Below are positions 1 through 64,000 of a stretch of DNA of 64,000 nt, piece by piece. Position 1 is the first letter of the stretch, and each line of letters begins with the position of its first letter. The position numbers were made by a program, and so were the translations under genes. This stretch comes from Planctomycetota bacterium (GTDB lineage: Bacteria > Planctomycetota > Planctomycetia > Gemmatales > Gemmataceae). Below the pieces are notes generated by a model that ran no database searches, had not been told where the DNA came from, and saw only the letters and a program-made list of their open reading frames with translations. The stretch covers positions 19,912-83,911 of the forward strand of contig JACPPF010000046.1 in the NCBI GenBank assembly GCA_016191165.1. The letters are read 5' to 3'.

Positions 1-139
1 CCGTGAGCGACGGAAAACTTATCCGTCAATCCCCCGCATGGGCCTCGGTTGGTCCAACCATTTTTCAGGCGCGCGGTGCTGCCGCTCGCAATTCCGGTAT
101 ATCAAACAGGGTCGCTCGAAATCGAAAGGGGAAAGTCCG

Positions 140-1336
140 ATGCGTTGGATGTCAATCGGCACATGCGCCGTTGCGTTCTGGTGCGGCATCGCAAACGGGA
201 TTGGCGCCCAGACCGGCCTGGTCGAGCGGAAAGTCGCAACGGCCACGCGGCTCGACTGGCAGTTCGCCGTCCGCGGCTTTGGCGCCGGCGCGGCCAAACT
301 ACCTTTGGACTACGACTCGTTGAAGCAACGCTACCAACTCTTCGTTCCCAAAGGCATCCAAAAAAACAAACCCGCGTCCCTGGTCCTGTTCATTTCGCCG
401 TCCAATCAACCCGCAGGTTGGAATAGCTGGAAGGCAATTTGCGAAAAACAGGGAATTCTCTTCGCGTCCCCCTTTGGCGCCGGCAACAGTACCCCGCCCG
501 GACAGCGCACGCGCATCGTGCTCGATGTGCTCAACGACGTCCGCCGCCAATACGCCATCGATCCGGATCGCACCTACCTCACCGGCTTCTCCGGCGGCGG
601 ACGCATGGCCTGTTCGATTGGTTTCGCGCTCCCCGAATGCTTCGGCGGCGTCATTCCGCTTTGTGGGACCAACCCGATCAGCGGACCCACCTATTTGCGC
701 CACCGCATCGAAGAACGCCTGTCGGTCGCATTCGTCACGGGTGCGACCGATTTCAATCGCAAGGAAAACGAAGACTACATGGCGCCGTGGTTTCAGGACC
801 TGGGTATCCGCAGCAAGCTCTGGGTCGTCCCAAAAATGGGGCACGCCATCCCGCCCACCGCGGTCGTCGCCGAGGTGCATGCCTGGTTGGCCGAGGATCT
901 CAAACGCCGCCGCGCCGATCGCCAGGCCAGGCCAAAACTGGCCCTGGCGCACGATGACACGCCCACGGGGCCGAACCAGGCCGAGCGATTTTTGGCGGCA
1001 GCAGCCGAAGAATTCAAAGAACCCGCTCGCACCTGGCGCGGCGTTGCGCTCCTGCAAGGCGTCACCCAGCGCTGGCCTCAGACCGACGCGGCCGTCCAGG
1101 CGCGAAGTCGGCTGAAGGAAATCCTCAAGAATGAAAAATTGCTCCAGCTCATCGATACCCAGGGAACCGAGGATGAAGTAAAATCGCTCTCCGCCCAAGC
1201 CAACGCCCTCGAACGCCTCGGCAATCTCCCCAAGGCAATCGAGGCGTGGACCCTCCTGGCCAAAAACTATGACGGAATGCCGGTCGCCGCCAGAGCGATT
1301 GAGAACATCAAGCGGCTGCGCGCGAAGGGCAAGTAA
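140..1336 (+). CDS. Exported alpha/beta-hydrolase (polyhydroxybutyrate-depolymerase/feruloyl-esterase-like)
   Basis: A 398-residue protein. The start at 140 is preferred over the ORF-track start at 38 because it puts a purine-rich AAAGGGGAAAG ribosome site just upstream and a typical signal peptide (MRWMSIGTCAVAFWCGIANG) at the N-terminus. Residues of about 70-270 look like an esterase of the PHB depolymerase/feruloyl esterase group: the nucleophile elbow reads GFSGGG and a late histidine sits in MGHAIPP, consistent with a Ser-Asp-His triad. About 100 helical residues follow and resemble TPR-type repeats (LERLGNLPKAIEAW). It probably hydrolyses an ester outside the cytoplasm; the substrate cannot be read from the sequence. 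It is followed 40 bases later by the DCC-family gene on the same strand. Confidence 0.8.
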   Translation: MRWMSIGTCAVAFWCGIANGIGAQTGLVERKVATATRLDWQFAVRGFGAGAAKLPLDYDSLKQRYQLFVPKGIQKNKPASLVLFISPSNQPAGWNSWKAICEKQGILFASPFGAGNSTPPGQRTRIVLDVLNDVRRQYAIDPDRTYLTGFSGGGRMACSIGFALPECFGGVIPLCGTNPISGPTYLRHRIEERLSVAFVTGATDFNRKENEDYMAPWFQDLGIRSKLWVVPKMGHAIPPTAVVAEVHAWLAEDLKRRRADRQARPKLALAHDDTPTGPNQAERFLAAAAEEFKEPARTWRGVALLQGVTQRWPQTDAAVQARSRLKEILKNEKLLQLIDTQGTEDEVKSLSAQANALERLGNLPKAIEAWTLLAKNYDGMPVAARAIENIKRLRAKGK

Positions 1337-1376
1337 TCGGGTTATCCGGGCCCGGGCACTCCGGTTGGAAGAATGT

Positions 1377-1775
1377 ATGGTTACCTCGACTCAGGCCTCG
1401 GTGCTTTACGACGGCGACTGCGCCTTTTGCTGCAAGTCGGTCGAACTTCTCAAGAAGCTCGATTGGCTTGGCAAGCTGGCTTTTATCAACGTTCGTGACA
1501 CGGCCCAGCCGCTCTTGAACGCGCCACCCGTGACCGGCGCGCCGCTACTGGAACAAATGCATGTATTGACCCGCGACCGCCTGCGCCTTCACGGCGGGTA
1601 TCGCGCGATTCGCTGTCTGGCCTGGCGTTTGCCTTTGACCTGGGTGATCGCGCCTTTTCTCTATTTGCCCGGCATGACCTACTTCGGTCAGAAAATCTAT
1701 CTCTGGATCGCGCGCAATCGCTTCAAGATCATTCCATGCGAACATGGCGTCTGCTCCTTGCCGCACCGTCGTTGA
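1377..1775 (+). CDS. DCC-family thiol-disulfide oxidoreductase-like protein (DUF393)
   Basis: A 132-residue protein. The ATG at 1377 is chosen because the family motif begins a few residues later; the track start at 1269 lies inside the preceding gene. The diagnostic N-terminal signature YDGDCAFCCKSVELL is present, with a CxxC pair in the position typical of the DCC (DUF393) family. The remainder (HGGYRAIRCLAWRLPLTW and a hydrophobic stretch near residue 90) also fits the family, which is usually about 110-150 residues long. The reaction is not established for the family; a thiol-redox role is inferred from the CxxC. It lies 40 bases after the esterase and 81 bases before the exoribonuclease, so the three may be co-transcribed. 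Confidence 0.85.
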   Translation: MVTSTQASVLYDGDCAFCCKSVELLKKLDWLGKLAFINVRDTAQPLLNAPPVTGAPLLEQMHVLTRDRLRLHGGYRAIRCLAWRLPLTWVIAPFLYLPGMTYFGQKIYLWIARNRFKIIPCEHGVCSLPHRR

Positions 1776-1856
1776 ACCTCGCCTTGTGCACGCCAAGCCG
1801 GGAGCGACTATCGGTCATACAACAAGGGAACACTAATTCCTCCTTGTGGGGCCGAC

Positions 1857-2846
1857 ATGAGCCGACGCACCATTCAACTTTTGACCGACAACGAAGCGAT
1901 CGACGAAGTCTACATGGTAACGGACAAGCAACTCCGCACCAATCGCCAGGGGAATTTCTATCTCCAGGTGGAGCTGCGTGATCGCACCGGCGCCATTACC
2001 GCCCGGCTCTGGAACGCCAACGAGCCGCAATTCCGATCCTTCAACGAGGGGGATTTTCTGCGAATCAAGGGGAAGGTTCAGCTTTTCCAGGGTGCGCTCC
2101 AGGTCGTGTTCACCCAATTCGAGCGCGTCGATGCCGGCAAGGTCGCCCTGGAGGAATTTGTGCCCCGCGTCGAGCAGGACATTCACAAGCTCTACGACAA
2201 GCTCAAACAGCTGTTGCTCAAGCTCGGCGACCCGCATCTGCGGGCTTTGGCGGAATGCTTTTTCATGGACGACGCCTTCGTCACGGCGTTCTGCCAGTCG
2301 CCCGCAGGCATTCGCAACCATCACGCCTATATCGGCGGCCTGCTGGAACACGTCGTCACGATGCTTGACGCCGCCGACCGGCTGGCGCCGCTGTATCCGG
2401 AACTGAATCGCGATCTGTTACTGATGGGCGTCTTTCTTCACGACATCGGCAAGACGGTGGAGCTGAGCTGCGACCGCGTCTTTGGCTACACCGACGAAGG
2501 TCAGCTGATCGGCCACATCGACATCGGCGTTGAAATGTTGAACGCCAAGGCGGCGAAGGTGCCCGATTTGACGGGCGAGCCGTTTCCGCGCGAAACCTTC
2601 CTGCGGCTCAAGCACATGATTGTGAGCCATCATGGCAGTTACGAGTTCGGGAGCCCGCGCCTGCCCATGACGCCTGAAGCTATCGCCCTGCATTATCTTG
2701 ATAATCTCGACGCGAAGCTGCATTCGTTCCTGCGCGACATTCGCGAGGACAAGAACACGACCAGTTCCTGGACGCCGTACAACCAGGGCATCCAGCGCCG
2801 ACTTTTCAAAGGGCTGCGTGAAGGTTCCGAACCGGTCGCGGATTGA
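1857..2846 (+). CDS. yhaM: 3'-5' exoribonuclease, YhaM family (OB fold plus HD domain)
   Basis: A 329-residue protein with the two-domain layout of YhaM. An N-terminal OB-fold nucleic-acid-binding domain (about residues 15-110, with GNFYLQVELRDRTGAI) is followed by an HD phosphohydrolase domain (about 150-320). Metal-binding residues are visible as HHAYIGGLLEH, the HD pair in FLHDIGKTVEL, and later IVSHHGS and LHYLDNLDAK. YhaM-type enzymes degrade RNA or single-stranded DNA from the 3' end using divalent metal. The length matches the family (about 310-330). It is cytoplasmic, with no signal or membrane segment. The ATG at 1857 follows GTGGGGCCGAC, a weak ribosome site. Confidence 0.9.
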   Translation: MSRRTIQLLTDNEAIDEVYMVTDKQLRTNRQGNFYLQVELRDRTGAITARLWNANEPQFRSFNEGDFLRIKGKVQLFQGALQVVFTQFERVDAGKVALEEFVPRVEQDIHKLYDKLKQLLLKLGDPHLRALAECFFMDDAFVTAFCQSPAGIRNHHAYIGGLLEHVVTMLDAADRLAPLYPELNRDLLLMGVFLHDIGKTVELSCDRVFGYTDEGQLIGHIDIGVEMLNAKAAKVPDLTGEPFPRETFLRLKHMIVSHHGSYEFGSPRLPMTPEAIALHYLDNLDAKLHSFLRDIREDKNTTSSWTPYNQGIQRRLFKGLREGSEPVAD

Positions 2847-3005
2847 CGTTCGGCCCAGGCGTCACGACGGCGACCGACCGGGAAGTTTCATTTTTCTTGA
2901 CTGATCGATTGGCATTCCGCTCCAAAATATCCCATAGTTGCGATGGCTGGGAAACCGGCAGGCGCACCGCGCCTGCGCGCGGCGTCATTTGCTTGGGAGG
3001 AGTCC

Positions 3006-4457
3006 ATGTCGGCTTTACGATCTTCTCGATGGTCGCGCGCGCTGGATGCTCTGTTGATCAGCGCCGGGCGCGGCCTGGTCCTGGTGGTGCCGGCGTGCAT
3101 TTTGCTGATTGCGGCGCTGCGGGCATGGGAACGGAACCTGGAGCCCTGGATATTGGTAGGCGGCCTGGCGTTTCAACTGGTCATTTGTTTCCTGACGTTC
3201 CTCTCGTCGCGGTCCAACAGTCAGCCGTTGGGACCGTCCATCGTCACGCTTTACCTTACCGGTGTCGGCTGGCTTTGGTTTGGCGACAATGTCAACGATT
3301 GGTTCACGCACTTGTGCAAGGGCCTGTTGATCGGCTTTCCGATTCTGATTTTCGGCTATCAAGCGTTGATCGAGTCTGGAGCGCCGGTAATGCGGCGAGC
3401 TCATGGCCTGGCCGACCGGCTGGCGCATCGGCTTGATTGGCCCGGCGACCTTTCCCAGTGCCGTGGCTTGCCCGAGGTGAAAGCGTTCCGCGCCACGCTC
3501 GCCTATGACGCAGCCCCCGCGTTGGCGCTGCTGCAGCATCCGCGCGTCGAAGTACGCGTCGCCGCGCTGGCGGCGCTGGAGTTTCGCAAGGATTGGCGAC
3601 CTGGACAGGCGGAGCTGGTCATGCAGATTGCCCAGAGGTCCGAGGAGCCCGCCGTGCGCGCCGCCGCGGTCCTGGCACTTGGGAACCTCGAGGACCGGAT
3701 GATGATCGAGACGCTGGCCCAGTTTCTCAACGATCCGAATCGTGAGGTTCGCCGGGCGGCGGTCGAGGCGCTGATGTGGGACAGTGAACATCACTGGAGC
3801 TGGATTCGCTTTGCGTTTCGCCGCACCATGTCGGATCCGCTCTTCAAGGACGATGGCCCGCTCCTGCCCGAAGGACAACTTCTCACGCCCGAGGTCGTCA
3901 ACGACCTGACCGGCTGGTGTGCCGAGAAGGGCCTGATCTCGGCTCGAGCCGCGGAGACGCTGGCGGCACATTACAATCGGCTCATGTGTGAACAGGCCGA
4001 TCCCGCGCTGGTCGCCATCCTCCGCCAACAGCTTGCCGATCAGCAAAGCCCGGCGGTTTTGCGCCTGGAACTCGGGCGCATCCTGCAAGTCCATCAGGAG
4101 CTTGACCCGGAACTCCTCGAACAGATGCTTGACGCGGGCACGCCGGCGACCCTGCGGCTCATTTCGTGCGAAACGATTCTCGCGCAGGAAAAGGAAACGC
4201 CCCTGCATTCCATCGCGCGGAGCGGGCTGAAAGATCTGGCTCGATTGCCCAATCGCGAAATTGCCCTTGGCACCGCGGACGTGGTGCAGCGGCGCCTGGG
4301 CATCGACCTGGGAATCGGCCTGGGCCAGCCTTTGCCCGTCATTAACAGCAGGCAAGCAACCGACGTGATCCGCCGCCTGGCCGCCTGGGCTAACCACAGC
4401 GATGACGAGGATTTGGAGCACTCCGGCCAACCGCGCGGGTCGCGCTGGTCGCTTTAG
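3006..4457 (+). CDS. Membrane-anchored HEAT-repeat protein
   Basis: A 483-residue protein. The ATG at 3006 is preferred over 2943 because GGGAGGAG stands directly before it. The first 140 residues hold three to four hydrophobic segments (for example RGLVLVVPACILLIAALRAW and FQLVICFLTFLSS), so the N-terminus is embedded in a membrane. Residues of about 170-290 form HEAT/PBS-lyase-like repeats, with the recurring pattern of bulky residues and VRAAAVLALGNL or VRRAAVEAL. The C-terminal 190 residues are helical. HEAT repeats are protein-protein scaffolds; no catalytic motif was seen and no partner is indicated by the neighbours. Function unknown. Confidence 0.75.
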   Translation: MSALRSSRWSRALDALLISAGRGLVLVVPACILLIAALRAWERNLEPWILVGGLAFQLVICFLTFLSSRSNSQPLGPSIVTLYLTGVGWLWFGDNVNDWFTHLCKGLLIGFPILIFGYQALIESGAPVMRRAHGLADRLAHRLDWPGDLSQCRGLPEVKAFRATLAYDAAPALALLQHPRVEVRVAALAALEFRKDWRPGQAELVMQIAQRSEEPAVRAAAVLALGNLEDRMMIETLAQFLNDPNREVRRAAVEALMWDSEHHWSWIRFAFRRTMSDPLFKDDGPLLPEGQLLTPEVVNDLTGWCAEKGLISARAAETLAAHYNRLMCEQADPALVAILRQQLADQQSPAVLRLELGRILQVHQELDPELLEQMLDAGTPATLRLISCETILAQEKETPLHSIARSGLKDLARLPNREIALGTADVVQRRLGIDLGIGLGQPLPVINSRQATDVIRRLAAWANHSDDEDLEHSGQPRGSRWSL

Positions 4458-4516
4458 TGTTTGCGGATCACTCCAGCCGCCGGCGACCAAGATAGGGTGC
4501 CAGGCCCCGATGCGAA

Positions 4517-4539
4517 CTGTTTGCAACCCATGCAAACAG
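4517..4539. terminator. Hairpin downstream of the HEAT-repeat gene (possible terminator)
   Basis: A perfect 9-base stem, CTGTTTGCA / TGCAAACAG, with a 5-base loop lies 60 bases after the HEAT gene stop. No T-run follows, so an intrinsic terminator role is only possible. Confidence 0.35.
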
Positions 4540-4940
4540 GCACTAAGTGAATAGTCGTATGTTTATCGCAAGTGCTTGTCAAATAGCTGGTTGCGGAGAC
4601 GCTTTTGAGGACTTCTCACGGAACGGGGGTGGTATCCCCACCGAAAAGATTAGTAAACTAGAGCGGTTTGGTAGGAATTGATCGACGGGGGATTGTCAGC
4701 GCAAATTGAATCAGGCCGAGTTTTATGGGGCGCGGACGCATCACGAACACCTGGATTCTTTTGGAGTTTTTTTGCAATTGGACGGCGCTAAAGTCACGAA
4801 ACCGGGGGGCCACCTGCGCAACATTGAACCCGCGGGTTCATCTGCACCGACGTTCCGACATTTTTTCTCTTTCCCCCTGTTTGGAAACCACCGATGAAAA
4901 CGGTGACATTGCCATTCGGTCCTGACACCTTTCCTTTCCT
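4540..4940. other. Intergenic region without a convincing gene
   Basis: About 400 bases between the ends of two convergent genes. The two track ORFs here (4706 and 4725) have no ribosome site, no protein-like composition and overlap each other. A small palindrome, GAACCCGCGGGTTC, lies near 4826, and GGGGGTGGTATCCCCACC near 4626 can fold. No tRNA or known RNA was recognised. Confidence 0.5.
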
Positions 4941-6074
4941 CTAATCCCGATCGGGGCCAATCGTCAATTTGGGCAACGCCATTTGCAATCGACGGATGCC
5001 TTCCGCTGTCACCTTTGTACCCATGGATTCGAAGACCAGGACCCTCAACGTCTTGATGTGCTGCAAATGCGAAAGTCCCTTGTCGGTGATGTTGTCGCTC
5101 TTCATGCGCATCAAATTCAATCGTTCCAGCTTTGTGCTGCGCAGGTGCCTTAACCCCTCGTCAGAAATGCGCGTATTGCCCAGACTGAGGTGGGTAAGAT
5201 TCTGGAGTGCCTGGAGATGTTCGAGGCCGGCGTCATCGATTCTCGTGCCGCCCAAAGTCAGCAATGTCAAGGTTTTGATGCGCGACAGGTGCTTGAGACC
5301 CTCGCTGCCAATTGCGGTGCCAGCCAAACCAAGCTTTTTCAGGGCAGGAAGGTTTGCCAGGTGAGCCATTCCGGCATCGGTAACCGCGGTTTTGCTCAGG
5401 TCCAGATCCGAAAGGCGTTGCAGTCCTTCTAGGGATTTGAGACCTTCGTCGGTGACCTGGATTCCAGAAAGGCCCAATTGCTCAAGGTGCTTCAAGCCTT
5501 TCAAGCTCTCCATGCCCTTTTCGGAAATGGGGAACTTCGTGAATGTGAGGCTCTTGAATTTCTCCAACTTGCCGAATCGTTCAAGTCCTTGCCCTGTTAC
5601 CTTCATGCCGAGTGCACCGTTCAGCTTGAGCGTTTCGAGGCTCTTAATGTCCGCGAGCTTGTCAATGCCGCGGTCGGAGATCTTCGGGCTGCCTACGACC
5701 AAGTCCTCCAGCTGTTGGAGTTCGGCAAGTGTGGCGAGCCCTTCATCGCTTATCAAGGGGCTTCCGAGGCCAAGGCCCTTCAGATTCTTAATCTGTTTCA
5801 GGTGCTTCAAGTCCTCGTCGGACGTATTACCACCAGCATTGACATTCCAGTAGCGCTCGCCAGGCAGCTTGCAGATTTTCGGGTCAATTCGCTGGAAATG
5901 TGCCCCCGTGCTCTTCAGATACACAATGGCCTTTTCTTCGGCCGTCAGGTTCCCCGGCGGGTCGACGGGTTTGTCCTCAGGGCCCTGGTTCCAATTTCGG
6001 CCGATCCAGCAAGCAAAGGCGAACGCTGCCAAGAACGCCGAAAAAATGGCGACAACAACGGTCAGGCGTCCCAT
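4941..6074 (-). CDS. Leucine-rich-repeat protein with N-terminal membrane anchor
   Basis: A 377-residue protein. Residues 5-25 (VVVAIFSAFLAAFAFACWIG) form one membrane segment or uncleaved signal. A short linker follows, and from about residue 90 to the end there are about ten tandem leucine-rich repeats of roughly 24 residues, with units such as LKHLEQLGLSGIQVTDEGLKS and LTHLSLGNTRISDEGLRHL. This ribonuclease-inhibitor-like type is common in planctomycetes and normally mediates protein binding; no enzymatic motif is present. GGGAGG precedes the ATG at a suitable distance. The start overlaps the end of the hidden small frame at 6062-6295, suggesting translational coupling with the surface-protein genes upstream. 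Confidence 0.85.
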   Translation of the reverse strand: MGRLTVVVAIFSAFLAAFAFACWIGRNWNQGPEDKPVDPPGNLTAEEKAIVYLKSTGAHFQRIDPKICKLPGERYWNVNAGGNTSDEDLKHLKQIKNLKGLGLGSPLISDEGLATLAELQQLEDLVVGSPKISDRGIDKLADIKSLETLKLNGALGMKVTGQGLERFGKLEKFKSLTFTKFPISEKGMESLKGLKHLEQLGLSGIQVTDEGLKSLEGLQRLSDLDLSKTAVTDAGMAHLANLPALKKLGLAGTAIGSEGLKHLSRIKTLTLLTLGGTRIDDAGLEHLQALQNLTHLSLGNTRISDEGLRHLRSTKLERLNLMRMKSDNITDKGLSHLQHIKTLRVLVFESMGTKVTAEGIRRLQMALPKLTIGPDRD

Positions 6075-6295
6075 GGGTGGTCCTCCCTTGCGTCAAACGG
6101 ATCACGAACGGCCCAGAAAGGGTGCCTTGTATCGCGTTCCTTCAGCGGGCCAAAGTACGCGATGGCTTGGCTGAATCGTTCGTTCAGGGACGTGGGCTGT
6201 TCCTTTTCCGGCCTACCGTACCAATACCAATCATACGCCTTGCCATCGCCATGTACCAGGCAATGGGCGCTATGGCGCCGCTGGAGGATGTCCAG
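6062..6295 (-). CDS. Hidden small protein, or frame-shifted tail of the upstream membrane protein
   Basis: Not in the ORF track because there is no ATG, GTG or TTG in the frame. The minus strand is open for about 78 codons from a CTG at 6295 to a TGA at 6062. It encodes a protein-like, aromatic and charged sequence (YDWYWYGRPEKEQPTSLNER, later HPFWAVRDPFDAREDHPW). The frame overlaps the 3' end of the membrane-protein gene by 26 bases and the start of the LRR gene by 13 bases, as expected for tightly packed genes. It is either a small gene with a non-standard start or the true C-terminus of the membrane protein reached by a frameshift or sequencing error. Function unknown. Confidence 0.45.
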   Translation of the reverse strand: MDILQRRHSAHCLVHGDGKAYDWYWYGRPEKEQPTSLNERFSQAIAYFGPLKERDTRHPFWAVRDPFDAREDHPWDA

Positions 6296-7145
6296 GCATG
6301 ATGGACGTTGGCGGAGCCGACGGTTCCGCGGCTGACGGCGGCAACGCTGACGGCTTCCTGCTTTTCAGTCGCTCAACAGCGAAGCCAACTGCAAGTGCCG
6401 CCAAGACCGCGATGATGAGATTCTCCATGGCTTTTTCTTGCTTCCAGCCAAGCTGGTGGTCACGGCGCAGATCATCCGCTCTCCTGCCGTCTCCGGACAC
6501 GGTGCGGAAACATTCAAAAGGGAATCCGAATCCTAGCAGCTGTTGGTCCAAAGGCCCATTAAACACCCACCTAAGCCACGGGCGATCAAGGTAGAACCCT
6601 CCCAACCTGGGCATGCCATTCATGATGAGAAAAAACAAAAGAACCACAGCCATGGCCGCCTTCGAGGTTCGGGAAAAACGCATGCCAACAAGCGTTCGAA
6701 GCCTGCCGCTGGCCCCCAGCCACGACATCCCGGAGAGCGCGATGATAAACCAATACGGAATTACCAATGCAGAATAGCTAGTGAATTCCATGTCGCCATC
6801 ACGACAATCCGCAGGCACGCCGGCAACCGTAAAACCCAATACATTCAACACCACGTGTTTGGCAGGGTATTGCCCCCCGGCTGCAACATCCGCAAACGCT
6901 GTGAAAAACATCACTGACCATGGTCTGCCTTTGCCGCCCAGGTCAAGCAAGTGAAAGCCGGTCGGACCCACGCACACCTGGAAGACCCCATTTGGGCAGC
7001 AAAGTGCAACCTTTGACGCCGGCAGCCTTTGGAGGCAATTTTCCGAGTGCCACAGCCATAGGCCCACCGAAAAAATGAGCGCGCATAGCGAGAGCCTTGA
7101 GATTCCCTTCCAAAAAAAGCCCAGAAAGATCCCTAGCGGTTCCAT
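6270..7145 (-). CDS. Polytopic membrane protein of unknown function
   Basis: A 291-residue protein that I do not recognise. Hydrophobic segments lie at about residues 15-32 (LSLCALIFSVGLWLW), 76-90, 125-145 (ALVIPYWFIIALSGMSWLG), 162-178 (AMAVVLLFFLIMNG) and 240-255 (LIIAVLAALAVGFAVE). The last 35 residues are rich in proline, alanine and serine. Its ATG lies 13 bases inside the upstream LEDR-metzincin gene, so the two are probably translationally coupled and may function together at the cell envelope. The C-terminus may be shifted: see the open frame at 6062-6295. Confidence 0.65.
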   Translation of the reverse strand: MEPLGIFLGFFWKGISRLSLCALIFSVGLWLWHSENCLQRLPASKVALCCPNGVFQVCVGPTGFHLLDLGGKGRPWSVMFFTAFADVAAGGQYPAKHVVLNVLGFTVAGVPADCRDGDMEFTSYSALVIPYWFIIALSGMSWLGASGRLRTLVGMRFSRTSKAAMAVVLLFFLIMNGMPRLGGFYLDRPWLRWVFNGPLDQQLLGFGFPFECFRTVSGDGRRADDLRRDHQLGWKQEKAMENLIIAVLAALAVGFAVERLKSRKPSALPPSAAEPSAPPTSIMPGHPPAAP

Positions 7146-9580
7146 TGGTTATCCTCCGGCAAGTCAAAGAGGCCCGGAATACCCCAGGGATCAGGCAAGC
7201 GGTCAAAAGGCTTCGTTGGGTCGTCCAAGATTTCGGTCACAAGGCCGGCCTTTGGAGTCGCTCGGCCAGCGAGCGGCGCCTGATGCCCGCGCGGCGTCAA
7301 AGGCGTGACCAATTCGGGGGCGACGGCCGCAGTCGCGGTGAACCACGCAGGGCCGGCGGTTTCAGCCACCTCCCACCTCAAACTGGGCGGGTGCCGAAGC
7401 TCGAGGATGGGAACTTGAATTTGGGCGCCCTCAAAACCGGTCCGGTTCACCGCGATTACACCGAACGGCGCGCCGAGATTCCTCCTTTGCCCCATTCCTT
7501 CGGTTACGTCCAAAGAAGGCGATTCCTGCGCATTAGCTCCGCCGCCGGGTTCCGGCGTCTTGATCGGCTTCCGTTCAACCCCCTGTTCGTATTGGATGGC
7601 ATCGGCTGCGGTGATCTCGACGTTTGTTACGTCCGCCACTTCGTTCATCAGTCGACCCGCAACGGCGGGGACAACGTGGACCAGTCCAACTCCATGGCCC
7701 ATCTCATGGGCGATGACCGACGCCATCAGCGGTTGATTTATCGCCCCCGCGCCATCAAGAAAACTCTGGTAATGGATGATGATTCGATGCCAATCGAAAT
7801 CGAGCGTAATGCCAGCCCAATTGCCGACACGTCCGTTGACAAAGACCATATCCGCGAGCATGTTGTTGTAATGCTTTTCTCGTTCGGACAGCTGATCGGG
7901 CACCGGATCGGGGTGGTCCGCATCCGGCTGAAACAGCGTGCTTGAGGCCACGTTGAATTGAACGGCTGCTCGCCTATCGGTTTCGCTGTCCTTTCGCAGC
8001 ACCACGTCGCTGGCATTCTTGAGAACCGTTTGCATATTCTGCAGCAGGGAGAAGTTCGCGGCCGCGGCCAGGCTGCCGCCAATTGCGCTCGAAGCAAATA
8101 CCCTGATCGAAAAAACCGTCGGCCGCTTGACCGTGAACACGGCCGAATCTTTGACGAGTTCGCCTGAATCGCGCGACAAATTGTTGTTTGCGTCGGCGTA
8201 GAACCTGAGGAACAAATTCGCCGAGTTAATGCCCTCGGCAAAGGCGGGAAGGGTAATCAGCGCGGCATTGCCTCGGTCACTCATGAGCTTGACGTCGAAG
8301 GGCCAGGTGGATTGCCAAAGTTCCCAACTCGTCATGCTGCCGTTGGGCCAACCGGGGACACCGGCGGGGCCGCCCGTGATGCCTCCCACGGTTTCGAACC
8401 AGAACGTTCCGCCGGTCTCGAAATGTTCCGACGTCTGGACGGTGGTGAGATTCGGTTCGACGAGGGAGCTGACACGCCGCGCACCGACGGTCACGCCCGT
8501 AAAATCGATCACGCGCACCGTGAACTGGTGGGTCATCTCCGCGTTTTGCAGGATGCCATCGGCGTTGATATCGATGCCGACGTCCACGAAGTAGTTGTTG
8601 TTTGCGCCGCCCGTGAAGGAGATGTTGGGCCAACTGGCGCCGCCGAAGTTTCCCGAAACATCCGGGACGCCGTTGCCCACGATCAAGTAGAGCGTGTCGG
8701 CAAACAGCGGCCCATTTCCGGCGGCGGGTGCAAAGGCCTCCAGCCGCATTGTGTTGCCTGGCGACAGATAGAGCACGGTGAATTCCATGCCGGTTGCCGT
8801 CACCGAATTAGGCATGGCGTTCGAGCCGTTCATCTCCGTACCCGTGATGCTGTGGATCGTCGCGTCTACCACGTTCCAGACAAAGGTCGTGCTGGTTGCC
8901 GCCCCATTGGTGTCGGTCACCGTTACGGTGACGTTGTGGGTGCCCGACGACGTGTAGCTGAGCTTGCCGGAGATCAGGCCCGAGGCGGGATTGATGTTCA
9001 CCCCGGCTGGCAAATTCTGGGCGGCGTAGGTAATCGCATCGCCGTCGGGATCGGCGGCGATCACCTGCACACTCACTGTCCGCCCTTCGATGTCGCTGCG
9101 CGCGGCGAGCGGGCCGACGACCGGCGCGCGGTTGCCCCCCGCCGGCGGCGGGATGTTCGCCACGACCAGAAAGACGGTCGCGACCGAGTTGGGGTCGTTG
9201 GGCGCGTCGATGGCCCAGGCCTGATAGGTGAATTGATCCTGCCCGGTGAAGCCCGCATTCGGTGTATAAATGAACGTGCCGCCTGGATCAACAAAAACCG
9301 CACCGTGCTGCGGCAGTGACCGTTGGCCGGCGAACATCTGCGAGTTGGTAGAGTTGATGTCGTTGGCGAGAACACTGGCGCCGTTGTAGGGAGCGTCGGC
9401 GGGCACGGCGTAAACATCGTGAACCGCCGTGATCGCGGGCATGATGCGATCCTCCAGGTGTTCAAGCTCGGGGCGGGTGCGTGTCAGCACCCCCCGCTTA
9501 CGCGGGAGGCTCGCATTTTGGGAGTGCGTTGCCCCCTTGATGTACATAAATTCACGTATCCGACGGATCCAGTGAAACAT
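7133..9580 (-). CDS. Secreted metzincin-like metalloprotease with LEDR export motif and Ig-like domains
   Basis: An 815-residue protein. Near the N-terminus, RPELEHLEDRIMPAI matches the planctomycete extracellular motif (LEDR type, PF07595-like) found on surface or secreted proteins instead of a classical signal peptide. About residues 50-150 resemble a cadherin/VCBS-type domain (GTFIYTPNAGFTGQDQFTY). About 155-245 resemble an Ig-like putative-adhesion domain (AADPDGDAITYAAQNLPAG). Further beta-rich segments follow. Near residue 650 is HEMGHGVGLVH, the extended HExxHxxGxxH zinc site of metzincins, followed by GRLMNEV, a plausible Met-turn. The protein is therefore probably an extracellular zinc peptidase; its substrate is unknown. 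The start has GGAAAGGA upstream. It leads a minus-strand group with the overlapping membrane protein and the LRR protein. Confidence 0.82.
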   Translation of the reverse strand: MFHWIRRIREFMYIKGATHSQNASLPRKRGVLTRTRPELEHLEDRIMPAITAVHDVYAVPADAPYNGASVLANDINSTNSQMFAGQRSLPQHGAVFVDPGGTFIYTPNAGFTGQDQFTYQAWAIDAPNDPNSVATVFLVVANIPPPAGGNRAPVVGPLAARSDIEGRTVSVQVIAADPDGDAITYAAQNLPAGVNINPASGLISGKLSYTSSGTHNVTVTVTDTNGAATSTTFVWNVVDATIHSITGTEMNGSNAMPNSVTATGMEFTVLYLSPGNTMRLEAFAPAAGNGPLFADTLYLIVGNGVPDVSGNFGGASWPNISFTGGANNNYFVDVGIDINADGILQNAEMTHQFTVRVIDFTGVTVGARRVSSLVEPNLTTVQTSEHFETGGTFWFETVGGITGGPAGVPGWPNGSMTSWELWQSTWPFDVKLMSDRGNAALITLPAFAEGINSANLFLRFYADANNNLSRDSGELVKDSAVFTVKRPTVFSIRVFASSAIGGSLAAAANFSLLQNMQTVLKNASDVVLRKDSETDRRAAVQFNVASSTLFQPDADHPDPVPDQLSEREKHYNNMLADMVFVNGRVGNWAGITLDFDWHRIIIHYQSFLDGAGAINQPLMASVIAHEMGHGVGLVHVVPAVAGRLMNEVADVTNVEITAADAIQYEQGVERKPIKTPEPGGGANAQESPSLDVTEGMGQRRNLGAPFGVIAVNRTGFEGAQIQVPILELRHPPSLRWEVAETAGPAWFTATAAVAPELVTPLTPRGHQAPLAGRATPKAGLVTEILDDPTKPFDRLPDPWGIPGLFDLPEDNQWNR

Positions 9581-9736
9581 GACAGCCGATCCTTTCCAGC
9601 CAGCGAAATGAAATGCGCTGGAATATTATTTCACGTGGCACAGTGTTTTTCAATCAGGGAGTCCCGGATTTTGGCGTGGGGATTTCCTTGCGATGGGGTC
9701 GCCGACCATGTGTCAATGCTGACTGCGGGAAGGATC

Positions 9737-9766
9737 AGTCACTCACTCACTCACTCACTCACTCAC
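9737..9766. repeat. (ACTC)n microsatellite overlapping the dus stop codon
   Basis: About seven uninterrupted copies of the tetranucleotide CACT lie between the LEDR gene and dus. The TGA stop of dus (minus strand) is formed by the last repeat bases. The same tetranucleotide recurs in a longer array near 55 kb. Repeat-number change here would not disturb the dus reading frame, because it lies at or beyond the stop. Confidence 0.95.
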
Positions 9767-10803
9767 CAGTGCGAAATCGGTCCCTGCGGCACCGCTAGCT
9801 CCGGCATCTCGCCAGCCTTCCATAGCGGTGGAGGCCCTTTCGCTCGCAGCATCGCGACGATTGCCTCAAAATCGGCAACGCGCTCCAGCATCATGATTTG
9901 GCGATGAATCTCCTTGCCGGGCTTGAGCACGCGCGAGTACCAGCCGCCGCACTTGCGGAAGGTCAAGCTGGCGTGCCGTTCGCCTCGTTGCTCCACGAGG
10001 AGTTGATAGTGCCGGGTCATGAAATCGAGTCGTTGGTCGTAGCTCGGCGTCGCGCCGATCTCGCCCGTGCGTTCCCAGGAGGAAAGTTGGGCGAAGATCC
10101 AGGGGTTGAGCAAGGCGCCGCGCCCAATGCCAATGCCCGCGCAGCCGGTCTCACGAAACATGCACTCGGCATCCGCCGGGCCACGCACGTCGCCATTGCC
10201 GATGATTGGCATTGCCTCCACCGCTTCCACAACGGCGCGGATACCAGCGAGATTGACCTTGCCGGAGAAGCCCTGCTCGCGTGTTCGGCCATGGATGATG
10301 ACCGCGGCGACGCCGACTTGCTCGAAGGAGCGGGCCAGGTTGGGAGCCGTGAGATTGAGGTCATCCCAGCCGAGCCGCATCTTGACGGTGACGGGAATAC
10401 GGACCGCCTCGACGATGCCGCGGACGAGCTGGGTGGTCCCGGTGACGTTGCACATCATCGCCGAGCCGCCGCCGTTCTTGACGACCTTGGCGACGGGGCA
10501 GCCCATGTTGATGTCAATGACATCCGCGCCGTACTCTTCCAGCCACTGGGCGGCGTCACGCATCTCGGCAGGATCGGATCCGAAAATCTGCACGGCGAAC
10601 GGCGCGTCGTCAGGGCACGTCTCAATATATTCATTCGTCTTGCGGCTCTTCATCGCCAGGGCGCGCGTACTGACGAGCTCCGTGGTCGCCAGCCCCAGCC
10701 CACCGAGTTCGCGCACGGCCACCCGGAAAGGCAGGTTGGTGTAACCAGCCAGTGGTGAAAGGAAGTAGCGGGAAGCAAGGGTGAGTGAGCCGAGGCGCAA
10801 CAT
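9763..10803 (-). CDS. dus: tRNA-dihydrouridine synthase (DusB-like)
   Basis: A 346-residue protein. It reduces specific uridines in the tRNA D-loop to dihydrouridine using FMN and NAD(P)H. The TIM-barrel starts with FLSPLAGYTNLPFRVAVRELG, the usual flavin-site beginning. The catalytic cysteine is in DINMGCPVAKVVKNGGGSAMM, which fits the DusB-type signature. IIHGRTREQGFSG and IIGNGDVRGPADAE are the remaining FMN-binding motifs, followed by GIGIGRGALLNPWIF. Length is slightly above E. coli DusB. Which uridine is modified cannot be read from the sequence. The gene has only a weak ribosome site (CGAGAAA). Confidence 0.93.
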   Translation of the reverse strand: MLRLGSLTLASRYFLSPLAGYTNLPFRVAVRELGGLGLATTELVSTRALAMKSRKTNEYIETCPDDAPFAVQIFGSDPAEMRDAAQWLEEYGADVIDINMGCPVAKVVKNGGGSAMMCNVTGTTQLVRGIVEAVRIPVTVKMRLGWDDLNLTAPNLARSFEQVGVAAVIIHGRTREQGFSGKVNLAGIRAVVEAVEAMPIIGNGDVRGPADAECMFRETGCAGIGIGRGALLNPWIFAQLSSWERTGEIGATPSYDQRLDFMTRHYQLLVEQRGERHASLTFRKCGGWYSRVLKPGKEIHRQIMMLERVADFEAIVAMLRAKGPPPLWKAGEMPELAVPQGPISHW

Positions 10804-10821
10804 TTTCTCGAATGCGTTTAG

Positions 10822-10842
10822 CCGCTCGCCTTGGGCGAGCGG
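10822..10842. terminator. GC-rich hairpin between the UbiA gene and dus
   Basis: CCGCTCGCC-TTG-GGCGAGCGG forms a perfect 9-base stem with a 3-base loop, between the end of the UbiA gene and the start of dus (both minus strand). It belongs loosely to the TTTAGC... palindromes seen at gene ends throughout the window. No U-run is present. Confidence 0.4.
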
Positions 10843-10848
10843 TGAGAC

Positions 10849-11763
10849 CTAGGTCGAATACAACCACCGTCCCAGGATCATACCGGGTATCACGAGCACC
10901 ACCAAGAGCAAGCCGAGGCTGCCGGCGAAGGCGCTGGCCATCAGGGCGTCAAGCACAATCAAGCCGAAAATCGCCCGCTTGATGACGGGCTGAACTCGCA
11001 CCGGGTCAGGCCGACGAATGGCGCGCAGGACCGCGACTCCCAGGTATGCGCCGAAGCCTGCGAGAAGATACGGAAACAGCCACGAAGGTTCGGCATAGCG
11101 CGAGGTTTCCAGCAAGGCGAGGGCCGGGATCGTCAAGGCCAGCGAGAGCGCGGCGAGCATGACGATCGCCGCCGCGATCAGCATCGACTGGCTGCTGAGC
11201 CTCGCCTCGGTTCGTGCAAACCAGGTGACTCCCGCGGTATAGGTTCCCACGATGATCGCCAGCAGCCAGCCCCAGAACGGCGGCATCACGTTGGCGATCG
11301 ACAGACCCAGCAAGACATTGAGCAGCCGGCAACCGCCCATCAACACCGGCCCGGCCCAGGTCGCCTTGGCAACTCCATCATAAAGAAAGATCGCAACCAC
11401 CAAAAACGCCGCAATCGGCAGCGACCTCAAGCGCTGAGCCTCCACCAAGAAATCCGCCAGCCCGGCAAACGCCAGACCGCCGAGCATCAAGGCGAAACCC
11501 AGCGCAAAAGCCACTCGCAGCGTGATTCGCCCCGACGCAATGGGCCGGCCAGGCCGCTCCAGGCGATCCTGATCGAGGTCGAAATAATCATTCCACACCA
11601 TGCCCGACCAGTAAAGCAGCGTCGAGGCCGCCAGCAGGCACAACAGCACATGCCAGTGCGACAACAACAACCCCGTCGCCACCGCGCCGAGGAAAATATC
11701 CGCCAGCGACGTGAACGTGTTCGGCAATCTCACGAGCTGGGCGTAGACAAGGATCGTTCGCAT
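10849..11763 (-). CDS. UbiA-family prenyltransferase (EboC-like)
   Basis: A 304-residue integral membrane protein. The start at 11763 is preferred because it begins directly before the first membrane helix (MRTILVYAQLVRLPNTFTSL); the track start at 11880 overlaps the upstream gene. The first aspartate-rich motif, NDYFDLDQDRLERPGRPI, and a second motif around FLYDGVAKATWAGPVLMGGC define the UbiA superfamily, which transfers prenyl groups to aromatic or other acceptors in the membrane. About eight to nine hydrophobic segments are present. The gene lies 52 bases after the TIM-barrel isomerase gene; that pairing resembles the eboC/eboE neighbours of the ebo cluster, so a role in export or trafficking of a terpenoid-type metabolite is one possibility. 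The acceptor is unknown. Confidence 0.85.
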   Translation of the reverse strand: MRTILVYAQLVRLPNTFTSLADIFLGAVATGLLLSHWHVLLCLLAASTLLYWSGMVWNDYFDLDQDRLERPGRPIASGRITLRVAFALGFALMLGGLAFAGLADFLVEAQRLRSLPIAAFLVVAIFLYDGVAKATWAGPVLMGGCRLLNVLLGLSIANVMPPFWGWLLAIIVGTYTAGVTWFARTEARLSSQSMLIAAAIVMLAALSLALTIPALALLETSRYAEPSWLFPYLLAGFGAYLGVAVLRAIRRPDPVRVQPVIKRAIFGLIVLDALMASAFAGSLGLLLVVLVIPGMILGRWLYST

Positions 11764-11815
11764 GGAGGTTCCCGATTGCAGTCGATCAAATCCGGGGCCC
11801 GCCGTCCCTGGGCCT

Positions 11816-12658
11816 TCAGGCTTCAAGAATCGCTCGAACGCGCGAAAGCGCCGTGCGCGCGGCCGGGTCGGGATCGTCAATATACGGATAGAGTTCGATC
11901 GTGACCCAGCCGTCGTAGTTCATGGCACGGATGGCCTTCAGGCATGCCGCGAAGTCGATCGCGCCTTCGCCGGGGACCAGATGATGATGCACGCGGGTCG
12001 CGGCAATATCTTCCAGGTGGAAGTGCCGGATATATTTGGCGACACGTGGGATCGTTGTCGCCGGGTCGTCGTTCACGCAGTAGGAGTGACCGATGTCGAA
12101 ATTCATACCCACCGCCGGCGACTGCATGTGCTGCATGAATTCGAGGAACTGGTCAGCCGTCTCGATCAACAGTCCCGGTTCCGGCTCGACCAAAAGCAAC
12201 ACGCCTTCCTTTTCCGCATGGTCGGCGACCGGCTTGATCATCTCGACGAATAGCTTGAGAGCCGCGGACCACGACTGCCCTGGCTCGACGGGCCCGCCTG
12301 GCTCGGTGGTGATGCACGGCGCGCCAAGTTCCCTGGCCAGCGTCAGTGAACGTTTCGTGTGCTCGATGCGTATTTGCCGATAGTGGCGGTCCGGTTCGAT
12401 CCAGGACGGGTGCCAGTATTTTTGCCGCGGATCGTTGACGGCGTGCATCATGAACGCGTTGATGTTCGAAATCGCGAGTTGGTTGTCGGCCAGCGCCGCG
12501 CGGATCGCCTGTTTTTGCTCGGCCAATAGGTACGCGGGCCAGGCGTGCGGCACGTCGGCCATGATCTCCACGCCCTGGTATCCGATGGAGGCGAGTCGGC
12601 GCACCGCTTCTGGGAATGAGAAGTTGAGATAGGCATTGGTGCTGAAGGCTAGTTTCAT
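11816..12658 (-). CDS. Sugar phosphate isomerase/epimerase family TIM-barrel protein (EboE-like)
   Basis: A 280-residue protein of the xylose-isomerase-like TIM-barrel superfamily. Recognisable parts are MKLAFSTNAYLN, GYQGVEIMADVPHAWP, the metal-site strand LLLVEPEPG, GMNFDIGHSYCV with Asp and His ligands, and the late IRHFHLEDI and WVTIELYPY glutamate and histidine positions. These are consistent with a divalent-metal isomerase or epimerase, but substrate specificity cannot be assigned in this superfamily. It is the first gene of a two-gene unit with the UbiA prenyltransferase. In ebo clusters a related TIM-barrel protein sits next to a UbiA protein, and this is the main functional hint. Confidence 0.8.
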   Translation of the reverse strand: MKLAFSTNAYLNFSFPEAVRRLASIGYQGVEIMADVPHAWPAYLLAEQKQAIRAALADNQLAISNINAFMMHAVNDPRQKYWHPSWIEPDRHYRQIRIEHTKRSLTLARELGAPCITTEPGGPVEPGQSWSAALKLFVEMIKPVADHAEKEGVLLLVEPEPGLLIETADQFLEFMQHMQSPAVGMNFDIGHSYCVNDDPATTIPRVAKYIRHFHLEDIAATRVHHHLVPGEGAIDFAACLKAIRAMNYDGWVTIELYPYIDDPDPAARTALSRVRAILEA

Positions 12659-12806
12659 AAGGTTGCTTTTTTCCTTTTGGTCCGACGCGCGTGGTGCCAG
12701 CGCCTCCCCGCTGATTGTACGCCCGCGAACGCCAAGGGCGATGAAATTGCGATGGGGCGTCCGGTTGCCGTAGGGCAGGTGTGCCAGCCGGACTTTTTTC
12801 GAACGC

Positions 12807-12828
12807 GGTCAGGCTGGAAGGCCTGACC
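12807..12828. repeat. Short dispersed palindrome (GQAFQPDR type)
   Basis: GGTCAGGC-TGGAAG-GCCTGACC lies between the divergent isomerase and kinase genes. The minus-strand translation of the flanks gives VGQAFQPDRVRKKSG, a peptide I recall from intergenic repeats of planctomycete genomes. This is therefore likely a copy of a dispersed repeat, not a gene. Confidence 0.55.
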
Positions 12829-12845
12829 CACGCCCGATACACTGA

Positions 12846-14486
12846 ATGTACTATTTCCCCCCCAAGGTGCTGGCCAACGTGGAGATTCCCTCCGACAACA
12901 CGACGGGAGCCGCACAGACCAACCGCCGTTATGCGCGGATGGCGATCTCCTTTTTTGCCGTCGATCCGGTGCAGGTGGAGCGTGCGTTGCGCGCCGTCCA
13001 GGAACGCCAGGGGCGGGGCGAGAACGTTGATTTTCTCACCGCCTTGACGGCGGCCAAGATCCTTTCCAAATCGCAGGCCGAACATTTGCGCCTGGAGAAA
13101 GCGCCCGCGGACCAGGCCGAGGAGGACGCCAGTCGGCGTCGGCCCACGAAGTTCGACCCGGCGGCCGGCGCGCCCGCCGGCGACCTCACGCGCATCGGGC
13201 CTTATCGCATCCTGCGCCGCCTCGGCGCGGGAGGCATGGGCGCGGTTTATCTCGGCTTCGATGGCGCGGGGAATCGGCAGGTCGCTCTGAAAATCCTCTC
13301 GGCCGAGCAGGCGCCGAAGCAAAACATTCTCCAGCGTTTTCAGCGCGAGGGCCGGCATGGCGCCTTGCTCGTCCATCCCAACATCGTGCGCACCTTCGGC
13401 GCCGCCCAGGACGCCGAGACGGGGCTTCACTTCATCGTTCTGGAATACGTCGAGGGAATCACCGCCCTCGATCTCCTGGACCGGGCCGGGAAACTGCAAA
13501 TCGGCGATGCCCTGCACATCATCCTCGACATCGCCCGCGCCCTGGAGCATGCCCACAAGAGCCAGATCATCCATCGCGACATCAAACCGGGCAACATTCT
13601 CGTCACGCCGTCGGGGCTGGCAAAACTTTCCGACCTTGGATTGGCGAAACGCCGCGACGACCCGGCTAGCCTCACCCACGCCACCCAGGGCATCGGCACC
13701 CCCTATTACATGCCCTACGAACAGGCGATGAACGCCAAGATGGCGGACGAACGCAGCGACATTTATGCCCTTGGCGCCACGCTCTACCATCTCCTCACCG
13801 GCGAAGTCCCTTTCCCCGGCGAGTCGTCGCTGGAAATTGTCGAGAAAAAGGCGGTTGGCGTCTTCCGCCGCGCGAGCGAAATCAACACGGAGATTCCCGT
13901 AACCCTCGATGAAATCCTGACCCGCATGCTCGCGCGCGATCCCGCCAGCCGCTACCAGACCGCCAGCGATGTCATCGTCGATCTGGAACGTTCGCATCTT
14001 GCCGCCAAGATTCCGAGCTTTGTGCAAATCGACTCCGCCCTGCAAGATCCCGTGGTGGTGGAGCGTTTGACTTCGCCGGTCGAGACCACGCAGCCCGATT
14101 TGCAGTTGCAATCTGCCGCCCAGGCCAAAAAGGCCCGCGAGCAGCAGATCTGGTTCTTGCGTTACCGTGATCCGCGTGGCAACCTGGTGAAAGCGAAAGG
14201 CAGTGCCGCGAATGTGCTCGAACGCATCAAAAACGGCACGATTCCGGCGAATGCGGAGGCCTCGCTGAGCGCCCAGGGAAAATTCAAGCCCCTGGGACAA
14301 TGGCCGGAGTTTCAGACAGGCCTCGCGGCGGCTACCTCGCGCGAGCCGGAAGAAAAGGCGAACCCAGCCGAGGCGTGGGCCGAGCGATCTGGCCGCGGCA
14401 GGTGGCTTTGGCTGGCCGTTGCCGCGGCGGGGATCGGCGCCGTTGGCCTGGTGCTGACCACGGTGTTCCTCTGGGTATGGAACTAA
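12846..14486 (+). CDS. Membrane-anchored Hanks-type Ser/Thr protein kinase with a C-terminal GYF_2-like segment
   Basis: A 546-residue protein; an alternative start is the ATG at 12939 (MAISFFAVDPVQVERAL). The kinase domain occupies about residues 115-375: glycine loop LGAGGMGAVYLG, lysine in VALKIL, catalytic loop IHRDIKPGNI, DLG in place of DFG (common in bacterial Pkn proteins), activation segment GTPYYMPYEQ, and SDIYALGATLYHLLTG. Residues of about 430-490 (IWFLRYRDPRGNLVKAKG ... ANAEASLSAQGKFKPLGQW) resemble a GYF_2-type protein-binding module. The C-terminus is a single membrane helix (WLWLAVAAAGIGAVGLVLTT) with almost nothing after it, so the kinase faces the cytoplasm as a tail-anchored protein. 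Substrates are unknown. Confidence 0.9.
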   Translation: MYYFPPKVLANVEIPSDNTTGAAQTNRRYARMAISFFAVDPVQVERALRAVQERQGRGENVDFLTALTAAKILSKSQAEHLRLEKAPADQAEEDASRRRPTKFDPAAGAPAGDLTRIGPYRILRRLGAGGMGAVYLGFDGAGNRQVALKILSAEQAPKQNILQRFQREGRHGALLVHPNIVRTFGAAQDAETGLHFIVLEYVEGITALDLLDRAGKLQIGDALHIILDIARALEHAHKSQIIHRDIKPGNILVTPSGLAKLSDLGLAKRRDDPASLTHATQGIGTPYYMPYEQAMNAKMADERSDIYALGATLYHLLTGEVPFPGESSLEIVEKKAVGVFRRASEINTEIPVTLDEILTRMLARDPASRYQTASDVIVDLERSHLAAKIPSFVQIDSALQDPVVVERLTSPVETTQPDLQLQSAAQAKKAREQQIWFLRYRDPRGNLVKAKGSAANVLERIKNGTIPANAEASLSAQGKFKPLGQWPEFQTGLAAATSREPEEKANPAEAWAERSGRGRWLWLAVAAAGIGAVGLVLTTVFLWVWN

Positions 14487-14637
14487 TCTCCCATCCTTCC
14501 CAGTCTTCTCGGCTGAGAGGCGCCTGGCTCTCTCACTCATGCCGCTATAGGGGAAGGGCCGAAAAGCCCCTTGCGGCTTGATCTTGCCAATCACCTATTC
14601 TTGTGTTATCCCTCCGCCGCTCACGGAGGATAATACG

Positions 14638-15531
14638 GTGGCAAAAAGACGGGTAACACCCGCGTACACCACCCAGCTGGGGCGCGCCTTTCACGGCGAT
14701 GCGGCTGAGGTGCTGCGCCATATCGCGGACGAATCGATCGCGCTCGTCTTCACGTCGCCGCCGTTTGCGTTGCGCCGACAGAAAGCGTATGGCAACGTCT
14801 CCGCTGACGAATATATCCAGTGGTTTTGGCCCATCGTCGAACAGGTCCGGCGCATTCTCAAGCCCGATGGCAGCTTCGTCATGGAACTCGGCGGCGCCTG
14901 GAATCGCGGCAGCGGCACCCGCTCGTTGTTCCCCTATGAGTTGCTGATTCAACTTGGAAAAATCTTTTACCTGGCCCAGGATTTCTACTGGCACAACCCC
15001 TCGCGCCTGCCGACACCCGCCGAATGGGTTACCATTCGCCGCACGCGCGTCAAGGAAGCCGTGACCCACATCTGGTGGCTGTCGAAATCAACCGAGCCCA
15101 AGGCCGACAACCGCCGCGTGCTCGTGCCGTATTCCAAATCGATGAAGCGTCTGCTGAAGGACGGCTACCAGCCAGCGCTGCGGCCATCGCAGCACGAGAT
15201 TGGACCGCACTTTCAGCGCGATAACGGCGGCGCGATTCCGCCGAATGTGTTGACGGTGCCGAACACGCGGTCGCATGACACGTACCTCTTCAAGTGCCGT
15301 GCCGCGGGCCTGCCAATTCACCCGGCGAGGTTTCCGCCGGAGTTGCCGGATTTCTTTATTCGCTTCTTGACGCACGAAGGGGACCACGTCCTCGACCCGT
15401 TCGCTGGCAGCAATGTGACCGGACAAGTGGCGCAGACGCTGGGACGGAAGTGGACCAGCATCGAAATCAACGCCGACTATGTGGCTGGCTCGCGTCTGCG
15501 ATTTGATGACGACGCGAAGGAGGCGGCGTAA
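14638..15531 (+). CDS. Beta-class DNA methyltransferase (N4-cytosine or N6-adenine)
   Basis: A 297-residue protein. The GTG at 14638 is preferred to the track ATG at 14578 because GGAGG lies 9 bases before it. The catalytic motif IV reads TSPPF near residue 37, and the SAM-binding motif I reads DPFAGSNVTGQVAQ near the C-terminus. This order (IV before I) defines a beta-class amino-methyltransferase; the TSPP form is most common in N4-cytosine enzymes. The variable target-recognition part lies between. It converges with the winged-helix gene 15589-16269, and no obvious restriction endonuclease is adjacent, so it may be an orphan methylase or part of an unrecognised restriction-modification pair. 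Confidence 0.88.
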   Translation: MAKRRVTPAYTTQLGRAFHGDAAEVLRHIADESIALVFTSPPFALRRQKAYGNVSADEYIQWFWPIVEQVRRILKPDGSFVMELGGAWNRGSGTRSLFPYELLIQLGKIFYLAQDFYWHNPSRLPTPAEWVTIRRTRVKEAVTHIWWLSKSTEPKADNRRVLVPYSKSMKRLLKDGYQPALRPSQHEIGPHFQRDNGGAIPPNVLTVPNTRSHDTYLFKCRAAGLPIHPARFPPELPDFFIRFLTHEGDHVLDPFAGSNVTGQVAQTLGRKWTSIEINADYVAGSRLRFDDDAKEAA

Positions 15532-15540
15532 AAGAAACCC

Positions 15541-15580
15541 TCGTTTAGCGCTCGCCTGGCGGCAGACGGGCGCTAAACGA
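15541..15580. terminator. Palindrome between convergent genes (TTTAGCGC family)
   Basis: TCGTTTAGCGC... / ...GCGCTAAACGA forms a stem of about 14 bases with one mismatch and a 12-base loop. It sits exactly between the ends of the methyltransferase and the winged-helix gene, where a bidirectional terminator would be expected. It is one of several similar elements in the window. Confidence 0.5.
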
Positions 15581-15588
15581 AGCAAGGG

Positions 15589-16269
15589 CTATCGCTTCCG
15601 CAGTAGGTTCAGGTGCCGATCGAACTTGTCCTCCATGTAACGGTGGATGTTGGTCAAGACGCGAATATCGCCGGCGGTGACAGCCCGCCCGCCGGTCATC
15701 TCGCCATCGACGTCGGCCAGGACGCGGTCGAGTTCCGCGAGCGTGCGGCCAACCACTTCGAGGCGTTCGTCGAGCTGGTCGCCTTTCATGTTCTCGGTGA
15801 TGCTCCAGAATCGCGTCGCGTCGGCAAACGCCAGCTCGTGCTTGCGGTTGTCCTCAAACTTCTTCACGGCGCTGGAATCGAAGAGCACCTTCAGGAAGCG
15901 ATCATGGTCCCGACCCAGGCGATGCACGTCGCCGTCGTGAATCGGTTCCTCCTCCTGCATCATCACCCGGCGAACGACGTTGCGACCTTCGCGCGTCATC
16001 GCGTAGAGCTTCTGGCCCATCTTCACGAGCCAGCCGCGCCGCGCCAGGCCTTTTTCGCCCATGATGCTGCTGAGAATCTTGTTCGAGTCCGGATACTTTT
16101 CCGCATACCCTTTCAGGCCGAAAGTGCTCGGAAACCTCTCCCATGATGCGACAATCAGCGCTTCGGCCGTGAACGGCGATTGTCCTTTCTTCTCGAGGTT
16201 TTCCGCCGCCAGGAGAATCTTCTCCGGAACGGTGAAATCATCCACATTCGGTTTCGTAGAAGTAGACAC
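15589..16269 (-). CDS. Winged-helix protein convergent with the DNA methyltransferase
   Basis: A 226-residue protein from a GTG at 16269 preceded by GGGGGA (the track start is a TTG at 16281). I do not recognise a named family. Residues of about 10-100 look like a winged-helix DNA-binding domain: VPEKILLAAENLEKKGQSPF, then YPDSNKILSSIMGEKGLARRGW, then the wing-like VKMGQKLYAMTREGRNVV. The C-terminal half is charged and helical (ITENMKGDQLDERLEVVGRTL). No PD-(D/E)xK or HNH nuclease motif is visible. Its position facing the DNA methyltransferase suggests a regulatory, specificity or defence role, but this is inference from context only. Confidence 0.6.
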   Translation of the reverse strand: MSTSTKPNVDDFTVPEKILLAAENLEKKGQSPFTAEALIVASWERFPSTFGLKGYAEKYPDSNKILSSIMGEKGLARRGWLVKMGQKLYAMTREGRNVVRRVMMQEEEPIHDGDVHRLGRDHDRFLKVLFDSSAVKKFEDNRKHELAFADATRFWSITENMKGDQLDERLEVVGRTLAELDRVLADVDGEMTGGRAVTAGDIRVLTNIHRYMEDKFDRHLNLLRKR

Positions 16270-16551
16270 TGGGTCCCCCAATCGTCAAGGTTTGCCTGAA
16301 CTGGATTCGAACCTCCTTTTGGTTACGATCCCCAGGGAGATTGAAACAAACTGGACCCTCTGCGTCAAATAGATTTATGAAATGTGCGGAAAGGAAATTG
16401 CGTCGCCTGCCAGCGCCTTCGCGAGGACTGCCGCACTTTGTTCCAGCTGCAAGAACTACCGCGACGCAGCGCGCCGATTCGGCAAAGTTCTAAACGGCGA
16501 TCCAAATGTAATTTGCGTTCATCAACAATTCACACTCGCGCGATTATTGAC
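16270..16551. other. Intergenic region without a convincing gene
   Basis: About 280 bases between the winged-helix gene start and the truD stop. The plus-strand ORF at 16382 (MCGKEIASPAS..., with a CSSC pair) lacks a ribosome site and runs antisense into truD, so it is not called. A TTCGAA element near 16307 resembles a tRNA T-loop, but the flanking arms do not pair. Confidence 0.4.
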
Positions 16552-17679
16552 TCAATCGCTTTCTTCAAGCAGCGTCTCGCTTTTCATGATTTCACGCAAC
16601 AGAACCGTCGCATAACTTCCCGCCGGCAGCGTGAACGAAACGCGAACGCCTTCGCTTTCCGGGACAGCTGCGAGATCGGCAACGTAGATCAGATTGTGCC
16701 GCCGAGTCCCTTGCAACATCTTGCCGAAACCGTGAAACGACGCGCTGGTCAACCCAAACGCTGACAGCGTCAACTCCTCGCGCCGAGCTGCTTCTTCGCT
16801 GCTGGCGAACATCTTGCGGCCGAAGATCGGCCCGGCGGTCACGATTTCGCGTGCCTCGAATCGGCCTTGCTCGGTGGGCACGTCGGCCGCGACGAACATG
16901 CCGCCGAACGGGATCTTGCACATCACGTCCCCGGGCAGGACCGTGCGCAACAGCCCATCGCGAAAGCGCTGGGCCAGGCTGTGATTGAAGAGAGCCGATT
17001 GCGCGGCGGACACGGCCAGCTTCTTGAGGAAAGGGCTACGCACGGGCTTGGCGGGCTTCTCGCCGCGCAGGAGTGCAAGCCCCAGGTGCAGCGTTTCCCC
17101 ATCGCGGCCGAATCGCTGCGGGCCATAGTAATTGGGCAGACCTTGCTGGCGAATGCGCTCGATCACAGCGATTTCTCCCCTCTCCCCTTGGGAGCGGGGC
17201 CGGGGGTGAGGCGAGCCGTCCACCGTCGCCCCCGCTCCCTCTTCCAGAGGCAGAGGGGAGGAAAAACGAATAAGAATGCGAAACCGATTGCCATGCAAAT
17301 GCCCGGCCCGAAGCTTATTCGTGTGTTTGCTGACGCTCAGGACCTTGATGCCCTCGCCATCGAGTTGGGCGAGGCGCGATTCGACCACGGCGGGAACGGA
17401 GACCATTTGGCGCGTGACGGCACGCCGGTCTTTGAGCCCCGCCGTGCCAACCTCGCCAACGGGAAGGTCGAGCCGCCGGGCGATCTGACGCTCGAAATAT
17501 TCCGCCCCCATGTCGCGTTTTTCGATCCAGAGATAGAGAAACTCGCCCTGCCCACTCGGCTGATAGGCGGGGATCTCCTCGACCTCGAAATCTTCGGGAA
17601 TTGTTTTGATCTTCCCGCCCAGGCCAGGTAAATCGGAGGTAAGAAGTGGCGGTTGCAACACGTCAGCAAGCGAGAACAT
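16552..17679 (-). CDS. truD: tRNA pseudouridine(13) synthase TruD
   Basis: A 375-residue enzyme that isomerises uridine 13 of tRNA. The family motif with the catalytic aspartate is visible as GTAGLKDRRAVTRQ, preceded by FEVEEIPAYQPSGQGEFLYLW, and the second conserved motif reads NYYGPQRFGRDGETLHLG. GGAAAGGG precedes the ATG. The protein is longer than E. coli TruD (349) largely because of about 30 extra residues (PLPLEEGAGATVDG ... HPRPRSQGERG) between GNRFRILIRF and AVIERIRQQGLPNYYG. They are encoded by an in-frame palindromic repeat (see 17171-17264). All recognised catalytic motifs lie outside the insertion, so the enzyme is probably still functional. Confidence 0.93.
   Translation of the reverse strand: MFSLADVLQPPLLTSDLPGLGGKIKTIPEDFEVEEIPAYQPSGQGEFLYLWIEKRDMGAEYFERQIARRLDLPVGEVGTAGLKDRRAVTRQMVSVPAVVESRLAQLDGEGIKVLSVSKHTNKLRAGHLHGNRFRILIRFSSPLPLEEGAGATVDGSPHPRPRSQGERGEIAVIERIRQQGLPNYYGPQRFGRDGETLHLGLALLRGEKPAKPVRSPFLKKLAVSAAQSALFNHSLAQRFRDGLLRTVLPGDVMCKIPFGGMFVAADVPTEQGRFEAREIVTAGPIFGRKMFASSEEAARREELTLSAFGLTSASFHGFGKMLQGTRRHNLIYVADLAAVPESEGVRVSFTLPAGSYATVLLREIMKSETLLEESD
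17171..17264. repeat. Palindromic dispersed-type repeat inserted in frame within truD
   Basis: The arms begin TCTCCCCTCTCCCCTTGGGAG and end CAGAGGCAGAGGGGAGGA; they are imperfect inverted repeats about 40 bases long. Translation on the truD strand gives LPLEEGAGATVDG and HPRPRSQGERG, of the kind produced by the 'ctctccccttgggag' repeats common in intergenic DNA of many bacteria. The inserted length keeps the truD frame open. Confidence 0.8.
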
Positions 17680-17756
17680 GCACGGACCCTTTCCGATTGC
17701 GACGAACCCTTGGTGTGCGCGGCGAAGTTGTCAGTCTATCAAACGGAGGATGACCA

Positions 17757-20156
17757 ATGAACGCGACCATGTTGTTGGTGTGCCTCGCTGGCAGCGCGGT
17801 GACTGGTCAGGCGAACAAGCTGGTGTTCCAGGCGCCGCTGATCGACGTCTGGAGTCGGACGGAGGAGGGCCTGGAGTATCGCTACCTGATGCACAATCGG
17901 ACCTATCTGGGAAATAACTTTCTGAAGCCCGCGGCCAAGAAGGACTGGGGCAACCCCCGTGTTGATTTGAGCCGAATGCCCACGACCTATTGGCATGACA
18001 AGAGTCCGGTTGGCATGGTGTTGCAGAAGTTCAACTGGTTCCCTGGGCCGGAAAACACCTATCACGCGGATGCGCGTATGCCAGCCGCCATGATCGGCAT
18101 CGGGGGCAATCCGTGGGGCCAACTTGTCAATCTATGGTCGGAGCCGCCCTTTGCCGTTCTAGGCCTGGAAGTCGGCGCCATGGCGAGTTATGCGCGACCA
18201 GGGCAAACCATCCATTTCACCGAACGGGTACCGACGTTTGTCAAGTTGTCCCTGCCGGGCCAAGGAAAAACGCCGGTCTTTACCTATGTGCGGGATGCCC
18301 TTGATCGTGGCGCCAATCTGACGGTTTACCCCGGCGAGCCGCGGGCCATGATCGAGAAACATGGCGGGGAGAAGTTTTATCATGCGATCATCATTGAAAC
18401 GTACAAGTTTCCTGACTCGGTCGTGCATGACGAGCTGATGACCAAGGAAGCAATCACGATGCTCCTGGGCAAGCTGACCGAGGACGGTGTCCTTTGTTTT
18501 CATACGTCCAATCGGTTCTACGACCTCGTTGCCATCCTCGCCAGCGCCGCGGCGGAACTCCACCTGGGCTGCGTCGTCGGCAAGGACGCCCCCCCACGCG
18601 GCCAGCGAAGTACCCGCTTCGCGTCTGAATGGGTGATGATCGCCCGCAAACCGGCGTACCTGGCGCATTTGAAAGCGCCGGCAGGCGCCAAGGAGTTTCG
18701 GCCCTATTGGCAGACCCCCGATTTCGTTGACGACCGGCTGGTCTGGAACGACAAGGGAGAGAGATCGCTTCGAGGCGTCTATCGTTCCGATCCGGAGATC
18801 GACAAACTGCACAACAATATCTACGAACTCGAAGACTTCCTGCGCGCCAGGACGGGAATCCAACTCAACCCCTCTGGCGACCTGACTCGCTTTCTCCACG
18901 GTGTGATCGGCATCTTGAGCGATCGGTCGGCGCGCAGGAAAAACCGCGGGTTCGAAAAGGTCATCAACCGCGGCGACCGCAAGGTCGCCTTCGAAGCTCC
19001 GGGAATCCAGGTTATCACCACGAAGGACGAGGGGGCGGTCTATTCCTATCTGCTCTACGACGGCATCTATATCGGCCGAAGTTATCACCGACCCAGGGAT
19101 CCGGCGGCCCGCGGCGATCCAATACGGGACCGCAGCCGATTTCCCACGACGTATTTCCACGACAAGAGCCCTCTCGGCGTGCTTTTGCAAAAGTACAACT
19201 GGTTCCCCGGCGCAGAGAACACCTTTCATGCCGATGCGCGTTTGCCGGCCAGTCTCACGGGCATGGGGCTCGATCCACTCGGGCAGCTTACCCACCTCTG
19301 GTCGGAGCCGCCCATCGCAGTCGTCGGCATGGACGTGGGAACCGTTGCCAGCTACGCGCGCCCGGCCCAGGCGATTCATTTCTTCGAGCGTGTGCCGTTG
19401 TTCGTCAAGCTTTCTTCACCTGCAAAGGGCAAGCGTCCGCTTTTTCACTACCTCGAAGACGCACGGGCACGCGGCGCAGCGGTCTCGATTTTTCAGGGAG
19501 AGCCACGGCCAACGCTCAAGAAGCATGGCGGGGAAGGATTCTATCAACTGATCGTCGTCAACACCTACAAGGATGGCATTCGCACCGTCCACAAGGATCT
19601 GATGACCACGGAGGGCTTGCGCCTGCTGATGAGCCGAACACGGGCCGGAGGCGTCCTTTGTTTTCACACGTCAAATCGGTATTACGACCTGACGCCCATT
19701 CTCGCCAGCACGGCGAAAGAAGCCGGCTATTCCGTCGTCGTCGGCACGGATACGGCGACGTGGCCAGACGATCGGGATCGAGATCGCTTCACCTCCTGGT
19801 GGGTCATGGTGGCGCGCAAGCCAGCGGACCTGGCAGGCCTCAAGGCGCCGCCGGGATATGAAAAAGCACAACCCTGGAGCGATGCTCCTTTCTGGGTACC
19901 GCCGACCGGGATGGACGAGAAATTCATCTGGCGCGACAACGCGGAGAATTCCTTCCGCGGCGTCTATCGCTCCGATCCAACGATCGATTTATTCGGCAAC
20001 TCCGTTTCCAAGTTGACGAACTGGATTTCGGACAGCACCGGCATCCCGCAATACTCGATGTATCGGATGATGCAGCCGGTGCAGGAGGGCATCCGGGCCT
20101 GGAGTTCGCGTTCCGCACGGGAACTCAATCGTGAGCCGACCGCGCCCAAGAATTAG
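17757..20156 (+). CDS. Exported spermidine-synthase-fold protein, internally duplicated
   Basis: A 799-residue protein with GGAGGATG upstream of the start. Residues 1-20 (MNATMLLVCLAGSAVTGQA) look like a short signal peptide. The rest is two tandem copies of one domain of about 390 residues. Copy 1 has TTYWHDKSPVGMVLQKFNWF, NLWSEPPFAVLGLEVGAMAS and IHFTERVP; copy 2 has TTYFHDKSPLGVLLQKYNWF, HLWSEPPIAVVGMDVGTVAS and IHFFERVP. The glycine-rich turn after the LWSEPP segment and the following acidic residue match the nucleotide-binding strand of the spermidine/spermine-synthase (methyltransferase) fold, as in the soluble domain of fused MFS/spermidine synthases. No membrane domain is fused here. 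The reaction is unknown; polyamine synthesis is not established by this sequence. Confidence 0.75.
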   Translation: MNATMLLVCLAGSAVTGQANKLVFQAPLIDVWSRTEEGLEYRYLMHNRTYLGNNFLKPAAKKDWGNPRVDLSRMPTTYWHDKSPVGMVLQKFNWFPGPENTYHADARMPAAMIGIGGNPWGQLVNLWSEPPFAVLGLEVGAMASYARPGQTIHFTERVPTFVKLSLPGQGKTPVFTYVRDALDRGANLTVYPGEPRAMIEKHGGEKFYHAIIIETYKFPDSVVHDELMTKEAITMLLGKLTEDGVLCFHTSNRFYDLVAILASAAAELHLGCVVGKDAPPRGQRSTRFASEWVMIARKPAYLAHLKAPAGAKEFRPYWQTPDFVDDRLVWNDKGERSLRGVYRSDPEIDKLHNNIYELEDFLRARTGIQLNPSGDLTRFLHGVIGILSDRSARRKNRGFEKVINRGDRKVAFEAPGIQVITTKDEGAVYSYLLYDGIYIGRSYHRPRDPAARGDPIRDRSRFPTTYFHDKSPLGVLLQKYNWFPGAENTFHADARLPASLTGMGLDPLGQLTHLWSEPPIAVVGMDVGTVASYARPAQAIHFFERVPLFVKLSSPAKGKRPLFHYLEDARARGAAVSIFQGEPRPTLKKHGGEGFYQLIVVNTYKDGIRTVHKDLMTTEGLRLLMSRTRAGGVLCFHTSNRYYDLTPILASTAKEAGYSVVVGTDTATWPDDRDRDRFTSWWVMVARKPADLAGLKAPPGYEKAQPWSDAPFWVPPTGMDEKFIWRDNAENSFRGVYRSDPTIDLFGNSVSKLTNWISDSTGIPQYSMYRMMQPVQEGIRAWSSRSARELNREPTAPKN

Positions 20157-20170
20157 CGTAGCGATTTGAT

Positions 20171-20255
20171 CCGGCGAACGGCCAGCGCAAACAGGTTCGT
20201 GAAGGCGTCACTCTCATGGCGTTTCACCAGCCAGCTTACGCTGGCCGTTCGCCGG
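20171..20255. repeat. Perfect 17-base inverted repeat upstream of a DUF1501 gene
   Basis: CCGGCGAACGGCCAGCG at 20171 and its exact complement CGCTGGCCGTTCGCCGG ending at 20255 flank a 51-base spacer, between the duplicated protein and the DUF1501 gene. It could form a long stem in the transcript. Confidence 0.85.
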
Positions 20256-20332
20256 TTGACCCTTCCCATTTAGCGCGGGATGTGATAAAAATCCGTAGAC
20301 CCTCCCGCCACAATCCAACCAGGAATGCTGCC

Positions 20333-21700
20333 GTGCCTGATCCAAACCTGCCTGCACTGAACCGCCGATCCTTCCTGCAAGTCGGCTACTCCGGTCTGCT
20401 CGGTCTTGGCCTGTCGTCGCTCCTTGCTGGTCGCGCGGCGGCGAATTCATCCGCACGACAGCGACGGCCGAAGTCGGTCATCATCGTCTTCCTGACCGGG
20501 GCGCCGAGCCATCTCGACATGTTTGACATGAAGCCCGACGCGCCGGCCGAGATTCGCGGCGAGTTTCGACGCACCGCGGCGCGGGCGCCGGGCCTGCACG
20601 TGTGTGAGCATTTGCCTCGGCTGGCGGCACGGTCGGACAAGTACGCCGTCGTACGTTCGCTTTCCCATCGGGAGTACAACCACCTGGTCGCGACGCATCA
20701 CACGTTGACCGGGCAGCCGCAGCCGGGCGCGTTCTTTGACAAGGTGGCCTCTCGCGACGATTGGCCCAGTTATGCGTCCGCCCTGGACTACCTGCGGCCG
20801 CGCTCGGATGGCGTGCCCTCCGGCGTCAACCTGCCGACCTTCTTGATGGAAGGCCCGCTCACCTGGCCTGGCCAACATGCGGGCTTTTTGGGCCCGCGCC
20901 ATGATCCCTGGCTGATCACGCGCGACCCCAATCGTCCCGAATTCGGCATGGACAGCTTGCGGCCCGCCGAAGGCATCGACGTTCGCCGCCTCGACAATCG
21001 CCGCGCCCTTTTGGCGGAGGTAGACCTCCAACAGCGTCAACTCGCCAGCACTCATGCCGCCACGCGGCTGAGCGATCAACAGCGTCTCGCGTTTTCGATT
21101 CTCGCATCGGGCCGAATCGCCCGCGCCTTCGCGATGGATCAGGAACCGCGTTCCGTGCGCGACCGTTACGGTCGGCACGCGTTCGGGCAGTCGCTATTGC
21201 TCGCCCGGCGCCTGGTGGAAGCCGGCGTCCCCGTGGTGCAGGCGAACATGGGCATCGTCCAGAACTGGGACACGCACGCCAACAACTTCGGCTCGCTGCG
21301 TGACCGGTTGCTGCCTCCCCTGGATCAAGGCGTCTCCGCACTGCTGGACGATCTGGATTCGTCAGGCATGTTGGAAGACACGCTGGTGATGATGCTCGGC
21401 GAGTTTGGCCGCACGCCAAGGATTTTCGCGGTGAACGCCAGCGCGGTGCCCGGGCGCGATCACTGGGCGCCGTGTTACTTCGGCGTGTTCGCGGGAGCTG
21501 GCGTTCAGGGGGGCAAGGTGATCGGGCAGTCGGACCGCATCGGCGCGTTCCCCGCGACCGCGCCTTTTTCGCCGGACGACGTCGGCGCGACCGTGTACCA
21601 CGTCCTGGGCGTCAATCCGGGGAGCGAGGTGCGCGATCGGCAGAATCGCCCGGTGACCCTGAATCGCGGCGAGGTGATGCGAGCGTTGTTTGTTGGATAG
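20333..21700 (+). CDS. DUF1501 family protein with twin-arginine leader
   Basis: A 455-residue protein from a GTG at 20333 with AGGA 8 bases upstream. The track start at 20216 lies inside an intergenic inverted repeat and is unlikely. The N-terminus carries LNRRSFLQVGYSGLLGLGLSSLLAGRA, a twin-arginine type leader followed by a hydrophobic stretch. The body shows DUF1501 landmarks: IIVFLTGAPSHLDMFDMKPD, YAVVRSLSHREYNHLVATHH, VPVVQANMGIVQNWDTHANN, MLGEFGRTPRI and GRDHWAPC. The fold is related to alkaline-phosphatase/sulfatase enzymes. These proteins are abundant in planctomycetes, usually next to DUF1549/DUF1553 partners; none is adjacent here. Biochemical role not established. Confidence 0.9.
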   Translation: MPDPNLPALNRRSFLQVGYSGLLGLGLSSLLAGRAAANSSARQRRPKSVIIVFLTGAPSHLDMFDMKPDAPAEIRGEFRRTAARAPGLHVCEHLPRLAARSDKYAVVRSLSHREYNHLVATHHTLTGQPQPGAFFDKVASRDDWPSYASALDYLRPRSDGVPSGVNLPTFLMEGPLTWPGQHAGFLGPRHDPWLITRDPNRPEFGMDSLRPAEGIDVRRLDNRRALLAEVDLQQRQLASTHAATRLSDQQRLAFSILASGRIARAFAMDQEPRSVRDRYGRHAFGQSLLLARRLVEAGVPVVQANMGIVQNWDTHANNFGSLRDRLLPPLDQGVSALLDDLDSSGMLEDTLVMMLGEFGRTPRIFAVNASAVPGRDHWAPCYFGVFAGAGVQGGKVIGQSDRIGAFPATAPFSPDDVGATVYHVLGVNPGSEVRDRQNRPVTLNRGEVMRALFVG

Positions 21701-21742
21701 AATCGCCGCTTGCGGTTTAGAAGCTGTTTCAGAACCCTTCAA

Positions 21743-21794
21743 ACTAGCCCGAAGCGTAAGCGAGGGGCGTCCCTCGCTTACGCTTCGGGCTAGT
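21743..21794. repeat. Family A palindrome, copy 1 (ACTAGCCCGAAGCG)
   Basis: A perfect 24-base stem beginning ACTAGCCCGAAGCGTAAGCG with a 4-base loop. Plus-strand translation of the first arm gives LARSVSEG. Confidence 0.95.
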
Positions 21795-21834
21795 GTTCTT
21801 GAACCGCGAAACTCATGGCGATTGAGTCAAGTTT

Positions 21835-21907
21835 GCATACTAGCCCGAAGCGTTAGCGAGGTTTTCCGTTGCAAGCGATCCCTCGCTTACGCTTCGGGCT
21901 AGTATGC
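21835..21907. repeat. Family A palindrome, copy 2
   Basis: GCATACTAGCCCGAAGCG and its complement form a stem of about 27 bases with one mismatch and a loop of about 19 bases. The core sequence is the same as copy 1, 40 bases away. Confidence 0.95.
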
Positions 21908-22012
21908 GTGTGTTGTTTTGGTCTGAGGTAGTCTGAGGTAGAAACCTCGCTAGTATTGAAACAGCTTCTTAGCGCTCGCGGGGCGCCATGCGGGCGCAAA
22001 ACCGCCAACGGC

Positions 22013-24223
22013 TCAATCGACGTAGGGGTCGGCGCCGAGGTCCTTCATGATCTCTTGCCGTTGGCGTTCGTAGTGCATGAGATCGAGGCGCTGGCGGTAG
22101 TGGCGTTTTTCGATGTAGTGTTGAGCGTTCATGAATTCGGGCGCGTATCCATCCCAGTTGCGGTCGCCGCCGGCCTGGCCGAGGAGCCTGAGCTTGTCCT
22201 GGCGGCCCTGGCCGAGCCCTTCGAGGATTTCATCCTCCAGGGAAAGGAAAAACTGGCAGCTCCCGGGATCGCCTTGGCGGGCGGCGCGGCCCATGAGCTG
22301 GCGGTCAATGCGGGCAGCCTCGTGGCGTTCGGTGCCGATCACGTGCAGTCCGCCGGCTTCCACCACGGCCCCGTGGTTCGATCGGGTGTTTTCGTCGGCC
22401 TCGATCTGGTCGATCCTCTGCTTGAGCAATTCCGGCGGCACCTCGTGGCGGAACTTGTATTGCGTCTTGAGCTGAGCCCAGGCGATCGCCTCGGCATTAC
22501 CGCCCAGAAGGATGTCGGTGCCCCGGCCCGCCATGTTGGTGGCGATGGTGACGGCGCCGGCGCGGCCCGCTTGCGCCACGATCTCGGCCTCACGCTCCGC
22601 ATTGCCCGGCTTCGCGTTGAGTACGTAATGAACGATCCCCAGCTCGATCAGCTTTCGGCTCAGCTTCTCCGATTTGTCCACCGAGCGCGTGCCAATCAGC
22701 ACGGGTCGGCCCCGGGCCTTCAGCCGCCGCACTTCCTCGACGATGGCGTCGAATTTCTGATCCTCGGTCGGGAAGATGCGATCCGGCAACACCTCGCGGA
22801 TGCACGGCTTGTTCGTGGGAACCTGCACGACCCACAGGCCATAGACGCGGCGCATTTCCCAGTAGTTCTGGATGGCCGTGCCGGTCATGCCGGATAACTT
22901 CGTATAGAGCTTGAAATACGACTGGTAGGTGATTTGGGCCGCGTGGTCGGTCTTGTAGGTGATGGTCGCGCCTTCCTTGGCCTCGACGGCCTGGTGCAAG
23001 CCCTCATTCCACTGCCGGTCGGGCATGGGCCGGCCGGTGCTTTCGTCGATGATGACGACTTTGTCGTCCTGGATCATGTAGTGTTGATCGAGCCGGAAGC
23101 GATGGTTGGCGTGGATGGCGCGTTCCACGTGTTCATGCAGCTTGTCCATCGCGTGAGAGTGCTCGCCGGCGGGCGGGTTGGAGTAGCGGATGAGGTGGCG
23201 GCCCTCGTCCGACAACTCGACCTTCTGCTTCTTTTCATCGAGATAGAAATGGACGTCGCGCTGCATCTCCTTCGCCAGCTTGTCGGACCATTTGTAGACG
23301 AGCGATTCCTGCTCGGTTGCCGGTCGGCTGCCCGTGCTGATGACCAGCGGGGTGCGGGCGTCGTCGATGAAGATGTTGTCGGCCTCATCGACGAGGACGT
23401 ACGCGTGGCCGCGCTGGACCTTGGGATCGAGGGGTTGAAAGGCTTGATTGGTGCTGATCCAGGCGGACCAGAACGGCAGGTTTTGGTTTCCGCCGCTTTT
23501 GGTCTTGAGTCGATCGCGGAGGAAGTCGAACCCGAACTCGCTGGAGGTGCCATAGGTGATGTCGCAGCGATAGGCGGTCTTGCGATCGTCGTCGCTCATG
23601 CGTTGTTGCAGGCAACCAACGGTCAAGCCGAGTGCGGTATAGATGCGGGAGGTCCAGTCGGCGTCGCGCTGAGCCAGGTAATCGTTGACGGTCGTGACGT
23701 GGACACCCTTGCCGGGCAAGGCATTGAGAACCACCGGTAGCGTGGCCACCAGGGTTTTGCCTTCGCCTGTGGAGACCTCCGCCAGGGCGGCATTGTGCAC
23801 GACGATGCCGGCGGCCAGTTGCACGTCGAAGGGACGTAGACCAAGCGTGCGTTTGGATGCGACGCAGACCAGGCCGAAGGTTTCCGCAAGCAAGTGGTCC
23901 AGCGATTCGCCGCCGCGCGCGCGGCCGCGCAATTGCAGGCCCTTTTGCTTTACCTCGGCATCGGATAGACGGTCGAACTCGACTTCCCAGTGGCGAATGT
24001 GCGCGATCTGCAAGGCAGCGTAGGCGAGCCGGCGTTTAGACGGGGTGCCAAACAACGCTTTGACGTGGTTCCACCAGCGTGGGCCGAAGCGCGCAAAGTT
24101 CCGCGCCGCCCCTGGCGGTGCCGCGGTTTCCGGAGTGCTGGGAGCGGAATTCGACGTCAACATGGGATCATCCACATTCGCGCGTGAGCAAAACCCAAGG
24201 CCAGTGCGCCCGGGTTTTCCCAC
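22013..24223 (-). CDS. SecA-like translocase ATPase lacking the C-terminal scaffold and wing domains
   Basis: A 736-residue protein. A GTG at 24223 has GAAAGG upstream; an ATG at 24163 is an alternative. SecA motor motifs are present: Walker A STGEGKTLVATLP, VTTVNDYLAQRDADW, YGTSSEFGFDFLRD, the DEAD box in VLVDEADNIFIDDARTPLVIS, a preprotein-cross-linking region, GTAIQNYWEMRRVYG, GRPVLIGTRSVDKSE, TNMAGRGTDI and GRAARQGDPGS. After SLEDEILE only about 68 residues remain, ending near the helix that in E. coli SecA reads EYDDV. The helical wing, most of the scaffold with the two-helix finger, and the zinc-binding tail are therefore missing. It is probably a SecA paralogue; the housekeeping SecA should be elsewhere. 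Function unproven. Confidence 0.85.
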   Translation of the reverse strand: MGKPGRTGLGFCSRANVDDPMLTSNSAPSTPETAAPPGAARNFARFGPRWWNHVKALFGTPSKRRLAYAALQIAHIRHWEVEFDRLSDAEVKQKGLQLRGRARGGESLDHLLAETFGLVCVASKRTLGLRPFDVQLAAGIVVHNAALAEVSTGEGKTLVATLPVVLNALPGKGVHVTTVNDYLAQRDADWTSRIYTALGLTVGCLQQRMSDDDRKTAYRCDITYGTSSEFGFDFLRDRLKTKSGGNQNLPFWSAWISTNQAFQPLDPKVQRGHAYVLVDEADNIFIDDARTPLVISTGSRPATEQESLVYKWSDKLAKEMQRDVHFYLDEKKQKVELSDEGRHLIRYSNPPAGEHSHAMDKLHEHVERAIHANHRFRLDQHYMIQDDKVVIIDESTGRPMPDRQWNEGLHQAVEAKEGATITYKTDHAAQITYQSYFKLYTKLSGMTGTAIQNYWEMRRVYGLWVVQVPTNKPCIREVLPDRIFPTEDQKFDAIVEEVRRLKARGRPVLIGTRSVDKSEKLSRKLIELGIVHYVLNAKPGNAEREAEIVAQAGRAGAVTIATNMAGRGTDILLGGNAEAIAWAQLKTQYKFRHEVPPELLKQRIDQIEADENTRSNHGAVVEAGGLHVIGTERHEAARIDRQLMGRAARQGDPGSCQFFLSLEDEILEGLGQGRQDKLRLLGQAGGDRNWDGYAPEFMNAQHYIEKRHYRQRLDLMHYERQRQEIMKDLGADPYVD

Positions 24224-24678
24224 ATTACGCCTTTCAAAGTATCATATCCAACGGGAAATGCGAAGCGGCGTTTATGAAATGAGCGGAAAAAAGAAAAAAG
24301 CCGTCTCGACCCAGCAGCCACCTCTCCCATGACTACCAAGCCGGACGGCCGATTGATTGGGAGAGAGCAAAAGCCGGGCCAAAACCGCAAATGACGGGGC
24401 ATGACCGAATCGGTTTCCTCCCATGTCTTTTCGTGACAATGACTTCAGAACGATCGGCTTAGGGAACGCCATAAGCCGCGTAGTTTGCGACATTACATTT
24501 TGCCTGCTAACCCGGCACGTGCTGCCCATGCCTTTGGCACGCAGAAAACATCCGCGGCGTATCAGGCTGATGCCCGTTGGCGACGCCGTGCATAAGGGTC
24601 CGTCACTGATTCTTGAATTGAACCCCCGCGTTCATAGCCTATCTCTCTTGCGAGTCTTCCAGCCCCACCGGTGAAAAC
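24224..24678. other. Intergenic region, no convincing gene
   Basis: About 455 bases between divergent genes. A short plus-strand frame near 24280 reads MSGKKKKAVSTQQPPLP and then stops; it could be a remnant of a gene start. No strong hairpin, RNA gene or long palindrome was recognised. The region should contain the promoters of both flanking genes. Confidence 0.4.
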
Positions 24679-25542
24679 ATGCGACGTGTTCTGGCGTTGG
24701 CCTTCCTGCTGCCGTTTTCAATTCTGGTCGCACCGGTCGGTTGCAAGAAGGATCCACCCAAGGATCCCACGACTGGCAACCTCGTCCTGCTGTTGCCCGA
24801 AAGCAAGCACGATCCGGAATATTCCAAGGATTGCGTTTCCAAGCTCACCGTCGATGGCAAAGACTACTCCGAACCGCGCGGTACGAAACGCACGTTGCAA
24901 ATCACAACCACCGCCGGCAACGACGAGGTCAAGATCGAGTTCAGTTTTTGGCCACAGGTCTACACCAACATCATTCGGACCAAACAGATAAAGATTGTCG
25001 GGGACAAGCCGATTGAAGTGGACCTGCGGAAAGAGGATCCTGCCAATCCCGATTTGATCAAGCCGATCTACGTTCCAACTCCGGCGGCGGTGGTGGCCGA
25101 GATGTGCAAACTGGCGAGGATCGGCAAGGACGATGTTGTCTTCGATATCGGCTGCGGCGATGGCCGACTGGTAATTCAGGCGGTCAAGGACTTCGGCGCG
25201 AAGAAAGGCGTCGGCATCGACATTCGCGAGGACCTGATCAAACTGTGCCAGGAGAATGCGAAGAAAGACAAGGTGCAGGACCGAGCCGAGTTTCGCGCCG
25301 CCAACGCGCTGGAGATCAAGGATTTCTCGGAAGCATCCGTCGTGTTACTGTATGTTGGCGATGACCTGAACCTCAAACTCAAGCCCGTTCTTCAAAAAAC
25401 GCTCAAAAAAGGTTCGCGCGTCGTATCCCACCGATTCTTGATGGGCGACGATTGGCCGCCGGAAAAATCGACGACGATCATGGCCAAAAACAACTCCGGA
25501 ACCGAAACGGAATATAACCTGCACATCTGGACCATCAAATAG
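24679..25542 (+). CDS. Exported class I SAM-dependent methyltransferase with TIGR03000-like N-terminal domain
   Basis: A 287-residue protein. Residues 1-22 (MRRVLALAFLLPFSILVAPVGC) look like a signal peptide ending in a weak lipobox. About 30-110 form a beta-rich domain (NLVLLLPESKHDP ... SKLTVDGKDY ... RTLQITTTAGND) resembling the planctomycete TIGR03000 domain. From about 130 there is a standard methyltransferase fold: motif I VVFDIGCGDGRLVIQA, the acidic residue in GVGIDIREDLI, and motif post-I RAEFRAANALEIKDF. A methyltransferase behind an export signal is unusual because SAM is cytoplasmic. It may instead bind another ligand, or the signal may be a membrane anchor with the domain inside. 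Substrate unknown. Confidence 0.8.
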   Translation: MRRVLALAFLLPFSILVAPVGCKKDPPKDPTTGNLVLLLPESKHDPEYSKDCVSKLTVDGKDYSEPRGTKRTLQITTTAGNDEVKIEFSFWPQVYTNIIRTKQIKIVGDKPIEVDLRKEDPANPDLIKPIYVPTPAAVVAEMCKLARIGKDDVVFDIGCGDGRLVIQAVKDFGAKKGVGIDIREDLIKLCQENAKKDKVQDRAEFRAANALEIKDFSEASVVLLYVGDDLNLKLKPVLQKTLKKGSRVVSHRFLMGDDWPPEKSTTIMAKNNSGTETEYNLHIWTIK

Positions 25543-25768
25543 TGGGCGGATTAATGAATCCTGCTGACTGTACATATTTCCAAAATATTTTCAAAATTCT
25601 TGCACTTTCTGAAAACGATAATTGACACGAACCAGAGAATCGCTTACGCTCTCATCTAGTGCCCACGGGAAAGCTTCGCTGCCGAGGAGTTGCGCTGGTC
25701 GCAAACCTACCTCTTTCGCGTCAACTCGCGGCGGCTCCATCCTACCTTTTTTGTTTGGGGGGTTTCAC

Positions 25769-27079
25769 ATGTTGAATCTCTGGTCCAATCGCAAAGCAGT
25801 CGATTGCGACGGCAGCACGCGCCGCGACTTTCTGAAAGCCGGCGTTCTCGGCGCCAGCGGGTTGGCTCTTGCCGATCTGCTTCGTGCCCGCGCCCAGGCG
25901 ACCGCCAACGGTCAGCCGACGCGCAACACCTCGGTCGTGTGGCTCTGGCTCGGCGGCGGCCCGACCCACGTTGAAACATTCGATCCCAAGATGACCGCGC
26001 CCATGGAATTCCGTTCCACCGTCGGCGCCATTCAGACCAACGTCACCGGCCTGGAAATCGGCGGCGTCTTCCCGAAGATGGCCCGCGTGGCCGACAAGAT
26101 GGCCTTCGTCCGCTCCTTCGCCCACACCAACTCCGGACACGGCGGCGGTACGCACTGGGTCATGACCGGCTACAACTACCCGCCAGCCGATAACGGTCAA
26201 GGTCAGGTCAAGCCCGGCTTCGGCTCCATCCTGGCTCGTCATCGCGGCGCCAACAACCCGCACTCCGGCTTGCCGACCTACGTTCGCATGAACGGGATCC
26301 TCGGCGACGGCCCCAGCTGGCTCGGCTCGGCTTACGCTCCGTTCGACACCGCTGGCAACGCGCGCAACAACATGAATCTCCAGGTTCCGCTCGAACGCCT
26401 TGGGGATCGCCGCACGCTGCTCCGCAGCTTCGACTCGCTCAGCCGCGAAGTCGATCGCTCCGGCCTGATGCAGGGACTCGACGCCTTCGAAACCCAGGCG
26501 TTTGAACTCCTGCAAAGCCGGGCCCGTGAGACGTTCGACGTGACGCGCGAAGATCCGCGCACGCTCGACATGTACGGCCGGGGCAACCTCGCTCGCCAGC
26601 TATTGATGGCACGCCGATTGTGCGAATCGGGCGTCGGCTTCGTCACGCTCAACTACGGCGGCTGGGACATGCACGGCCAGATCGCCAACTCGATGCGCAG
26701 CCGGGCGCCGGAACTCGACCGGGCCGTCAGCGCCTTCGTGCAGGACATCAACCAGCGCGGTCTCGACGACGACATTCTGCTCGTCATCACGGGCGAGTTC
26801 GGCCGCACACCGCGCGTCAACGGCAGCGCTGGTCGCGATCACTGGGCGCCGCTCTCGACGCTGGCTCTTGCCGGCGGCGGCCTGCGCATGGGCCAGGCAG
26901 TCGGCGAATCCAACGCCCGCGCTGAGGTGCCACGTACCACGCCGATCCGGCCGCTCGACCTCATGGCGACCGTGTTCCACGTCCTTGGCATCCCGCAGGG
27001 CCTGCACTACAACGACCCGTCGGGACGCCCGATCCCGATGAACGATGGCGGCCGGCCGATCCGCGAACTGGTGGGCTAA
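25769..27079 (+). CDS. DUF1501 family protein with twin-arginine-like leader
   Basis: A 436-residue protein. The ATG at 25769 (MLNLWSNRKAVDCDGSTRRD) follows GGGGGG, whereas the track start at 25622 is in upstream AT-rich DNA. The leader STRRDFLKAGVLGASGLALADLL is twin-arginine-like. DUF1501 landmarks are VVWLWLGGGPTHVETFDPK, KMAFVRSFAHTNSGHGGGTHW, GFVTLNYGGWDMHGQI, VITGEFGRTPRVN and GRDHWAP. It is the second DUF1501 protein of the window but is not a close duplicate of the one at 20.3 kb. The preceding 70 bases (about 25555-25625) are AT-rich and may hold its promoter. Biochemical role not established. Confidence 0.9.
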   Translation: MLNLWSNRKAVDCDGSTRRDFLKAGVLGASGLALADLLRARAQATANGQPTRNTSVVWLWLGGGPTHVETFDPKMTAPMEFRSTVGAIQTNVTGLEIGGVFPKMARVADKMAFVRSFAHTNSGHGGGTHWVMTGYNYPPADNGQGQVKPGFGSILARHRGANNPHSGLPTYVRMNGILGDGPSWLGSAYAPFDTAGNARNNMNLQVPLERLGDRRTLLRSFDSLSREVDRSGLMQGLDAFETQAFELLQSRARETFDVTREDPRTLDMYGRGNLARQLLMARRLCESGVGFVTLNYGGWDMHGQIANSMRSRAPELDRAVSAFVQDINQRGLDDDILLVITGEFGRTPRVNGSAGRDHWAPLSTLALAGGGLRMGQAVGESNARAEVPRTTPIRPLDLMATVFHVLGIPQGLHYNDPSGRPIPMNDGGRPIRELVG

Positions 27080-27193
27080 CGATTCGTTCCGAATAGACCC
27101 GGGGACGGCCGTCCCTGGGTTTTTATACAATGTCAACAAAAATGGGGCATTCGCCGGCAACGGTGGAGTGCCCTTTGCGTTTACCGAGTACTA

Positions 27194-27251
27194 TCCGAGC
27201 CTGAGGCGTTAGCGAAGGAAATCACGCCTTCGCTATCGCTTCAGGCTCGGA
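27194..27251. repeat. Family A palindrome, copy 3 (TCCGAGCCTGAGGCG variant)
   Basis: TCCGAGCCTGAGGCGTTAGCG and a near-complementary arm ending GCTTCAGGCTCGGA form a stem of about 25 bases with two mismatches, 20 bases before the start of the beta-solenoid gene. It may influence that gene's leader transcript. Confidence 0.9.
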
Positions 27252-27271
27252 CAAGGCCGCGTGACCCCGCC

Positions 27272-28309
27272 ATGAAAACAAATCTCCTGATCGCCAGCGT
27301 TCTCGTGGTGCTGGCTGTCGCCACCATCGGCGTCATCCTGGCGCTGCCTTTCATTAACCGCGAGGAAGATCCGTCCAAGACCGTCAAGCCGCGGCCTGAA
27401 CCGATCGTGGCGTTGAAAAAGGAGAAGTCGAAGCGTCCCGTCAAAAAGGAACCGGTTCAAGTTGCAGTGCTCAAAAAAAAACCGGACGGAATCACGCCGC
27501 CGCCCAAGAAAACAGTCGAGCCGGAACCGAAGAAACAGATCGAAACCAAAGTGCCCGAAAAGAAGCCGGACGAAAAGAAAACCGGGCCAAAGAAAGACGA
27601 CAAACAACCGGCCCTGACCAAGGTGCTGATCCTCGGTGAGAACATCCGCCTGCGCGATCCCGATGGCGATTTCACGCTCAAACCACTCAACAAGGGCAAG
27701 GCGATCCTCCTGGGCAAAGTCAAACGGCTCACAATCGAAGGAATCAACAACCAGGCGCACGTCGACACCACCGAGCTCGAGGTCGAGGAGATCGTTTTCA
27801 CCGGCGCCGTCAACGGCGGATCAGTGAAGTTGGGTTCAGTCAAGACGCTGCACGTCGCCGCGGTGAATGCGAAAGCCGTGCTCGACGCCTCGGCAAGCGC
27901 GGCGTCCGAGGTGGTGATCTCGGGCAATGTCAATTCCGCATCGCGGGTCATGCTGTCGGCGCCCGCGGGCAAGGTCCTCCTCCACGGCGAGATCAACGGC
28001 GGTGCGCAAGTCGAAATCAATGCTCCGGGCGGCAAGGTCCGTGTGCGCAGCGACCACGCCACCATCGTCAATGGCGATTCCAAACTCACGATTCATGCCA
28101 AGGACGTTGAACTTTTGGGAGCGATCAACGGCACCCGCACCGAAGTCATTGTCACGATTTCGAGCGGCGGTTCGCTCAAGTTCCTCGCGGTCAACGGCGG
28201 TTCGCGCCTGCATTATCGCAAGGCTCTCAGGTCCGACCCCTCGTTACGCATTGACGCGGGCACGGTAGCGCCGACGGCACAGGCCAAGGAAATGCCGGCA
28301 ACGAAGTGA
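27272..28309 (+). CDS. Membrane-anchored protein with Lys/Pro-rich linker and beta-solenoid-like domain
   Basis: A 345-residue protein that I do not recognise. Residues 5-28 (LLIASVLVVLAVATIGVILALPF) form one membrane segment. Residues of about 35-115 are an extremely lysine- and proline-rich linker (KKPDGITPPPKKTVEPEPKK) that could span a cell-wall or periplasmic space. The C-terminal 220 residues repeat a strand-turn pattern with recurring AVNGGS, GNVNSAS, INGGAQVEINA and INGTRTEV, which suggests a right-handed beta-solenoid as in bactofilin-like or DUF4097-type domains. No enzymatic motif. By the positive-inside rule the repeat domain faces outward. A structural or binding role at the envelope is inferred. 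Confidence 0.65.
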   Translation: MKTNLLIASVLVVLAVATIGVILALPFINREEDPSKTVKPRPEPIVALKKEKSKRPVKKEPVQVAVLKKKPDGITPPPKKTVEPEPKKQIETKVPEKKPDEKKTGPKKDDKQPALTKVLILGENIRLRDPDGDFTLKPLNKGKAILLGKVKRLTIEGINNQAHVDTTELEVEEIVFTGAVNGGSVKLGSVKTLHVAAVNAKAVLDASASAASEVVISGNVNSASRVMLSAPAGKVLLHGEINGGAQVEINAPGGKVRVRSDHATIVNGDSKLTIHAKDVELLGAINGTRTEVIVTISSGGSLKFLAVNGGSRLHYRKALRSDPSLRIDAGTVAPTAQAKEMPATK

Positions 28310-28399
28310 GTTTAGCCGCGACGCGCAGCGGAGCGCGAGCCTTTCACCGCGCGTTCGTACGACGTCCGGTCCGCGCTCCCCTGCGGGTTGCGGCTAAAC
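28310..28399. terminator. Long palindrome downstream of the beta-solenoid gene (TTTAGC family)
   Basis: GTTTAGCCGCGACGCGCAGC and an imperfect complement ending TTGCGGCTAAAC bracket about 90 bases immediately after the TGA of the preceding gene. It could form an extended stem and act as a terminator before xylA. Confidence 0.5.
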
Positions 28400-28479
28400 A
28401 GACACTTTGCGACCGTTGGCGCGCTTGCTAATCTAACCCAGGCCCGAATCCCACCGCATCTATATCAAAGGTGACCCGC

Positions 28480-29793
28480 ATGGCGTTCTTCCCCGACGTC
28501 CCCAAGATCAAGTTCGAAGGCCCCGACTCCAGGAACCCGCTGGCCTTTCGCCATTACAACGAGAGCGAACTTGTCGATGGCAAGTCGATGAAGGATCATC
28601 TGCGCTTCGCCGTCTGCTACTGGCATACCTTCCGCGGCATGGGGGGCGATCCCTTCGGGCCGGGCTGTGCGAAACGTCCGTGGGAGGACGGCACCGATTC
28701 GGTCGAGATGGCCGTGAAGCGGGTCGGCGTCGCCTTCGAGTTTTTCGAGAAGCTCGGCGTGCCCTACTACTGCTTCCATGACCGCGACGTCGCGCCGGAA
28801 GGCAAGAACCTGAGTGAAACCAATGCGAACTTTGACAAGGTTGTCAGGGCACTGAAGGAACAACAACAACGCACCGGCATCAAGCTGCTCTGGGGCACCG
28901 CGAACCTTTTCTCCAACCCGCGTTTCGTCCATGGCGCGTCCACCAGTTGCAACGCTGACGTGTTCGCCTATGCCGCCGCGCAGGTGAAAAAGTGCCTCGA
29001 AGTGACCAAGGACCTCGGCGGCGAGAATTACGTTTTCTGGGGCGGTCGCGAGGGATATTCCAATCTCTACAACACCGACCTGAAACGCGAACTCGATCAC
29101 CTCGCCAAATTCCTCCACCTTGCGGTCGAGTACAAGAAGAAGATCGGCTTCGGCGGGCAGTTCCTGATTGAACCGAAGCCGAAGGAACCGACGGTTCATC
29201 AGTATGATTTCGATGCCGCCAACTGTGTCGCCTTCTTGCGCGGCTACGGTCTGGACAAGGATTTCAAGCTGAACATCGAGACGAACCACGCGACGCTGGC
29301 CGGGCATACCATGATGCACGAATTGGCGTATGCGTCCAGCTTTGGGATGCTCGGTTCGATCGACGCCAACCGCGGCGACCTCTTGCTGGGCTGGGACACC
29401 GATCAATTCCCGACCGATTATTACCTGACGACCCAGTGTATGCTGGTCATCCTCGCCCAGGGCGGCCTGACACCAGGCGGCGTCAACTTTGATGCCAAGG
29501 TTCGGCGTGAGAGCTTCGAGCCGGTCGATCTATTTCATGCCCACATCGGCGGCATGGACGCATTCGCGGTGGGCTTGAAGTTGGCGGCCCAGATTCGCAA
29601 GGAGGGCGTGCTCCAGGATTTCGTCAAGCAGCGCTACGCCAGCTGGGATTTGGGCATCGGCGCAAAAATCGAAGCTGGGCAGGCGAAGTTCGAGGAACTG
29701 GAAAAGTACATGCTGGAAAAAGGCGACGTGGCGCCGAACGTGTCCGGCCGGCAGGAGATGTTGGAGAATATCTTCAATCGGTACGTGCGCTGA
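28480..29793 (+). CDS. xylA: Xylose isomerase
   Basis: A 437-residue enzyme, the size of class II xylose isomerases. The ATG at 28480 with AAAGGTG upstream is preferred over the GTG at 28471. It interconverts D-xylose and D-xylulose using two divalent metals. Family landmarks are [31 protein letters not shown] with the catalytic His-Asp, [74 protein letters not shown] and [14 protein letters not shown]. No xylulokinase or transporter is adjacent, so it appears to be a stand-alone gene. Convergent with the SUFU-like gene across a palindrome. Confidence 0.97.
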
Positions 29794-29802
29794 GTTAGCG
29801 TC

Positions 29803-29844
29803 TTCGTTTAGCGCCCGCTTGGCGCCGCGCGGGCGCTAAACGAA
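29803..29844. terminator. Palindrome between convergent genes (TTTAGCGC family)
   Basis: TTCGTTTAGCGCCCGC and GCGGGCGCTAAACGAA form a perfect 16-base stem with a 10-base loop between the ends of xylA and the SUFU-like gene. Its location fits a bidirectional terminator, although T-runs are absent. Confidence 0.55.
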
Positions 29845-29849
29845 TTCAC

Positions 29850-30515
29850 CTATACGCAGGAACGCCGGCGTACGCTCAGGGCGTCGCTCGAGCGTTGCCC
29901 CAGATCGGCCAGGCGCGCCTGCAGTTCCTGCGCCTTCGTCTTGTCCACCGCCAACTCGACTCGTTCTTCATCCGTCAATTCGACGCCGAATTGTTTCCAG
30001 AAACGCTCGTCGAATGCGTCTGGCCCTTCTTTTTCCAGGAATTCGTCTTCTTTCGCAGTGATGAAGTAGGCTTGAAAAACGCGGCCAATCGCGTCGCCCT
30101 TCTCGACCTCGGCAAAGTCCGCGCTCCCCTCGGCGGGCCGGGTGAAGTAGAGAGCGGTCTTGCCGTGGCGTCTGGCGATGCCCTCGCCCATGGCGCCGAA
30201 GCCGATGGCGAACCGCGTGCCGAGCGGGATTTTGTTTTGCAAGATGAAGAATAGGGCGTTCACGAAGAGTAGCGGAATCTCGCGGTCGGCGACATCCGAA
30301 AAGAGGATGACCTCACCGAACTCGTCCTGTTCGTCGAGTACAAGCCGGTCGGCCAGCCCCATCGAGGCATAGATGCGAAAACCGGCGCGGGCCCAGTCGT
30401 GGGTTGCAAGTTTCAAGGATGCGCCGCTCGGATCGTGATAAACCTGAATATCAAACGGTTTTTCCAGGTAGTGCTGGAAATGCTGTCGATAGGCGTCAAC
30501 CCAGAATGCGGACAT
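29850..30515 (-). CDS. Suppressor-of-fused (SUFU)-like domain protein
   Basis: A 221-residue cytoplasmic protein with GGGAGAG before the ATG. The pattern of a small alpha/beta domain with FRIYASMGLADRLVLDEQDEFGEVILFSD, followed by ALFFILQNKIPLGTRFAIGFG and ALYFTRPAEG, resembles bacterial suppressor-of-fused (SUFU) domain proteins. These often serve as immunity proteins of toxin systems or stand alone. The C-terminal 60 residues are charged and helical. No toxin gene is adjacent. The family assignment is tentative because it rests on overall pattern, not on an invariant motif. Confidence 0.5.
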   Translation of the reverse strand: MSAFWVDAYRQHFQHYLEKPFDIQVYHDPSGASLKLATHDWARAGFRIYASMGLADRLVLDEQDEFGEVILFSDVADREIPLLFVNALFFILQNKIPLGTRFAIGFGAMGEGIARRHGKTALYFTRPAEGSADFAEVEKGDAIGRVFQAYFITAKEDEFLEKEGPDAFDERFWKQFGVELTDEERVELAVDKTKAQELQARLADLGQRSSDALSVRRRSCV

Positions 30516-30530
30516 GACACGTCTCTCCCG

Positions 30531-30579
30531 GCTTGCGCTTAGCGCCCGCGCGGCGCCGCGCGAACGCTACACCGCAAGC
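30531..30579. repeat. Palindrome between the NagA stop and the SUFU-like gene
   Basis: GCTTGCGCTTAGCGCCCGCG and a partly complementary arm ending GAACGCTACACCGCAAGC form a long imperfect stem. It overlaps the last codons and the stop of the NagA gene and belongs to the TTAGCGCCCGC group. Confidence 0.6.
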
Positions 30580-31688
30580 GGCAATCGCATACGAAACTCC
30601 GCGCCTGGCGCCCAATCGAACACGATCAACTCAGACGGCTCGCCAACCGCGATTTGCCGCGCTGGCAAGCCCAAGAGTTCGCGTGGGCGATTGGATGCCA
30701 TGTCAATCGTGTCGGCCAGCGAGGTTTCGCCGAGCCGAAGCACGTTGGCGACGCAGGTGTCAGTGAACGCCCAGGCGCCGGCGAGATAAGGGGTGCCGGA
30801 CACTACAATCTTTCCCGTGGGAAGAACCTCGAAGTCGTGTTCCCACTGACGATAGGCACCAGGTGCAAGGCCTGCGAGAGGGCTGGCATCGCAGGTGAGA
30901 ATGAGCCGGGCGGGCGTCTTCACACGCAGAATGCAGCGCATCACGCTGTCGGGGAGATGATGCCCGTCCCCGATCATGCTTGCCCAGAGCTGATCCGAAG
31001 CAAGTTGTTCCCAAAGATAGTTGTCATGCCGTGGCAGCACGGCGTGCGAGCCGTTGCCCAGGTGCGTGCTGATCTTGGCCCCGACGTTGATGGCGTCGCG
31101 GATGCAGGCGGGTGACGCGCCGGTATGCCCCAACGCCACGATTACGCCGGTCCGTGCGGCCTGCTCAACGAAGGGCAAAGCGCCTGGCATCTCCGGCGCG
31201 ACCGTTAACATGCGAATCATGCCATGCGCGGCCTCTTCCTGAAAGCGGCGAAACTCATCCCAGCAGGGCGGACGAACGTGCTGCTTTGGATGCGCGCCGC
31301 GCGGGCCGTCGTCGGCGGAAATGTAGGGACCTTCGAGGTGGATTCCGACAATCGCCTGCGCCAGTTCCGGATCCTCCGCACAGGCTTCGCGAATCGTGCG
31401 GAACCCGTGCATCAGAGCATCAAAGGAACCGGTGACAAGCGTCGGCAGAAGTTGCGCAATGCCGTGCTGCTGGCAAACGCGGACGACATGGCGAATCTGT
31501 GCGCCGGTGAGCGTGTCGGAGTTAAAGCTGATCTTGTCGCAGCCGTTGATCTGCACATCGCAAAACGCAGGTGCGACCCAGGGCAGGTCGGCCTCGTCGG
31601 GGATCGGCTCGATGCCCGATATCTTGCCCTGCTCGCAAGTTATGTCGAGCGGTTGGGCGGTGCGGTAGTGGCGTGCGCGCACGTGCAT
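30567..31688 (-). CDS. nagA: N-acetylglucosamine-6-phosphate deacetylase
   Basis: A 373-residue amidohydrolase. It removes the acetyl group from GlcNAc-6-phosphate in amino-sugar and peptidoglycan recycling. Family landmarks are PAFCDVQINGCDKISFN, the metal-ligand glutamate in VGIHLEGPYISADDGPRGAH, LGHTGASPACIRDAI and STHLGNGSHAVLPRHDN with metal and substrate histidines, and LTCDASPLAGLAPG with the catalytic aspartate. THLGNGSH stands where many family members have THLFNAM, so substrate range may differ slightly. No nagB or transport gene adjoins. The start has no strong ribosome site. Confidence 0.92.
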   Translation of the reverse strand: MHVRARHYRTAQPLDITCEQGKISGIEPIPDEADLPWVAPAFCDVQINGCDKISFNSDTLTGAQIRHVVRVCQQHGIAQLLPTLVTGSFDALMHGFRTIREACAEDPELAQAIVGIHLEGPYISADDGPRGAHPKQHVRPPCWDEFRRFQEEAAHGMIRMLTVAPEMPGALPFVEQAARTGVIVALGHTGASPACIRDAINVGAKISTHLGNGSHAVLPRHDNYLWEQLASDQLWASMIGDGHHLPDSVMRCILRVKTPARLILTCDASPLAGLAPGAYRQWEHDFEVLPTGKIVVSGTPYLAGAWAFTDTCVANVLRLGETSLADTIDMASNRPRELLGLPARQIAVGEPSELIVFDWAPGAEFRMRLPLAV

Positions 31689-31784
31689 GATGAAAGGTGA
31701 TGGTCAGGGACGTTTCTGTCGCGTTCTCAAGAATCCAGTCTTTCAAATAACACCCCTACAATTATCCTCGCCGATGAGTCGGTG

Positions 31785-32042
31785 TTATTCGGCATGGGAC
31801 GCGTCCTCTTTTCCAGGCGCAGTGCTGGCCGGGGAATCGATAATCTGCACCACGCTATCGTGGTCGAAGTAGATCGGCACAGGGCCAGGCGCCATGAAAA
31901 TGGCGACGCCTTGACGCATCACCGTTGCCTCGGGGTGGTCGATCTCGAATCGCTTGTCGCCGTGGAGCTCGACCGTGAATGGCTTGAATGGCCTGCGACG
32001 TATCATGGCCAAAAGGACTTTCTCGAAATGTTCGGTGGTCAT
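31785..32042 (-). CDS. Small conserved-type protein of unknown function
   Basis: An 85-residue protein. The ATG at 32042 with GAGAGGAG just upstream is chosen over the track start at 32117. The sequence MTTEHFEKVLLAMIRRRPFKPFTVELHGDKRFEIDHPEATVMRQG suggests a small alpha/beta protein with an N-terminal helix and a strand pair. I recall short proteins with this RRPFKPF...L..G..F...HPE pattern from planctomycetes, but know no function. It is cytoplasmic, with no signal. It is followed by a 96-base gap and then nagA on the same strand. Confidence 0.7.
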   Translation of the reverse strand: MTTEHFEKVLLAMIRRRPFKPFTVELHGDKRFEIDHPEATVMRQGVAIFMAPGPVPIYFDHDSVVQIIDSPASTAPGKEDASHAE

Positions 32043-32137
32043 TTCTTGCTCCTCTCGACTTTCTTCCCTCATCGTAACATGGAGGCGCAAGAACCCCTGG
32101 GGTTCGGAGTACCTCACCCCAGGGCCTCCAGTCGCCG

Positions 32138-33595
<1,458 letters not shown>

Positions 33596-33788
33596 TTCCT
33601 GGATCTCCTGAAGGAAAGGTTGATCGCCTCGGTAGGCGTCCTGAGTATGGACATTTGTATAATATCCAAGTGCCATATTCGGGTCACTACCAAGGTATGA
33701 TAGGGGCGGACCTGCGCTCGGGACAACCAAAAATAATCGCTCATCATGGGTTGGCCAGGTTTCAAAGAAGCGTAGGTGACCGACAAAT

Positions 33789-34601
33789 TCATTCGCCAAA
33801 AAGAAGTGCCATCAAGCGGTCCGCCTGTCGGTAGTCACCGATGACCAGGTCCGCGCCGGCGCGCACGAGCCGATCACGCTTCCAGGCGTGAATGCCTTGC
33901 CGATTGACCTCATCGGATGCGACCGCCACGGCGACGCCGCCGGCGCGGCGCACCTCCTCGATCTCGACGTAGCCGTCGCCGAACCCCAGCAACTCTTCGC
34001 CTTGCAAGCCATGCTCCCGCACGATGCGATCGACGATCATTTTCTTGGAAAAATTCTGGTGATTATCGAGGGCGCCGTAGATATGCGTCCCAAAGAACTC
34101 AGTCAAGCCAAGCAAGGCCGCCTCGTGTTTGACAAACGTCTCGTCGGTGCCGCTGGCAAGAATGAGCGTCAAGCCGCGCTCGTGCAGCCGACGTAGCAAC
34201 GTGTGGCTTCCTGGCACGGTCCAGTCGTCAGGCGTGTTCTGTCCCCCTGCGAGCGCGTCCAGCCGGCCTTGAATGCGCCGCATGAGCCGGGCGTGATATT
34301 CATGTTTGTAGGCGAGTGGTTCCAGCGGTTTGCCGCCGCGTTTCTCGATCTCCTCGACAAGCTGAATCATCTGGTAGATCGTCTGCTTCCCGTTGAGCCG
34401 CATGACGAATTCTTCGACGGTGGCGGCCAATTCGGAGTCCGACTCCGGCGTGCCGGTGGCGCGCAGGAACTCGACCATCATCGGCATCATGACCTGCGGC
34501 CAACCCTCGCGAATCAAGGACAGGGTACCGTCGAAATCGAAGAGGACGAAGCGAAATCGGCCGCGCGGGAAATCGGGACGCAGCAGTTCGATCTCGTTCA
34601 T
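33789..34601 (-). CDS. HAD-superfamily hydrolase
   Basis: A 270-residue protein. The ATG at 34601 ([18 protein letters not shown]) preceded by GAGAAG is preferred over 34889. HAD motif I is [12 protein letters not shown] with the nucleophile aspartate, motif II is [11 protein letters not shown], a lysine follows in [10 protein letters not shown], and motif III/IV is [20 protein letters not shown] cap domain (about residues 40-140) is inserted after motif I. These are phosphatases or phosphoglucomutases of cytoplasmic metabolites; the substrate is not evident. It is divergent from the YbaK-like gene and lies upstream of ahcY on the same strand with a gap of 193 bases. Confidence 0.85.
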
Positions 34602-34736
34602 GTGGACTTCTCGGGTGGGGCCGCAAGCAGCATATCCGTTATTCTCCGCACGTTCGGACCATCGGCAAGCGTGAATTTGGGCGAACCAGTCAAACTGCTC
34701 GCGAAATGCCGGTCGAAAGGTGTTTGAATAGGCGAG

Positions 34737-35258
34737 ATGGAAAAGCCAACGCACCCGAAACCACGGGCGATCACGATGCGCGTATCTCAATACCTTCTGG
34801 ATCAACACATTCGCTTCGAGGAGATGGTCCATGCGCCGGCGTTCACCTCGCAGAAACTGGCGCGGTCGTTGCGCGTTTCGGGGTGGCACGTCATGAAGAG
34901 CGTCCTACTCAAGGGACCGGGCGGTTTTTTCGTCGCGGTCTTGCCGGCGGCCGACCGGATCGACCTGAAGCGATTAAGCTTTCCGCTGGGCGGGGAAGTC
35001 CGTCTCGCGTCCGCGGCGGAACTTTGCGACCGGTTCCCCGATTGCGAATGGGGCGCCTTGACCCCGTTCGGCCGGCTCTATGGACTTGCCACCGTTCTGG
35101 AATCCTCCATTCCCCTGGAGGCGACCATCGTCTTCGAGGCCCAGCGTCACGCGCTGGCGATTCGGATGTCGTGCAGCGATTTCGTGAAACTGGAACGCCC
35201 CGAACGCCTGAGATTTGCCCTGGAAACCAAAACGACGCCGCGACCGCACGCGGGTTGA
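34737..35258 (+). CDS. YbaK/prolyl-tRNA-editing domain protein
   Basis: A 173-residue protein; an alternative start at 34776 (MRVSQYLLDQHIRFEEM) removes 13 residues. The YbaK fold is recognisable: HIRFEEMVHAPAFTSQKLARSL, then GWHVMKSVLLKGPGGFFVAVLPAADRIDLKRL, the region LASAAELCDRFPDCEWGALTPFG, and the late VFEAQRHALAIRMSCSDFVKL. Members hydrolyse mischarged aminoacyl-tRNA in trans or share that fold. The key lysine of YbaK/ProX-type proteins is plausibly the one in VMKSVLLKG. Which aminoacyl-tRNA is edited is unknown. Confidence 0.8.
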   Translation: MEKPTHPKPRAITMRVSQYLLDQHIRFEEMVHAPAFTSQKLARSLRVSGWHVMKSVLLKGPGGFFVAVLPAADRIDLKRLSFPLGGEVRLASAAELCDRFPDCEWGALTPFGRLYGLATVLESSIPLEATIVFEAQRHALAIRMSCSDFVKLERPERLRFALETKTTPRPHAG

Positions 35259-35317
35259 CCTGAAAAAATCGCCGCGCGAACGCTTTGCCGCAAGCGGCGA
35301 AAAAACCCGAACCCGCG

Positions 35318-35761
35318 TCAGCCGAAGATTTCGTTCAGTTTCTTTTGTCGATGGGCCAGCAACTTATCCAGATCCTTTTGAATGGCGGCGGCGGTCACGA
35401 TCATGCCGAGCATGCCGCCGGGCGGTTCAAAGTCGATCGCCTCGACGATTTTCGCACCCGAGCCTGTCGCCTCGAAATGGTGGGAGTGCAGCCAGCGGGC
35501 GAACGGGCCTTGCTTTTGCTCCAGGGCGATTAGTTTTTCCAGGTCGAAGGCCGCTACTTCCTGAATGATTTGCTGCGAGATGCCCCAGCGCCGTCCCTTC
35601 CACACAAGCCGGGCGCCCGTTGTAATCACTGCTGGCGCGGACACCAGTTCCAGGTTCAACTCCGGCGGGGCCAGTTGCACGAGGTTCTTGGGTTTGCTGA
35701 AAAACGAGAACAGGTCGGCAACCGACGCGGAAACTTCCAGCGTGGCAGTATAATGAGGCAT
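35318..35761 (-). CDS. SRPBCC-family ligand-binding protein
   Basis: A 147-residue protein with GAGGAAC before the ATG. It starts MPHYTATLEVSASVADLFSFFSKPKNLVQLAPPE, a typical beginning of START/Bet-v1-like (SRPBCC, polyketide cyclase/dehydrase) proteins, and continues with alternating strands and a long C-terminal helix (AAAIQKDLDKLLAHRQKKL). Such proteins bind hydrophobic ligands in a helix-grip cavity. Cytoplasmic. Ligand unknown. It is divergent from miaA with a 69-base gap. Confidence 0.8.
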   Translation of the reverse strand: MPHYTATLEVSASVADLFSFFSKPKNLVQLAPPELNLELVSAPAVITTGARLVWKGRRWGISQQIIQEVAAFDLEKLIALEQKQGPFARWLHSHHFEATGSGAKIVEAIDFEPPGGMLGMIVTAAAIQKDLDKLLAHRQKKLNEIFG

Positions 35762-35830
35762 GAAAAGTTCCTCAAGCCCCGGGGTGAGCGAAGCGAACCC
35801 CTCGGATCATGTTGATACCATACGCCACTC

Positions 35831-36823
35831 ATGTTGCCGACGCCATTCCAAAACGCGCTAGTTTTTACCGGGCCGACCGGTTCCGGCAAGACGAAACTCG
35901 CCATCGAACTGGCGCAGCGCCTCGACGCCGAGATCGTGTCGATGGATTCGATGGCACTGTATCGCCGGATGGACATCGGCACCGCCAAGCCGACGCAGGC
36001 CGAGCGAGCTTTGGCTCCGCACCACTTGCTCGACGTCCTGGAGCCGTGGGAATCCGCCAGCGTCGCGTGGTGGCTGGACGAGGCGAAAAAATGTTGCGCC
36101 GCGATTGAGAGTCGAGGTAAGCAAGTGCTGATCGTCGGCGGAACGCCACTCTACTTGAAGGCGCTTTTGTGCGGCCTGTTCGACGGTCCTCCCGCGGATG
36201 ACGCGATACGGCAACGCCTTCGGCACGAAGCCGAACTCCTCGGTCCGGCTGCCCTACATCGGCGCTTGACAGCCCTCGATCCGCTGTCGGCCCAGCGCAT
36301 TCATCCCAACGACGTTCGCCGCATGATCCGCGCCCTGGAGGTGCAGGAACTCACGGGCAGGCCGCTGAGCGCCTGGCAAACACAGTGGGGGGCCGACAGC
36401 GGACGGCAGGCATCCGGCAGCGGGCAGAGGTCGGGACATGGTGACAAGCCGGATTCCGCTTCTTTGCTGCCAGCTATCCTGTGGCTTGACATTCCCCGCG
36501 ATGAGCTTTACGCTCGCATCGATCGCCGTGTTGAAATGATGTTCGCATCCGGCCTGGTGGAGGAAGCGCGGCGTTTGCGCGGGCTGGAAATGCCTCTGAG
36601 CAAGGAAGCGGAAAAGGCGGTCGGGTATCAGGAAATCTTTGACATGCTGGATGGAAAGGCTACACTGGATAAAACGATCACGTTAGTGCAAATGCGCAGT
36701 CGCAACCTGGCGAAACGGCAGATCACGTGGTTTCGTCATCTTCCCGATTGCCAGCCCGCCACGAAGGAATTGACATGGTCGCTCTTACAGTCCAAAATGA
36801 AGCAAAAGCGCGGCCTTTCGTAA
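35831..36823 (+). CDS. miaA: tRNA dimethylallyltransferase
   Basis: A 330-residue enzyme that adds a dimethylallyl group to N6 of adenosine 37 in tRNAs reading U-starting codons. The P-loop is VFTGPTGSGKTKLAIELA. The signature VSMDSMALYRRMDIGTAKPT and the downstream HHLLDVLEPWESASVAWW, VGGTPLYLKAL, HPNDVRRMIRALEV, VGYQEIFDMLDG and RSRNLAKRQITWFR are all present. About 30 residues near position 185-215 (GADSGRQASGSGQRSGHGDK) look like low-complexity extra sequence, possibly from a repeat insertion. The start lacks a clear ribosome site. Confidence 0.96.
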   Translation: MLPTPFQNALVFTGPTGSGKTKLAIELAQRLDAEIVSMDSMALYRRMDIGTAKPTQAERALAPHHLLDVLEPWESASVAWWLDEAKKCCAAIESRGKQVLIVGGTPLYLKALLCGLFDGPPADDAIRQRLRHEAELLGPAALHRRLTALDPLSAQRIHPNDVRRMIRALEVQELTGRPLSAWQTQWGADSGRQASGSGQRSGHGDKPDSASLLPAILWLDIPRDELYARIDRRVEMMFASGLVEEARRLRGLEMPLSKEAEKAVGYQEIFDMLDGKATLDKTITLVQMRSRNLAKRQITWFRHLPDCQPATKELTWSLLQSKMKQKRGLS

Positions 36824-36852
36824 TCAAAGCAGCCAAGCCGAGGACAAATACG

Positions 36853-36971
36853 AATCACGAAAACTCGAAAAAAAACACGAAACGAAATGCTTCAGGGAGT
36901 AATAGGGAAGGACGATAACAAGCCTCTTCCGCCTCCATTTCGTGTTTTCGTACTTTCGCGTTTTCGTGATT
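36853..36971. repeat. Inverted AT-rich repeat (AATCACGAAAAC type)
   Basis: AATCACGAAAACTCGAAA ... CACGAAACGAAAT is mirrored by ATTTCGTGTTTTCG ... CGTTTTCGTGATT across a spacer of about 55 bases. Translation gives the NHENSKKNTKR type peptide that recurs in dispersed repeats of several bacteria. It lies between miaA and the FHA gene. Confidence 0.75.
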
Positions 36972-37020
36972 GAATCTTGTATCCGACCGGCGCAGGCCAT
37001 CCCTAAGGAGCCCACCACCC

Positions 37021-37761
37021 ATGGCGAGAGCCTCGGTGACGTTTCAGGTGTTGGAAGGAATTGATCGCGGGCGTGTTTACCGCGAGTTGCCAATCCCCGT
37101 GTCCATCGGCCGGGAGGAGGGCAACACGCTGCGCCTCAACGACGAACGCGTGAGCCGCTTCCACGCCAAGGTCCAGGTTGACGACGACGATTACATCTTG
37201 ACTGACCTGGAAAGCACGAACGGCACCCGGGTCAATGGTACCGCGATTCAGATACGCCGGCTGCGCGTGGGCGACCGGGTCGGCGTGGGCCGGTCGCTTT
37301 TGCTCTTTGGATCCAACGAGGAGATCGCCGCCCGGATGGCCAGTCTCGCTGGCGTCGGCGCAACACCTTCCCCGCTGGCCCTCGGCGGCGATGCCGAGCT
37401 TCTGGGCGAACCGAACAGCGATCGGCAGACGCTCGCCGGGCAACTTGATCTCAACCTCGATTTCGACGTCAACCTCGCCGAGCCAGCACGCCTGACATCC
37501 GACGCGCTTTTCATCGGCACCAAGGCATTGCCGCCGCTTCCGCTCAAGATGACCCCGTCGCAAGCCGCCCGTTTGGCGGAGATTCTCGATTACCTGCACC
37601 AGGGCCTGACCCAAGCGACGGAGAACATTCAGGCCAAGGACGACGGCACTCAGGTGACCCTCGATTACACCGACTGGCAGCGCGTGGTCGCGATTCAGAT
37701 GTTGCTCGCTCGCTATTTACGTCTGGTCGCCGACCCGCCGGAAATGGATGAGAAGGCTTGA
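37021..37761 (+). CDS. FHA-domain protein near the T6SS locus
   Basis: A 246-residue protein from the ATG at 37021 (MARASVTFQVLEG) with AAGGAG upstream. The forkhead-associated domain spans residues 5-105: RELPIPVSIGREEGNTLRL, the phosphothreonine-binding loop VSRFHAKV, and LTDLESTNGTRVNG. The C-terminal 60 residues are helical (LAEILDYLHQGLTQATENIQ). FHA proteins bind phosphothreonine and accompany many T6SS loci (TagH/Fha) under threonine-kinase control; the position 1.5 kb before clpV is compatible with that. It lacks the long TagH C-terminal region, so a general signalling role is also possible. Confidence 0.85.
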   Translation: MARASVTFQVLEGIDRGRVYRELPIPVSIGREEGNTLRLNDERVSRFHAKVQVDDDDYILTDLESTNGTRVNGTAIQIRRLRVGDRVGVGRSLLLFGSNEEIAARMASLAGVGATPSPLALGGDAELLGEPNSDRQTLAGQLDLNLDFDVNLAEPARLTSDALFIGTKALPPLPLKMTPSQAARLAEILDYLHQGLTQATENIQAKDDGTQVTLDYTDWQRVVAIQMLLARYLRLVADPPEMDEKA

Positions 37762-37884
37762 CGCCGCCGGCGGCTTCGCGCTCTCACGGCGCCAGGCGAA
37801 CGCTACGCCGCAAGCAGCGAATTCCGGGCGCTGACAAAACACCTCACAGTAAGCACGTCAAGCTATACTCCGCGCGGTCAGAAC

Positions 37885-37971
37885 TGACACATGTACTAGC
37901 CCGCAGCGTAAGCAAGGGTCTGCTCACATTACCCTTGCTTACGCTGCGGGCTGGCAGGTTCCAATGTGTCA
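37885..37971. repeat. Family A palindrome, copy 4, with outer inverted repeat
   Basis: An inner stem of CTAGCCCGCAGCGTAAGCAAGGGT and its near-complement lies at 37896-37954. An outer pair TGACACAT / ATGTGTCA adds a second inverted repeat, so the element has two nested arms like the structure at 21.7 kb. Confidence 0.9.
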
Positions 37972-38056
37972 CACCTGCCCGCGCGAGGTATAACCCGAAC
38001 GGAGCAATCTCTCAGATTCGACCGAGGCAAGACACTTTTGAATCGCTTCGTTCTTA

Positions 38057-38185
38057 ATGTGCGCTCGCTCTGGCCTGTTGGCGACGGCGACCGAAGGCCA
38101 AGGCGGCTGGGTTGATCTGGCTGAACCGATTATCGTGAGGGCCGGAGAAGCGTTCATTGCGGTGCCAGCGGAGCAAGACCGATGA
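38057..38185 (+). CDS. Possible 42-residue protein
   Basis: The frame reads MCARSGLLATATEGQGGWVD, continues LAEPIIVRAGEAFIAVPAEQ and ends at a TGA. Composition of the second half is protein-like, but there is no clear ribosome site and no recognised homologue. Its stop overlaps the ATG of the next small frame (ATGA). Confidence 0.2.
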   Translation: MCARSGLLATATEGQGGWVDLAEPIIVRAGEAFIAVPAEQDR

Positions 38186-38331
38186 AAATCGGAAATCCCT
38201 GGATAGCCCGGTCGAAAAAAATGCACGCGCAGGGACTGGCGAGAAGCGCCAAGAAAAAATATCAAAATCGTTTGATATCGCATTGGCCACCGATCAGGCT
38301 CATGGTTGGTATGGCCGAGTCCTCGACGTAA
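38182..38331 (+). CDS. Possible 49-residue basic protein
   Basis: Starts at an ATGA overlap with the previous small frame and reads MKIGNPWIARSKKMHAQGLA ... KKKYQNRLISHWPP. It is basic, with no recognised domain. It could be a chance frame. Confidence 0.15.
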   Translation: MKIGNPWIARSKKMHAQGLARSAKKKYQNRLISHWPPIRLMVGMAESST

Positions 38332-38418
38332 CGGCGAACCCTCGCTCCTGACCAAGGGGAACGGAAGGGGCGGCTGTCTTGCCTTTCTCGAAAACAACAT
38401 GATCTGAGAGGATATTCT

Positions 38419-39090
38419 ATGTCGCAGGCTGAGATGAAAAAAAAAGGCGCCTGGAGGCAGGTTGCCGTGGTAACTGACAAAAAGAGTGTTCCGGTTGGTT
38501 CAAGCACATTGATGAGCGTTGACGGGGACCACTACATCGTGACCGTGAACGGTAAGCCGTTCCAGACAGGAAACGTGAAGGTTGAGGGCGAGCATTCCCC
38601 GCGGCAAGCGGACGTGATTGTTTCAGATGGGCCTCACGCGGGAAAAACCTTGTTGCTGATTTCCAAAGTCGAGGGAGACGTGTTGATATCGTGTATGGCC
38701 CCACCTGGAGCGCCGCGGCCAACGGAATTCAAAAGTGAACCAGGGAGCGGTCATACTCTCAGTGTCTGGCTGCGAACGGAATCCACCAGCGTCGCGCCGA
38801 TCGCGCCTTTGACTCGGAGAACGTGGTTAGCGTTGGGCGTCTTGGTCTTTCTGGCATTGATTGCCTGGTCGGCGCGAGGGGACCTGGAAAATAACGTCGC
38901 CCACTGGGCCGCCATGTTGGCGGGCGGGGTCGCCTGCATGCTTCTCATCACGGCCGTGGGCGTCTACTCGCGTTGGCCATTGCCGACGACCGTGGCTACG
39001 GGGCTCGGATTCACGATCGCGCTCGGCGTTTTGAGGAAGTGCGTGGAGCAGTCACACCGGCAATGGGTGAGTTTGGCGCTATTGTGGTAA
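38419..39090 (+). CDS. TIGR03067-like domain protein with C-terminal membrane helices
   Basis: A 223-residue protein. Residues 8-115 match the pattern of the planctomycete TIGR03067 domain: GAWRQVAVVTDKKSVPVG, LMSVDGDHYIVTVNGKPFQTG, QADVIVSDGPHAGKTLLLI, VLISCMAPPGAPRPTEF. The C-terminal part holds at least two membrane helices (WLALGVLVFLALIAW and AAMLAGGVACMLLITAVGVY) and a third near 195-210. GAGAGGA lies upstream of the start. There is no N-terminal signal, so the domain probably faces the cytoplasm. Function unknown. The end of the frame may be shifted: another frame encodes a further hydrophobic segment (39063-39164). It lies between the FHA gene and the convergent clpV. Confidence 0.7.
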   Translation: MSQAEMKKKGAWRQVAVVTDKKSVPVGSSTLMSVDGDHYIVTVNGKPFQTGNVKVEGEHSPRQADVIVSDGPHAGKTLLLISKVEGDVLISCMAPPGAPRPTEFKSEPGSGHTLSVWLRTESTSVAPIAPLTRRTWLALGVLVFLALIAWSARGDLENNVAHWAAMLAGGVACMLLITAVGVYSRWPLPTTVATGLGFTIALGVLRKCVEQSHRQWVSLALLW

Positions 39091-39164
39091 GCGGTTCGAC
39101 GGCCTTGGTCGTGTCCCTGGTCGCCACGGCCTGTTTCATGCAAGTGGCTAAAAGAGTTGAGTAA
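39063..39164 (+). CDS. Possible 33-residue membrane peptide or shifted tail of the preceding gene
   Basis: The frame starting MGEFGAIVVSGSTALVVSLV and ending FMQVAKRVE encodes a clear hydrophobic helix with a basic end. It overlaps the preceding gene's last 28 bases in another frame. It may be the true C-terminal helix after a frameshift or an overlapping micro-gene. Confidence 0.25.
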   Translation: MGEFGAIVVSGSTALVVSLVATACFMQVAKRVE

Positions 39165-39238
39165 CGTAAGGCAGTCATGCCAATCGAAACCGCCGGCCCC
39201 TGGGTCGCCGTCACGAGAAAAGTGGCGCTTTCCGACTA

Positions 39239-39276
39239 GGTTTGGCGCACGCACGACGCCGGGCGAGCGCCAAACC
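39239..39276. terminator. Palindrome downstream of clpV (GTTTGGCGC variant)
   Basis: GGTTTGGCGC and GCGCCAAACC with a few internal mismatches form a stem of about 14 bases. It lies 16 bases after the clpV stop, between convergent genes, as expected for a bidirectional terminator. Confidence 0.5.
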
Positions 39277-39292
39277 CAGGCGGCGATCCGGG

Positions 39293-41968
39293 TCAGTTGA
39301 TGGTGTAGATGAATTTCCCATCCGGCGAACCCGCGACGTGGACCGAGGTGATTGCCGTGCCTTCGACCGTACGGTTCAAGATTTCGCTCGCCATCTCCGG
39401 CAGCATCGTGCCGGTCAGGATGTGGTCCACGTTGCGAGCGCCGCTTTCCACTTCCTTGCATCGGCTCGTGATCGTCGTCACCAGGCTGTCGTCGTAGGTG
39501 AAATCGGCGCGGTGGTTCTCCTTCAAGCGGTCGCCGATCTTCTTCAGTTGCAGCTTCGTGATGTTCTGCAACATCTTGTCATCGAGCGGGAAATACGGCA
39601 CGATCGTGATACGGCCAAGCAGGGCGGGCTTGAACGACTTGAGCAGGTCAGGCCGCAGCGCCTGAGCAAGCGTTTCCGCATCGGGCTTGGTGTCGGGATC
39701 GGCACAGAGTTTCATGATGGTGTCGGTGCCGACGTTGGATGTCAGGATGATGATCGTGTTCTTGAAGTTGATGTCGTTGCCCGACGAATCCTGAAGCATG
39801 CCCTTGTCAAACACTTGATAGAAGAGCTCCTGAACGTCAGTGTGGGCCTTCTCGACCTCGTCGAGCAAGACGATGCAATAGGGTTTGCGGCGCACGGGAT
39901 CGGTGAGGGCGCCGGGCTCGCCGTAGCCGACGAGGCCCTTGGCGGAGCCGGTGAGGTTGGAGATTTTGTGCGATTCCTTGTATTCGGACATGTTGATGAT
40001 GACCATGTTGCGGTCGCCGCCGTAGAGGATATCGGCGAGTGACATGGCGGTTTCGGTTTTACCGACGCCGGACGGGCCGACGAGCATGAAGACGCCGATG
40101 GGCCGGCGCGGGTCGGTGAGGTTGGCGCGCGAGGTGCGGATGCGCTGAGCGATCGCCTCCAGGCCATGGTCCTGGCCGATGACGCGCTCCGCCATGCGGT
40201 CCTTGAGTGACAGAACGGCCTGAATCTCGTTGCGCACCATCTTGCCAAGCGGGATGCCGGTCCAGCCGGACACGACCGCGGCAATCGCCTGGCCGCCGAC
40301 GACGGGCAGCACCAGCGGGTCTTCGCCTTGCACCTCCATCAGCATCTTTTCGGCCTTGTTGAGTTCGGTGCGCGTTTCGAGTTCCTGGTCGCCGGTCAGG
40401 CGTTCCTTGGCGTCGGCCTTGGCGACCCGATGCGCGTCGAGCTTGGCGGCGAGCGCTTGCACTTGCTCGGCGAGTTTCTTTTCTTCCTCCCAGCGTTTTT
40501 CCAGCGCGGCGAGGTTCGCGGCGATGGCGGTCTTTTTCTCGTTCAGGTCGGCGGCGCGTTGCTTGTGATCGACGCCGTGGCTCGTCTCGCGGTCCAGGGC
40601 CGTGAGTTCGACATCGATGCGTTCGACATCGCGGCGGGCATCCTGGATGGCGGGCGGAATCGATGTCTGGCTCAGCGCGACGCGAGCGCAGGCCGTGTCG
40701 AGCAGGCTGACTGATTTGTCCGGAAGCTGACGATCCGTGATGTAGCGATGCGAGAGCTTGACGGCTTCCTCGACGGCCTCATCGAGAATGCGGACCTTGT
40801 GATGTTTTTCCATGGTGGCGGCGATGCCGCGCATCATGGCGATCGCCTTGGCGATGTCGGGCTCATCGACCTTGACGACCTGAAATCGGCGTTTGAGGGC
40901 GGGGTCGCCTTCGAAGTATTTCTTGTACTCCAGCCAGGTGGTCGCCGCGATGGTGCGCAATTCGCCACGGGCCAGGGCGGGCTTGAGCAGGTTGGCGGCA
41001 TCGCCCTGTCCCGCCTGGCCGCCGGCGCCGATCATGGTATGGGCTTCGTCGATGAAAAGGATGATCGGGGTGGGGGACGACTTCACTTCCTGAATGACGG
41101 TCTTCAGGCGATTCTCGAATTCGCCCTTCACGCCGGCGCCGGCTTGCAGCAAGCCGAGGTCGAGCGTGCGCAGGACGACATTTTTGAGAGGCGGCGGGAC
41201 ATCGCCGGCGACGATCTGTAGTGCGAACCCTTCGACGACCGCCGTCTTGCCGACGCCTGCTTCGCCCGTGAGGATCGGGTTGTTTTGCCTACGACGCGTC
41301 AGGATGTCGATGACCTGGCGAATCTCGAAGTCGCGGCCAATCACCGGATCGATCTTGCCCTGACGCGCCTGCTCGGTGAGGTTGGTCGTATATTGGTCGA
41401 GCGCTGGCGTTTTGCTGTTCGCCACCGCTCCCGGACTGCCACCGGTGGCACCGGGGCCGGCGGCAGGGCTGTCGCTGACGTCGTATTGATCCTCATTCAT
41501 TCCTTTAAGGAGGGTCGGCGCATCCTTGACGAATTGCTCGGCCGGGATTTTCGCGAAGCTCGGGCAGGCATCGAGCAATCGCCGCGAGAGTGTGGCATTT
41601 GCGAGCAAGGCGGCGACGAGGTAGCCGGTGCGGACCTTGAATGATTGGCAGTTGAGGGAGGTCACGACCCAGCCTTCACGCAGCCAGTCGAGGATGTCGA
41701 CGGACAGTTCGGGCGCCCGCGAGTTGCCGGTCTTGAGCTTGTCGAGCGCCTTGGTCAATTCGCGGACGGCGGCGCCGGTCTCGACGTCGTATTGTTTGAA
41801 GATGCGCGGGATATCGGAATCATTCGCTTCGATCATCTTCAACAAGAAGTGCTCAATCTCCACGCTGTAGTTGGTGCGCGACAGGCAGAGCCCGGCGGCG
41901 CTTTCGAGAGCCCGTTTGCACACGGGATTCAGTTTGCCGACCAAGGTTTTCAGGGGAAGCGAGGCCAT
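39293..41968 (-). CDS. clpV: Type VI secretion ATPase ClpV (TssH)
   Basis: An 891-residue AAA+ disaggregase. The ATG at 41968 (MASLPLKTLVGKLNPVCKRA) with GGAG upstream is preferred to the GTG at 41980. The N-terminal Clp repeat region (VEIEHFLLKMIEAND) is followed by AAA-1 (Walker A GEAGVGKTAVVEGFA, Walker B IILFIDEAHTMIGAG, and TLDLGLLQAGAGVKGEFENRL, characteristic of the ClpV class), a coiled middle domain (about 410-530) and AAA-2 (GPSGVGKTETAMSLADILYGG with MVIINMSEYKESHK). ClpV recycles contracted TssB/TssC sheath. It is the last gene of the minus-strand T6SS run tssB-tagJ-tssF-clpV, separated from tssF by a palindrome. Confidence 0.95.
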   Translation of the reverse strand: MASLPLKTLVGKLNPVCKRALESAAGLCLSRTNYSVEIEHFLLKMIEANDSDIPRIFKQYDVETGAAVRELTKALDKLKTGNSRAPELSVDILDWLREGWVVTSLNCQSFKVRTGYLVAALLANATLSRRLLDACPSFAKIPAEQFVKDAPTLLKGMNEDQYDVSDSPAAGPGATGGSPGAVANSKTPALDQYTTNLTEQARQGKIDPVIGRDFEIRQVIDILTRRRQNNPILTGEAGVGKTAVVEGFALQIVAGDVPPPLKNVVLRTLDLGLLQAGAGVKGEFENRLKTVIQEVKSSPTPIILFIDEAHTMIGAGGQAGQGDAANLLKPALARGELRTIAATTWLEYKKYFEGDPALKRRFQVVKVDEPDIAKAIAMMRGIAATMEKHHKVRILDEAVEEAVKLSHRYITDRQLPDKSVSLLDTACARVALSQTSIPPAIQDARRDVERIDVELTALDRETSHGVDHKQRAADLNEKKTAIAANLAALEKRWEEEKKLAEQVQALAAKLDAHRVAKADAKERLTGDQELETRTELNKAEKMLMEVQGEDPLVLPVVGGQAIAAVVSGWTGIPLGKMVRNEIQAVLSLKDRMAERVIGQDHGLEAIAQRIRTSRANLTDPRRPIGVFMLVGPSGVGKTETAMSLADILYGGDRNMVIINMSEYKESHKISNLTGSAKGLVGYGEPGALTDPVRRKPYCIVLLDEVEKAHTDVQELFYQVFDKGMLQDSSGNDINFKNTIIILTSNVGTDTIMKLCADPDTKPDAETLAQALRPDLLKSFKPALLGRITIVPYFPLDDKMLQNITKLQLKKIGDRLKENHRADFTYDDSLVTTITSRCKEVESGARNVDHILTGTMLPEMASEILNRTVEGTAITSVHVAGSPDGKFIYTIN

Positions 41969-42006
41969 GTTATTCTCCACGTTTTTGGTGATGAGTCAAA
42001 TTACCT

Positions 42007-42069
42007 ACTAGCCCGGAGCGCAAGCGACGGGTATCCGCGAGTATCCCGGCGCTTGCGCTCCGGGCTGGT
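42007..42069. repeat. Family A palindrome, copy 5, between tssF and clpV
   Basis: ACTAGCCCGGAGCGCAAGCG and its complement CGCTTGCGCTCCGGGCTGGT form a 20-base stem with one mismatch and an imperfectly paired centre. Located inside the T6SS operon, it may attenuate or process the transcript between tssF and clpV. Confidence 0.9.
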
Positions 42070-42086
42070 AAGCGTTCTGTGTTCTA

Positions 42087-43937
42087 TCAAAGCAGCGGAA
42101 TCTCGCCCGTTCGCGCGGGCCATTTTCGCAGCGGCGCCAGCGGCGTGTTGACAATTAACTCGGTGAACGAGTTTGAGGTAGCGTATAGACTCAGGAAGCG
42201 ATTGAGGACAGCGCTAAACAAAAAAGCACCGCGCAGCGGGAATTTGGTCGGGTCCAGTTCCACGGTCACCTCGACCCCGCGGCACAGGCCTCGCTTCGGA
42301 TCGCTTGGCACCCGGCCCAGGACGCGGCGGTAGTTGACATCGAGAAGGCCTTCGACGATTTGCAGGGCCTGATCCTTCAGATGCTTCTGTCCCGCCGCGG
42401 GGTCCGAAAAGTCGTAGAGCTTGAGAATATCCCGCAGAGCGGCCCGGCCGGGTATCCCTTCTTGCAACGACAACGGGTTGGGGGATAGATGCGAGATCAG
42501 CTCCCAGGCGCCGCCGGTGCGCGCCGCGGGGCGCAGCGGCGGCGTAGGGAAGCGCAGGCATTTCACTTCGCACGGGGCAGGCACGTCCAGCGTCCAGCCA
42601 ATCGCCGGGCGCGCGGCGGCGATGCGCGACGGCAGGTCGCGGTTCATGCACAAGATTTGCACGTCCAGCATCTCGTCGCTCGGCCAGCGCGTTTCAAAGT
42701 GGAGATTCACCAGGGCGAGATCGACTTCCGTGCCCGTGTCGTCTTCTTCCAGGGAACGTTGACGCGTCGTGTACCAAAAAATCCGTCCGCCGCGCGTGCC
42801 CTGGGCATGCTCCAGCGCGTAGAACGGCGGATAGTCGGTCGTGCGGTTGGCTGTCGGGTCCGTGCTGGTCACCTTCGTCACCGCATAGACCTCGAAGGAT
42901 TTCGGAGACATGCGGTCGGCCACGATGCGATACGCCGCCTGTCGCGGCCGAAGCGGGATCGGCTCAACCGTCTTGTCAAACAGATTGACCACCGGCGTGC
43001 AGCCAAGCCGAAACGTTTCGGTGTTCACGCCCTGTTCGAGAGCCTTGGAGGTATTCTTGCAAAAGATGTACACGTCGCACTTTCGACCCAGACCGGCGCG
43101 GTTGGAAAGTGTCTGCCAGCCTGTGAGGTCGATGAATTGAAATTTTGCGGGGAACGTGAAAAACTCGGTAAACAGGCGATAGCCCATGCGAGCATTTTCA
43201 GAATAGGGGAGTAATCCCTCCGCGGGCCCAAATCCAACGGAGTGTAGAGAGTTTTCAGGGTTCAGGGCGACGGGGGTGTTGCTCGTGGCGGCCTTGTCGG
43301 GCACGAAAACAACCTGGATCGCGTCGTTAAGAATGATCTCGTACAGATCGGGGACGAGTTGCGGATCGCCGTGCAGAAACAAGCGCAAGGCATCGATCTG
43401 AAGTTGCGCGAACGTCAACTCGCCCACGCATTCGAGTTCCAACCGAACCGCGGCCACGGCGCCGGCGGGCGGTTGCAACCCGGAAGGGAACGGCGGCGCG
43501 CGAAAGCTCGCTCGATTCAAGCGGATCGGCCACAACCTCACCGGGTAGGCGGTGCGAAACTTGCACGCGATCGGCTCGGTAGCCGCTTCGATCAGGCTGC
43601 CGCGGTCGATCAGGAAACCGCCTGGCATTTGAACGCGGGCCGGGTCGCTCTCGAATTGCAGCAAAGCCATGGACGGAATCGGCGCGAGGAAGTGCGGATA
43701 AAGGAACTGCAACAGGCCGTCGGTGAGTTCAGGATATTCGTCCTCGATCTTGGCGTGCGTGCGGCCGGCCAGGAGCGCGAACGTTTCGAGCAAGCGTTGG
43801 ACGTAGGGGTCGGAACTGCCGGTCGCCTCGATGCCGAGTCGCTGGGCCGCGTTGGGATGACGCCGCGCGAACTCCTGGGTTAGCAGGTTGATGTAGCGGA
43901 GTTCGCGCTCGTAGTAGGGGAAGAGGTGGTCGATCAT
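42087..43937 (-). CDS. tssF: Type VI secretion baseplate protein TssF
   Basis: A 616-residue protein of the TssF (VasA/ImpG) family, a component of the T6SS baseplate wedge that normally pairs with TssG. The N-terminus MIDHLFPYYERELRYINLLTQEFARRHPNAAQRLG and the following VQRLLETFALLAGRTHAKIEDEYPELTDGLLQFLYPHFLAPIPSMAL are hallmarks of the family. Later landmarks are FPAKFQFIDLTGWQTL and the C-terminal CRGVEVTVELDPTKFPLRGAFLFSAVLNRFL. Length agrees with known TssF (about 600). Unusually, no tssG follows; clpV comes next after a palindrome. Confidence 0.95.
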   Translation of the reverse strand: MIDHLFPYYERELRYINLLTQEFARRHPNAAQRLGIEATGSSDPYVQRLLETFALLAGRTHAKIEDEYPELTDGLLQFLYPHFLAPIPSMALLQFESDPARVQMPGGFLIDRGSLIEAATEPIACKFRTAYPVRLWPIRLNRASFRAPPFPSGLQPPAGAVAAVRLELECVGELTFAQLQIDALRLFLHGDPQLVPDLYEIILNDAIQVVFVPDKAATSNTPVALNPENSLHSVGFGPAEGLLPYSENARMGYRLFTEFFTFPAKFQFIDLTGWQTLSNRAGLGRKCDVYIFCKNTSKALEQGVNTETFRLGCTPVVNLFDKTVEPIPLRPRQAAYRIVADRMSPKSFEVYAVTKVTSTDPTANRTTDYPPFYALEHAQGTRGGRIFWYTTRQRSLEEDDTGTEVDLALVNLHFETRWPSDEMLDVQILCMNRDLPSRIAAARPAIGWTLDVPAPCEVKCLRFPTPPLRPAARTGGAWELISHLSPNPLSLQEGIPGRAALRDILKLYDFSDPAAGQKHLKDQALQIVEGLLDVNYRRVLGRVPSDPKRGLCRGVEVTVELDPTKFPLRGAFLFSAVLNRFLSLYATSNSFTELIVNTPLAPLRKWPARTGEIPLL

Positions 43938-44008
43938 GGGAAAGGCGAATTAGCCGCTTGTGACTTGGGGTTCACACAACGCCGCGCGAACACCAGGCCA
44001 ACAGCGGA

Positions 44009-44791
44009 TCAGGCCGGGAACTCCAGTTTGCGCCAATCAAGGAGGCTCATTTCTTCGTCCCCGACGAAGAAGATTTTCACACCGACCCCGCGAACAGGGG
44101 AGTCGCCGCGCCAGTCGGTCAGCCGGCCGAGTTTCAGTTGCGTGTCCGTCTCCTTCTCCGTGCCTGGATAGAGAGCGGGCAGAAAAACCGAGCCGGCATC
44201 GCCCTGTCGCATTTCCAGGTGGGCCGGGATCCACAAGAGATCACGCGGAAAACGCGGCGCGTTCATCGTCAGCATCTGGATCTGCTCAAAAGGAACCCAG
44301 AAATAACGGCCCTGTGAAAAAACTTCCAGGACGGAACCCAGGCAATCGTCGCCGTCGCGCAGCGAGTCGAACGGCTTGCCGTCAAGCGTTCCCTTGAGTT
44401 CGGGTAATGCATCGTTCGCCTTGGCAAACGCCGCTTGCGCCTCGGCGGGCGCGTTATCGGCGAGTTTGAGCAAGCCCAGCAGACGGTCGCGCACATGCTC
44501 CGGCGGCTCCATCAAGAACTCCGGCTGGACCTTGTTGCCAAAGACCTCCCGCCGAGAACGTTCCGCAGCCAGGATTTTGCGATAATCGAGTAGCGCGGTC
44601 GCGATTTCGGGTTGATCGGCCTGCATGGCGTCGATCTGTTTCTGAGCGCGGTCCAGGTCGCCGGAAAACGCGAATAATTCAAAGAGAAAAAGCCGGGCGC
44701 CCTGATCGATGGGTTTCGCCTTCACGACGGCAATCTGGGCATCGATGGCCTCGGCGAGTTTTCCGGCCTTGTAGAGTTGATTGGCATCCAT
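44009..44791 (-). CDS. tagJ: T6SS accessory protein TagJ (ImpE/SciE family)
   Basis: A 260-residue protein. N-terminal TPR-like helices (MDANQLYKAGKLAEAIDAQIAVVKAKPIDQGARLFLFELFAFSGDLDRA) and a C-terminal domain ending with FLPALYPGTEKETDTQLKLGR and VGVKIFFVGDEEMSLLDWRKLEF match ImpE/SciE (TagJ). In systems that encode it, TagJ binds TssB and ClpV and helps sheath recycling. Its position between tssB and tssF agrees with this. Cytoplasmic; no signal or membrane segment. Confidence 0.9.
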   Translation of the reverse strand: MDANQLYKAGKLAEAIDAQIAVVKAKPIDQGARLFLFELFAFSGDLDRAQKQIDAMQADQPEIATALLDYRKILAAERSRREVFGNKVQPEFLMEPPEHVRDRLLGLLKLADNAPAEAQAAFAKANDALPELKGTLDGKPFDSLRDGDDCLGSVLEVFSQGRYFWVPFEQIQMLTMNAPRFPRDLLWIPAHLEMRQGDAGSVFLPALYPGTEKETDTQLKLGRLTDWRGDSPVRGVGVKIFFVGDEEMSLLDWRKLEFPA

Positions 44792-44895
44792 GGATCGGGC
44801 TCCCAGAAAAAATGCGCGACGGCGAATTGCAAAACCATTTGCAGGAGGCGCGAGCGACGGTTCGAGGCGTCTGTCGCTCGCGCTTTCCCGGATCG

Positions 44896-45405
44896 TTACT
44901 TCGCTTCTTCAGCAGGCTTTTCCTTGGCGAGCGCGTCCATCGCTTTTTGGGTATTGCTGAGCACGTCGGCGAGCAATTCCTCGACCTTGTCATTGCCTTC
45001 CATTTTCGACTGAAGGTAGGTTAGCCGCTGCCGCATTTCCAGCAGTTCCTTGAGCGCGGGAATCTGCGCTGCGACCTGGGCGGGTTCGAAATCGTCCAGG
45101 TGTTTGAAGTTCAATTCGACCGCCAGCTTCGAATCCTCGTCGGTGAGCTTGTTTTGCACTTTCATGGCGACGCGGGGCGTGGCGCCGGCGAGCACATCGT
45201 TGAAATTGTCTCTGTCGATCATGACCATCTTGCGGTCCTTGAGTGGTTTCAGCGGCGCCTTGGGCGCGCCGGACAGATCGGCGAGCACGCCCACCACAAA
45301 CGGCAGCTCCTTCTTTTCCATGGCGCCGCCGGTCTCCACATCATAGGTGATTTGGACGCGCGGACGCCGTACCCGATCCAGTTTCTTTTGTTGACTCTCC
45401 GCCAT
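44896..45405 (-). CDS. tssB: Type VI secretion sheath protein TssB (VipA/ImpB)
   Basis: A 169-residue protein. The ATG at 45405 (MAESQQKKLDRVRRPRVQI) has GGGAGG upstream, whereas the track start at 45492 adds unrelated residues. Family landmarks are RVQITYDVETGG, ELPFVVGVLADLSG, FNDVLAGATPRVAMKVQNKL and LNFKHLDDFEPAQVAAQIPALKELLEMR. TssB forms the contractile sheath together with TssC. TssC, normally the next gene, is not present in this window, which is the most striking gap of the locus. It is the first gene of the minus-strand run and faces tssK across a 269-base regulatory region. Confidence 0.94.
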   Translation of the reverse strand: MAESQQKKLDRVRRPRVQITYDVETGGAMEKKELPFVVGVLADLSGAPKAPLKPLKDRKMVMIDRDNFNDVLAGATPRVAMKVQNKLTDEDSKLAVELNFKHLDDFEPAQVAAQIPALKELLEMRQRLTYLQSKMEGNDKVEELLADVLSNTQKAMDALAKEKPAEEAK

Positions 45406-45587
45406 GATGAACCTCCCGGGCCGATGGGATCGGCCGAAACCTGTTGAATTCGCCAAAAAAACCATGACTTTCGTTGACGACTGTCCTAACATCGAAAATG
45501 CGTGACCGGTATTTTATCGGCGGTGAAATGGTATAACAGGGAAATCTGGCGTTTTTTCAAAAATTGTGTGCCGCACCCAATATCCGC

Positions 45588-45638
45588 GCCCGAAGCGTGA
45601 GCGAAGAAACGCCAATCTCCTTCGCTTACGCTTCGGGC
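45588..45638. repeat. Family A palindrome, copy 6, in the tssB-tssK divergent region
   Basis: GCCCGAAGCGTGAGCGAAG and a complementary arm ending CGCTTACGCTTCGGGC form a stem of about 18 bases with one mismatch, 37 bases before the tssK start. It would lie in the tssK leader. Confidence 0.9.
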
Positions 45639-45674
45639 TCAGACGATCACGAAAAACACACGACGGAGGGACTC

Positions 45675-47108
45675 ATGGCGTCACTTGGAGTGTATTGGCA
45701 CGAAGGCATGTTCCTGCGGCCCCACCACTTCCAGGCCGCGTATCGGCACACCGTGGACCACAATCGGCGCAATCACCAGTGGGACGTTCACTACAACTGG
45801 GGCCTGCGTTCCATGGACCTCGACGAGGACGCGCTGCGAAATCATCGGCTCGTCATCCACGCGCTGGAGGCGCGCCTCCGGGACGGCACGCCAGTGATCG
45901 TCCCGCGCGATGGATTACTGCCGGCCCTCGATTTGCGGCCGGTGTTTCAGGACAAGGAAGCGAGGCAATTCTACATTCGGCTGGCCGTGCCCGCGCTGGC
46001 GTCGGGCCGGCGGAACCTGTCAGTCGATCCGGATGCGCGCATACGCTACTACCAGGACCTGGCCGAGATGGAGGATGAAAACAACGGCGGGAACCCGCAG
46101 CCGGTTCCCGTGCGCATGTTGAACATGCAGCTAATGGCCGGCAATCAAGACGCGACGGGGTACGAGACGTTGCGGATCGCCCGCCTGGAAAAGTCCGCCC
46201 AGGCGGACGCCGGTCCTCAACTCGACCTCACCTACATCCCGCCGCTCCTGAGTTGTGACGCGTGGAAGCCGCTGTCCAACGGCATCCTCCGCACTCTCTT
46301 TGACCGCTTGACCATCAAGATCGACTGGCTGGTCCAGCAGATTGCCACGCAGGGCATCACTTTCGATCGGCAAGCCCCCGGGGATGCACTGGTGTTGAGG
46401 CAACTCCAACAACTTAACGAGGCGAGCGCCACACTTGGGATGATCGCCGCCGCGCCTGGCGTGCATCCCTTGTCCGCCTTCATGGAACTGAGCCGGATTG
46501 TCGGCCAGCTGGCAATCTTCGGCGCCACCCGGCGTCCGCCCGATCTGCCGCGCTACGATCACGACGATCTGGGAACCTGTTTCACGGACATCAAACAGTA
46601 TCTTGACAGGCAACTTGACATTGTCCAGGAGCCAGAATACAAGGAACGCCCCTTCATCGGCGCCGGGCTGCGAATGCAGGTCAGCCTGGAGCCAGCCTGG
46701 CTGGATGCGGCGGCCCAAATCTTCATCGGCGTGCAAACCAAAAACCTCGATGCGCCCCAGTGCGTGTCCCTCTTGACCAAGGCGGGCCAACTGGACATGA
46801 AAATGGGTAGTTCCGATCATGTTGACGAGTTATTCCGGCAAGGCGCGGCGGGCCTGCGTTTTTTGGCCGAGCAACTGCCTCCCGCCGCTCTCCCCAAGGT
46901 TCCGGGACAGGTATATTTTCAAGTCATGGCCGATCCCAAGAATCCGGAATGGGTAAACGTGAAAAACTCGCTGTCGCTGGCCTTGCGTTTCAACGAAAAC
47001 CTCATCGTGGGCGGCATTCAGAACCAGCGCAGCCTCACCGTAAAGACCCAGGGGCGCAATGTGCCGATTCAGTTTTCGCTCTACGTGTTGCCTGGAAAAA
47101 AAACATGA
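45675..47108 (+). CDS. tssK: Type VI secretion baseplate-membrane adaptor TssK
   Basis: A 477-residue protein. The ATG at 45675 (MASLGVYWHEGMFLRPHHF) follows GGAGGG; the track start at 45564 runs through a palindrome. The opening VYWHEGMFLRPHHFQAAYRH is the diagnostic start of TssK (ImpJ/VasE). Further landmarks are GLRSMDLDEDALRNHRLVI, PLLSCDAWKPLSNGILRTLFDRL and the C-terminal QVYFQVMADPKNPEWVNVKNSLSLALRFNENLI. TssK links the baseplate to the TssL/TssM membrane complex in known systems. Here the next two genes encode large membrane proteins with caspase-like domains and not TssL/TssM. Confidence 0.95.
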   Translation: MASLGVYWHEGMFLRPHHFQAAYRHTVDHNRRNHQWDVHYNWGLRSMDLDEDALRNHRLVIHALEARLRDGTPVIVPRDGLLPALDLRPVFQDKEARQFYIRLAVPALASGRRNLSVDPDARIRYYQDLAEMEDENNGGNPQPVPVRMLNMQLMAGNQDATGYETLRIARLEKSAQADAGPQLDLTYIPPLLSCDAWKPLSNGILRTLFDRLTIKIDWLVQQIATQGITFDRQAPGDALVLRQLQQLNEASATLGMIAAAPGVHPLSAFMELSRIVGQLAIFGATRRPPDLPRYDHDDLGTCFTDIKQYLDRQLDIVQEPEYKERPFIGAGLRMQVSLEPAWLDAAAQIFIGVQTKNLDAPQCVSLLTKAGQLDMKMGSSDHVDELFRQGAAGLRFLAEQLPPAALPKVPGQVYFQVMADPKNPEWVNVKNSLSLALRFNENLIVGGIQNQRSLTVKTQGRNVPIQFSLYVLPGKKT

Positions 47109-47206
47109 TGCCCTGGCCGGATGCGCCAGCGACGGTGTTAACCACGTGGGCGAACCGCGGGTGGAAATTGCCGTTGCCCGCGCGTGGTTGGAACCTCAAA
47201 CAATCG

Positions 47207-47234
47207 TTGCATAATGGTCGGCTCCCGGTATAAT
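47207..47234 (+). promoter_or_regulatory. Predicted sigma-70-type promoter of the caspase-vWA gene
   Basis: TTGCAT, a 16-base spacer and a perfect TATAAT precede the 1641-residue gene, with transcription expected to begin about 55 bases before its ATG. It suggests the giant gene can be expressed independently of tssK. Confidence 0.5.
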
Positions 47235-47296
47235 TGGCACTTGACCACAACCACGACATTTCCGTTTCTCGCACGCTATTTCGCAAGGGTAACGTC

Positions 47297-50200
47297 ATGC
47301 CTGAAGCTCCCACGCCCGACTGGCGCGACAGTGGCAACACTCCCGCCCAGACCCCCAGCGCCAAACCCTGGCAAGCCGGCGCGACCAGCGCCGAGGCGGG
47401 CCCCTCGGCCATGCCGTCGAAACGAAGCTTCAAACGGCTCTTTGCCGTGGTCGCGCTATTGGGCCTGGCCGTCGGCATCGGCGCGGTCGTCTATTGGTTC
47501 CGCCCCATCAAGCCGGCCTGCCTCGTCCTCGTTGGGTCCGGGTATGAAACCAACCTCCTTCTGCCTCACAACGTCCACGGCTGGAACAGCCTGCATGTCC
47601 TCGAAAAAGCAGTCTCACAGGGCGGCGAACTCCCGGATCTGTGGCGTTTCTTCACCCAACCCACCAAGATGCGCCGCGTCGGCGCCGAACCCGTCGAGCT
47701 AAAAGAAGCCAACTGGCGAGCCGTGTGGGACAAGCTCGGCATCGCCAACTACGAGGAAAAGACCGTCATGGTCTTCCTGTCCGTCCACGGGGCTGCCGAT
47801 GCGAAGGAAGCCTACCTCCTGCCCAACGTCCCCGGCAAGCAAATGTTGGAATCCTTCGATCAAAGCCGAATTCCGTTTCAAGAGGTTCTCGACAGCCTGA
47901 AGGCGGTCAAGGGCAAGAAGATTGTCCTCCTCCTTGACGTCTGTCATGCGCCGTTCGATCAGAACACGGGGATGTTGCACAACGATTTCGCGGAGCGTTT
48001 GAAGACCAAGTACGAAAAGGAGATTGAGGCCACGCCTCACCTGGCGGTGATCTGCTCGGCCGACACGGATCAACGCTCCTGGGCCTCGGATGAGCTGCAA
48101 GCCACTGCCTTTGCCTATTACGTCATGCAGGCGTTGAAAGGCGCCAACCATGGCAAGGACGGCAACGTCACGGCGGGGAGTTTGTTTGACTACGTGAAAG
48201 ACAAGGTGGCAACCTGGGCGCGGACCAACCGAGCCAGAAGCCAGACGCCGTTTTTGCTGGGCGGGAAGGATCGCGCCGATGGGATGGACCTCGTCCATAT
48301 TGCCGAGCCGTATGTCGAGCCGGCGCCCCCGTCGGCGCCGCTGAACCTCGACGCCCTGGCGCCGGAATGGGAAAAATGGAAGAAACTCAAACGGGAGAAG
48401 GCGCCGCACGTTCACAATCCGCACCTGTGGCGCTTGTACCAGGACACGCTGCTGCGCTATGAGCAACTCCTCCGCGCAGGCGATCCGACAGGCAAAGCCG
48501 CGGCCAGCCTCAAGCCAAGCCTCGAAAAATTGAACAGCGACATCGCCGCCAGCCGTTCTCTCGATGGCGCATTCCCCTGCATGGTGAACAGCTTCCCGTT
48601 GTACCGCGTCCTGGGGTTCCAGCCGGCGCCTGACCTGAATGACAAGGCTCTCAACATCTTCCTGACCGATTTTCGTAATCTCGCGGATCAAAAAGGCAAG
48701 GAGGAGGAAAAGAAGAAGCTGTTGACCTTTTTCCGGGACAAATCCATCCAGGTCAAGCAATACGTGCGAGTTCGCGTCAACCAGATGCTGTTGAAGGATT
48801 GGCAAGCCAACGCCAGCCCGGACCAGGCCAAACGTAACCGCGAACAAGGGCAGGATCGCCTGGCGGAAATCGAAGATTATTTGGTTGCGAAGCAACGGCC
48901 CGTCGAAATGCAACTCGTGAAAATGCTCAGGGACGTCGACCCGGAGATGCCCGAGGAGGTCATTCAGGCCGCCCTGGCGGTTCGCGTTCTTGCCGAGGAG
49001 GTGGCGTTGAGCGCGATGGCGGACGCGGATTCGGCCGAGCAGCCGAGCGAACTTTACGCCGAGGTCATTTTCCCGTGGGTTCGCGCCGGCGTCGAGGCGG
49101 CAGATAAAAGTCGTCGGGAAGGTGAAGATTATCTTTTTGGCGATCCCAAGCTCCACGGACCGAAGGCGAAGGCGAAGTTCGCTGAGGCGAAGAATCTTTA
49201 TGAAAAGGCGCGCGCCATGGCCCAGAAGCTTCAGGTTGCCCTGGCGGTGCGCGATGAGGTTTCGGCGGATTTGCCCTACTTTGCCACGTGGCTGGCGAGA
49301 AATCCACCCCTGCCGGATGCCGACCGGGCCGATTTGGGGGAAGCCCTTGAGAAGTTGAGCGTCGGGCTGGCCAAGTTGAACCGCGCTCTGGATGCCGCGG
49401 ACCGGGCAGAACTTCCGGCGCCGGACCTGGCGCGGCAGGCGGCCAGCGACCTCAAGTTTTTGCGCGAACGCTTTCAGGATGTAGGCGATAACTTGCGGAC
49501 CGTGGCGGCGCAGCAGAAAAACTGGCATGCTCTCGATGCGGCCCTTTCGGCGCCGCCGTCCGGCGCCCGCGACGACGTCGCCCTGCGCAAGGGTTTGCTT
49601 CGCAAACTGCGGGACATTTCCAGCGCTTTGCTCTTGAACCCGAACCCCGATGGCCGCATCGAGGAGGAAGGGTCCGTTGAACAACGAGTCAAGCAGCGGC
49701 GCGAACTGGCCCGCATTTCACTCAAGGCGTTTGACGACCTCGGGAACCCTGACAAGGAAAACACCGACGCCCAGCTCCGCGATTTCTTCCTGAAGGCCCC
49801 GGGATCCATCGTCGCCAAGACCGTTTTGGCCGGCGGCGAGGGCGCGGACCTCGTTCGGGCCGCGAATCTGTGCCGGGTAATTCCGGGCGGTTATGCCGAT
49901 TTCGTCAAGGACGATACGGGTCGGCGGATCAATCCGCTTGACCGACTGCGTCGCCTGCGCACCCACGCGCTCCTGCTTGGCCTTGCCGAGCGGACCCTCG
50001 GCGACCACTGGTTTGAACCTGGAATCAAAAAACTCGACCCCTACTATCAAGTCGCGGGGAAGGATTACCTCAAGGCGGCACGCGGGCTCTTTGACGACGA
50101 GCCGATCCCCGACGCACTCGTGAAAAAATCAAACAGCCTCAACGAGAAACTAATCCTGACCGAACTGAAACTGGGCAAACTCGGCACCCGGCACTGGACG

Positions 50201-52222
50201 ACCGAGTCGGATTTCGATCTCCCGTATCACGTGACCGCAGACGACGGGCTGCCCAGAGGAACGCCGATGATCTGGTTGAAAGTGGGCAGCGAGCCGGCCA
50301 AAAAATCCGGCGGCCCACGCAAAGAAATGAAGACCTGGCCCAAATTCAGCGACGCCTTCCCGCTCGGTCAAATCGACATTCCCGCGACCGGCGCCGCGCA
50401 AGTTGAGCTGAATGCCTACTACCGCGGGCAACATTTGCGGCAGGATTCCCCCTACGAACGGCTGGAGCCGAACGTCATCGTCCGGCACGCGCCCGCGCTG
50501 GAGGCCAACACGCGCCTCGCGGTGCGCATGGATTCCAAATTCGATTACGGCGCCATCAGCATCGTGCTTGACAACTCCGGCAGCATGAAATACCGCCATC
50601 CCCGGGAGGGGGGCAAGGACGATTACGCGAACCGCAAGGCGAATCAGCGCCGGCGATTCGATTTCGCACTCGACGCCCTGGAGCACGTGCTGCGAAAGGT
50701 CCCCGAAAACACCTACCTCAGCCTCTTCACCCTGGGCGACAAGAAAAACCGGGTGCCCGCGCTCTATCGCCCGGCCCGGCGCTGGCGCCAGGAGGAATTC
50801 GACGGGTTGCGCAAGGAACTGGCGGAAATCCCTGCCGACATCGGCTCACCGATCGCCGAGGCCGTGATCAAGAGCATGGCGGAAGGCTTCCCCGAAGGCA
50901 AGTTCCGGGGTCCCAAGGTGATTCTCGTGCTCACCGACGGCGACGACAACGGCTCGTTTTTCAAGGAAGAAGGCAACCGCACCAAGCGCATCGTTGCCGA
51001 ACTCAAGGCCGCCAACGCGAAACATCCCGACATCGCGGTCGTGGTCGTATGTTTCATCAAGAAGGACGCCGACGAAAAAGCCAAGAGCGAATTTGAATCC
51101 GCCAAGGCTCAATTTGGGTGCGTCGAACAATTCAAACGTCCGGGCCGCTTCACCGACCAGCCGGACGCGGAGAAGCTCGGCACGACGATCGAAGAGATGA
51201 TCCGGCCGCGCGTGCAGCTACTTCGCCTGGCGGAACAGGATCCCATCAAGGGTTTCGAGGTCGGGTATCCGATCAACTATCACTTCGACAAGACCCTGAA
51301 CTGGATACCGGCCCGGTCAGGTATTTTCAACGCCCACGTCCTGCGGACTTCCGCCAACCCGCTAGTCAACGTGCAGATTCTGCCCGGGCAAAAAATGTTC
51401 ATGGTTCTTAATCGAACCGACGAGGATCTCTCACTCAAACGCGGACTGCTCGCCTTCCAGCCCGAAACGATCAAACGGGGGGAATGGCGCCGGGAGAAGG
51501 AAGGCTGGGTGGTTTCGCTTTTGGAAAACGAGCATCCCGGTCTGGGCAAAGGCATGTTGAAGCAGCTGCTGGCTTTTGAGAAGTTGAAGGATGACAAGGA
51601 TCGCATTCGTCAGCCGGTTCCGGGGCTGACGTGGATCGAGCTCGACGCGGTCAAAAGCGCGTTGCCGAACCAGACCTTGCGCATGTGGCGGGACTGGGAC
51701 GTGCCGGCGCCCGCCATGCGTTTGGAGATTCGCGACTGGGTGGTCGGCGTACAGCCCAAGGTTGCCGCCTGGTTTTGGCCTGGCGATCGCGATAGCCTCC
51801 TGGCCAACACCAAACTGGTCACACGCAAGCAGGTGCCGGTGCCGCTTGCCCGCGAATCGGGTGGCGACGCAGTGGAGCTTCCCGTGATCGAAGAGGTCAA
51901 CTGGAAGGAACGCAACATCGAGGTCGCCTCCGGCGGCACGAAAAAGGAATTCTGCCTCATGGTGCGCGTTCGCCATGCCAGGGGCAAGCCGGTCTGGGTC
52001 GATCTCGAAACGCGCGAGCCAGGCAACGGTTCCGAACATCACTACTTCCACAAGGCCGACAGTTGCACCACCTATTTTTACGGCATGGAAAAACCCACGA
52101 CCGCCCGCCTGGTCCTGATCGATTTGGCCGAGTTCAAGGGCGTGGCCGAGGGCGTGGCGATGTCGCCGGATGTTGTCATTCAGGCGCCGCCCATTTTCCT
52201 CAACCAGGCACGGAAGGATTAG
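47297..52222 (+). CDS. Giant membrane protein with caspase-like protease domain and vWA domain
   Basis: A 1641-residue protein from the ATG at 47297 with AAGGGT upstream. A proline-rich tail of about 40 residues leads to KRSFKR and one membrane helix (about 49-67, FAVVALLGLAVGIGAVVYW); by the positive-inside rule the rest lies outside the cytoplasm. About residues 75-330 form a caspase-like (peptidase C14/metacaspase) domain: VMVFLSVHGAAD gives the catalytic His (about 164) and IVLLLDVCHAPF the catalytic Cys (about 216). A long helical region follows. Near residue 1090 a von Willebrand factor A domain begins, with the MIDAS motif LDNSGSM and VLTDGDDNG. The C-terminal 350 residues are beta-rich and unrecognised. 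It stands where tssL/tssM might be expected after tssK. Function and cleavage targets unknown. Confidence 0.8.
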   Translation: MPEAPTPDWRDSGNTPAQTPSAKPWQAGATSAEAGPSAMPSKRSFKRLFAVVALLGLAVGIGAVVYWFRPIKPACLVLVGSGYETNLLLPHNVHGWNSLHVLEKAVSQGGELPDLWRFFTQPTKMRRVGAEPVELKEANWRAVWDKLGIANYEEKTVMVFLSVHGAADAKEAYLLPNVPGKQMLESFDQSRIPFQEVLDSLKAVKGKKIVLLLDVCHAPFDQNTGMLHNDFAERLKTKYEKEIEATPHLAVICSADTDQRSWASDELQATAFAYYVMQALKGANHGKDGNVTAGSLFDYVKDKVATWARTNRARSQTPFLLGGKDRADGMDLVHIAEPYVEPAPPSAPLNLDALAPEWEKWKKLKREKAPHVHNPHLWRLYQDTLLRYEQLLRAGDPTGKAAASLKPSLEKLNSDIAASRSLDGAFPCMVNSFPLYRVLGFQPAPDLNDKALNIFLTDFRNLADQKGKEEEKKKLLTFFRDKSIQVKQYVRVRVNQMLLKDWQANASPDQAKRNREQGQDRLAEIEDYLVAKQRPVEMQLVKMLRDVDPEMPEEVIQAALAVRVLAEEVALSAMADADSAEQPSELYAEVIFPWVRAGVEAADKSRREGEDYLFGDPKLHGPKAKAKFAEAKNLYEKARAMAQKLQVALAVRDEVSADLPYFATWLARNPPLPDADRADLGEALEKLSVGLAKLNRALDAADRAELPAPDLARQAASDLKFLRERFQDVGDNLRTVAAQQKNWHALDAALSAPPSGARDDVALRKGLLRKLRDISSALLLNPNPDGRIEEEGSVEQRVKQRRELARISLKAFDDLGNPDKENTDAQLRDFFLKAPGSIVAKTVLAGGEGADLVRAANLCRVIPGGYADFVKDDTGRRINPLDRLRRLRTHALLLGLAERTLGDHWFEPGIKKLDPYYQVAGKDYLKAARGLFDDEPIPDALVKKSNSLNEKLILTELKLGKLGTRHWTTESDFDLPYHVTADDGLPRGTPMIWLKVGSEPAKKSGGPRKEMKTWPKFSDAFPLGQIDIPATGAAQVELNAYYRGQHLRQDSPYERLEPNVIVRHAPALEANTRLAVRMDSKFDYGAISIVLDNSGSMKYRHPREGGKDDYANRKANQRRRFDFALDALEHVLRKVPENTYLSLFTLGDKKNRVPALYRPARRWRQEEFDGLRKELAEIPADIGSPIAEAVIKSMAEGFPEGKFRGPKVILVLTDGDDNGSFFKEEGNRTKRIVAELKAANAKHPDIAVVVVCFIKKDADEKAKSEFESAKAQFGCVEQFKRPGRFTDQPDAEKLGTTIEEMIRPRVQLLRLAEQDPIKGFEVGYPINYHFDKTLNWIPARSGIFNAHVLRTSANPLVNVQILPGQKMFMVLNRTDEDLSLKRGLLAFQPETIKRGEWRREKEGWVVSLLENEHPGLGKGMLKQLLAFEKLKDDKDRIRQPVPGLTWIELDAVKSALPNQTLRMWRDWDVPAPAMRLEIRDWVVGVQPKVAAWFWPGDRDSLLANTKLVTRKQVPVPLARESGGDAVELPVIEEVNWKERNIEVASGGTKKEFCLMVRVRHARGKPVWVDLETREPGNGSEHHYFHKADSCTTYFYGMEKPTTARLVLIDLAEFKGVAEGVAMSPDVVIQAPPIFLNQARKD

Positions 52223-52303
52223 CGACGCTGCGAAAAAGCCTGGCCCGCGACGGCATTTCGAAGCGTCGCCAACCATGGGAAGCCAACTCGAGGAATTCGA
52301 CGC

Positions 52304-54955
52304 ATGGCCGATGACGCTCGTTCCGGGGCCGGGGATCGCCGCTGGCAGAACCAGGCCGGCCCGGCTGCCGGGCCGGCGCGCGGCATGAGCCGCCGCTTCT
52401 GGTTGACCCTCCTCGCCGGCCTGTTCCTCGTGTTCTTGACTGTCCTGGTCGTTTGGATTCTCGCCATCCGGCCCCCGCCGCCCCCTCCCTTCTACCTCAA
52501 CATCAGCATTGGCGAGACCAACTCTCGCAAGTATCCCGTCATTGGATTCACCCGGCAAGATTATGAGCGCATCCGACGTCACTTCCCCCAGGGAACGCTG
52601 GCCGAAACCAAGACCAAGGAACTGCTTCAAAAAGAACTGAAGGGGCTCTCTGACAAGGCCGACCCGATCATCATTCACATCACGGCCCTGGCCCTTGCGC
52701 GCCAGGAAAAGGTCTTTCTGTTGCCAGGCGACGCCAGTCCGGATGATCAGGCGACCTGGCTGGACGTTGGCGACGTCTTGAGCGCCGTCGCCGCCTGTCC
52801 GGCCAAGAACAAGCTGTTGATCCTTGACCTCGCGCACCCGATTGCCGATCCACGCCTTGGTGCGCTGGCGGACCGCGTGGCCGAGACCCTGGAAAAACAA
52901 ATCACCGATGCCAAGCCGAGTTTTTTCGTGCTCCTTCCCTGTTCCGCCGGCCAGATCTCGTGGAGGTCGGAAGCGCTTCAGAGTTCGGTATTGGCCTATT
53001 ATCTGGACCAGGGCTTGCTTGGAAATGCCAACACCGACAAGGATCCGCACGTCAAACTGCGCGAGCTGGTCGCCTTCCTTGAGGCACGCGTGGATCGGCG
53101 CGTTCAGACAACCCACGCCGCGAGGCAAAAGCCTCGCCTGTTCGGTGATGCCGAGGACTTTGTCATGGTAAGTCCTCCCAACGACCCGCTCGAGGAAATC
53201 AAGCCCGGTGATTTGGCGCCCTTTCCGGCGGTCCTTCAAAAAACGTGGCGCGAACGCGATGCGTGGTGGGCCAAGGGGGCCTATCGACGCGCACCGCGGT
53301 TCTTGCGGCAACTGGAGGCCAACCTGTTGCGGCAGGAGTCGCAATGGCGTGGCGGGATTCTCCACGAAAAAGACCTCGAGGCCCATGCGGATGATCTTCA
53401 GTTGCCCAGGAATGATTTGGCCCGCGCTCTGAATGTGCCGCGCGTGCCGCGCCGGTCCGTGGCCCTGGCGTTGAAACAGAGTCTGAAAGCAGCGGACGCC
53501 AGTCTGGGTGATGCCGCGCTCAATATCCTGGCCAACACCAAGTCGGTCGATCCAAAAAAGAAAGAACTCAACGCCAAGGTCGAGGAGGAGCTGATCAAGA
53601 AGTTGAAGGAACCCAAGGGCATCGAACTGCCGCAGCAAATGTCGGCCATTCTGGAAGCGCTGGAGCGCATGCCGCGACTGTCGGCGGATCATTTTCGAGT
53701 CGCGCGCGCCGTGGCGCGGAAGTTGTCGCCCGATGCGTCCTACGTGGAGTTGATCTATCTGGATCGACTGATCGCCTTCGCCGACCGCAAGGGCGATGAC
53801 GCCTGGCATGAGAAAAAGATTCTGACGTTGCTGCAAACGATGCGTATGCGTGAGGCCGCCGTGGCTGGGCTGGACAGCGAACCGGAACTGCTGCCGTGGT
53901 TGCACGGCGCGATCGAGGAAGCCGACTCCCTCCGTGTGGCGAGCGAAAAGAAACTGCTCTGGGAGGGCATGTCAACCTGGGACGACGCGTTCGCTCGGCT
54001 TCAGACTGCCAAGGGGAAATACAAGGACGTTCTGTTTGCCTTCGAGATCCTGCAGCGCTCCCGTGTGCAACTCGATTTGGCGTTTGCCGACCTGCCTGCT
54101 CACCGCGATCTGTTGTGCGACGCGTCGGGACTCGACGTCCTTGCTGAACAGGCCTGGACCCGGGCAAGCCAGGAAGCCGAGACGCTGCAAACCTACTTTG
54201 CGTCGCCGCCAATGCGGGACAAGAAACAGGCCGATCAGGGCAAGGCGACGCTGGATCTCGACACGCCGGCGCGAGAGCTGGAACGCCATCTGCGCTTTCT
54301 GGCCAAGAGCATTGAACGCCAGATCGACCTCGCCGCCAAGGACGACACGGCCGAATCGGTACAGCGCCGCTTGCTGCTGCTGGATTCAACCTTGTTGACG
54401 GCGGCGCAACACGCGACCCTGTTTGCCAGGCACCGCGCGGTTGCCGCCAAGCTGAACGAGGCGACCGACGAGTTGGATAACGACGATAACAAAAAAGGCG
54501 TCGTGACCCCTCTACCCCCGGCGGTGCGGCGCGACCAGCCCGCCACGCGCGGCTTGATGCGGGCGCGCATGTCGTGGGCGCTATTGCGCCTCGCGGGAAC
54601 GAAGGCCGGCAAGGAGAAACCGTCGCTTCCGCCCGCGACTGGCCGCATGGATACGCTCGCCTGGGCCGAACTCGAACGACGCATGCAAAAAGCCTGGTCC
54701 AGGGACCTCGTGGACCCCGGGAAAGAAAAGCTGACGCCGTTCCGCGCCGACGCCTTCAATCGCCTGGTCTCCCCGTGGGAACTGGAACGGTTCGAGAAGG
54801 ATCCCAGTGTCGTCGTGCAGACCCGCTATCGCGACGCCTTTCGGGCTTGGCTGCATGAACGCTATCGGGCCCAAGCCACATTTCTTGAAGGTGGGCGCGA
54901 CACCTCCTTGCACGCATTTTACGCTGACGCGGCACGCGAACTGAACGCGCGGTGA
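52304..54955 (+). CDS. Membrane protein with degenerate caspase-like domain (pseudo-caspase)
   Basis: An 883-residue protein 81 bases after the caspase-vWA gene. Residues 30-55 (RFWLTLLAGLFLVFLTVLVVWIL) form a single membrane helix after a basic N-terminus, followed by a polyproline stretch. About 60-290 follow the same strand pattern as the caspase domain of the neighbour: IIIHITALALARQEKVFLLPGDA aligns with its VHG...YLLPN segment and LLILDLAHPIAD with LLLDVCHAPF. The catalytic Cys is replaced by Ala (about 177) and the His-Gly pair is not kept. A later NDPLEEIKPGDLAPF begins about 590 mostly helical residues of unknown fold. No vWA domain. It probably arose from the same ancestor and may act as a binding or regulatory partner of the active paralogue. 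Confidence 0.75.
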   Translation: MADDARSGAGDRRWQNQAGPAAGPARGMSRRFWLTLLAGLFLVFLTVLVVWILAIRPPPPPPFYLNISIGETNSRKYPVIGFTRQDYERIRRHFPQGTLAETKTKELLQKELKGLSDKADPIIIHITALALARQEKVFLLPGDASPDDQATWLDVGDVLSAVAACPAKNKLLILDLAHPIADPRLGALADRVAETLEKQITDAKPSFFVLLPCSAGQISWRSEALQSSVLAYYLDQGLLGNANTDKDPHVKLRELVAFLEARVDRRVQTTHAARQKPRLFGDAEDFVMVSPPNDPLEEIKPGDLAPFPAVLQKTWRERDAWWAKGAYRRAPRFLRQLEANLLRQESQWRGGILHEKDLEAHADDLQLPRNDLARALNVPRVPRRSVALALKQSLKAADASLGDAALNILANTKSVDPKKKELNAKVEEELIKKLKEPKGIELPQQMSAILEALERMPRLSADHFRVARAVARKLSPDASYVELIYLDRLIAFADRKGDDAWHEKKILTLLQTMRMREAAVAGLDSEPELLPWLHGAIEEADSLRVASEKKLLWEGMSTWDDAFARLQTAKGKYKDVLFAFEILQRSRVQLDLAFADLPAHRDLLCDASGLDVLAEQAWTRASQEAETLQTYFASPPMRDKKQADQGKATLDLDTPARELERHLRFLAKSIERQIDLAAKDDTAESVQRRLLLLDSTLLTAAQHATLFARHRAVAAKLNEATDELDNDDNKKGVVTPLPPAVRRDQPATRGLMRARMSWALLRLAGTKAGKEKPSLPPATGRMDTLAWAELERRMQKAWSRDLVDPGKEKLTPFRADAFNRLVSPWELERFEKDPSVVVQTRYRDAFRAWLHERYRAQATFLEGGRDTSLHAFYADAARELNAR

Positions 54956-54959
54956 CGTG

Positions 54960-55110
54960 GGTGAGTGAGTTCGCGATGGCTTTAGTTAATAAAAAACACC
55001 TATTAACTCACTCACTCACTCACTCACTCACTCACTCACTCACTCACTCACGAGGTTGTTGGGGGGGGGCTTGTTCGGCAATACGGTATGCGTGCGTGAG
55101 TGAGTGAGTT
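54960..55110. repeat. (ACTC)n microsatellite with flanking inverted copies and G9 run
   Basis: An uninterrupted ACTC array of about 46 bases lies at 55006-55051. It is flanked by the complementary GTGAGTGAGTT at 54960-54970 and GTGAGTGAGTGAGTT at 55097-55110, so either flank can pair with the array. A run of nine G follows at about 55061. No gene covers the array. The first copy begins 5 bases after the stop of the pseudo-caspase gene. Confidence 0.95.
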
Positions 55111-55368
55111 GTTTAGAGGGTGTTTTTGAATTCGATTTCTTGCCCAGTTTGCCGCATCGAAACGACTTTTCGAGCCGGGAAACGGCCATTTTAGTAGGTG
55201 AAAAATCGTATTGAAGTAGCGCCTGTTGTGAACAAGCGTTCAATTGCAAAACTTCGTTTAGCGCCCGCGCCGCGCATTCGGTCCCAGGTCGCGCGGTGCG
55301 GGCGCTAAACGAAGACAGGGCACGCAGCTGGCTCGGGTATACTTCGCCCATCGCCGAGCCTGAAACAT
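55111..55368. other. Intergenic region with a palindrome, no gene seen
   Basis: Contains the palindrome 55252-55315. The rest shows no protein-like frame or RNA gene that I can recognise. Confidence 0.4.
55252..55315. terminator. Palindrome of the TTTAGCGC family
   Basis: CTTCGTTTAGCGCCCGC and GCGGGCGCTAAACGAAG form a perfect 17-base outer stem, with a GC-rich, partly pairing centre. Same family as 15541 and 29803. Confidence 0.55.
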
Positions 55369-55485
55369 GTGGTGGCCTTCTGCAAGAAACAGGACGATGC
55401 CTGGTATCGCTATGTCATCATTGATAACCAGGGACACATCCACGATGAGATTGTTTTGACGCCGCCGCCCAAGACGGGCAAATGA
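55369..55485 (+). pseudogene. Short protein-like frame, possible gene remnant
   Basis: Too short for the ORF track. From a GTG at 55369 the frame reads VVAFCKKQDDAWYRYVIIDN, then QGHIHDEIVLTPPPKTGK and a TGA. Codon choice and amino-acid pattern look like real coding sequence, yet there is no ribosome site. The frame stays open only a little further upstream, to a TAA inside the palindrome at 55252-55315. It may be the 3' end of a gene cut off by the palindrome, or a tiny gene. No homologue recognised. Confidence 0.35.
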
Positions 55486-55534
55486 CGTGCCTTTTCCCTT
55501 CTGATGCTCTTGCCTTGCCGCGTGGGCGAGTGCG

Positions 55535-56731
55535 TCAGTTGCGCGCCAGGCGACGAAAGAGGATCAAGCCCGCGAGCAGCATCAGGGCATTGGCGTCGTG
55601 CAGGCCCAGCCAGGCCGGGATTGTGCCCGAGCGAGACAGGTTGATCGTGCAAAGCAACAGCGGGTAGTAAAGGGTAACAATCGGCAAGAAGCAGGTGACG
55701 AAGGCGCTCAGGAAATCGCTTTTGCTGAACCAGATGCCGACCGGGCACCCAATGAGCGCGAAGAAAAAGCAACCCAGGGCGAACGCGGGACGCTGGTTTC
55801 TTTCGTTCTCGATGCTCAAAATCTGAAAGCGGAGGTTCTTGCTTTCGTTGGCAAGACTGCGGATGTGCTCGACGAAATGAGCAGCGCCGACGCCCCGGGC
55901 CAGGGCGTTCTGGTGGAAAGCGATCTGCTCATCAATGCGTTCCTTCTGCTGAACGTGTTTTTCCTTATACGACGTCAATTCCGACCAGGCCATGTCGGTG
56001 GCGCGCTGTTTATGCTGCGAGCCGTCCATTTCGCCCGGCAATTCCATGGGCCAGGTGTGCTTTTCCAAAACGCCGATGCTGTTTTGCTGAATGAGGTGGC
56101 AAAATCGCATATGCACAAAAATACAACGCTGATCGAGATCGACCTGAAGCTCTGCCTCACGGGCCTGGGCCACGATCTCGTATCCTTTGCCGGGCGCGGC
56201 GCGCTTTTTGAAAATTACGTCATGAAGGATTCGGCCGCGGACGTCCTTGACGTCAATTTCATAGCGCAGCCTGGGCAGGTGGATGCGACCATCGCGCCGC
56301 AAAAGGCTATAGAGAGTTTCCTCAACATCAACGCCGCTCTGATTGCGGAGAACATGTTGGGAGTAGGGAATCAGATCGAGACTGATCCACAACGTCGCTG
56401 CGCTGGCGGCCGCGCCCAGGAGCAACGCGGGCCAGACCACCTGAATGATGTGAACGCCGGAGGCCTTGAGCGCCAGGATCTCATTGTCCGCGGCCAGGCG
56501 GCCGTAGACGACGCACGTGGCGAACAGGGTCGCGGTTGGGACGGTATAAGGCAAGAGACTGGGAAGCAGGAGCGGAATCAACGCGGCGACCTGTGCCGGA
56601 CTCAGACCGGTCTTCATCGCCTCGGCGACGACGCCAGCGACCAAGATCAATCCCGTCAGCGCCACCAGCGCCAGCGCGAAGACCTTGAGCAACTCGGCCA
56701 GGATCATGCGGTGAAGTCTACCCCAGAACAC
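55535..56731 (-). CDS. LptF/LptG-family permease
   Basis: A 398-residue membrane protein. It begins MFWGRLHRMILAELLKVFALALVALTGL, the usual first helix of LptF/LptG (YjgP/YjgQ). The family pattern of three N-terminal helices (including LLPSLLPYTVPTATLFATCVVYGRLAADNEILALKASG) continues through a beta-rich periplasmic domain (about 120-300) to three C-terminal helices (FALGCFFFALIGCPVGI, FVTCFLPIVTLYYPLLL, ANALMLLAGLILF). These permeases extract lipopolysaccharide from the inner membrane with the LptB ATPase. Whether it is LptF or LptG is unclear. The companion permease and ATPase are not in the window. It lies just downstream of the AsmA-like gene on the same strand. Confidence 0.9.
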   Translation of the reverse strand: MFWGRLHRMILAELLKVFALALVALTGLILVAGVVAEAMKTGLSPAQVAALIPLLLPSLLPYTVPTATLFATCVVYGRLAADNEILALKASGVHIIQVVWPALLLGAAASAATLWISLDLIPYSQHVLRNQSGVDVEETLYSLLRRDGRIHLPRLRYEIDVKDVRGRILHDVIFKKRAAPGKGYEIVAQAREAELQVDLDQRCIFVHMRFCHLIQQNSIGVLEKHTWPMELPGEMDGSQHKQRATDMAWSELTSYKEKHVQQKERIDEQIAFHQNALARGVGAAHFVEHIRSLANESKNLRFQILSIENERNQRPAFALGCFFFALIGCPVGIWFSKSDFLSAFVTCFLPIVTLYYPLLLCTINLSRSGTIPAWLGLHDANALMLLAGLILFRRLARN

Positions 56732-56789
56732 GAAGAAGTCCTCTCGTTTTGTCGCTCGCGGCCTGTTGAAACGCCAGGCCGTGCGCGAC

Positions 56790-59700
56790 TCATTTGGGCC
56801 GCCCGATGAGGCGATCGCGCAACAGCAAGATCGGATCGACGATCACCGGCATCGGCTTCATGCGGAACCGCAGATCCTTTGGATTGCCGCTTACCTTTCC
56901 TCGCACTTCCACCGTCAGCAAGTTCTTGCTAAGCGTGGTCGGAAGCGGGCGGACGATCGGCGGCAGGAGCTGCTCCACTCGGCCCCACATCGGGTAGACA
57001 TCCAATGCCAGCTTTCTTGACCCCAGGTCGAATTCTCCTTTGCCCGACAGGCTGATGGCGCTTCCAAGCAAGTCGAGCTTTTGCACGTTGACCTTGGAGC
57101 CCTGCACGGCGAACCCCGCGTGAAATTCCTCGAACGCGGTACGATCGGGCCAGTGCAGGCCGAGGAACTTGAGCAGATCGAGCAAGAACGGCAGGTTGTA
57201 CAGATGCCCGCGTGGGATGTCGATGGAGCCATTGCCTTCGAGGGAATCGTGTCCAGATGCCAGGCCCGACAGGTAAAGGCGTGCGCTGGCGGCGCCGGAG
57301 AGTTGCGATTTGGGCCCGAGGTTATGTCGGCCGAATTCGGCGAGGTTGATCTGCGACGCGGTGAGATTCATTTCATATCGCAGCGCCGAGTTGAACTCGA
57401 CGCGCAGTTGACCGGTAATGTCGCCGCTATAGATCGGCGCGCGCAGGCCGATGAGGAGCACATCGGGCGTGTTTTCGCGCATCTGGAACTTGGCATGAAC
57501 GTTCTTGAACGGCTGATTGAAGAGGGTGGCGCGGTCGAGGACGACGTTGCCGTCCACGCCGACGATTTGCCGGCCGTCATACCGGCCGATGCACGCGAGC
57601 GTGCCGGTAACGTTGCTGAACTCCAGCCCGGTCGTGAAGGCAGCCCCGTAAAGCCAGGCCTGCCCGTCCCAGTAGACATCCGGCGGTTTGCCCGTCTCGG
57701 GCGGCTGGGCGATGATGAGCTTCGTCTTGACGCGCAGCGCGTCATTCAGGCGGAGGGCCTGGGCGGCGGATTTGAGTTTGCCCGGCAGCGCCTGGATAAA
57801 CTCCTCGTCGAACCGCAGGCCTTGCATCTGTAGCTCGTCGAATTTCGCATAATATCCGCCGCGCGGATGAAGATCCACGGTCCCGCGTTCCAGGGCGATC
57901 AGGGCCTTGTCATGCCTGGCACGCAACTTGGCGATCTCCAGACGCATCTTGCGAAAGCGAAACTTGCCGCTGATGTCCTGCACGGAATAGGGGAAAAACC
58001 TGGGTTTGGCGGTGCAGCCGCGGGCATCGAGTTGCACGTCCAGATCGTTGAGATCGGGGCTCGGTCGTTCAATCGCCGCCGTGAAGAAAAGTTGCCCCGT
58101 GGGGTTGAAGGTGTCCCAGGCGTTGTACATTTGAGGCATCTTGTGCAAGGCATCGCGCAGCGCATTGTCGAGAGAAATATTTCGACCGGTGATTTCCAGC
58201 GAAATGCCGAAGGTCTTCTCGCCGTTTTCGACGCGCGGGATTGACTTGCCGTTCAGGAGCACGTGCCCGCCCTTGTGAATTCCCTGGAAGTCGTGAAATT
58301 CCCAGTGCTCGGGATAAATGTCGACGAATCCGCTGACCTTGTCCAGGGGGTACGGAAACTGATCCCACTTGACCGTGGCATCGTGGACGTGGATATGGAA
58401 CTCGTTGCGAAAGGGCTTGCCTGGATCCTTGTGGATGTGGGATCGGAGGTCGAATTTTCCCGTGGCATTAAACGAGCGAACGACATCCTTGAGCATGGGA
58501 GGCAGCGATTTGAGCAATTTGTCATCGATGGGGATATTGTCCGCCCGGATGTCAAACCGAACGTCGGCATCGGCTTTTTCGCCGTTCCAGTGTCCCTGCA
58601 AGATGACCGGCCGATCGCCTGCCTGGGCCGTCAGATCGACGCGCACGAATTTGGTTAGCAAGTTGTAGTCCACATCGCCCTTGGCCCGTTCGAGCGGATA
58701 GGGAAAACCCTTGAAGGCCAGCGAAATGAACTCGGGCCTGAGCGAGACCTGAGACGGCTCGCCCGAGGCGAGCGGCACCCATTGCCCCTCGTGCCGGGCG
58801 CAGTCAATGTGAATCGTGGTCGGGCCGTTGGGATCGAACAGCTTGTGGAGGTCGCTAAACTTTATTGGCAAACGTTTGGCTAACTTTTCGCCGAGCTGGA
58901 CGTGCTTGAGATCCAGATGGACCTCGAATTCCTGGTCGATGCGTGGCAGCTGTCCAACCCCATGCGCCACGATTTCGGTCTTCCCGGAGTGGGCGGTCAA
59001 GCTCTCAAGCCGAAGGGTTCCGGTGTTGCAGTGCGCCTTGACCTGGAGCCCGACAAGCGGCAAAGGCAGACGCGGGTGCTCGACGCTGCCGTCCTTGATT
59101 TCGCAATGAATGTCATAATACCACGGCTGCGCCTGGCTGGGATGAAAGGAGACCTTTCCTTCGACATCGGCCCTGGCGCTGAGTTGCAGGCCCACGAGAA
59201 ACTCAGCCGGACAGTTCACCGGCAGGCGTGCCAACAAATTGTGGGTCAACGGAATTTGTCTGGCGCGAAACGAGAGGTGCGACTCGTTGGTCCGACGATC
59301 GAACGAACCGTAAAGGTGTAACTTGCCCATGAGATCGGAGTTGGCGGCGCCGCGAACCGCGATGCGCGGCAACGGATCGTTGACGAGCGTGACGCCGATG
59401 TCGTTGATTTCGAGCATCGTTGCCTTGGCCGGGTCGGAGCGATCCTCGATGATCAGGATGCCGTGGTGAATGACCAGCGCGGGCAGGGGCGGCAGCACGT
59501 CCCCCGTCGGCGGTCGCGTCAAGCCTTGCACATTCCACTTGCCGTTGCGCCCGCGGCGCACGCGCAAGCGCGGGCGAATCAGCTCAATCTTGCGGAGCTT
59601 CAGTTCGCCCTCGAGGATCTTCTCCTTGTCGTGATAAAAGATGGCCGAGGGAACATGCAGGAACTCATGCCGGCCTGGATCGTCGCGCCGCGTGAACCGA

Positions 59701-59909
59701 AGGCCAGTGACCTTGATGAAGCCCAACACATGAAGTTGAGCCGAATCGACGCTGACGTGGGCACCGGGAAAGACGATGCTGAGTTGAGCGATCACCTGCT
59801 CGCGCACGGCCGCGGCGTTGGTCCAGCGTTGATACGCGACAGCGCCGACGGCGCAGGCGCCGACGATGCCCCAAACGATGCCGCGGACAATCCATTTCCG
59901 CAACGCCAT
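56790..59909 (-). CDS. AsmA/YhdP-like giant envelope protein
   Basis: A 1039-residue protein with one N-terminal membrane helix (about 8-26, VRGIVWGIVGACAVGAVAY) and an extended periplasmic body. The start (VREQVIAQLSIVFPGAHVSVDSAQLHVLGFIKVTGLRF) and the repeated beta-strand segments (LRGRIPL-like turns, GKLHLYGSFDRRTN, SGKGEFDLGSRKLALD) are typical of AsmA/TamB/YhdP proteins, which form a long hydrophobic groove between inner and outer membranes and move phospholipid. The C-terminal part shows VYPMWGRVEQLLPPIVRPLPTTLSKNLLTVEVRGKVSGNPKDLRF, matching the AsmA-like C-terminal domain. Clustering with an LptF/LptG gene fits a joint role in outer-membrane assembly. Confidence 0.85.
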   Translation of the reverse strand: MALRKWIVRGIVWGIVGACAVGAVAYQRWTNAAAVREQVIAQLSIVFPGAHVSVDSAQLHVLGFIKVTGLRFTRRDDPGRHEFLHVPSAIFYHDKEKILEGELKLRKIELIRPRLRVRRGRNGKWNVQGLTRPPTGDVLPPLPALVIHHGILIIEDRSDPAKATMLEINDIGVTLVNDPLPRIAVRGAANSDLMGKLHLYGSFDRRTNESHLSFRARQIPLTHNLLARLPVNCPAEFLVGLQLSARADVEGKVSFHPSQAQPWYYDIHCEIKDGSVEHPRLPLPLVGLQVKAHCNTGTLRLESLTAHSGKTEIVAHGVGQLPRIDQEFEVHLDLKHVQLGEKLAKRLPIKFSDLHKLFDPNGPTTIHIDCARHEGQWVPLASGEPSQVSLRPEFISLAFKGFPYPLERAKGDVDYNLLTKFVRVDLTAQAGDRPVILQGHWNGEKADADVRFDIRADNIPIDDKLLKSLPPMLKDVVRSFNATGKFDLRSHIHKDPGKPFRNEFHIHVHDATVKWDQFPYPLDKVSGFVDIYPEHWEFHDFQGIHKGGHVLLNGKSIPRVENGEKTFGISLEITGRNISLDNALRDALHKMPQMYNAWDTFNPTGQLFFTAAIERPSPDLNDLDVQLDARGCTAKPRFFPYSVQDISGKFRFRKMRLEIAKLRARHDKALIALERGTVDLHPRGGYYAKFDELQMQGLRFDEEFIQALPGKLKSAAQALRLNDALRVKTKLIIAQPPETGKPPDVYWDGQAWLYGAAFTTGLEFSNVTGTLACIGRYDGRQIVGVDGNVVLDRATLFNQPFKNVHAKFQMRENTPDVLLIGLRAPIYSGDITGQLRVEFNSALRYEMNLTASQINLAEFGRHNLGPKSQLSGAASARLYLSGLASGHDSLEGNGSIDIPRGHLYNLPFLLDLLKFLGLHWPDRTAFEEFHAGFAVQGSKVNVQKLDLLGSAISLSGKGEFDLGSRKLALDVYPMWGRVEQLLPPIVRPLPTTLSKNLLTVEVRGKVSGNPKDLRFRMKPMPVIVDPILLLRDRLIGRPK

Positions 59910-60090
59910 GACAATCCCGCCTTGTGCCTGTGCGCACCCACCCCGCGCGCGGCGGGATGATAGACCAACACGGGCGTGCGGTCAACGGCGGTTTGAAGTC
60001 TGACTGGTTTGCGCCTCTTGCCTGGCTTGCCCGGGCGTGCTGTAAAACGCCCGTCAGCGAACTGGCGACCGCTACGCCGCAAGCGGCACA

Positions 60091-60600
60091 TCACGGGTTT
60101 TTGCGGCGCTCCCGCGCCAGACGTTCGATTAAAGCCTCGCGGATGTTCGCGGGCAGGAACGGTTCGAGATTGCCACCCATGGACGCGATCTGCTTGAGCA
60201 GGGTGCTGCTGACGTGGGAGTAGTGCTCGCGGGCCATCAGGAAGATGGTTTCGACTTCGGAGTCCATCATGGCGTTCATGATCGACATGGTGAATTCGTA
60301 CTCCATGTCGCTGGTGGTGCGGATGCCACGCAGCATCACGCGTGCGCCGATACTGCGAACGAATTGCACCGCCAGGCCCTGAAAGGGAACAACCGCGACG
60401 TTGTCGAATTCCGTGACGGCGCGTTTCAGCAGCTTGACGCGTTCTTCCTGACTGAAGAGCGATGCTTTCTCCGGATTGTCGCCCACGCCGACGACCAGTT
60501 TGTCGACCAGCCGGCAGCCTCGGGCAATCACATCGAGATGCCCGTAGTGGACCGGATCGAAGACGCCGGGGTAGACGGCAATCCGTTTTCGCTGTGGCAT
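60091..60600 (-). CDS. coaD: Phosphopantetheine adenylyltransferase
   Basis: A 169-residue enzyme; the ATG at 60600 (MPQRKRIAVYPGVFDPVHYGH) has GGAG upstream, and the track start at 60771 is spurious. It transfers AMP from ATP to 4'-phosphopantetheine, the penultimate step of coenzyme A synthesis. The nucleotidyltransferase motif PGVFDPVHYGHLDVI, the conserved VMLRGIRTTSDMEYEFTMSIMN and the ISS-type motif HVSSTLLKQIASMGGNLEPFLP are all present. Length is typical (about 160-170). Cytoplasmic. It lies 47 bases after the start-proximal end of a phosphatase gene on the same strand. Confidence 0.96.
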   Translation of the reverse strand: MPQRKRIAVYPGVFDPVHYGHLDVIARGCRLVDKLVVGVGDNPEKASLFSQEERVKLLKRAVTEFDNVAVVPFQGLAVQFVRSIGARVMLRGIRTTSDMEYEFTMSIMNAMMDSEVETIFLMAREHYSHVSSTLLKQIASMGGNLEPFLPANIREALIERLARERRKNP

Positions 60601-60647
60601 GAAAGCTCCTTGTCGCAGCCCCCGGGTCCATGCTAAGCCGCAAGCCG

Positions 60648-62288
60648 CTAGAGCCGGCGTCGCAGGATGAGCAACGTCAGGTCGTCCTGCAAATCCTTCG
60701 AACTGGTGAAATCGTCGAGAAGGGCCTTGGCAGCCTCGGTACAGTCCGCCAGGGACTTGCCCGGCGTGCAACCACTAACAAACGCCCGAATGCGCTCGAG
60801 CCCAAACATCGCGCGTTCTTTGCTTTCGCGGGCTTCGAAGAAGCCGTCGGTAAAGAAGAACAGGGCGTCGCCGGGTGCTAGCTCAATCATGACCTCGGGA
60901 AAAACGAGGGGTTCCACGTCGAAGCCAAGCAATCGGCCCGGTCGCAAGGCAACCGACTCGACCGTCCCGTCCGCGCGGCGCAAGAACGGCGGTGGATGCC
61001 CGGCCGAGGATAGCTGGACCCGTCCTGTCGCTGGCTCATATCGTCCGTGTTCAAGGGTCACGAACATGCAGGTGGGATTTTCCGCCGCCAGTTCCGCGTT
61101 GAGCCGCGGGAAAAGCTGCGCGGGACTCGTCGTTTCCTTCACGAGATGGCGGCACAAGGTCCGCACCGCGATCATGTACAAAGCCGCCGGCATCCCCTTC
61201 CCGGAAACATCGCCGATGAAAAACGCCAGCTGGCCTGACGGCGCCTTCACAAAGTCGTAAAAATCCCCCGCCACCTGCCGGGCCGGAAAAACATGGCCGT
61301 GAATCTCGAAGTCGGCGCTGGGAAAACCTTCCAGTTCGTCGGGGAGGTAGCCTTGCTGAATCTCTTGGGCCAGGGCAAGTTCTTGTCGCAGCCGTTGCTC
61401 GCGCAATTGTTCCGCATGGAGGGCGACATTCTCAAGGACAACGGCAACCTGCATGCCGATCGCGGTCACCAGATGCAGGTCCTCCACGCGGAATCCGAAG
61501 CCCTGGCACAGGCGGTCCACCTGAATGACACCCAGACGATGCCCGTCTTGATTGATGAGCGGCACGCAAATGATCGAGTGCAAATCGAGCGACGTGATCG
61601 AATGGCTCGCCTGATAGCGATGGTCGCTCTGCAAGTCGTCGCTCAGAAGTCCCACACCTTCCTTCAAGGCGCGCTGGACAATGGTTCGACTAAAGGAAAG
61701 GGAGGAAAGGTCCTGTCCCTTGCGGGTTCGCTGGGCGCGCAGAACCAACTGGTCGCCTTCGCACAGGATCACGAGGAATCGATCGGCCTGGGGGAGCAGT
61801 TTCGTCAACTGTTCGAGCAGCTTGTCCAGGAGCGGCTCGACCTCCAGCGTCCGGGCCAGGTGTTGCGAAATCTCCAGCACGACTTGCAGCTTGGCCGCGG
61901 GATCCTGGGCAAAAAGCCGTTCGTTTACGCTCGTCGCGCTGACCATCTCGCGCACGACCACGGGGGAATCTGCCTCCGTGACGCCGGAGGGCGCCGTCGT
62001 GCGCAATCCAAAGAGGTAGGGCCCGAGTTGAAAAGTATCCCGATCGGTCAAAAGGTTCGACACGTGCGGCGTCAGGCGCTTACCGTTCAAATAGGTGCCG
62101 TTGCTGCTGCCAAGATCTTGAAGGTAGTAGCGTGCGTCCCGGCGATCGATGTGCGCGTGCTGCCGGCTTACCTGCTTGCCAGTCAGGGGAATGTCACAGT
62201 CGGTATTGCGGCCCAGGATGGTCCGATTCGGATTCAACGCGAAATGCTGTCCGGTATCGGGGCCGTGCAGGATGATCAAAACGCTCAT
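60648..62288 (-). CDS. FHA-GAF-SpoIIE (PP2C-type) serine phosphatase
   Basis: A 546-residue signalling protein. An N-terminal FHA domain (residues 1-95: RTILGRNTDCDIPL, VSRQHAHI, LQDLGSSNGTYLNG) is followed by a GAF domain (about 125-290: LLPQADRFLVILCEGDQLVL, IVQRALKEGVGLLSDDLQSD, IICVPLINQDGHRLGVIQVD). The SpoIIE/PP2C phosphatase domain covers about 310-546, with metal-site residues in VAGDFYDF, FIGDVSGKGMPAALYM, FFTDGFFEARES and DDLTLLIL. Such proteins dephosphorylate serine or threonine in partner-switching regulation, here gated by ligand binding at GAF and phosphothreonine recognition at FHA. The neighbours give no partner; anti-sigma or kinase genes are not adjacent. Confidence 0.92.
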   Translation of the reverse strand: MSVLIILHGPDTGQHFALNPNRTILGRNTDCDIPLTGKQVSRQHAHIDRRDARYYLQDLGSSNGTYLNGKRLTPHVSNLLTDRDTFQLGPYLFGLRTTAPSGVTEADSPVVVREMVSATSVNERLFAQDPAAKLQVVLEISQHLARTLEVEPLLDKLLEQLTKLLPQADRFLVILCEGDQLVLRAQRTRKGQDLSSLSFSRTIVQRALKEGVGLLSDDLQSDHRYQASHSITSLDLHSIICVPLINQDGHRLGVIQVDRLCQGFGFRVEDLHLVTAIGMQVAVVLENVALHAEQLREQRLRQELALAQEIQQGYLPDELEGFPSADFEIHGHVFPARQVAGDFYDFVKAPSGQLAFFIGDVSGKGMPAALYMIAVRTLCRHLVKETTSPAQLFPRLNAELAAENPTCMFVTLEHGRYEPATGRVQLSSAGHPPPFLRRADGTVESVALRPGRLLGFDVEPLVFPEVMIELAPGDALFFFTDGFFEARESKERAMFGLERIRAFVSGCTPGKSLADCTEAAKALLDDFTSSKDLQDDLTLLILRRRL

Positions 62289-62376
62289 GGAATAGTTTTA
62301 CCCGATGAGCCGGGGGTAACGCAAGAACCTTGTTTGACGCCACAGGCGATTCGGCTCGCGGCGCGGTCGTTATTTG

Positions 62377-62403
62377 GTGGCACAGGCAAGGCGCCTGTGC
62401 CAC
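62377..62403. repeat. Palindrome GTGGCACAGGC
   Basis: GTGGCACAGGC and GCCTGTGCCAC form a perfect 11-base stem with a 5-base loop between the esterase gene and the phosphatase gene. The motif is of the kind found as dispersed repeats in planctomycete genomes. Confidence 0.8.
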
Positions 62404-62473
62404 GCACCTTACTCCGAGGATGGGATTTTTTCGTTCCGCGGACCACGGATGTTCCCATCTGGTCGAACAGCCC

Positions 62474-63817
62474 CTATTCCGCGGTCCCGCCTTGCCAGTT
62501 TTGAGAGCGGAAAGGCGATGCCGGTAGGCCTTCTTTGTTCATGAGATTGGGATTGGGCGTGTTGCGCCAACCGAAGCGAACCTGGGTCGGCTGGGCCACG
62601 GCGGCGGAATGCACGACCACGGTGGCGCCGTCGATGGTCGCCTCGGCCGCGACGAACTTGCCATCCTTGCCGGCGATCTCGAATTCGCTCAGGGCCTTTC
62701 CGTCGCGGGCTTGCAAACCTCCGCCCACGTGGGCGAACTGAATGCGGGCCTTGCCTCCGTCGATCTTGATCCCCTTGTAGAGCGGGCCGCTGTAGACGAG
62801 GTCCTTCTTGCCGTAGTCTTTGGCGAGGGCCCAGAGGGCGAGTCGGTGGCCGACGGGTTGTTTGTTGCCTGGATGGATGTCGCGGATGTTGTCCACCAGA
62901 TCGGTCATGACCGTCATGCCGGTGCCAGGAATCTTGAGGCTGGCGACCTGGGCCTCCCAGAGCGGGGGCAGCTTGCCGGGGCCGTAGCCGGACCAGGGTG
63001 CGATTTGCACGAAGTAGAACGGCAGTTCCGCGCCCCAGGCGCCGCGCCAGCCCTTGATGAGTCGGTCCATGTTGTCGCGATATTTCATGCCGCTGCCGAC
63101 GTTGCTCTCGCCCTGATACCAGGTGAAGCCCTTGACGGTAAACGGTTGCAACGGGGCGATCATGCCGTTGTACATGCCGCCGGATTTTTTCCCCTCGACG
63201 ATCCACGGTTCGATCGGCGAGCCGCCCCACGAGGCGTTGATCAAACCAACCGGCACGTTGAGTTCCTTCTGGAGATGATCGCCGAAGTGGTAGAGAACGG
63301 CTGAGAATCGCCCAATCGTCTTGGGGGAACAAACCTCCCAGCTCGCCTTGACATCCGCCGCGGGGGCCCCGGACTGGACCCGGGGAATCTGCATCAGTCG
63401 AATGTTCGGCTTGCTGGCTTCGGCCCGGTGAACCTTGGCCGCCTGGGACGCGTTGATCGACCATTCCATGTTCGACTGCCCCGAGCCGAGCCAAACTTCG
63501 CCGATCAGGATGTCCTCAAGCACGATATTGTTCTTGCCGGCGATCGTCATGGTGTGGGCTTTGCCGTCGGCCTTGACGGGATTCAGAGTCACCTTCCACC
63601 GTCCCTTGTCGTCGGCCTTGGCGCTGACTTTTTGATCCTCGAAGGTGACCGATACCGCTTCGCCCGGTTCGGCCCAGCCCCAAATGGGCAAGGGCCGATC
63701 CCGCTGAAGCACCATATGGCTGCCAATCACGGCAGGCAGTTTTACATCAGCGCGAACCGTAGCCGGGGTGACCGTGCCCAGCACGACAAAAGCGCAGGCA
63801 AACAGGAATCTTTTCAT
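62474..63817 (-). CDS. Exported sialate O-acetylesterase
   Basis: A 447-residue protein from the ATG at 63817 (MKRFLFACAFVVLGTVTPATVRA), a clear signal peptide. The family's SGNH-type hydrolase motifs are visible: block I IGEVWLGSGQSNMEWSI with the Ser nucleophile, the block III-like YQGESNVGSG, and LINASWGGSPIEPWI. An early beta domain (LPIWGWAEPGEAVSVTFEDQK) precedes the catalytic part. It removes acetyl groups from sialic acids or other acetylated sugars outside the cytoplasm, probably for glycan degradation. Length is close to bacterial members (about 470-650), on the short side. AAAGG lies upstream of the start. Confidence 0.9.
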   Translation of the reverse strand: MKRFLFACAFVVLGTVTPATVRADVKLPAVIGSHMVLQRDRPLPIWGWAEPGEAVSVTFEDQKVSAKADDKGRWKVTLNPVKADGKAHTMTIAGKNNIVLEDILIGEVWLGSGQSNMEWSINASQAAKVHRAEASKPNIRLMQIPRVQSGAPAADVKASWEVCSPKTIGRFSAVLYHFGDHLQKELNVPVGLINASWGGSPIEPWIVEGKKSGGMYNGMIAPLQPFTVKGFTWYQGESNVGSGMKYRDNMDRLIKGWRGAWGAELPFYFVQIAPWSGYGPGKLPPLWEAQVASLKIPGTGMTVMTDLVDNIRDIHPGNKQPVGHRLALWALAKDYGKKDLVYSGPLYKGIKIDGGKARIQFAHVGGGLQARDGKALSEFEIAGKDGKFVAAEATIDGATVVVHSAAVAQPTQVRFGWRNTPNPNLMNKEGLPASPFRSQNWQGGTAE

Positions 63818-63863
63818 GGCGGACCTTTCTTGGTTAAACACGGGGTATACAGTAATAACCTAG

Positions 63864-64000
63864 ATGACCATTTCACAAATCGCTGCACAGCTGCAATTGG
63901 CCTGGACAAAACGGGGCGTTTACGTCAAGCTGGCAAACCGCCCCGATCTCCTGGGCAAGGATGTCCGTCATGCCAAACCCTTTTGCGCCGCCGCTTGTCT
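63864..64000 (+). CDS. Possible start of a gene, truncated by the window edge
   Basis: From the ATG at 63864 the frame (MTISQIAAQLQLAWTKRGVY, then VKLANRPDLLGKDVRHAKPF) stays open to the end of the window. Composition is protein-like, but there is no strong ribosome site and nothing is recognisable. The gene would be divergent from the esterase. Confidence 0.4.
   Translation, partial: MTISQIAAQLQLAWTKRGVYVKLANRPDLLGKDVRHAKPFCAAAC

What the first reader, a model, noticed from the sequence alone, without database searches (positions are those of the whole stretch)
17757..20156. Internal tandem duplication of an exported spermidine-synthase-fold domain
Seen: two halves of about 390 residues share long colinear motifs (HDKSPxGxxLQKxNWFPG, LWSEPP, IHFxERVP, FRGVYRSDP or LRGVYRSDP). 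A short signal-like N-terminus precedes them. Known: this fold usually appears as a cytoplasmic enzyme or fused to membrane transporters. Inference: a two-domain, possibly extracytoplasmic derivative with a new role.
Basis: partly seen in the sequence, partly recalled or inferred. Interest (0 to 1): 0.6.

Follow-up and report, generated by a model that had tools for sequence, protein, structure and literature searches.

The report
Duplicated, probably exported dead spermidine-synthase fold
A freshwater planctomycete gene encodes two head-to-tail copies of a spermidine-synthase-shaped domain that sits behind a probable export signal and has lost its catalytic residues, one of several stand-alone, apparently inactive offshoots of a large family of membrane proteins whose function is unknown.

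Summary
One 799-codon frame (17757-20156, +) encodes two halves that are 50% identical over 387 residues (E 5e-134). No start codon lies at the second copy, and each half is modelled as a spermidine-synthase fold. Syntenic orthologues beside truD in two sister MAGs have a single copy (one internally deleted). Three other congeners have the truD locus without the gene, and among about 400 genomes of the class the two-copy form was seen only here.

Relatives show what it is. The domain descends from the polytopic "fused MFS/spermidine synthase" family (NCBIfam NF037959). All 55 polytopic members checked keep the active-site loop (DAFSSDAIPxH). Every complete stand-alone relative (11 proteins, at least two origins) has lost it, and all begin with a signal peptide, a signal-like stretch or a membrane anchor. 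No bacterial AdoMet decarboxylase was found in the genus, so ordinary spermidine synthesis is unlikely.

Best reading: an exported, catalytically dead, covalently paired SpdSyn-fold binding protein. Export is likely, but this protein's own signal is atypical (no K/R). Binding is inferred, not shown. Positive-inside analysis suggests that the polytopic relatives also place this domain outside the cell membrane.

Novelty: new variant of a known kind.

The parts
17745..17749 (+). Shine-Dalgarno GGAGG, 7 nt before the ATG
   Evidence: sequence; equivalents in the orthologues G001 (GGGAGG) and G002 (GAGGAG)
17757..20156 (+). Whole gene, 799 aa: signal-like N-terminus plus two SpdSyn-fold domains
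17757..17813 (+). Signal-like N-terminus MNATMLLVCLAGSAVTGQA, putative cleavage GQA|N; no K/R
   Evidence: conserved in two orthologues; pLDDT 45-59 in the model, the fold starting at residue 21
17814..18950 (+). Domain 1 (residues 20-398)
   Evidence: AF2 model and Foldseek; 50% identical to domain 2
18024..18149 (+). Family-specific insert in domain 1 (QKFNWFPG...LWSEPP, residues 90-131), shared with part of the polytopic relatives, low model confidence
   Evidence: alignment; pLDDT
18387..18443 (+). Degenerate active-site loop of domain 1, IIIETYKFPDSVVHDELMT (polytopic consensus VVDAFSSDAIPVHLLT)
   Evidence: column table; family count
18951..18977 (+). Junction FEKVINRGD between the domains; no in-frame start codon from codon 388 to 474
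18978..20153 (+). Domain 2 (residues 408-799)
19551..19607 (+). Degenerate active-site loop of domain 2, IVVNTYKDGIRTVHKDLMT

Best explanation
The gene encodes an exported pseudoenzyme. Two copies of an aminopropyltransferase-like (spermidine-synthase) fold, derived from the SpdSyn domain of the polytopic MFS_SpdSyn family, lost the membrane domain, gained or kept an export signal and lost the catalytic acids; an internal duplication then joined two of them. Mechanism: the N-terminal hydrophobic segment sends the protein through Sec (likely); in the periplasm or on the membrane surface the two domains pack as a covalent counterpart of the usual SpdSyn homodimer (inferred) and use the residual pocket (Y78, H80, G140, E156, R196, H249, S251 kept) to bind a small ligand or a partner, plausibly the polytopic paralogues whose own SpdSyn domain is predicted on the same side, without catalysing aminopropyl transfer (inferred). 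Shown: duplication, ancestry, loss of motifs, single-copy syntenic orthologues. Inferred: export of this protein, lack of catalysis, binding role.
For: Duplication. Fold. Ancestry: NF037959 (MFS_SpdSyn) matches 33 of 41 aligned relatives, exactly the polytopic ones, and none of the 8 stand-alone rows; the stand-alone rows are nested among polytopic rows in the tree. Catalysis lost: the loop D[AV]F.SDxxPxH and a G[LM]GxG motif occur in 55/55 polytopic ORFs and the loop in 0/9 complete stand-alone ORFs, with two further stand-alone proteins also lacking the loop; the column table shows GDAR replaced by GEPR and the catalytic Asp by E or N; the HMM alignment to solved SpdSyn puts that column on the catalytic Asp. 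Constraint remains: about 40 columns are invariant or nearly so in 11 stand-alone rows, and differences between copies are concentrated at codon position 3. Export: short hydrophobic N-terminus conserved in orthologues; relatives G002b, G081 and G113 have classical Sec signals and G000b, G003, G032 and G069 have N-terminal anchors. No PF02675 AdoMet decarboxylase in 7 of 7 congeners, controls positive.
Against: No K/R in the N-region of this protein. The stand-alone forms of the window's group are one clade (8 rows), so they are not 8 independent losses; the second origin rests on a few long branches. The motif loss could reflect changed chemistry rather than none. The syntenic orthologue of G002 has lost about 110 residues, which could mean decay. 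Nothing shows binding or partnership.
Confidence: 0.5

Rival explanations
1. An exported enzyme with altered chemistry: the SpdSyn fold still binds a nucleoside or amine and catalyses another reaction with E214/N602 in place of the Asp.
For: Pocket residues Y78, H80, E156, R196, H249 and S251 are invariant in the stand-alone forms; domain 1 has E where the catalytic D sat.
Against: The loop length and sequence differ between all stand-alone forms (ETYKFPDSVV, NTYKDGIRTV, EACSGEDGEK, ETARGHSDRP, DTSHGHPALP, FVELFETGFN), which is not what a new active site would look like; SAM and dcSAM are cytoplasmic cofactors.
Confidence: 0.2
2. A cytoplasmic two-domain protein; the N-terminal hydrophobic stretch is not a signal.
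For: No positive charge in the first 20 residues; h-region score 2.16 (12-residue Kyte-Doolittle), the lowest of the 11 stand-alone relatives.
Against: Same N-terminus in two orthologues with diverged bodies; GQA-type end before the fold; unstructured in the model; close stand-alone relatives have clear signals or anchors.
Confidence: 0.15
3. A decaying gene without function: the lineage lost the enzyme and the remnants drift, duplicating and shrinking.
For: Long branches; the G002 orthologue lacks the catalytic half; the gene is absent at this locus in three congeners.
Against: Open 799-codon frame with coding-type GC3 in both halves, codon-position-3-biased divergence, intact SD and start in all three orthologues, invariant columns.
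Confidence: 0.13
4. Assembly or sequencing artefact joining two genes.
For: The genome is a fragmented draft of 183 contigs.
Against: The copies differ at 41% of bases; frame continuous through the junction; no second start.
Confidence: 0.02

Closest known systems
Fused MFS/spermidine synthase, NCBIfam NF037959 (MFS_SpdSyn)
   Same: Same domain and, for part of the family in this planctomycete family, the same long insert (NWFPG...LWSEPP); 33/33 polytopic relatives match the model.
   Different: No polytopic membrane domain; below the model's detection; DAFSSDAIPxH, GLGxG and GDAR motifs lost; two tandem copies.
Spermidine synthase SpeE (TIGR00417 / PF01564; solved structures 6o65, 1xj5, 4yux, 1uir)
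   Same: Fold: N-terminal beta-strands plus Rossmann-like domain, Foldseek E 2e-8.
   Different: About 10-14% identity, catalytic Asp and SAM-site residues absent, tandem, probably exported; no SpeD in the genus.
Single-copy stand-alone relatives in G001 (VGZI01000144.1) and G002 (SYHD01000190.1)
   Same: Same locus beside truD, same N-terminus, same degenerate loop, same C-terminal YRSDPxID helix extension.
   Different: One domain only; the insert is lost, and the G002 copy has an internal deletion of about 110 residues.

Membership tests
MFS_SpdSyn (NF037959) | Score above the curated cut-off (40 bits) | tested here: not met
   No hit for either half even at E 10. Polytopic L054 scores 59.7; L049, an insert-type polytopic relative, scores only 25.3.
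MFS_SpdSyn (NF037959) | N-terminal polytopic membrane domain | tested here: not met
   Only an N-terminal hydrophobic stretch; no helix run in the hydropathy scan.
MFS_SpdSyn (NF037959) | SpdSyn domain with DAFSSDxxPxH loop | tested here: not met
   ETYKFPDSVVHDELMT and NTYKDGIRTVHKDLMT
MFS_SpdSyn (NF037959) | Common descent of the domain | tested here: met
   35-50% identity to polytopic domains; nested in the tree with supported branches
Spermidine synthase (SpeE, PF01564) | Aminopropyltransferase fold | tested here: met
   AF2 and Foldseek
Spermidine synthase (SpeE, PF01564) | Catalytic Asp and SAM-site acidic residues | tested here: not met
   Asp replaced by E214 and N602; GD to GE; only E156 kept
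Spermidine synthase (SpeE, PF01564) | Co-occurring AdoMet decarboxylase supplying dcAdoMet | tested here: not met
   PF02675 absent from 7/7 congeners with positive controls; PF01536 search uninformative because no control rang
Sec-exported protein | Signal peptide with n, h and c regions | tested here: inconclusive
   h-region and GQA end present, n-region charge absent; no SignalP available

The most novel reading that the evidence does not exclude
MFS_SpdSyn proteins of planctomycetes carry an extracytoplasmic SpdSyn-fold domain, and this domain has been released at least twice as exported, catalytically dead binding proteins, here fused head to tail into a covalent pseudo-dimer: a new class of periplasmic pseudoenzymes on a fold known only from cytoplasmic polyamine metabolism.
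Probability: 0.35. Interest if true: 0.68.

Novelty: new variant of a known kind. Interest (0 to 1): 0.48.

Why it matters
Fused MFS/spermidine synthases are abundant in planctomycetes, but no paper in the held library discussed them under the terms searched. A clean split between membrane-fused forms with an intact active site and stand-alone forms without one suggests that the domain has a binding role separable from catalysis, and the topology analysis raises the testable question of whether the whole family works outside the cytoplasm. The two-copy protein gives a soluble, single-chain object for testing both.

Tried and rejected
Species order of the duplication: the tree leaves d1, d2 and the two orthologues unresolved; informative sites are 4 for d1+d2, 9 for d1+G001, 7 for d1+G002, with the latter two kinds weakly segregated along the gene (p 0.034). 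That hints at an older duplication followed by recombination back to one copy, but it is too weak to claim. My first idea that catalysis was lost because the domain moved from cytoplasm to periplasm is not kept, because positive-inside analysis puts the polytopic domain outside too. Polyamine synthesis was rejected as the likely role. Literature searches gave nothing on this family. Neighbouring genes give no operon clue: truD diverges upstream and a DUF1501 gene follows in G000 but not in G001 or G002.

Full report
Observation. The 799-codon ORF at 17757-20156 (+) is real. Its halves align over 387 residues with 50% identity (E 5e-134). The start is fixed by GGAGG at 17745-17749 and by orthologues in two sister genomes that begin MNAAIMFVCL and MNAAMLMVCL with their own Shine-Dalgarno sequences. 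Between codons 388 and 474 there is no in-frame start, so the second copy cannot be a separate gene; the copies share only 59% of bases, so they are not an assembly repeat.

Identity of the domain. Sequence libraries do not recognise the protein. Its relatives do: an alignment of 41 domains contains 33 members that match NCBIfam NF037959, fused MFS/spermidine synthase, and the 8 that do not are exactly the rows without a polytopic membrane domain, including both copies here. An AF2 model of domain 1 is confident (pLDDT 84.9, pTM 0.85), and Foldseek returns only aminopropyltransferases in its first 38 PDB hits (best E 2e-8). The full-length model repeats the same order of strands and helices in the second half, with lower confidence (pTM 0.58).

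Orthologues. In congeners G001 and G002 (contigs matching VGZI01000144.1 and SYHD01000190.1 in name lookup by truD) the gene lies at the same place: N6/N4 DNA methylase (+), an unannotated 230-aa ORF (-), truD (-), then this gene (+). Both have one domain; G002 lacks about 110 residues including the active-site half. In G003, G005 and G006 the truD neighbourhood is present without the gene, and none of the other truD loci fetched has it. In 398 genomes of the class, close relatives (E <= 1e-28) occur only in 13 genomes of the same family, and the two-domain form only in this genome. The named congeners are freshwater planctomycete MAGs labelled Gemmataceae or similar. Whether duplication came before or after the species split is open.

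Active site. In the SpdSyn of known structure the segment aligned to VVDAFSSDAIPVH carries the catalytic Asp (alignment; role of that Asp from general knowledge of SpdSyn). A scan of all fetched ORFs shows that loop, and a G[LM]GxG motif, in 55 of 55 polytopic proteins; the loop is absent from 9 of 9 complete stand-alone proteins (one of these is the internally deleted G002 orthologue, which lacks the region altogether). Two more stand-alone proteins in other genera, L115 and L116, also lack it. The loops of the stand-alone forms differ from one another in length and sequence. About 40 other columns stay invariant or nearly so in the 11 stand-alone rows, including Y78, H80, G140, E156, G193, R196, H249 and S251. 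So the fold and part of the pocket are under constraint, and the chemistry is not. The tree places the stand-alone forms in two places among polytopic ones (L115 and L116 were found later and are not in that tree), so detachment and motif loss coincided at least twice; within the main clade the rows are not independent.

Location. The window protein starts MNATMLLVCLAGSAVTGQA|NK: a short hydrophobic core and a plausible cleavage site, but no K/R. Relatives are clearer: G002b, G081 and G113 carry classical Sec signals; G000b, G003, G032 and G069 carry basic N-termini followed by one membrane helix. Averaged over 25 full-length polytopic relatives, the hydropathy profile gives about 15 helices, with loops after even-numbered helices carrying net positive charge and loops after odd ones not; a short basic loop (RPLR type) precedes the last helix. 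This predicts an inside N-terminus and an outside SpdSyn domain (helix counting by simple hydropathy, so inference only). If right, the exported place of the stand-alone domain is inherited.

Function. No PF02675 AdoMet decarboxylase is found in any of seven congeners while controls are positive, so dcAdoMet-dependent spermidine synthesis is unlikely; PF01564 matches in these genomes are mostly in long frames. The most likely mechanism is an exported, non-catalytic binding or scaffold protein in which two SpdSyn folds are joined in one chain, perhaps a covalent version of the SpdSyn dimer. That it binds a ligand or the polytopic paralogues is inference.

Membership. It is not a member of MFS_SpdSyn or SpeE by their defining features (no membrane domain, no catalytic loop, below the model cut-off), but it descends from the former. 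I call it a new variant of a known kind.

Noticed in passing
L040 8517-9320 (G002): Syntenic orthologue of 267 aa with an open frame but lacking the region matching residues about 227-336 of domain 1; a naturally shortened SpdSyn-fold protein that keeps the signal-like start and the C-terminal helix.
   Followed up: partly
L044 5413-16729 (own genome, contig C15): Three polytopic MFS_SpdSyn paralogues in near-tandem, flanked by an M17 aminopeptidase, an acyl-CoA carboxyltransferase and sigma-54 genes.
   Followed up: partly
L093, L115, L116: A second group of stand-alone SpdSyn-fold proteins with signal peptides or anchors and degenerate loops in other genera of the family, with a different insert before the YYH motif.
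   Followed up: partly
polytopic relatives, e.g. L054 5640-7862: Positive-inside pattern predicts about 15 helices and an extracytoplasmic SpdSyn domain for the MFS_SpdSyn family.
   Followed up: partly
window 22013-24223 (-): A 736-aa SecA homologue (SecA_DEAD, preprotein cross-linking and P-loop domains) close to the gene; whether it is the main or an additional SecA was not checked.
   Followed up: no

What the first reader, a model, noticed from the sequence alone, without database searches (positions are those of the whole stretch)
52304..54955. Pseudo-caspase partner with both catalytic residues lost
Seen: in the second protein the segment matching LLLDVCHA reads LLILDLAHP, so the Cys is Ala, and the HG pair is not kept, while the surrounding hydrophobic strands and LLP turn are retained. 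Known: catalytically dead relatives of caspases often regulate active ones. Inference: a catalytic/regulatory heterodimer encoded by adjacent genes.
Basis: partly seen in the sequence, partly recalled or inferred. Interest (0 to 1): 0.7.

Follow-up and report, generated by a model that had tools for sequence, protein, structure and literature searches.

The report
Pseudo-caspase pair in planctomycete secretion system
Two neighbouring membrane proteins carry a caspase-like domain that evolution has mostly stripped of its cutting residues; they travel with a type VI secretion 'harpoon' whose usual envelope-spanning part is missing, so they probably form a replacement scaffold rather than a protease and its regulator.

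Summary
Protein B (52304-54955) is a paralogue of protein A (47234-52222). In B the caspase Cys is Ala177 and the His is Leu129, and its predicted structure is a caspase fold. The interpretation mostly fails: among 36 B orthologues none has the dyad, but among 31 A orthologues only 3 (the window's and two near-identical same-genus copies) keep Cys plus His. 'Active A plus dead B' is therefore not the conserved arrangement. A conserves instead a von Willebrand MIDAS (30/30).

A and B follow tssK in a type VI secretion (T6SS) cluster. In 95 same-family genomes A co-occurs with TssL (44 both, 43 neither, 8 discordant). In a genome of another family, tssM lies between B and A. These T6SSs have no detectable TssJ, and every TssM whose C-terminus could be read ends 1-17 residues after its last membrane helix, lacking the periplasmic domain. 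A and B each have one N-terminal membrane helix and a large, probably periplasmic body. A secreted Ig/transthyretin-like protein C follows B or is fused to it.

Best explanation: A/B/C form a lineage-specific T6SS trans-envelope complex replacing the TssM periplasmic domain and TssJ, with caspase folds as scaffold. No experiment was run. Functional analogues: Bacteroidota TssNQOPR, Acinetobacter TsmK.

The parts
47234..52222 (+). Protein A (1662 aa; likely true start ATG at 47297): TM helix, caspase-like domain, helical region, beta domain, vWA domain, C-terminal beta domain
47438..47494 (+). Single TM helix of A (residues 69-87), positive residues on the N side
   Evidence: hydropathy; TM in 30/30 orthologues
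47516..48268 (+). Caspase-like domain of A (about residues 95-345; PF00656 hit 177-339)
   Evidence: 28.8 bits, above cutoff 21.4
47786..47788 (+). His185 codon of A (His in 28 of 31 orthologues)
47942..47944 (+). Cys237 codon of A (Cys in only 3 of 31 orthologues)
50552..51103 (+). vWA domain of A (about residues 1107-1290); MIDAS Asp1113, Ser1115, Ser1117, Asp1235 invariant in 30/30
52304..54955 (+). Protein B (883 aa): TM helix, pseudo-caspase domain, long helical region; paralogue of the N-terminal half of A
52412..52468 (+). Single TM helix of B (residues 37-55)
   Evidence: 36/36 orthologues
52490..53173 (+). Pseudo-caspase domain of B (about residues 63-290)
52688..52690 (+). Leu129 at the position of the catalytic His
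52832..52834 (+). Ala177 at the position of the catalytic Cys
53228..54952 (+). Helical region of B (residues 309-882)
45564..47108 (+). tssK (T6SS baseplate), directly upstream of A on the same strand
   Evidence: TIGR03353, 261 bits
44896..45492 (-). tssB (sheath small subunit)
   Evidence: TIGR03358
44009..44791 (-). ImpE/TagJ-like T6SS protein
   Evidence: PF07024
42087..43937 (-). tssF (baseplate)
   Evidence: TIGR03359
39293..41980 (-). tssH/clpV (T6SS ATPase)
   Evidence: TIGR03345, 1247 bits

Best explanation
A and B (with C, encoded elsewhere in this genome) are structural subunits of the T6SS envelope-spanning complex of this planctomycete lineage. Shown by computation: they are paralogues with caspase folds, one N-terminal TM and a body that by the positive-inside rule lies outside the cytoplasm; neither conserves the catalytic dyad; they co-occur with, and often sit beside, T6SS genes; and these T6SSs have no detectable TssJ and a TssM cut off right after its last TM. 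Inferred: A/B dimerise through their caspase-like domains, attach by their TM helices to TssL and the shortened TssM in the inner membrane, and bridge the periplasm with the helical bodies, the vWA domain of A and the beta domains of A and C, doing the job of the TssM periplasmic domain plus TssJ. The vWA MIDAS may bind metal-dependently to C or to an outer-membrane or wall partner.
For: Window cluster tssH-tssF-impE-tssB / tssK-A-B. Relative G066 has one contig with tssH,F,impE,B / tssK-A-B-C-vgrG-tssA-tssC-hcp-tssE-tssF2-tssG-tssK2-tssL-short tssM. In G038, G088 and G089 tssK-L-M converges with A-B-C, and in G052 tssKLM abuts B-A. In another family, G199 reads tssH-vgrG-B-tssM-A, and G181, G215 and G299 have A and/or B beside T6SS genes. 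Co-occurrence over 95 family genomes: A+TssL 44, A only 3, TssL only 5, neither 43 (Fisher p 1e-17). Copy numbers match in complete or near-complete genomes: 2 pairs and 2 TssL in G052 and G066, one each in G010, G012, G009 and G094, none of either in G011, G071, G074, G087 and G023. TssM is 445-642 aa and stops 1-17 aa after the last TM in all readable cases, about 20 genomes; only PF14331 is matched above its cutoff. TssJ PF12790: 0 of 18 genomes. Dyad census, vWA MIDAS 30/30, TM 30/30 and 36/36 with the N side more positive in 55/67. B and C are fused in many genomes. Precedents: TssNQOPR (PMC10781749) and TsmK (PMC10564176).
Against: No experiment. Several TssL-positive genomes (G001, G029, G064, G080; TssM short in the three that were read) have no detectable A; some are incomplete, but G001 and G029 are 90-91% complete, so A is not proven obligatory. 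AlphaFold models are of moderate confidence (pLDDT 67-68, 8-9 sequences) and no A-B-TssM complex was modelled. A's helical and beta regions match no TssM or TssJ structure. Family genomes are related, so the Fisher p overstates independence. In the window's genus A has an intact dyad.
Confidence: 0.62

Rival explanations
1. One reading: A is an active caspase-like protease and B a dead regulatory partner in a heterodimer.
For: The window's A has an intact His185-Cys237 dyad in a near-canonical LLLDVCHA context; B is a dead paralogue encoded next door. B never has the dyad.
Against: 28 of 31 A orthologues lack the Cys (13 of them carry Ala, Gly, Val, Glu or Asp), including sister proteins within the genus; the tree needs at least two changes of the Cys within the genus. 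No protease substrate or activation feature was found.
Confidence: 0.07
2. A/B are T6SS regulators or sensors in the envelope (comparable in role to PpkA/TagQRST), using the vWA domain to sense contact or damage and gating firing.
For: vWA domains are ligand-binding (general knowledge); vWA MIDAS invariant; close T6SS linkage; FHA-domain genes lie elsewhere in the window.
Against: No kinase, phosphatase or other signalling domain in A or B; FHA genes are not a conserved neighbour. One pair per TssL in complete genomes and the missing TssM periplasmic domain fit a core part better.
Confidence: 0.17
3. A/B/C are secreted effectors or effector-loading accessory proteins that travel with VgrG.
For: C (in G066 and G000) and A or B (in G215, G299, G181, G199) lie next to or near vgrG.
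Against: N-terminal TM anchors in all A and B; copy number follows TssL; no immunity-type partner or toxin domain; in many loci the neighbours are tssKLM or tssH/B/F instead.
Confidence: 0.07
4. The T6SS linkage is incidental and A/B serve another envelope process.
For: A few genomes have TssL without A or A without TssL; the window also holds LptF/G and AsmA-like genes just downstream.
Against: Co-occurrence, matching copy number and linkage in at least two further families.
Confidence: 0.04

Closest known systems
Bacteroidota T6SSiii membrane complex TssNQOPR (PMC10781749)
   Same: A lineage-specific envelope complex substitutes for TssJ/TssM functions; TssR carries a vWA domain; TssP carries periplasmic beta (PKD) domains; single N-terminal TM plus periplasmic body (TssQ, TssO, TssP).
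   Different: Here TssL and a shortened TssM are kept; A and B carry caspase-like domains; no family-level sequence match of A or B to those proteins was seen in Pfam or NCBIfam.
TsmK of the Acinetobacter T6SS (PMC10564176)
   Same: A pseudo-enzyme (ketoacyl-synthase fold without catalytic residues) co-opted to stabilise a membrane complex in a T6SS lacking TssJ.
   Different: TsmK has a bulky cytoplasmic domain, and Acinetobacter TssM keeps its periplasmic domain.
Canonical TssJLM membrane complex of T6SSi
   Same: TssL (DotU) and the N-terminal TM/cytoplasmic part of TssM are present.
   Different: TssJ not found; the TssM periplasmic domain is missing.
Bacterial pseudo-orthocaspases (PMC6426788; PMC3501461)
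   Same: Caspase p20 homologues with a substituted dyad; Planctomycetes were already noted for low dyad conservation (64%).
   Different: Those surveys describe no T6SS link or vWA architecture for them in the passages read; here the loss involves a paralogous pair tied to one machine.
Raptor (mTORC1)
   Same: Pseudo-caspase domain followed by a helical scaffold (own knowledge); it appears among the Foldseek hits of B (7uxc_C).
   Different: Eukaryotic, cytoplasmic, with WD40 domain; similarity is architectural only.

Membership tests
Active caspase-like peptidase (C14) | Caspase fold | tested here: met
   A: PF00656 28.8 bits over cutoff. B: Foldseek to caspases/MALT1.
Active caspase-like peptidase (C14) | His-Cys dyad in B and its orthologues | tested here: not met
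   0 of 36.
Active caspase-like peptidase (C14) | His-Cys dyad conserved in A orthologues | tested here: not met
   3 of 31, although the window's own A has it.
Active caspase-like peptidase (C14) | Proteolytic activity | not testable with these tools
   Needs an enzyme assay.
Canonical T6SSi membrane complex TssJLM | TssL present | tested here: met
   PF09850 in 49 of 95 family genomes including the window's.
Canonical T6SSi membrane complex TssJLM | TssM with periplasmic domain | tested here: not met
   TssM 445-642 aa, ends 1-17 aa after last TM.
Canonical T6SSi membrane complex TssJLM | TssJ lipoprotein | tested here: not met
   PF12790 0 of 18 genomes; the control E. coli rings.
T6SSiii membrane complex TssNQOPR | A/B homologous to TssN/O/P/Q/R | tested here: inconclusive
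   No such family among Pfam/NCBIfam hits of A and B; no direct profile comparison was made.
T6SSiii membrane complex TssNQOPR | TssL and TssM absent | tested here: not met
   TssL and short TssM present.
Known anti-phage defence protein | Match to a PADLOC model | tested here: not met
   No hit for A or B.
EACC1-associated caspase (NF047832) | Score above curated cutoff 140 | tested here: not met
   43.6 bits for A.

The most novel reading that the evidence does not exclude
Planctomycete T6SSs use a previously undescribed trans-envelope complex in which TssM has lost its periplasmic half and TssJ is gone, and a paralogous pair of degenerate caspases (one with a vWA domain) plus an Ig/transthyretin-like partner form the periplasmic channel: a caspase fold recruited as a structural part of a secretion machine.
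Probability: 0.55. Interest if true: 0.85.

Novelty: new variant of a known kind. Interest (0 to 1): 0.72.

Why it matters
It would add another solution, beside Bacteroidota TssNQOPR and Acinetobacter TsmK, to the problem of anchoring a T6SS in the envelope, would name the missing parts of the T6SS in a major environmental phylum, and would give some of the 'pseudo-caspases' of Planctomycetes a concrete structural role. It also warns against reading such genes as cell-death proteases.

Tried and rejected
Protease/regulator heterodimer: rejected as the general function by the dyad census. Defence system: no PADLOC hit. Relation to TssM by sequence or fold: profiles of A and B find no solved T6SS structure; Foldseek of A (463-1662) gives mainly vWA domains and of B caspases and Raptor at the top. 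The search for related loci with a 9-row alignment failed for lack of conserved stretches, repeated with 4 rows. A phylum-wide search with the large alignment failed on the machine and was replaced. Asking whether genomes with TssL but no A have a full-length TssM: they do not; it is short there too, so this contrast gave no support. No paper on planctomycete T6SS membrane complexes was found in the open library; subscription literature was not searched.

Full report
What was checked first. The ORF 52304-54955 (+) is real and 883 aa long. In an alignment anchored on presumed active caspases of the same genome, A's His185 and Cys237 fall opposite Leu129 and Ala177 of B. A passes the Pfam caspase cutoff; B only approaches it. 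B is nonetheless a true homologue: A-B BLASTP E about 1e-13, and its AlphaFold model (mean pLDDT 68, caspase-domain blocks mostly 60-89 with two low loops) retrieves caspases and MALT1 as the best solved structures.

Dyad census. I fetched orthologous loci from related genomes and aligned 31 A and 36 B proteins. B: no sequence has the dyad, and neither position is conserved. A: His in 28/31 and the following Gly in all 30 full-length sequences, but Cys in only 3/31: the window's and two near-identical proteins of the same genus. The others have Thr (11), Ala (7), Ser (4), Gly (3), Val, Glu, Asp. On the tree the three Cys proteins need two changes within one genus clade, whose other members have Ser. 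By contrast the vWA MIDAS of A is invariant (30/30 for Asp1113, Ser1115, Ser1117, Asp1235). Four more distant A proteins and three B proteins from other families give the same picture, with one further His-Cys A (G215).

Surroundings. Upstream on the same strand is tssK, and on the other strand tssB, impE, tssF and tssH. Across relatives A lies directly upstream of B in 31 of 32 loci that hold both. When B is short (about 880 aa) it is usually followed by gene C (620-700 aa; secreted, Ig-like, ending in a CarboxypepD_reg/transthyretin-like domain); when B is long (about 1500-1630 aa) C is fused to it. In the window's genome C lies on another contig next to vgrG and a PAAR-RHS gene. In relative G066 one contig carries the full set, from tssH to tssL and tssM.

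Co-occurrence. In 95 genomes of the family, A and TssL are both present in 44, both absent in 43, discordant in 8 (counted with A E<1e-50, the window's genome included; one of the 44, G093, is counted on a B-type match). Copy number agrees in complete or near-complete genomes. Linkage holds in other families of the class: G199, a single-contig genome, reads tssH-vgrG-B-tssM-A; G181, G215 and G299 have A and/or B beside hcp, vgrG or baseplate genes.

What is missing from these T6SSs. TssJ was not found in 18 genomes. TssM is recognised only by its N-terminal cytoplasmic domain and ends 1-17 residues after its final TM in about 20 genomes, including the window's own 448-aa candidate. Canonical TssM is about 1,100-1,200 aa (the NCBIfam TssM model has 1168 positions), most of the rest being periplasmic (established knowledge). 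A and B supply what is missing in topology: a short positively charged N-terminus, one TM, and a large body on the other side. The AlphaFold model of A 463-1662 shows a long helical region, beta domains and a vWA domain confirmed by Foldseek.

Explanation. The simplest account is that A, B and C are core envelope parts of this T6SS and that their caspase folds are used for assembly, not cutting. Two functional precedents exist: the Bacteroidota complex, where TssR has a vWA domain and TssP has PKD domains (PMC10781749), and Acinetobacter TsmK, a dead ketoacyl synthase that stabilises a TssJ-less complex (PMC10564176). Steps shown: homology, degeneracy, linkage, co-occurrence, truncated TssM, no detectable TssJ, topology prediction. 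Steps inferred: that A, B and C touch each other and TssM/TssL, and that they span the periplasm.

Limits. Four TssL-positive genomes with no detectable A leave open whether A is always needed (G001, G029, G064, G080; TssM is short in the three of these that were read; G034, also negative for A, has a B). Genome relatedness inflates the statistics. The models are of moderate confidence. In the window's genus, residual proteolysis by A cannot be excluded. Planctomycete caspase homologues with broken dyads have been counted before (64% intact; PMC3501461), but I found no report of this T6SS link.

Noticed in passing
L035:8587-14034 (G000 contig C159): A second B-like protein of 1815 aa (B plus C fused, with about 300 extra N-terminal residues) in the window's genome, with no A gene beside it.
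   Followed up: partly
L125:9384-19176 (G000 contig C178): The window genome's gene C lies away from A/B, followed by vgrG, an adaptor-like gene and a PAAR-RHS protein.
   Followed up: partly
L085, L036 (G066 contig C17); G000 contig C38:83990: In this genus each T6SS seems to have two tssK and two tssF genes, one set beside A/B and one beside tssL-tssM; several other genera in the family have one tssK per system.
   Followed up: partly
G066:C17:11747, G066:C140:14603, G000:C132:10314: A second, weaker VipB/TssC-like protein (PF05943 E about 1e-48), in G066 contig C17 just beyond tssH, besides the normal TssC.
   Followed up: no
L133:1-3211 (G044): Two adjacent tssM-like genes next to tssL and tssK.
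   Followed up: no
window 36970-37761 and 60648-62288: An FHA protein and an FHA-GAF-SpoIIE phosphatase flank the T6SS region; possible regulators, but not conserved neighbours.
   Followed up: partly
window 55535-56731 and 56790-59909: LptF/LptG permease and an AsmA/YhdP-like protein (outer-membrane lipid transport) lie just downstream of B on the other strand.
   Followed up: no
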